Assembly: GCA_020844525.1 (NCBI GenBank)
Contig: JAJGAH010000030.1
Location: 1-12,163 of the forward strand
Direction: 5' to 3'
Length of the DNA: 12,163 nucleotides
Source of the DNA: Eubacterium sp.
GTDB lineage: Bacteria; Bacillota; Clostridia; Lachnospirales; Lachnospiraceae
The notes under the pieces are model-generated. The model was given only the letters and a program-made list of their open reading frames with translations. It did not search any database and was not told the DNA's origin. A program made the translations under genes and the position numbers. Below are positions 1 to 12,163 of the stretch, one piece after another (position 1 is the stretch's first letter; every line of letters starts with the position of its first letter).

Positions 1-89
1 CTGCGAAATCAGACGGAGCCCTCTCATTAAGGATAGCGCTCATGCAGATTTTTTTCAGTGTACAGCGGTTGTTACGCTTACGGATATGT

Positions 90-108
90 GGTGCCTGACG
101 CCTTTTTT
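90..108 (+). terminator. Weak possible terminator at left edge
   Basis: GGTG (90-93) can pair with CGCC (99-102), including one G-U pair, and six T residues follow at 103-108. The stem is only 4 bp, so this is a weak candidate that might end a gene lying left of the window. I see no coding signal in bases 1-130. Confidence 0.2.
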
Positions 109-132
109 ATTTACGGAAAGTTCAATACATAA

Positions 133-161
133 TTGATTTGTTACAATGACAATGGTACAAT
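133..161 (+). promoter_or_regulatory. Sigma-A promoter of the AbiE-like operon
   Basis: A -35 box TTGATT (133-138) and a -10 box TACAAT (156-161) are separated by 17 bases. This is close to the vegetative consensus and lies about 40 bases ahead of the first gene of the regulator/nucleotidyltransferase pair. Confidence 0.7.
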
Positions 162-164
162 CAA
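133..164. promoter_or_regulatory. Inverted repeat over promoter, candidate operator
   Basis: TTGATT (133-138) is the exact reverse complement of AATCAA (159-164). The inner flanks TGTTAC (139-144) and GGTAC (154-158) extend the symmetry imperfectly. The left arm is the -35 box and the right arm overlaps the -10 box. Antitoxins of AbiE systems are known to bind inverted repeats at their own promoter, so autorepression by the downstream winged-helix protein is a reasonable inference. Confidence 0.4.
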
Positions 165-203
165 AAATAAGTGAAACAAATGCCAAAATAGCGAGGCATG
201 GCC

Positions 204-1181
204 ATGATAGATTATTTGAGAACCATCTTCGGCGAAGATATTAAGCAGGAATCATTTCAATACCCGGTTGGAACACCGAATTATATCAGAAATGGATATA
301 AAGCATGGTGCTTTTCATGGGATGGGCAGAAATGTGTCGTTCTTGAACCTGTTTCTGCATCCTGGAGACTTCCCGGAGTCAAGAAGCAATTCCGAAATTT
401 TAAGAGTTTGTCGGACCTTCCGTGTGTCCTGTGTTTTGACAGACTTACATCGGCACAGCGAAAGGACCTTATGCAAGAAAAAATACCATTTGTTGTTGCC
501 GAATCGCAGTTGTATATGCCGTTTTGGGGCGTACATTTTACTGAAAAATATAAAACAGCCATAAATATTAATGAGAGGATGGCACCGGGCACCCAGCTTG
601 CAGTGCTGTTCCTTTATTATAAGGACATTGAGAGAATAAACCTCACAGAATTGTCCGAACAGCTCAATATTTCCAAGGCTACAAGCACAAGAATAGCCGC
701 TGATCTTAAGCAGAGAGGATTGATTCTCATGGAATATGAAGGGACGAATAAATGGATACGTCCGTCCTGCTCAAAAAAAGAGTTTCTGTTGAAGTCGTAT
801 GAATTCATGCGCTCTCCTGTAATCCGGGATATCTATGTCAAGAAGAATCCTGAAGGTTTAACACTTCCTTTATGTGGGATCCGGGCACTTTCCATGATCT
901 CAATGGTTGCCGCTTCTAAAGGAGATCCGGGAGTCGCTATTAGTAGAAACCGTATTAAACACTTGCCAAAAGAAGATATCATTTCAGAAGAAGAATTCCT
1001 GGATTTTGGTGGAAGAGTCATTGAAGAGTGGAGTTATGATTGTACACCTGTTATGGAAGGCGGACGGGTGGATGACATTTCCCTTCTTCTAAGCCTTGCG
1101 TGTGAAAAAGACGAGCGAATTCAGCAGGGACTGGATGAAATCCGGCGAAAGCATGGGCTCCCAGTTGAGGAGGAGAAATAA
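204..1181 (+). CDS. AbiEi-like winged-helix regulator (candidate antitoxin)
   Basis: This protein of about 325 residues resembles the AbiEi/MarR-like regulators paired with AbiEii-type nucleotidyltransferases. The N-terminal region (residues about 10-118) carries the pattern FDRLTSAQRKDLMQ...IPFVV...QLYMPFWG seen in these regulators. A winged helix-turn-helix follows at about 130-188 (LTELSEQLNISKATSTRIAADL and the wing after it). The C-terminal 130 residues are mixed and I cannot assign them. Two ATG codons compete: 198 lies almost on top of the GCGAGG ribosome site (191-196), whereas 204 has a normal 7-base spacing, so I choose 204. The stop is followed after 2 bases by the nucleotidyltransferase, which implies one operon. 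Likely roles are autorepression and neutralising the partner. An alternative is a regulator that is not an antitoxin. Confidence 0.6.
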   Translation: MIDYLRTIFGEDIKQESFQYPVGTPNYIRNGYKAWCFSWDGQKCVVLEPVSASWRLPGVKKQFRNFKSLSDLPCVLCFDRLTSAQRKDLMQEKIPFVVAESQLYMPFWGVHFTEKYKTAININERMAPGTQLAVLFLYYKDIERINLTELSEQLNISKATSTRIAADLKQRGLILMEYEGTNKWIRPSCSKKEFLLKSYEFMRSPVIRDIYVKKNPEGLTLPLCGIRALSMISMVAASKGDPGVAISRNRIKHLPKEDIISEEEFLDFGGRVIEEWSYDCTPVMEGGRVDDISLLLSLACEKDERIQQGLDEIRRKHGLPVEEEK

Positions 1182-1183
1182 GA

Positions 1184-1939
1184 ATGGTTAATGGCATAGA
1201 GGCATTCAGGGATTATTTTGCGGAATACACGGATCAGTATGTGATTATCGGTGGCTTTGCCTGTGACTTGCTCATGGAGGATGCCGGCCTGGATTTCAGG
1301 CAGACCAAGGATATTGACATGGTGATCATTATTGAGGCGCTCACGGAGAAGTTTGCGGCAAGGTTCTGGAACTATATAAAAGCCGGAGGGTATAAGCCGT
1401 ATGTTGGAAGTCATGGGGAATCAGAATTTTACCGTTTTGTTGAACCGACAGGTTCAGACTATCCATTTATGATCGAACTCTTCTCAAGACCACAGAATAA
1501 CGTCAGACTCCGTCCGGATACACATCTTATGCCGCTGCATATAGACGATACAATATCAAGTTTGTCAGCGATCCTGCTGAACGAGGACTATTACAAATTC
1601 CTTTTGAGCGGACGGACAGAAGTAGAGAATATCCCGGTCCTTAATGCAGAACATATTGTGCCGTTTAAGATGAAGGCTTGGCTTGATTTGAGAAGGCAGA
1701 AGGAGAATGGCGTTCATGTTAATTCAAAAGATTTGAGAAAGCATCGCCTTGATGTATTCAGATTGTATCCGATTATAAGAAGAGATCAGAGAATTCTGGT
1801 CCCGGATCAGATTTATAATGATATCAATGAATTTATTTCAGAGATGCGAGAAACAGAGATACGTCTGAAAGATATCGGAATGACTGATAATAAAGATGAT
1901 ATTCTTAATGTGTACAGCCTGATCTATATATGTGAATAA
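1184..1939 (+). CDS. AbiEii-like nucleotidyltransferase (candidate toxin)
   Basis: This 251-residue protein has the hallmarks of a minimal DNA polymerase-beta-type nucleotidyltransferase of the AbiEii/DUF1814 kind. It has GG at 23-24 in IIGGFACDLL, a D-x-D pair at D43/D45 in TKDIDMVI, and a third acidic residue, E98, in FMIELFS. It also has a lysine cluster, K162/K164 (PFKMKAWLDL), where this family has its conserved helical lysine. In AbiE and MenAT systems such enzymes add nucleotides to RNA or protein targets and inhibit growth; the target here is unknown. The ribosome site GAGGAGGAG (1167-1175) lies inside the end of the upstream gene, so the two are probably translationally coupled. The canonical GGT-AL motif is replaced by GGF-AC, so this is a divergent member. 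Confidence 0.62.
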   Translation: MVNGIEAFRDYFAEYTDQYVIIGGFACDLLMEDAGLDFRQTKDIDMVIIIEALTEKFAARFWNYIKAGGYKPYVGSHGESEFYRFVEPTGSDYPFMIELFSRPQNNVRLRPDTHLMPLHIDDTISSLSAILLNEDYYKFLLSGRTEVENIPVLNAEHIVPFKMKAWLDLRRQKENGVHVNSKDLRKHRLDVFRLYPIIRRDQRILVPDQIYNDINEFISEMRETEIRLKDIGMTDNKDDILNVYSLIYICE

Positions 1940-2336
1940 GATAATTCATCCCGACGTTGATGTCAGGAATTCTGACACGAAAGTATTCGGCATTTCCCGT
2001 CCGGTCTCTTATAATCAGAAATGAAGGAGAGCAAATCGTCGCAAGGCATAATACGGAATTGAAATGTGTGCTTGGCAGAACCCCACGCCTGAACGATTCC
2101 GTCAGATGATCTGCCCGGATGCCGTGATTGATTCTGGCAGGAGGCAGAACTGGGAAATACAACACTCTGTAACAATGGATTCGATGTACAACAAATTGAC
2201 AACAGGTGCATGGCAGGAGATAAACAATAAACCATGGTGACAGACAGTCGATTTCAGGCAGCACCGGGACGAAAACTATGATAACAGGCGGGAACAGATC
2301 ATCAAAACAATATCGGAAATGGACTCCCGACCCTGA
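1940..2336. other. Unassigned intergenic stretch with decayed reading frame
   Basis: No intact gene is supported here. The + strand from ATG 2175 reads as about 53 plausible codons (for example MYNKLTTGAWQEINNK, then RRDENYDNRREQII-like charged residues) broken by one TGA at 2238-2240 and ended by TGA 2334-2336. It could be a dead small gene, but I recognise no family. Long reverse-strand frames here have cysteine/histidine-rich, biased translations and no ribosome site, so they look like noise. Confidence 0.3.
1961..1977. repeat. 17-bp palindrome with TGTCAG/CTGACA arms
   Basis: TGTCAG (1961-1966) and CTGACA (1972-1977) are exact reverse complements around GAATT. The arms are the same hexamers used by the TetR operators further right, but in the opposite (everted) order. 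It lies 21 bases past the nucleotidyltransferase stop. No T-run follows, so it is not an obvious terminator. Confidence 0.5.
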
Positions 2337-2338
2337 AA

Positions 2339-2842
2339 TCCGGTAAAGCAGAGGAAAAGGGAAAGAAAGAGAATGCAGGTGACAAATCCGCGGCAGGGAC
2401 CGGATCGGATGCAGAGGTTTCCGGTGATAACAACGGATTCTTTACACCAAATGACAGGATCGACTTCAGCAACGTGAAGATTGAGCCTATGTTCGAGGAG
2501 CAGGTGGACTTCGATACCTTCAGCAAGTCTGATTTCAGGGCCGTGAAGGTGAAGGCCTGTGAGGCGGTTCCAAAGTCAAAGAAGCTCCTGAAATTCGTCC
2601 TGGATGACGGAACCGGTACAGACCGCATCATTCTTTCCGGTATTCACGCTTATTACGAGCCGGAAGAACTGGTCGGAAAGACTCTGATCGCCATCACCAA
2701 TCTCCCGGCGAGAAAGATGATGGGCATTGATTCCTGCGGAATGCTTCTCTCCGCTGTCAATAACAAGAAGGACAGCGATGATGAGGAGCTCCACCTTCTC
2801 ATGGTGGACAACCACATCCCGGCAGGCGCAAAGCTGTACTGA
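2339..2842 (+). pseudogene. metG: 3' remnant of metG: MetRS C-terminal tRNA-binding domain
   Basis: The frame encodes a charged Lys/Glu/Gly/Ala-rich linker (about 2345-2430), then FFTPNDRIDF and the OB-fold tRNA-binding domain found at the C-terminus of clostridial methionyl-tRNA synthetases. Visible family features are DFRAVKVKACEAVPKSKKLL, the ITNLPARKMMGIDS segment and the C-terminal ending VDNHIPAGAKLY. The catalytic Rossmann domain (HIGH and KMSKS motifs) and the anticodon-binding domain are absent, and the frame is closed by TAA at 2282-2284. A GTG at 2474 has no convincing ribosome site and would cut into the conserved segment, so I call this a truncated gene. A free-standing tRNA-binding protein of the CsaA/Arc1p kind is the alternative. 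Confidence 0.72.
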
Positions 2843-2876
2843 TCCGATCCGAAAAGTACCTGGATTTGTGTAACAA

Positions 2877-2926
2877 GTTGCAGACCTGGATAAATTCCTG
2901 GACATGAATTGCAACCAGGTTGCAAC
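2877..2926. repeat. Imperfect inverted repeat after metG remnant
   Basis: GTTGCAGACCTGG (2877-2889) and CCAGGTTGCAAC (2915-2926) are near-perfect reverse complements with one extra base and one mismatch. CCTGG also recurs between the arms. Its function is unknown. Confidence 0.5.
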
Positions 2927-2960
2927 GAATCCGCAGTTTTTGATAAAAACTGACGGATTC
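2927..2960. repeat. 15-bp hairpin, GAATCCG...CGGATTC
   Basis: GAATCCG-CAGTTTTT (2927-2941) pairs with AAAAACTG-CGGATTC (to 2960), with one bulged A and a 3-base loop. It abuts the previous inverted repeat and is not followed by a T-run, so a structural or attachment-site role is as likely as termination. Confidence 0.55.
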
Positions 2961-2996
2961 TGACATGTGACAAGACAAAATTCATATGTAGCCCTG

Positions 2997-3043
2997 GAGG
3001 CACTTTCTTTAGAAGAGATTCTGAAGAAGGTGCCTCTTTTTTT
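2997..3043 (+). terminator. Strong Rho-independent terminator
   Basis: GAGGCAC (2997-3003) pairs with GTGCCTC (3030-3036). The stem continues inward through TTCTT/AAGAA and AGAA/TTCT around a GAGA loop, and seven T residues follow (3037-3043). It probably ended the original metG transcript. Because it lies across the start of the next open frame, it also shows that this frame is not translated from an upstream start. Confidence 0.85.
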
Positions 3044-3044
3044 G

Positions 3045-3272
3045 CGTGTTTCTACGAGCGGTGCATTCATAAGTCTTGTCTTCAGCACGGAGGTGCCCTT
3101 TGCAAAAGCAATCGTTCCGGGACATCCCTTCATGAACTACCTCTCTATTCTGTTTGTGGTGGAGATCATCATTGCTGCCCTGATGCATATCAAAGCGACC
3201 GGAAAAACAACAGCTCTCTCTTTCAGTGAGAGCATTTCACTGGCATTTGATGCAATTGGAGGAAATGAATGA
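3045..3272 (+). pseudogene. 3' remnant of a membrane transporter gene
   Basis: The open frame after the terminator encodes about 75 residues with two hydrophobic stretches. The first is SGAFISLVFSTEVPFAKAIV and the second is NYLSILFVVEIIIAALMHI, and a polar tail ending DAIGGNE follows. The HPFMNYLSILF...EIII pattern recalls the last membrane helix of sodium:solute symporters, but I cannot fix the family. There is no start codon with a ribosome site, and the upstream boundary is a terminator, so only the 3' end of a gene remains. Confidence 0.5.
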
Positions 3273-3364
3273 TGAAAAAATCTCCGCTTCAGCGAAGCCT
3301 GCCAGGCTTACAGTATGGGAGAAGAAAAACTGGTCTGGTGGTGGGATTATTATAAAATATTGTA

Positions 3365-3379
3365 TTGACACAATGTCAG
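3365..3379. promoter_or_regulatory. TetR operator box 1
   Basis: TTGACACAATGTCAG contains the palindrome TGACA-n3-TGTCA. It is superimposed on the -35 box of the tetR promoter. Confidence 0.65.
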
Positions 3380-3393
3380 AATCGATGTATAGT
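3365..3393 (+). promoter_or_regulatory. tetR promoter, near-consensus
   Basis: A perfect -35 box TTGACA (3365-3370) is separated by 17 bases from TATAGT (3388-3393). Two TetR-type operators cover the -35 box and the transcription start region, so repression by occlusion is expected. Confidence 0.85.
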
Positions 3394-3400
3394 AACCATG

Positions 3401-3415
3401 CTGACATGGTGTCAG
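3401..3415. promoter_or_regulatory. TetR operator box 2
   Basis: CTGACATGGTGTCAG is a 15-bp palindrome (CTGACA-n3-TGTCAG) at about +1 to +15 of the tetR transcript. It is identical in all 15 bases to box 3 at 4093-4107. Confidence 0.75.
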
Positions 3416-3439
3416 AGATAAACAGATGGAGATACAGAA

Positions 3440-4060
3440 ATGCCAAGAGGATCAGAGGAACAGACACAGAACAGAAAAGAAGAGATCATTGATGCCTGTG
3501 ATAAGCTGTATCAGACGCTGAATTACAACGAGATCACACTCAAAGAAATCAGCAAAGAGACAACTTTTTCCAGGCCTTCGATCTACAACTACTTCGAAAC
3601 CAAGGAGGAGATTTTCCTTGGACTTCTGAACAGAGAGTATAGAGCCTGGGCTTCGGATCTCAGGAAGGTTGGAGATCAGGATCTGTCAGGAAGTGTGGAC
3701 GCTTTTGCGGATGCAATCGCTGAAACAGTTGAGAAGCGGCTGACTCTTCTAAAGATCCAGTCCATGAATCTCTTTGAGATTGAAGAGCACAGTCGGATGG
3801 AACGCCTTGTTGAATACAAAAAGGCCTTCCTATCAGCCATGGATGCTTTTCTGAAAGCTCTTAAGAAGAACTTTCCTGAGATGACGGAAGAAGAACGGAG
3901 CCAGTTCCGCTATGCGTTCTTCCCCTTCATGTATGGCATTTATCCTTATGTCTATCCATCAGAGAAACAGTGCCGGGCCATGGATGCGGTCGGGATCCCC
4001 TATCAGAAGACCACGGTCCGAGAGATGACCAGGCAGTTCATCTGCGGATTTCTGAAGTGA
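3440..4060 (+). CDS. TetR/AcrR-family transcriptional repressor
   Basis: This 206-residue protein has the usual TetR length. The N-terminal helix-turn-helix spans about residues 14-58, with the recognition region TTFSRPSIYNYFETKEEIF (41-59) typical of the family. The remaining helical domain should bind a small ligand that I cannot identify. The start is set by GGAG (3428-3431) 8 bases before ATG 3440. Its own promoter carries two operators and a third identical site precedes the neighbouring flavin reductase gene. The simplest reading is a local repressor of itself and of the redox operon, released by an electrophile, quinone or flavin-related compound; the inducer is a guess. Confidence 0.85.
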   Translation: MPRGSEEQTQNRKEEIIDACDKLYQTLNYNEITLKEISKETTFSRPSIYNYFETKEEIFLGLLNREYRAWASDLRKVGDQDLSGSVDAFADAIAETVEKRLTLLKIQSMNLFEIEEHSRMERLVEYKKAFLSAMDAFLKALKKNFPEMTEEERSQFRYAFFPFMYGIYPYVYPSEKQCRAMDAVGIPYQKTTVREMTRQFICGFLK

Positions 4061-4083
4061 AAAAGAGGTTCGCCTCTTTTTTT
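4060..4083 (+). terminator. UUCG-loop terminator after tetR
   Basis: AAAAAGAGG (4060-4068) and CCTCTTTTT (4073-4081) form a 9-bp stem around the stable TTCG tetraloop, with a T-run to 4083. The stem overlaps the last base of the tetR stop codon, so tetR is monocistronic. Confidence 0.9.
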
Positions 4084-4092
4084 ACCTAAGTG

Positions 4093-4107
4093 CTGACATG
4101 GTGTCAG
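4093..4107. promoter_or_regulatory. TetR operator box 3, before flavin reductase operon
   Basis: CTGACATGGTGTCAG is identical to box 2. It lies 10 bases past the tetR terminator and 86 bases before the flavin reductase start, where the promoter of the next operon must be. I cannot see a convincing -35/-10 pair beside it. Confidence 0.7.
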
Positions 4108-4192
4108 AAGCAAAAACGAATAACAACATTATTGGAACAGAAAACAGGAATAACATTTGCAGCGCAGGAACCTGCGGGAAAGGAATGAAACT

Positions 4193-4453
4193 ATGAAGAA
4201 GAACATTGGAGCACAGCTTGCACTTTATCCCTCACCGGTCATTGTGGTAGGAGCCATGGTAGAAGGAAAGCCGAACTGGACACTGGTTGCCCATGCAGGA
4301 ACCGTTGCCCATTCCCATCTGATGCTGTCGATGGTAAGTTCACACCGCACCAACAAGGGAATCAAAGAGACAGGAAAGGTTTCTGTCAATGTGGTTGATG
4401 AGAGCTGGCTGAAGGATGCAGACCGTATGGGCGTCATCAGCGGAAACAAGGAG
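4193..4453 (+). pseudogene. Flavin reductase, 5' half (split by IS110 element)
   Basis: Codons 1-87 of a flavin reductase-like FMN-binding protein (MKKNIGAQLALYPSPVIVVG, later KETGKVSVNVVDESW and GVISGNK). It is cut off after GAG by the insertion sequence, which adds Leu-Pro-Val and a TGA at 4463-4465. Joining this half to the frame starting at 6370, with the GGAG core counted once, gives an uninterrupted protein of 180 residues, a normal length for the family. The start is ATG 4193, with AAGGA (4180-4184) 8 bases upstream; the upstream in-frame TTG 4157 has no ribosome site. Such proteins use NAD(P)H-derived electrons on bound FMN. As it stands the gene should be inactive. Confidence 0.85.
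4450..4453. repeat. GGAG core, left copy
   Basis: The GGAG at the left junction matches the GGAG at 6369-6372. The uninterrupted target read AACAAGGAGGATAAG, so a single core was duplicated at, or recombined within, this short shared sequence. Confidence 0.75.
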
Positions 4454-4460
4454 CTTCCTG

Positions 4461-4466
4461 TATGAT
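4461..4466 (+). promoter_or_regulatory. Inward -10 half of IS junction promoter (left end)
   Basis: TATGAT lies 7 bases inside the left end, pointing towards the transposase. It has no good -35 box in the integrated state. On a circle it would be 17 bases from TTGACT at the right end. Confidence 0.7.
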
Positions 4467-4508
4467 GTAAATATAAGGAATTCCGAGAAAGGTGGTTGAG
4501 AAACAGAA

Positions 4509-4578
4509 ATACCTCAGATTAAAATAAGAATTACTGACTTTGCCGGTTAGTAAAAAATTCTTATCTAAAGTGAGGTAT
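4509..4578 (+). promoter_or_regulatory. RBS-sequestering hairpin before transposase
   Basis: ATACCTCA (4509-4516) pairs with TGAGGTAT (4571-4578), ATAAGAATT (4524-4532) with AATTCTTAT (4556-4564), and ACTGAC (4533-4538) with GTTAGT (4546-4551, one G-U pair). The result is a long, nearly continuous stem. The transposase Shine-Dalgarno TGAGG (4571-4575, 8 bases before ATG 4584) is in the 3' arm and would be buried in any transcript that starts upstream. It may also be part of a non-coding RNA of the element. Confidence 0.65.
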
Positions 4579-4583
4579 CTACA

Positions 4584-5876
4584 ATGAAGAATAACACACA
4601 AAACGAGAAAATCAAAGCGATTACTGATGATACTATGGTCGTTGGGATTGACATTGGAAGTGAGAAGCATTTTGCAAGAGCATTTGATAACCGCGGAATC
4701 GAGCTCTCGAAAGAGCCTTTCGAGTTTTCCAATAGTGAAGAGGGCTTCGTTAAGCTGAATGCATGGATGGAAGATCTCAAATCGAAGCATGGTATGAAGG
4801 TTGCACTGCCTGGAATGGAACCGACTGGCCACTACTGGTTCAATCTTGGCGCATTCCTGCAGAACAACGGGATGAGGCCAGTGCATGTGAATCCGTATCA
4901 TGTCAAGCAGTCTAAGGAACTTGATGATAATAATCCCAATAAGAATGACCGTAAGGATCCGAAAGTAATCGCCGGACTTGTAAACGCAGGGAGATACTCA
5001 TACCCATACATCCCCACTGATGTTTATGCGGAGGTAAGAGCGCTTTCCAATCAGCGGCTGCAGGCGCAGGAATCTCTGGTAAGAACCAGAAACAAGCTTG
5101 CAAGATGGTTCAGCATCTATTTTCCGGAATACAAAGACGTTTATGTAAATCCGGATGCTGTAAGCGGGCTGATGATTCTCAGGAAAGCTCCTCTTCCAGC
5201 AGATATCGTAAAGCTGGGCGTGGAAGGTATCAATCAGATCTGGAGAGAGGCAAAACTTAGAGGCGCCGGAAGAAAGAGGGCGCAAACCCTGGTAGAGGCT
5301 GCTATGCACAGCATAGGAAGCAAACAGGCGCCAGAAGCTGCCCGGATCGAGATCATGAACCTGTTGGATGACATCGATATGTATTCCAATCGGGTTGCAG
5401 AATTTGTAGCCCTTTTGGACAGAAAAATGGAAGAAATCCCATATGTTGATAAACTGCTGGCTATCAATGGAATCGGGGTGCGAACAGTACAGACCTTTAT
5501 TGCTGAGGTGGGAGACATTAGGCGTTTTGATAACCCGAAGCAGGTTCAGAAGCTTGCAGGCCTGGCTATTGTGGAAGACAGTTCCGGCAAACACAACGGT
5601 GAGAGCCGTATCAGTTACCGGGGCCGTAAGAGGCTGCGCTATGTATTGTACGAGGCAGCGTTGTCTGTAATAGCAAGGAACCCAGAATTCAAGCAGATTT
5701 ACAACTACTATATAACACGGGACAAGAATCCCTTAAAGAAGATGCAGGCGCTGATTGCAGTGTCCTGTAAGCTGATACGCGTGTTTTATGCGATCCTGGT
5801 AAAAGGTGTGGATTATGATGGCACAAAGATGCTGGGAGACATTCGAAGACAACCGGAGGAGGCAAAAGCAGCGTAA
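4584..5876 (+). CDS. IS110-family transposase (DEDD + serine recombinase)
   Basis: This 430-residue protein is full length for the family. The N-terminal RuvC-like DEDD domain shows D23 (VVGIDIGSEKHF), E79 (GMEPTGHYW), D122 and D125 (KNDRKDPK). A central helical region follows (about 170-290). The C-terminal Tnp domain contains a helix-hairpin-helix-like stretch (LLAINGIGVRTVQTFIAEVG), then AGLAIVEDSSGKHNGE with the candidate catalytic serine S334 and RGRKRLRYVLYEAA. IS110 enzymes recombine donor and target DNA under guidance of an element-encoded RNA. The start at 4584 is set by TGAGG at 4571-4575, which is trapped in a hairpin. All catalytic residues are present and no frameshift is visible, so the copy may be active. 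Confidence 0.95.
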   Translation: MKNNTQNEKIKAITDDTMVVGIDIGSEKHFARAFDNRGIELSKEPFEFSNSEEGFVKLNAWMEDLKSKHGMKVALPGMEPTGHYWFNLGAFLQNNGMRPVHVNPYHVKQSKELDDNNPNKNDRKDPKVIAGLVNAGRYSYPYIPTDVYAEVRALSNQRLQAQESLVRTRNKLARWFSIYFPEYKDVYVNPDAVSGLMILRKAPLPADIVKLGVEGINQIWREAKLRGAGRKRAQTLVEAAMHSIGSKQAPEAARIEIMNLLDDIDMYSNRVAEFVALLDRKMEEIPYVDKLLAINGIGVRTVQTFIAEVGDIRRFDNPKQVQKLAGLAIVEDSSGKHNGESRISYRGRKRLRYVLYEAALSVIARNPEFKQIYNYYITRDKNPLKKMQALIAVSCKLIRVFYAILVKGVDYDGTKMLGDIRRQPEEAKAA

Positions 5877-6368
5877 AGGCGGATCATCTCCATCACGGTT
5901 GCCCTGAACAGGTAACTGACAGCCTGCTGAGGGCAGCTGTGATGGAAAACAGAGCAACTGTAACCAGTAAACAAAAGAGAGTTCCAAAACGGCAGGAAAA
6001 CGTCCACCATCCGGTGCTGCTGTAGAGGAAAGAGTCAGTAATAACAAAGAATGAGCCAGTAGTCGGCAGGAATATTTTCCAGAGGGCAGGACCCTGTAAA
6101 GGAGCTAAGCTGACACCCTGGTTGTGGGCAGGCGGAACGAAGGAAGTTGGGGCAGGATCCTGGTAGACACGGGAGGTGCGCTGCCATAGCGGAACAGGGC
6201 TACACACAAGGCCATGCAGAGCGTAAATGACGACGTTCTGCTTCGTGTACCCAAAATACGCTATTTTCGTACCAGATACATCGAAATGCTCACCCTTATG
6301 GCTCATTCTTTTTCTGAGATAGCTGTAAAAACCCTTGATTTTAAAGAAAAAAACACTTGACTAAATAG
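5877..6368 (+). ncRNA. Structured IS right end, candidate guide (bridge/seek) RNA
   Basis: There are about 490 bases without a coding signal between the transposase stop and the right end. Several hairpins are visible: ACAG-CTGC...GCAG-CTGT (5919-5940), the palindrome CAGGATCCTG (6153-6162), TAGC...GCTA (6187-6202) presenting GGAACAGG in its loop, and GTAC-AAAATA...TATTTT-GTAC (6247-6272). IS1111-type elements encode their guide RNA downstream of the transposase, and this is the only stretch long enough. Exact RNA ends cannot be set from sequence alone. Sequence resembling the insertion site occurs at 6132-6146 and 6188-6194. Confidence 0.4.
6357..6362 (+). promoter_or_regulatory. Outward -35 half of IS junction promoter (right end)
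   Basis: TTGACT lies 6 bases inside the GGAG core of the right end and points out of the element. There is no -10 box at a workable distance in the present flank, so it should be silent when integrated here. Joined to the left end, it forms TTGACT-n17-TATGAT. Confidence 0.7.
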
Positions 6369-6654
6369 GGAGGATAAGTCCAACGCGTTTGCCTACACCA
6401 TCGGTGAGAACGGGGCTCCCCTGATCGATGAAGCGAAGCTTTCCATCGAGTGTGAGATGGATGGCAACGTAGAAATAGAAGGCTTCGACAACTTCATCGT
6501 AAAGATCTTGGCCACCTATGCGGATGAGAGCATTCTGAATGAAAAGGGCAAGATCAACTATCATGTATTCAAGCCGGTGCTCTTTGAGTTCCCGACCTAT
6601 GAGTATTTTGTTACCGGAAACAAGGTCGGCGACTGCGCAAAGATGAACAAGTAA
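6369..6654 (+). pseudogene. Flavin reductase, 3' half (split by IS110 element)
   Basis: The frame resumes at GAG 6370 as EDKSNAFAYTIGENGAPLID and runs to TAA 6652-6654 through IECEMDGNVEIEG and HVFKPVLFEFPTYEYFVTG. This is the C-terminal half of the flavin reductase fold, including the strand that follows the FMN-binding core. An internal ATG at 6457 has no ribosome site, so independent translation is unlikely. The first base of the GGAG core is shared with the element. A second, intact flavin reductase at 7649 may compensate for the loss. Confidence 0.85.
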
Positions 6655-6705
6655 AGACCGGAATTGTCAATATTCAACATATAGACCAGAGCAAAGGAGA
6701 AAAAG

Positions 6706-7638
6706 ATGAAATTACCTAAGATCGCACTTGGAGCATGGGCATGGGGAAATGATGGAACTTTTGGACAGAACCTCACAGCGGAGACACTTAAGCCGATTTT
6801 TGAAACCGCAATGGAGAATGGCCTGAATCTCTGGGATACCGCTTATGCGTATGGCATGGGAACATCAGAGAAGACCCTTGGAACCTTCCTAAAGGGTCTG
6901 CCGAGGGATTCCTACATCATTTCCGACAAGCTGACACCCCAGTGCATGGACTATTCCTCGAAAACACCTGTAAAGGACATGCTGGATACCGAGTACGGTT
7001 TCCTGGGAATTGACCGTATGGATATCTACTGGGTCCACAATCCCGTTGATGCCCCGAAGTGGATCACCGAGGTGGCAGAATATTTTGAAGGAAGAGAGGA
7101 TGCTCCCATGATCGGTGTATCCAACCATAATCTGGCACAGATCAAAGAGGCAGATGCGATTCTCAGAGCCCATGGACTGAAACTTGGCGCCGTGCAGAAC
7201 CATTACAGCCTGTTAAATCGCTCTTCTGAGGATTCCGGTATTCTCGATTACTGCAGAGAGAATGGAATTGTATTCTTTGCCTATATGGTCCTGGAACAGG
7301 GAGCCCTGTCCGGAAAGTACGACACAAAGCACCCGATGCCTGCAGATTCCGGCCGGGGACAGACCTATAACCCGGTCCTGGACAAGCTGGAAATCATGAA
7401 CGAAAAGCTTTCCGAAATAGCAGAGAAGCATGGTGTGGCACCTGCCCAGATCCCGGTCGCATGGTCCATTGCCAAGGGGGCCCTTCCAATCATCGGCGTC
7501 ACAAAGACCCGCCATGTGGAGGATGCGGTAAAGGCAGCAAATGTAGAGCTTAGTGCAGATGAGATCCGTGCACTGGAAGAGACAGCAGACAGCCTCGGTC
7601 TTGATGTGATCCGCGGCTGGGAAAAGAAGATGGAGTAA
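6706..7638 (+). CDS. Aldo/keto reductase (first copy)
   Basis: This 310-residue (alpha/beta)8-barrel NADPH-dependent oxidoreductase has a complete catalytic tetrad: D44 (LWDTAYAYG), Y49, K75 (ISDKL) and H111 (WVHNP). The NADP(H)-binding C-terminal signature is ALPIIGVTKTRHVEDAVKA. It would reduce aldehydes or ketones to alcohols in the cytoplasm; the substrate is unknown. The ribosome site AAAGGAGA (6693-6700) is strong. It follows the interrupted flavin reductase by 51 bases with no visible promoter, so it was probably co-transcribed with it and may now depend on read-through from the insertion sequence. The next gene starts 10 bases after its stop. Confidence 0.93.
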   Translation: MKLPKIALGAWAWGNDGTFGQNLTAETLKPIFETAMENGLNLWDTAYAYGMGTSEKTLGTFLKGLPRDSYIISDKLTPQCMDYSSKTPVKDMLDTEYGFLGIDRMDIYWVHNPVDAPKWITEVAEYFEGREDAPMIGVSNHNLAQIKEADAILRAHGLKLGAVQNHYSLLNRSSEDSGILDYCRENGIVFFAYMVLEQGALSGKYDTKHPMPADSGRGQTYNPVLDKLEIMNEKLSEIAEKHGVAPAQIPVAWSIAKGALPIIGVTKTRHVEDAVKAANVELSADEIRALEETADSLGLDVIRGWEKKME

Positions 7639-7648
7639 GAGCATATTT

Positions 7649-8260
7649 ATGAGTAAAAAAGATATCAAGCTGAGGGCAATTGTGGCACCTGTTCCGACAG
7701 TTGTTGTAAGTGCCTATGATGAAAATGAAAAACCGGATGCATGCACGCTGGGGCTGTACTATACCTGCAGCCACAGACCTCCCTGCGTAACGATCGCGAT
7801 CAATTCAACGGACAGAAGAAAGACTTTAAAGAGTATCCTGAAGAGCGGCGCCTTCGTGGTTCATTATCCTGATTCTGACCAGATCAGGGAGACTGACTAT
7901 CTTGGGGTCGAGACCGGATACAATGCCGATAAGCTTGCCAAGATCGGTTATACTGTAACGAAAGCTGAGAAGGTAAACGCGCCGGTGATTAATGAAATGC
8001 CGCTGGCGATAGAATGCAAGGTCATTCACACTTCTGATATCGGCAGTCACACACAGGTGACAGGCCAGATCATGAATGTTCAGGCAGAAGAATCTATGCT
8101 GGATGCGAACGGGCGGATCGATATAGAAAAGCTGGATCCTATGGTCTATGATGAGGAATCCCACAGCTACCGGCATGTCGGCAGAATATCTTCAAGAGCT
8201 TTTGTGCCGGGAGCGGAAATGAAGAAGACTTTTGATAAAGAAGATGGAGTAAAAAAATGA
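7649..8260 (+). CDS. Flavin reductase family protein (intact)
   Basis: This 203-residue flavin reductase-like FMN-binding protein has the N-terminal strand VAPVPTVVVSAYDEN, the segment TLGLYYTCSHRPPCVTIAI, the RKTLKSILKSGAFVVHYP helix-strand and the C-terminal HVGRISSRAFVPG. It is cytoplasmic and probably passes electrons from NAD(P)H to flavin or acts on a flavin-linked substrate. It is related in fold to the interrupted 180-residue protein but not a close duplicate. The ribosome site is weak (TAAGAG), and the gene is probably coupled to the aldo/keto reductase 10 bases upstream. It overlaps the flavodoxin gene by 4 bases (ATGA). Confidence 0.88.
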   Translation: MSKKDIKLRAIVAPVPTVVVSAYDENEKPDACTLGLYYTCSHRPPCVTIAINSTDRRKTLKSILKSGAFVVHYPDSDQIRETDYLGVETGYNADKLAKIGYTVTKAEKVNAPVINEMPLAIECKVIHTSDIGSHTQVTGQIMNVQAEESMLDANGRIDIEKLDPMVYDEESHSYRHVGRISSRAFVPGAEMKKTFDKEDGVKK

Positions 8261-8679
8261 AGACACTGGTAGCTTATTTCTCCGCAAGCGGAGTTACAAG
8301 AAGGAAAGGACAGGCATTTGCCAAGTCCCTGAACGCTGACATTTATGAAATTATCCCTAAGGATCTTTATACAGATGCAGATCTGAACTGGATGGATAAA
8401 AAGTCTCGCAGTACCCTTGAAATGCAAGATCCGGCATGCAGGCCTCAGCTTAAGGAAAAGACCACAGACCTTTCAGCATATGATACGGTTTACATCGGAT
8501 TCCCGATCTGGTGGGGAGTTGCTCCGAGAGTGATCAATACTTTTATTGAAAACAATGATCTGAGCGGAAAGAGAATTGTGATTTTTGCCACCTCAGGAGG
8601 AAGCGGGGTAGGTCCGGCTGTAAAAGATCTCCAGAAGACTTATCCGAATCTGCAGATTGAAACAGGCCGGCTTTTATAA
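8257..8679 (+). CDS. Flavodoxin, C-terminally truncated
   Basis: 140 residues of a flavodoxin. The FMN phosphate loop is YFSASGVTRRKG (residues 7-18), the isoalloxazine-contacting loop is GFPIWWGVAPRVI, and a second loop is FATSGGSGVG. Flavodoxins of this subgroup usually continue for roughly 15-20 more residues after the GRLL segment, forming the last helix. Here TAA 8677-8679 cuts it short, exactly where a MerR-like remnant begins. Loss of the last helix may destabilise the protein, so this could be a recent pseudogene. Start and regulation come from the ATGA overlap with the flavin reductase. Confidence 0.82.
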   Translation: MKTLVAYFSASGVTRRKGQAFAKSLNADIYEIIPKDLYTDADLNWMDKKSRSTLEMQDPACRPQLKEKTTDLSAYDTVYIGFPIWWGVAPRVINTFIENNDLSGKRIVIFATSGGSGVGPAVKDLQKTYPNLQIETGRLL

Positions 8680-8690
8680 TCACTGCATTG

Positions 8691-8804
8691 CCATTGGAAG
8701 AAAAGCGAAACGAAACCTTAGACGAAATTCACTTCTATGAGCGGCAGCTTCAACGTCTGGATTATCTGCGCCATGAAATTCAGAAAAATAAGAAAGGGGG
8801 ATAA
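8691..8804 (+). pseudogene. 3' remnant of a MerR-family regulator
   Basis: The frame reads LEEKRNETLDEIHFYERQLQ, then RLDYLRHEIQKN, and ends at TAA 8802-8804. This is the typical dimerisation coiled coil at the C-terminus of MerR regulators, with the heptad-like pattern and the LDYL motif. The N-terminal DNA-binding domain is absent. The frame runs back into the end of the flavodoxin gene with no start codon. The tail carries the ribosome site of the aldo/keto reductase (AAAGGGGG, 8793-8800), so the original arrangement was probably merR directly upstream of that gene. Confidence 0.68.
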
Positions 8805-8806
8805 AC

Positions 8807-9658
8807 ATGGATACGATTCAACTAAACAACGGTGTGACGATGCCTTTGATGGGTTTGGGCGTGTTTCAGGTGACAGATCAGCAGGTCTGCAAAGAAAGTG
8901 TTCTCTCTGCACTGCAAACTGGCTATCGCCTGATCGACACGGCGGCCTGTTACGGAAATGAAAAAGCAGTGGGCGAAGCCATTCGGGAAAGCGGGCTTGA
9001 CCGAAAGGAACTGTTTCTGACCTCAAAGGTCTGGATACAGGATGCGGGCTATGAGAAAACCATGCGTTCTTTTGAAAAGACGCTGGAAAATCTCGGGACG
9101 GATTACCTCGACCTGTACCTGATCCACATGCCCTACGGCGACTATCACGGCTCATGGCGGGCGATGGAGGAACTGCACCGGGCCGGAAAAATTCGTGCGA
9201 TCGGTGTCTGCAACTTCCTCCCGGATCGCCTGACCGACCTGATTTTAAGCCATGAGATCATTCCTGCGGTGAACCAGATCGAGCTGCATCCGTTCTGCCA
9301 GCAGCGGGCGCTGCGGCAGGTCATGGCTCAGTACCACATCGTTGCTATGGCGTGGGCTCCCTTTGCCGAGGGGCAAAACGGGATATTTACCCATCCGGTG
9401 TTGACCGAGATTGGCAAACAGTATGGTAAAACTCCCGCACAGGTGGTTTTGCGTTGGCTGCGTCAGGAGGGCGTGGTGGCGATTCCCAAGTCCGTTCATG
9501 CGGAGCGCATCACGCAGAATTTTGATGTGGACGATTTTACGCTGTCCTCTGCCGATATGGTACAGATCAGCGGACTGGACATGGGAAAGCCGCTGATCCT
9601 GAACATCCCCAGTCTGAATGAGGTTTACCGCCTCCACAACATTCGATTTGAACAATAA
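8807..9658 (+). CDS. Aldo/keto reductase, 2,5-diketogluconate reductase type
   Basis: This 283-residue aldo/keto reductase has the AKR5-like signatures GVTMPLMGLGVFQ near the N-terminus, GYRLIDTAACYGNE, and IPKSVHAERITQNFDVDDF for NADPH binding. The tetrad is complete: D44, Y49, K74 (TSKVW) and H107 (LIHMP). It should reduce small aldehydes such as methylglyoxal-type or keto-sugar substrates. ATG 8807 lies 6 bases after AAAGGGGG. The gene is visibly richer in G and C than those left of 8680 and follows a MerR remnant, so it belongs to a block with a different history. MerR-controlled reductases usually answer electrophile stress, which fits the neighbourhood. Confidence 0.93.
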   Translation: MDTIQLNNGVTMPLMGLGVFQVTDQQVCKESVLSALQTGYRLIDTAACYGNEKAVGEAIRESGLDRKELFLTSKVWIQDAGYEKTMRSFEKTLENLGTDYLDLYLIHMPYGDYHGSWRAMEELHRAGKIRAIGVCNFLPDRLTDLILSHEIIPAVNQIELHPFCQQRALRQVMAQYHIVAMAWAPFAEGQNGIFTHPVLTEIGKQYGKTPAQVVLRWLRQEGVVAIPKSVHAERITQNFDVDDFTLSSADMVQISGLDMGKPLILNIPSLNEVYRLHNIRFEQ

Positions 9659-9678
9659 CAAAAGATGAGGATTACAAC

Positions 9679-9810
9679 ATGAACCATCTTTTATTGGGAT
9701 GCGGGGCGCTCCTCCGGGCCTTTTCCTATGGGCCATGTGTAGTCCGGTTTGGAGCAGCTTGCGGCCCTCACCGTCTGCCTTCCGTACATTGGCTTCCCAC
9801 GCACCCTTAA
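9679..9810 (+). pseudogene. Small out-of-frame ORF, possible broken gene start
   Basis: ATG 9679 has a reasonable GAGG site (9667-9670) and opens 43 codons (MNHLLLGCGALLRAFSYGPC...) before TAA 9808-9810. From about 9743 its frame overlaps the CMD remnant in another frame, so most of it is unlikely to be real. It may be the 5' end of a gene broken by the same event. I recognise no family. Confidence 0.25.
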
Positions 9811-9865
9811 TGCGCTGGGCTGCGTGAACGAAGTTCTGTCGGAGAAGCGTAAAGGAGTAATTCAA
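9743..9865 (+). pseudogene. 3' remnant of a carboxymuconolactone decarboxylase gene
   Basis: The frame LEQLAALTVCLPYIGFPRTL followed by NALGCVNEVLSEKRK matches the last helices of CMD/AhpD-like proteins, which have the pattern E.l..l..y.GfPra.nAl....evl. A TAG at 9740-9742 closes it upstream and the CxxC-containing part is absent. It has lost its own stop and runs in frame into the aldo/keto reductase start at 9866. The tail supplies that gene's ribosome site (AAAGGAG, 9851-9857). Confidence 0.62.
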
Positions 9866-10867
9866 ATGGAATACACGAAATTAGGGCAAACCGATATTGA
9901 AATTTCCAAAGTCTGCGTAGGCTGCATGAGTTTCGGCAAGGCAGGCACCATGCACGACTGGACGCTGGACGAAGCGGCCACCGGGGAAGTGGTAAAACAC
10001 GCCCTCGACCTCGGCATCAACTTTTTTGATACAGCAAACGGCTATTCCGCCGGAACCAGCGAGGAATACCTGGGGCGGGCACTGAAAAAGAATATTGCCA
10101 GGGACAAGGTGGTCATAGCATCCAAAGTGTATTTTAACCCCGGCAGATTGTCCCGAAATGCAATTTTTCATGAAATAGACGGAAGCCTTCAAAGGCTTGA
10201 GACAGATTATCTGGATCTTTATATTATACATCGGTTCGACTACGATACGCCGATAGAAGAGACGATGGAAGCCTTAAATGACCTGGTAAAACAGGGGAAG
10301 GTGCGGGCTATCGGCGCATCCGCCATGTACGCATATCAGTTTTACAATATGCAGCAGACCGCAAAAGACCATGGGTGGGAGCAGTTCCAGACAATGGAGA
10401 ACCATTACAACCTTCTCTATCGCGAGGATGAGCGGGAAATGATCCCGATCTGCCGCCAGTGGAAGGTATCCCTGATGCCTTACAGTCCGCTTGCGGCCGG
10501 ACATCTCACACGGAATACCTGGGAAGGGAACACCCTGCGGGCAAAGACCGACCGTGTGGCCATGGGAAAATATGACCGAATGGAACAGGCAGACATTGCT
10601 ATAGTCCACCGTGTTCATGATCTTGCGGAGAAGTATCATGTAAAAATGCAGCAGGTTGCTCTCGCATGGCTCTGGGCAAGAGGTGTGACAGCCCCGATTG
10701 TCGGAGCAACAAAAGCAGCTTATCTGGAAGACGCGGCTGGTGCACTTGATGTGAAACTCACGGATGAAGACATTGCATATCTTGAAGAGCCATATATTCC
10801 CCATCCGATTGTGGGTGCAATAGACCATAACCCGCCACAGGGCGTCATGCTGCTGGACAAGAAATGA
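9866..10867 (+). CDS. Aldo/keto reductase, YajO/YhdN-like
   Basis: This 333-residue aldo/keto reductase starts MEYTKLGQTDIEISKVCVGC, typical of the Tas/YajO-like group. The tetrad is D55 (FFDTANGYS), Y60, K87 (ASKVY) and H122 (IIHRF). The C-terminal cofactor segment is TAPIVGATKAAYLEDAA. I choose ATG 9866 because AAAGGAG sits 8 bases upstream; the longer frame to 9749 only adds the CMD remnant. Its likely role is NADPH-dependent carbonyl reduction, with unknown substrate. It is the third member of its superfamily in the window and is not a close copy of the other two, so the set was assembled and not tandemly duplicated. Confidence 0.92.
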   Translation: MEYTKLGQTDIEISKVCVGCMSFGKAGTMHDWTLDEAATGEVVKHALDLGINFFDTANGYSAGTSEEYLGRALKKNIARDKVVIASKVYFNPGRLSRNAIFHEIDGSLQRLETDYLDLYIIHRFDYDTPIEETMEALNDLVKQGKVRAIGASAMYAYQFYNMQQTAKDHGWEQFQTMENHYNLLYREDEREMIPICRQWKVSLMPYSPLAAGHLTRNTWEGNTLRAKTDRVAMGKYDRMEQADIAIVHRVHDLAEKYHVKMQQVALAWLWARGVTAPIVGATKAAYLEDAAGALDVKLTDEDIAYLEEPYIPHPIVGAIDHNPPQGVMLLDKK

Positions 10868-10915
10868 GAAAAAGAGATATTATCCAGAAGAAGTATATAA
10901 ACTCGGGAGGAGCAT

Positions 10916-11242
10916 ATGAGCCTTACAGTAAATCTTTATTACCACGGGAGCAACGGCTCTGCGCGGAAATTTGCAGAGGAGATGGAGCGTTCCGGTTTGG
11001 CAGCAGCGATCAGGGCAGAAGAAGGAAACCTCAAATACAGGTACTTCATTCCCATGGATGATTCGGAGACAGTTCTTCTGATCGACAGCTGGCGTGACCA
11101 GAAAGCGCTGGATGCCCACCATGCATCGCCAATGATGAAAAAACTGGCGGAACTCCGTGAGAAGTACGATCTTCACATGGAAGTGGAGAGGTACGTTTCC
11201 ACAGACGAAGAAGTCGGCGATAAGAAGTTTATAAGGAAATGA
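10916..11242 (+). CDS. Antibiotic-biosynthesis-monooxygenase (ABM) domain protein
   Basis: This 108-residue protein has the ferredoxin-like ABM fold: LTVNLYYHGSNGSARKFAEE, then GNLKYRYFIPMDDSETVLLI, DSWRDQKALDAHHASPMM and a final strand MEVERY. Small ABM proteins include quinol monooxygenases such as YgiN, which act without metal or flavin; many others have no proven activity. The ribosome site GGGAGGAG (10903-10910) is very strong. It lies 48 bases after the aldo/keto reductase in the same operon, and its stop overlaps the start of the TTRAP-like gene (ATGA at 11239-11242). Confidence 0.85.
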   Translation: MSLTVNLYYHGSNGSARKFAEEMERSGLAAAIRAEEGNLKYRYFIPMDDSETVLLIDSWRDQKALDAHHASPMMKKLAELREKYDLHMEVERYVSTDEEVGDKKFIRK

Positions 11243-11391
11243 AGAATTTCACGAATGACGAGATGAATCTCATGTGCATTTATTGTGCCGGAAGTAACCG
11301 CACCGGACTGATGCAGAAACTTACCGAAATGAAGCATTATCTGGAGAAGGATGAAACAGAGCTGCTGGCATTGACGGGCGCGGCGGTATGA
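11239..11391 (+). CDS. TTRAP-like transposon-transfer-assisting protein, short
   Basis: 50 residues beginning MKNFTNDEMNLMCIYCAGSN and continuing RTGLMQKLTEMKHYL, then LEKDETELLAL. This matches from memory the N-terminal two thirds of TTRAP proteins found on conjugative transposons of gut Firmicutes, which normally run to about 70-80 residues and end in an acidic tail. Here TGA (11389-11391) stops the frame at ALTGAAV, where the family usually has ALTDSAL and another helix. It is probably truncated or frameshifted. It is coupled by a 4-base overlap to the ABM gene, which places a mobile-element gene inside a metabolic operon. I cannot confirm the family without a search. Confidence 0.6.
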   Translation: MKNFTNDEMNLMCIYCAGSNRTGLMQKLTEMKHYLEKDETELLALTGAAV

Positions 11392-11501
11392 GCGCTGTGT
11401 TTGACGGACTGCCGATGGACAGACCGGTTACACCGCTGAAGCTTGAACATGTGCAGTCGTTTGAGAGCGGTGCCGTTTGGCTTCGGTACAAAACACATTA
11501 A
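11388..11501 (+). CDS. Small ORF overlapping TTRAP stop, unassigned
   Basis: ATG 11388 overlaps the TGA of the TTRAP-like gene and opens 37 codons (MSAVFDGLPMDRPVTPLKLE, then HVQSFESGAVWLRYKTH) to TAA 11499-11501. The opening MSAVFDGLPMD faintly resembles the late MSDA.FDALDL segment of TTRAP proteins, so it could be the frameshifted rest of that gene. It has no ribosome site of its own other than coupling. I do not recognise the remainder. Confidence 0.35.
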   Translation: MSAVFDGLPMDRPVTPLKLEHVQSFESGAVWLRYKTH

Positions 11502-11523
11502 AAATTTGTTTGGAGGTAATGTC

Positions 11524-11961
11524 ATGAAATTTGAAAACAAGGATGCTTTTGAGCAGCACAACATGTTTGGTATGGGCGCAGCAAACACAGCATATGCCAA
11601 ATATTTTATCGGGAATTCGTTCTTGAATCCGCTCACAGATCCGAAAAAAGGACTCTTCGCAGCCAATGTAACCTTTGAACCGGGATGCCGGAATAACTGG
11701 CACATCCATCATGCAAAAAGCGGAGGCGGTCAATTGCTTATCTGCACTGCCGGTGAAGGCTGGTATCAGGAAGAAGGAAAAGACGCTGTCAGCTTGCAGG
11801 AAGGAAGCGTAGTGATGATTCCTGCAAATGTCAAACACTGGCACGGAGCAAAAAAAGACAGCTGGTTTTCTCACATTGCCGTTGAAGTACCCGGAGAGGA
11901 ATGCAGCAGCGAGTGGTGTGAACCGGTAAGTGATGAGCAATATCGCGAACTGGAAGGATAA
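11524..11961 (+). CDS. Cupin-domain protein, CMD-associated
   Basis: This 145-residue single-domain cupin has motif 1 with H60, H62 and H63 in NNWHIHHAKSGGGQLLI, with Q70 where a glutamate is usual, and the glycine of GEGWYQEEG. Motif 2 is IPANVKHWHGAK with H105 and H107. These should bind a divalent metal in the barrel. Cupins of this type are commonly found beside carboxymuconolactone decarboxylase-like genes, as here. Their substrates are mostly unknown. ATG 11524 is set by GGAGGT (11512-11517); an upstream GTG in frame at 11443 lacks a ribosome site. The gene probably shares a transcript with the CMD gene 67 bases downstream. Confidence 0.88.
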   Translation: MKFENKDAFEQHNMFGMGAANTAYAKYFIGNSFLNPLTDPKKGLFAANVTFEPGCRNNWHIHHAKSGGGQLLICTAGEGWYQEEGKDAVSLQEGSVVMIPANVKHWHGAKKDSWFSHIAVEVPGEECSSEWCEPVSDEQYRELEG

Positions 11962-12028
11962 ACAGCGGCGTTAAAGACACTTGGCAGAAATCTGTGAAAG
12001 AAGATACCGAAAGAAAGGAAAAAACATT

Positions 12029-12163
12029 ATGAGCAAAATTGTCCAAACAGCTGGAAGAGACGCCCTGGGGGAATTTGCCCCGGAGTTTGCACATTTTAAT
12101 GATGATGTGCTTTTTGGAGAGAATTGGAATAACGAGGATATCGACCTAAAAACAAGAAGCATT
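12029..12163 (+). CDS. Carboxymuconolactone decarboxylase family, 5' part
   Basis: The first 45 codons of a gene that leaves the window: MSKIVQTAGRDALGEFAPEF, then NDDVLFGENWNNEDIDLKTR. The pattern AP.FA..ndDvlFGe.w...dl..ktR is typical of the N-terminal helix pair of small CMD proteins, just before the segment that carries the catalytic or redox residues. AAAGGAA (12014-12020) gives the start. With the cupin it forms the usual cupin/CMD pair. It is a separate gene from the CMD remnant at 9743, which holds only a C-terminus. Confidence 0.75.
   Translation, partial: MSKIVQTAGRDALGEFAPEFAHFNDDVLFGENWNNEDIDLKTRSI

Follow-up and report, generated by a model that had tools for sequence, protein, structure and literature searches.

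An IS110-family insertion element in the analysed stretch of Eubacterium sp. DNA (12,163 nucleotides, hereafter the window) carries at its two ends the halves of a conserved predicted promoter, and appears to encode in its right end a conserved folded RNA whose left target guide spells a Shine-Dalgarno sequence. Sequence comparison gives good support to a junction promoter that integration splits. Its kind is already known in IS110/IS1111 elements, and the present case extends it to a group of gut-bacterial elements. The original prediction did not include the candidate guide RNA aimed at Shine-Dalgarno sequences, which appears to be the more informative content.

The explanation considered quite probable as a whole is that of an RNA-guided element with a circle-assembled promoter and a guide RNA steering reinsertion to ribosome-binding sites. 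Excision of the IS110-family (RNA-guided DEDD) element, which has an open transposase frame, would abut the right and left ends in a circle and create a sigma-A-type promoter, TTGACT-17-TATGAT, which integration would split again. Transcription of the circle would begin near 4473 and run through the left-end hairpin, the transposase gene and the folded right-end guide RNA. The target loop of this RNA would pair with the Shine-Dalgarno-like site AAGGAG^G and its donor guides, as proposed, with the joined ends; as a consequence of these pairings the circle would reinsert at ribosome-binding sites.

Element ends and the predicted junction promoter

The boundaries drawn in the original prediction are right (Table 1). 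In blastn searches of 83 loci, counting those of the element's own genome, alignments of relatives end at identical bases in 47 loci on the left and 54 on the right. An uninterrupted orthologue of the broken gene in a same-family genome (G007) also supports the boundaries, as it aligns up to the insertion point from either side with zero extra bases between. GGAG, present at 4450-4453 and 6369-6372, is the sole sequence common to both element edges. As is typical of IS110 elements, long terminal inverted repeats are lacking and there is little or no target duplication (G007 alignment). No significant inverted repeat was found between the 30-base ends of the window element (local score 4.0) or of 35 elements (mean 6.5, shuffled 5.4 with a 95th percentile of 7). 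The element's own genome contains no second copy, just a diverged element on contig C92 whose transposase is 47% identical.

The transposase has the two domains of the broad IS110 family, DEDD_Tnp_IS110 (PF01548, 100.9 bits) and Transposase_20 (PF02371, 89.5 bits). It scores 233.2 bits with NF033542 (cut-off 140) and matches the IS621 recombinase (8wt6) by profile (E 8.2e-21). An Rfam mir-4477 hit on a hairpin at 5886-5956 was below the gathering score and was rejected as chance. The minus-strand ORF at 5893-6306 (137 aa) was rejected as a gene because it has no Pfam match and is longest in the window copy (the median longest antisense ORF among distinct elements is 82 aa).

Table 1. Features of the element and its surroundings; positions are those of the window.
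Feature	Position	Strand	Basis
5' part of interrupted flavin-reductase-like gene	4157..4453	+	Pfam PF01613, 22.8 bits (under cut-off 27); orthologue in G007
Target GGAG, left copy, last part of Shine-Dalgarno-like AAGGAG	4450..4453	+	letters; left-flank composition
Complete IS110-family element, 1919 bp	4454..6372	+	ends common to relatives; uninterrupted orthologue in G007
CTTCCTG, outermost 7 bases at the left (right donor half)	4454..4460	+	near-invariant in 35 distinct elements
TATGAT, -10 half of predicted junction promoter	4461..4466	+	TATAAT in 35/39 complete elements
Internal promoter-like site, TTGAGA-18-TAAAAT	4496..4525	+	10/12; equivalent in 38 aligned left ends
Hairpin AUACCUCA...UGAGGUAU, pairing the transposase ribosome-binding site (GTGAGG, 4570-4575)	4509..4578	+	predicted fold; conserved pairing
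Transposase, 430 aa, DEDD_Tnp_IS110 + Transposase_20	4584..5876	+	Pfam/profile; IS621 and ISCro4 profile match
Bridge-RNA/seekRNA candidate, closed by GAAUGAGCC (6049-6057) and GGCUCAUUC (6300-6308)	6046..6309	+	aligned relatives; fold
Target-binding loop, stem GUAGUCGGC (6059-6067) and GCUGACAC (6109-6116) around both target guides	6059..6116	+	fold; aligned relatives
Right target guide UUUUCC, complementary to top strand (G^GAAAA)	6075..6080	+	covariation of 6078 with right flank +2
Left target guide UAAAGGAG, top-strand left target letters, pairs bottom strand	6097..6104	+	covariation with each element's left flank
Proposed right donor guide AAGGAAG (complement of left-end CTTCCT)	6140..6146	+	complementarity, strongly conserved; partly paired in predicted fold
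Proposed left donor guide CACGGGAG (right-end GGGAG)	6168..6175	+	agreement with right-end letters in 12 displayed elements
TTGACT, -35 half of predicted junction promoter	6357..6362	+	TTGAC[TA] in 39/39 complete elements
AAATAGGGAG, terminal 10 bases of right end	6363..6372	+	letters; relatives' end alignments
3' part of interrupted flavin-reductase-like gene	6373..6654	+	aligned with G007 orthologue

At the circle joint, TTGACT would be followed by AAATAGGGAG (10 bases), CTTCCTG (7 bases) and TATGAT, and the letters, coordinates and 10 + 7 = 17 spacing that had been predicted proved exact. Both boxes at a spacing of 17, usually as TTGACW-17-TATAAT, were found in 39/39 complete elements (38 relatives and the window element; 35 distinct sequences), a set restricted to loci with both ends alignable to the window element, so that any element whose ends differ was shut out of it. 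The prediction that other copies would have conserved end boxes holds in close relatives. All 35 distinct elements have TTGAC and nearly all TATAAT, with variation at the final -35 base and at the two spacer bases that follow it. The description of the promoter as strong holds for the family consensus and less so for the window copy, which scores 5/6 + 5/6 with TATGAT as its -10.

Neither half has a partner in the integrated state, as had been stated: left-flank sequence offers at most a 2/6 match to a -35 and right-flank sequence at most a 3/6 match to a -10, and a promoter scan of 4200-6700 gave no site spanning either boundary. Of 33 integrated elements with both flanks, 0/33 have a left-flank -35 of at least 5/6 and 1/33 has a right-flank -10 of 5/6.

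The relatives are the best 80 of at least 588, with 19 added from viral contigs. For 45 further loci, the ends were sought by patterns that themselves required TTGA near the right end, so that the elements gained are biased towards having the box. Seventeen further elements, not all of them from this pattern search, were compared (one of them, L084, with the same flanks as L015). With L065 unscored (right end unplaced), 16 were scored, including some but not all of L065-L083 and L087-L102: 13 with recognisable boxes, 1 with a poor -10 and 2 without boxes. The first hexamer is TTGATT (4/6) in 8 of the 13, and the -10 matches at 4/6 in 3. Both boxes are absent from L067 and L068 (Pseudobutyrivibrio-type), whose ends were located by comparing copies, and the C92 element has TTGACA but just 3/6 at the -10 position. 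The original prediction named related copies lacking the boxes as evidence against the junction promoter; L067 and L068 are such copies, and the C92 element is a weak case.

Candidate guide RNA and target sites

The candidate RNA of the right end was aligned in 37 sequences, with 97.5% of cells paired and 10 pairs with two-sided changes; its fold z is -2.63 (3/200 shuffles as stable). In shuffles, which leave the relatedness of the sequences in place, the two-sided pairs averaged 5.2 (as high in 2/500) and the two-sided cells 12.7 against 46 observed (as high in 0/500). A third measure, further pair types, does not favour the fold (42, shuffles 43.6).

The left target guide covaries with each element's own left flank. 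Over 35 pairs, agreement is 34 at -5 (permuted mean 30.4; L006 has the guide mismatch), 27 at -6 (18.2) and 18 at -7 (11.0). When right-end columns were scanned against flank positions, guide -6 and -5 ranked first and second, but the scan alone does not isolate the guides because other columns score nearly as high (z of 3.80, 3.39 and 3.36 for guides, 3.33 for non-guide 6081 with -5 and 3.27 for 6245 with -4). The right guide is weaker: 6078 covaries with right flank +2 in 34/50 (permuted mean 23.0), one modest signal in the unbiased scan. The donor guides are proposed mainly by matching letters; the left one reads AGGAG in 6/12 displayed elements with right end GAGGAG, and GGGAG in the other 6/12.

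The Shine-Dalgarno letters of the left guide have a counterpart in the insertion sites. A start codon lies 3-14 nt downstream in 75/102 distinct right flanks, with an ORF of at least 40 codons co-oriented with the element, and in 60 of these at 6-10 nt. The same was found at 588/4080 random positions and 69/225 other AGGAG^G sites. Insertion between a Shine-Dalgarno sequence and a start codon, of an IS900-like kind, is seen in most right flanks across the family; the window insertion is an exception, among the 27/102 without start codon and ORF. No paper on ribosome-site targeting by the IS110 family was recognised among the matches listed from the open-licence literature, where one paper names Shine-Dalgarno sequences incidentally, and absence from print is not claimed.

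The AAATAGGGAG at the right end gives the downstream sequence a Shine-Dalgarno-like GGGAG^G. A low-damage lifestyle is a tentative reading, with somewhat less than an even chance, of the guide RNA with its Shine-Dalgarno copy, sense-oriented homing to ribosome-binding sites, a rebuilt ribosome site, hairpin silencing and a circle-only junction promoter. Since the right end terminates in ATAGGGAG, every insertion would rebuild a ribosome site for the displaced host gene, and the left-end hairpin would stop host read-through from translating the transposase. If true, the host translation signal would be preserved and the transposase would be quiet in place and active when excised. This raises the question of whether the downstream gene is still translated after insertion. 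A Shine-Dalgarno-aimed guide would also give a programmable recombinase a target found before many genes, and the relatives, in which a guide RNA can be recognised and its target guides read, may be more useful than the junction promoter itself.

Other readings of the conserved ends and of transposase expression

That the box pair is a chance coincidence in one copy is scarcely credible. One pair of 5/6 hexamers would be weak alone, but the coincidence is contradicted by the conservation in all complete elements and by random end pairs from the window, of which 25/20,000 reach boxes of at least 5/6 and at least 5/6 at a spacing of 16-18. Improbable, though less so, is that the conserved ends are contact sites of the recombinase or guide RNA with an incidental -35/-10 resemblance. 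Recombination requires end conservation anyway, and the donor guides as proposed agree with GGGAG^CTTCCT. Yet those guides do not reach TTGAC and TATAAT, which match consensus boxes at the optimal spacing of 17 beside variable bases, and L067 and L068 keep GGGAG and TTCCTG without having boxes.

The original prediction tied transcription to the excised circle, which is too strong. Expression is probably not limited to the circle, because the left end has its own conserved promoter-like site and most insertions are co-oriented before start codons, where host read-through is likely. It is possible, albeit on balance unlikely, that most transposase expression comes from a start within the integrated copy or from host read-through, with the junction promoter secondary. 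RNA started at the internal site would begin past the 5' hairpin arm and leave the ribosome site free, and longer host or junction transcripts would fold and hide it. This is consistent with the hairpin over the transposase ribosome site (fold z -3.93; 0/200 shuffles as stable), which is conserved among relatives: 97.8% of cells are paired, and two-sided changes occur in 4 pairs, each within an inner helix. Equivalents of the internal site were matched in 38/38 aligned left ends (TTGA[GTA]A in 36/38) by a pattern written to include the two departing first hexamers. A precedent is ISPpu9 (IS110/IS492 family), in which, according to PMC8450116, the tnp start and promoter were mapped in the left end, together with a regulatory 5'-UTR structure. 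Against this, the hexamers of the internal site overlap the hairpin, so that their conservation may reflect RNA folding; the spacer varies (16 in 28 left ends, 17 in 2 and 18 in 8); and the scan of 4200-6700 gave 4 promoter-like sites with 3.7 expected in shuffles.

A joined circle junction was sought in 397 same-family genomes and, by exact pattern, in viral contigs, and none was found, so we infer the circle, its transcript and the activity of its promoter. A single match with 2 mismatches (G029:C157) has letters that resemble an integrated left end. Assemblies may miss an intermediate that is rare.

Relation to known IS110 and IS1111 elements

Junction promoters are described for both families, as the original prediction stated for IS110-family circles: PMC11208160 states one for IS110 circles, and PMC11187229 gives them for IS1111 and IS110 families and as shown active in a few cases. 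In such circles (ISEc11, ISEc21, IS621), abutting ends create a promoter that integration splits. The present promoter differs in being predicted from sequence, in gut-bacterial elements mostly labelled Lachnospiraceae, and no circle was seen.

The RNA position and guide order are of IS1111 type. Like the seekRNA elements ISEc11, ISPa11 and ISKpn4, whose noncoding RNA is downstream of the transposase and whose top-strand match comes before the bottom-strand match (PMC11187229), the window element has its conserved folded RNA in a right end of 496 nt, with a left end of 130 nt, and the guide at 6075-6080 precedes that at 6097-6104; the signal is strong for the left guide and modest for the right one. 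The subterminal inverted repeats that mark the IS1111 group, as a rule 11-13 bp long, were not found in the 30-base ends of 35 elements. This combination bears on the separation of IS110 and IS1111 groups.

IS621 (IS110 group) has a related recombinase and a bridge RNA with internal loops holding two guide halves. PMC11208160 places IS110-group RNA mostly in the left end and the bottom-strand guide of IS621 first; here position and order are both reversed, with covariation found in the right end (right-end columns were those scanned). The left ends of relatives are 127-131 nt up to ATG in the rows where ATG was taken; other rows took an upstream TTG or GTG.

IS900 of Mycobacterium avium subsp. 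paratuberculosis has the target motif CATGNNNNNNTCTCCTT (PMC8141618). On the other strand CATGNNNNNNTCTCCTT resembles a Shine-Dalgarno sequence plus ATG, a ribosome-site reading that is our own. Older work on IS900 reportedly supports it. ISPpu9 of Pseudomonas putida has a structured tnp 5'-UTR controlling translation, but is also regulated by two sRNAs and is inserted in REP sequences (PMC8450116).

The element and its probable junction promoter

The window contains one complete IS110-family element (see the table), whose transposase scores over the cut-off of NF033542 and has a profile match to IS621 and ISCro4. It breaks a flavin-reductase-like gene. In the same-family genome G007 an uninterrupted orthologue aligns to the insertion point from both sides with zero extra bases, and a single GGAG between the two flanks yields an open frame. 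The predicted boundaries also hold in relatives (drawn from genome contigs, the best 80 out of 588 or more): among 83 loci searched, including three from the element's own genome, blastn alignments stop there at 47 left ends and 54 right ends.

Features of the element, in window positions
Feature	Position	Description
IS110-family element	4454-6372	1919 bp
-10 box, left end	4461-4466	TATGAT
Second promoter-like site, left end	4496-4525	TTGAGA-18-TAAAAT
Transposase ribosome-binding site	4570-4575	
Transposase	4584-5876	430 aa; DEDD_Tnp_IS110 and Transposase_20 domains
Stem-loop	5886-5956	directly past the transposase stop
Conserved RNA	6046-6309	within the 496-nt right end
Right target guide	6075-6080	UUUUCC; 5' side of a stem-enclosed loop
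Left target guide	6097-6104	UAAAGGAG; 3' side of the same loop
AT-rich inverted repeat	6330-6356	close upstream of the -35 box
-35 box, right end	6357-6362	TTGACT

The sequence comparison indicates that the junction-promoter observation is right and that the promoter is conserved in close relatives. Both boxes are exactly where the original prediction put them, with 10 + 7 = 17 bases between them once the ends are joined. Both ends are present in 40 loci, and after removal of L039, which is cut by a contig end, 39 complete elements remained, including the window copy. Their -35 position reads TTGACT in 28 and TTGACA in 11; the -10 position reads TATAAT in 35, with TATGAT (the window copy), TAGAAT, TAAGAT and TATACT found once each. 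Because the boxes were located by counting from the ends, only the hexamers could have failed, not the spacing. The 39 include near-identical copies; across the 35 distinct elements TTGAC and the left-end bases T8, A9 and T13 are invariant, whereas variation is seen in the final -35 base (T or A) and the two bases after it. Random end pairs drawn from the window gave both boxes at 5/6 or better over the junction, with 16-18 spacing, in 25 of 20,000 cases.

As had been claimed, neither half has a partner when integrated in the window (best -35 in the left flank 2/6, best -10 in the right flank 3/6). Flanks were long enough on both sides in 33 elements: a -35 of at least 5/6 is absent from every left flank, and a 5/6 -10 occurs in a single right flank.

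The expected conservation in other copies stood for close relatives (39/39) but not for two Pseudobutyrivibrio-type elements, which have neither box. Of 16 further relatives scored, which include these two and the C92 element described below (one of the 16 has the same flanks as locus L015), 13 have recognisable boxes at unchanged spacing, a biased sample mostly found by a pattern requiring TTGA at the right end; in 8 of these the first hexamer is TTGATT (4/6). The element has one copy in its own genome assembly (2.53 Mb, 69% complete). Contig C92 of this assembly carries a second, diverged IS110-family element (L003; transposase 47% identical) with TTGACA and a -10 of only 3/6. Its right end is TTGACACAATAGGGAG, and its left end has TTGACA at the place of the internal promoter-like site.

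The predicted circle and possible left-end expression signals

Junction promoters of this kind are, as the original prediction noted, already described for the IS110 family: a circle rebuilds a promoter spanning the joined ends (PMC11208160), and activity across joined ends is reported as proven in a few cases (PMC11187229). A search of 397 same-family genomes that allowed two mismatches found no joined end, its single match (G029:C157) reading like host sequence preceding an integrated left end, and an exact-pattern search of viral contigs found none. That the window element forms a circle and is transcribed from it is thus inferred from what is known of the family. The apparent integrated left end at G029:C157:45-73 (L171) has TTGATT in its flank 17 bases upstream of TATAAT, possibly a hybrid host/element promoter.

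Transcription tied to the circle alone, as originally proposed, is not supported, since the left end has a promoter-like site of its own. An equivalent is found in 38 aligned left ends, with TTGA[GTA]A in 36 of 38; the pattern was written so as to admit the two departing hexamers. The ribosome-binding site of the transposase is paired by the outer stem (AUACCUCA/UGAGGUAU) of a strong left-end hairpin (fold z -3.93; 97.8% of cells paired over 38 sequences). Two-sided changes occur at four pairs, and the nearly unvarying outer stem contributes no covariation. RNA begun at the internal site would start past the 5' arm, leaving the ribosome site free. A left-end promoter and a 5'-UTR controlling the transposase have a precedent in ISPpu9 (PMC8450116).

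The inverted repeat just past the transposase stop is separate from the guide RNA alignment; its position seems to be kept in relatives with different letters. The AT-rich repeat, CCTTGATTTTCAAGG-like in many relatives, could be a terminator for antisense transcription coming into the element.

The proposed guide RNA and its targets

With its predicted guide RNA and its targets, the element is a variant that merits follow-up. Over 37 distinct sequences the RNA has 65 consensus pairs, 97.5% paired. Two-sided changes were seen at 10 pairs (shuffles: 5.2) and in 46 cells (shuffles: 12.7); further pair types were not raised (42 against 43.6). The left guide was compared with the left flank of its own element in 35 pairs (the 39 complete elements minus three with short flanks and L011, in which the stretch is missing). 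It matches at -5 in 34 (permuted mean 30.4; L006 departs), at -6 in 27 (18.2) and at -7 in 18 (11.0).

When right-end columns were scanned against flank positions, -6 at 6099 (z 3.80) and -5 at 6100 (z 3.39) ranked highest. Third was the complementary match of 6078 to right flank +2 (34/50 versus 23.0; z 3.36), which placed the right guide there. Columns outside the guides were close behind (z 3.33 and 3.27); the guides thus have the scan's support but are isolated by it only together with the loop and the letter match. AAGGAAG and GGGAG are proposed as donor guides, assigned from their letters. Of 12 elements shown, six end in GAGGAG on the right and their RNA contains AGGAG; GGGAG stands in the RNA of the remaining six.

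The letters of the left target guide are a Shine-Dalgarno sequence. The count covered 102 distinct right flanks after 6 that were too short had been dropped; genome contigs supplied 50, viral contigs 5, and the element's own and further genomes 47. In 75 of them ATG, GTG or TTG lies 3-14 nt downstream and opens a frame of at least 40 codons (37/50 in the first set); the start codon is at 6-10 nt in 60 of the 75 and is ATG in 64. The same rule gave 588/4080 at random positions in the same loci on both strands and 69/225 at other AGGAG^G sites; the surplus over the latter may reflect the loss of harmful insertions. The window insertion, within a gene, is among the 27 exceptions. Right ends finish GGGAG (or GAGGAG) and are followed by G in 47 of the 50 flanks used for this count, so a Shine-Dalgarno-like sequence is kept at an unchanged distance from the start codon. 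The published IS900 motif CATGNNNNNNTCTCCTT (PMC8141618), read on the other strand, resembles this target, a Shine-Dalgarno sequence before a start, so such targeting has precedent.

Classification and neighbourhood

In the account of PMC11187229, IS1111 elements have the RNA downstream, the top-strand match first and subterminal repeats of usually 11-13 bp, whereas in IS110 the RNA is upstream and the order is reversed. Our element shares the downstream RNA and the top-strand match first with IS1111, but long subterminal repeats were not detectable in its ends. It is therefore assigned, on these features, to the IS110 family in the broad sense with an IS1111-type mode of working, and not to IS1111 strictly.

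Positions 3440-11961 span a TetR regulator and, after it, a run of redox genes, one member of which the insertion disrupts; the run includes three aldo/keto reductases, a second flavin reductase, a flavodoxin and a cupin protein. Among the relatives, L042 has two partial matches to the element near each other on one contig (1733-2597 and 3127-4211), perhaps the remnant of a tandem insertion and deletion. In L064 the placed ends are 3371 bp apart and the span from transposase to right end is much longer, which suggests an additional insertion.
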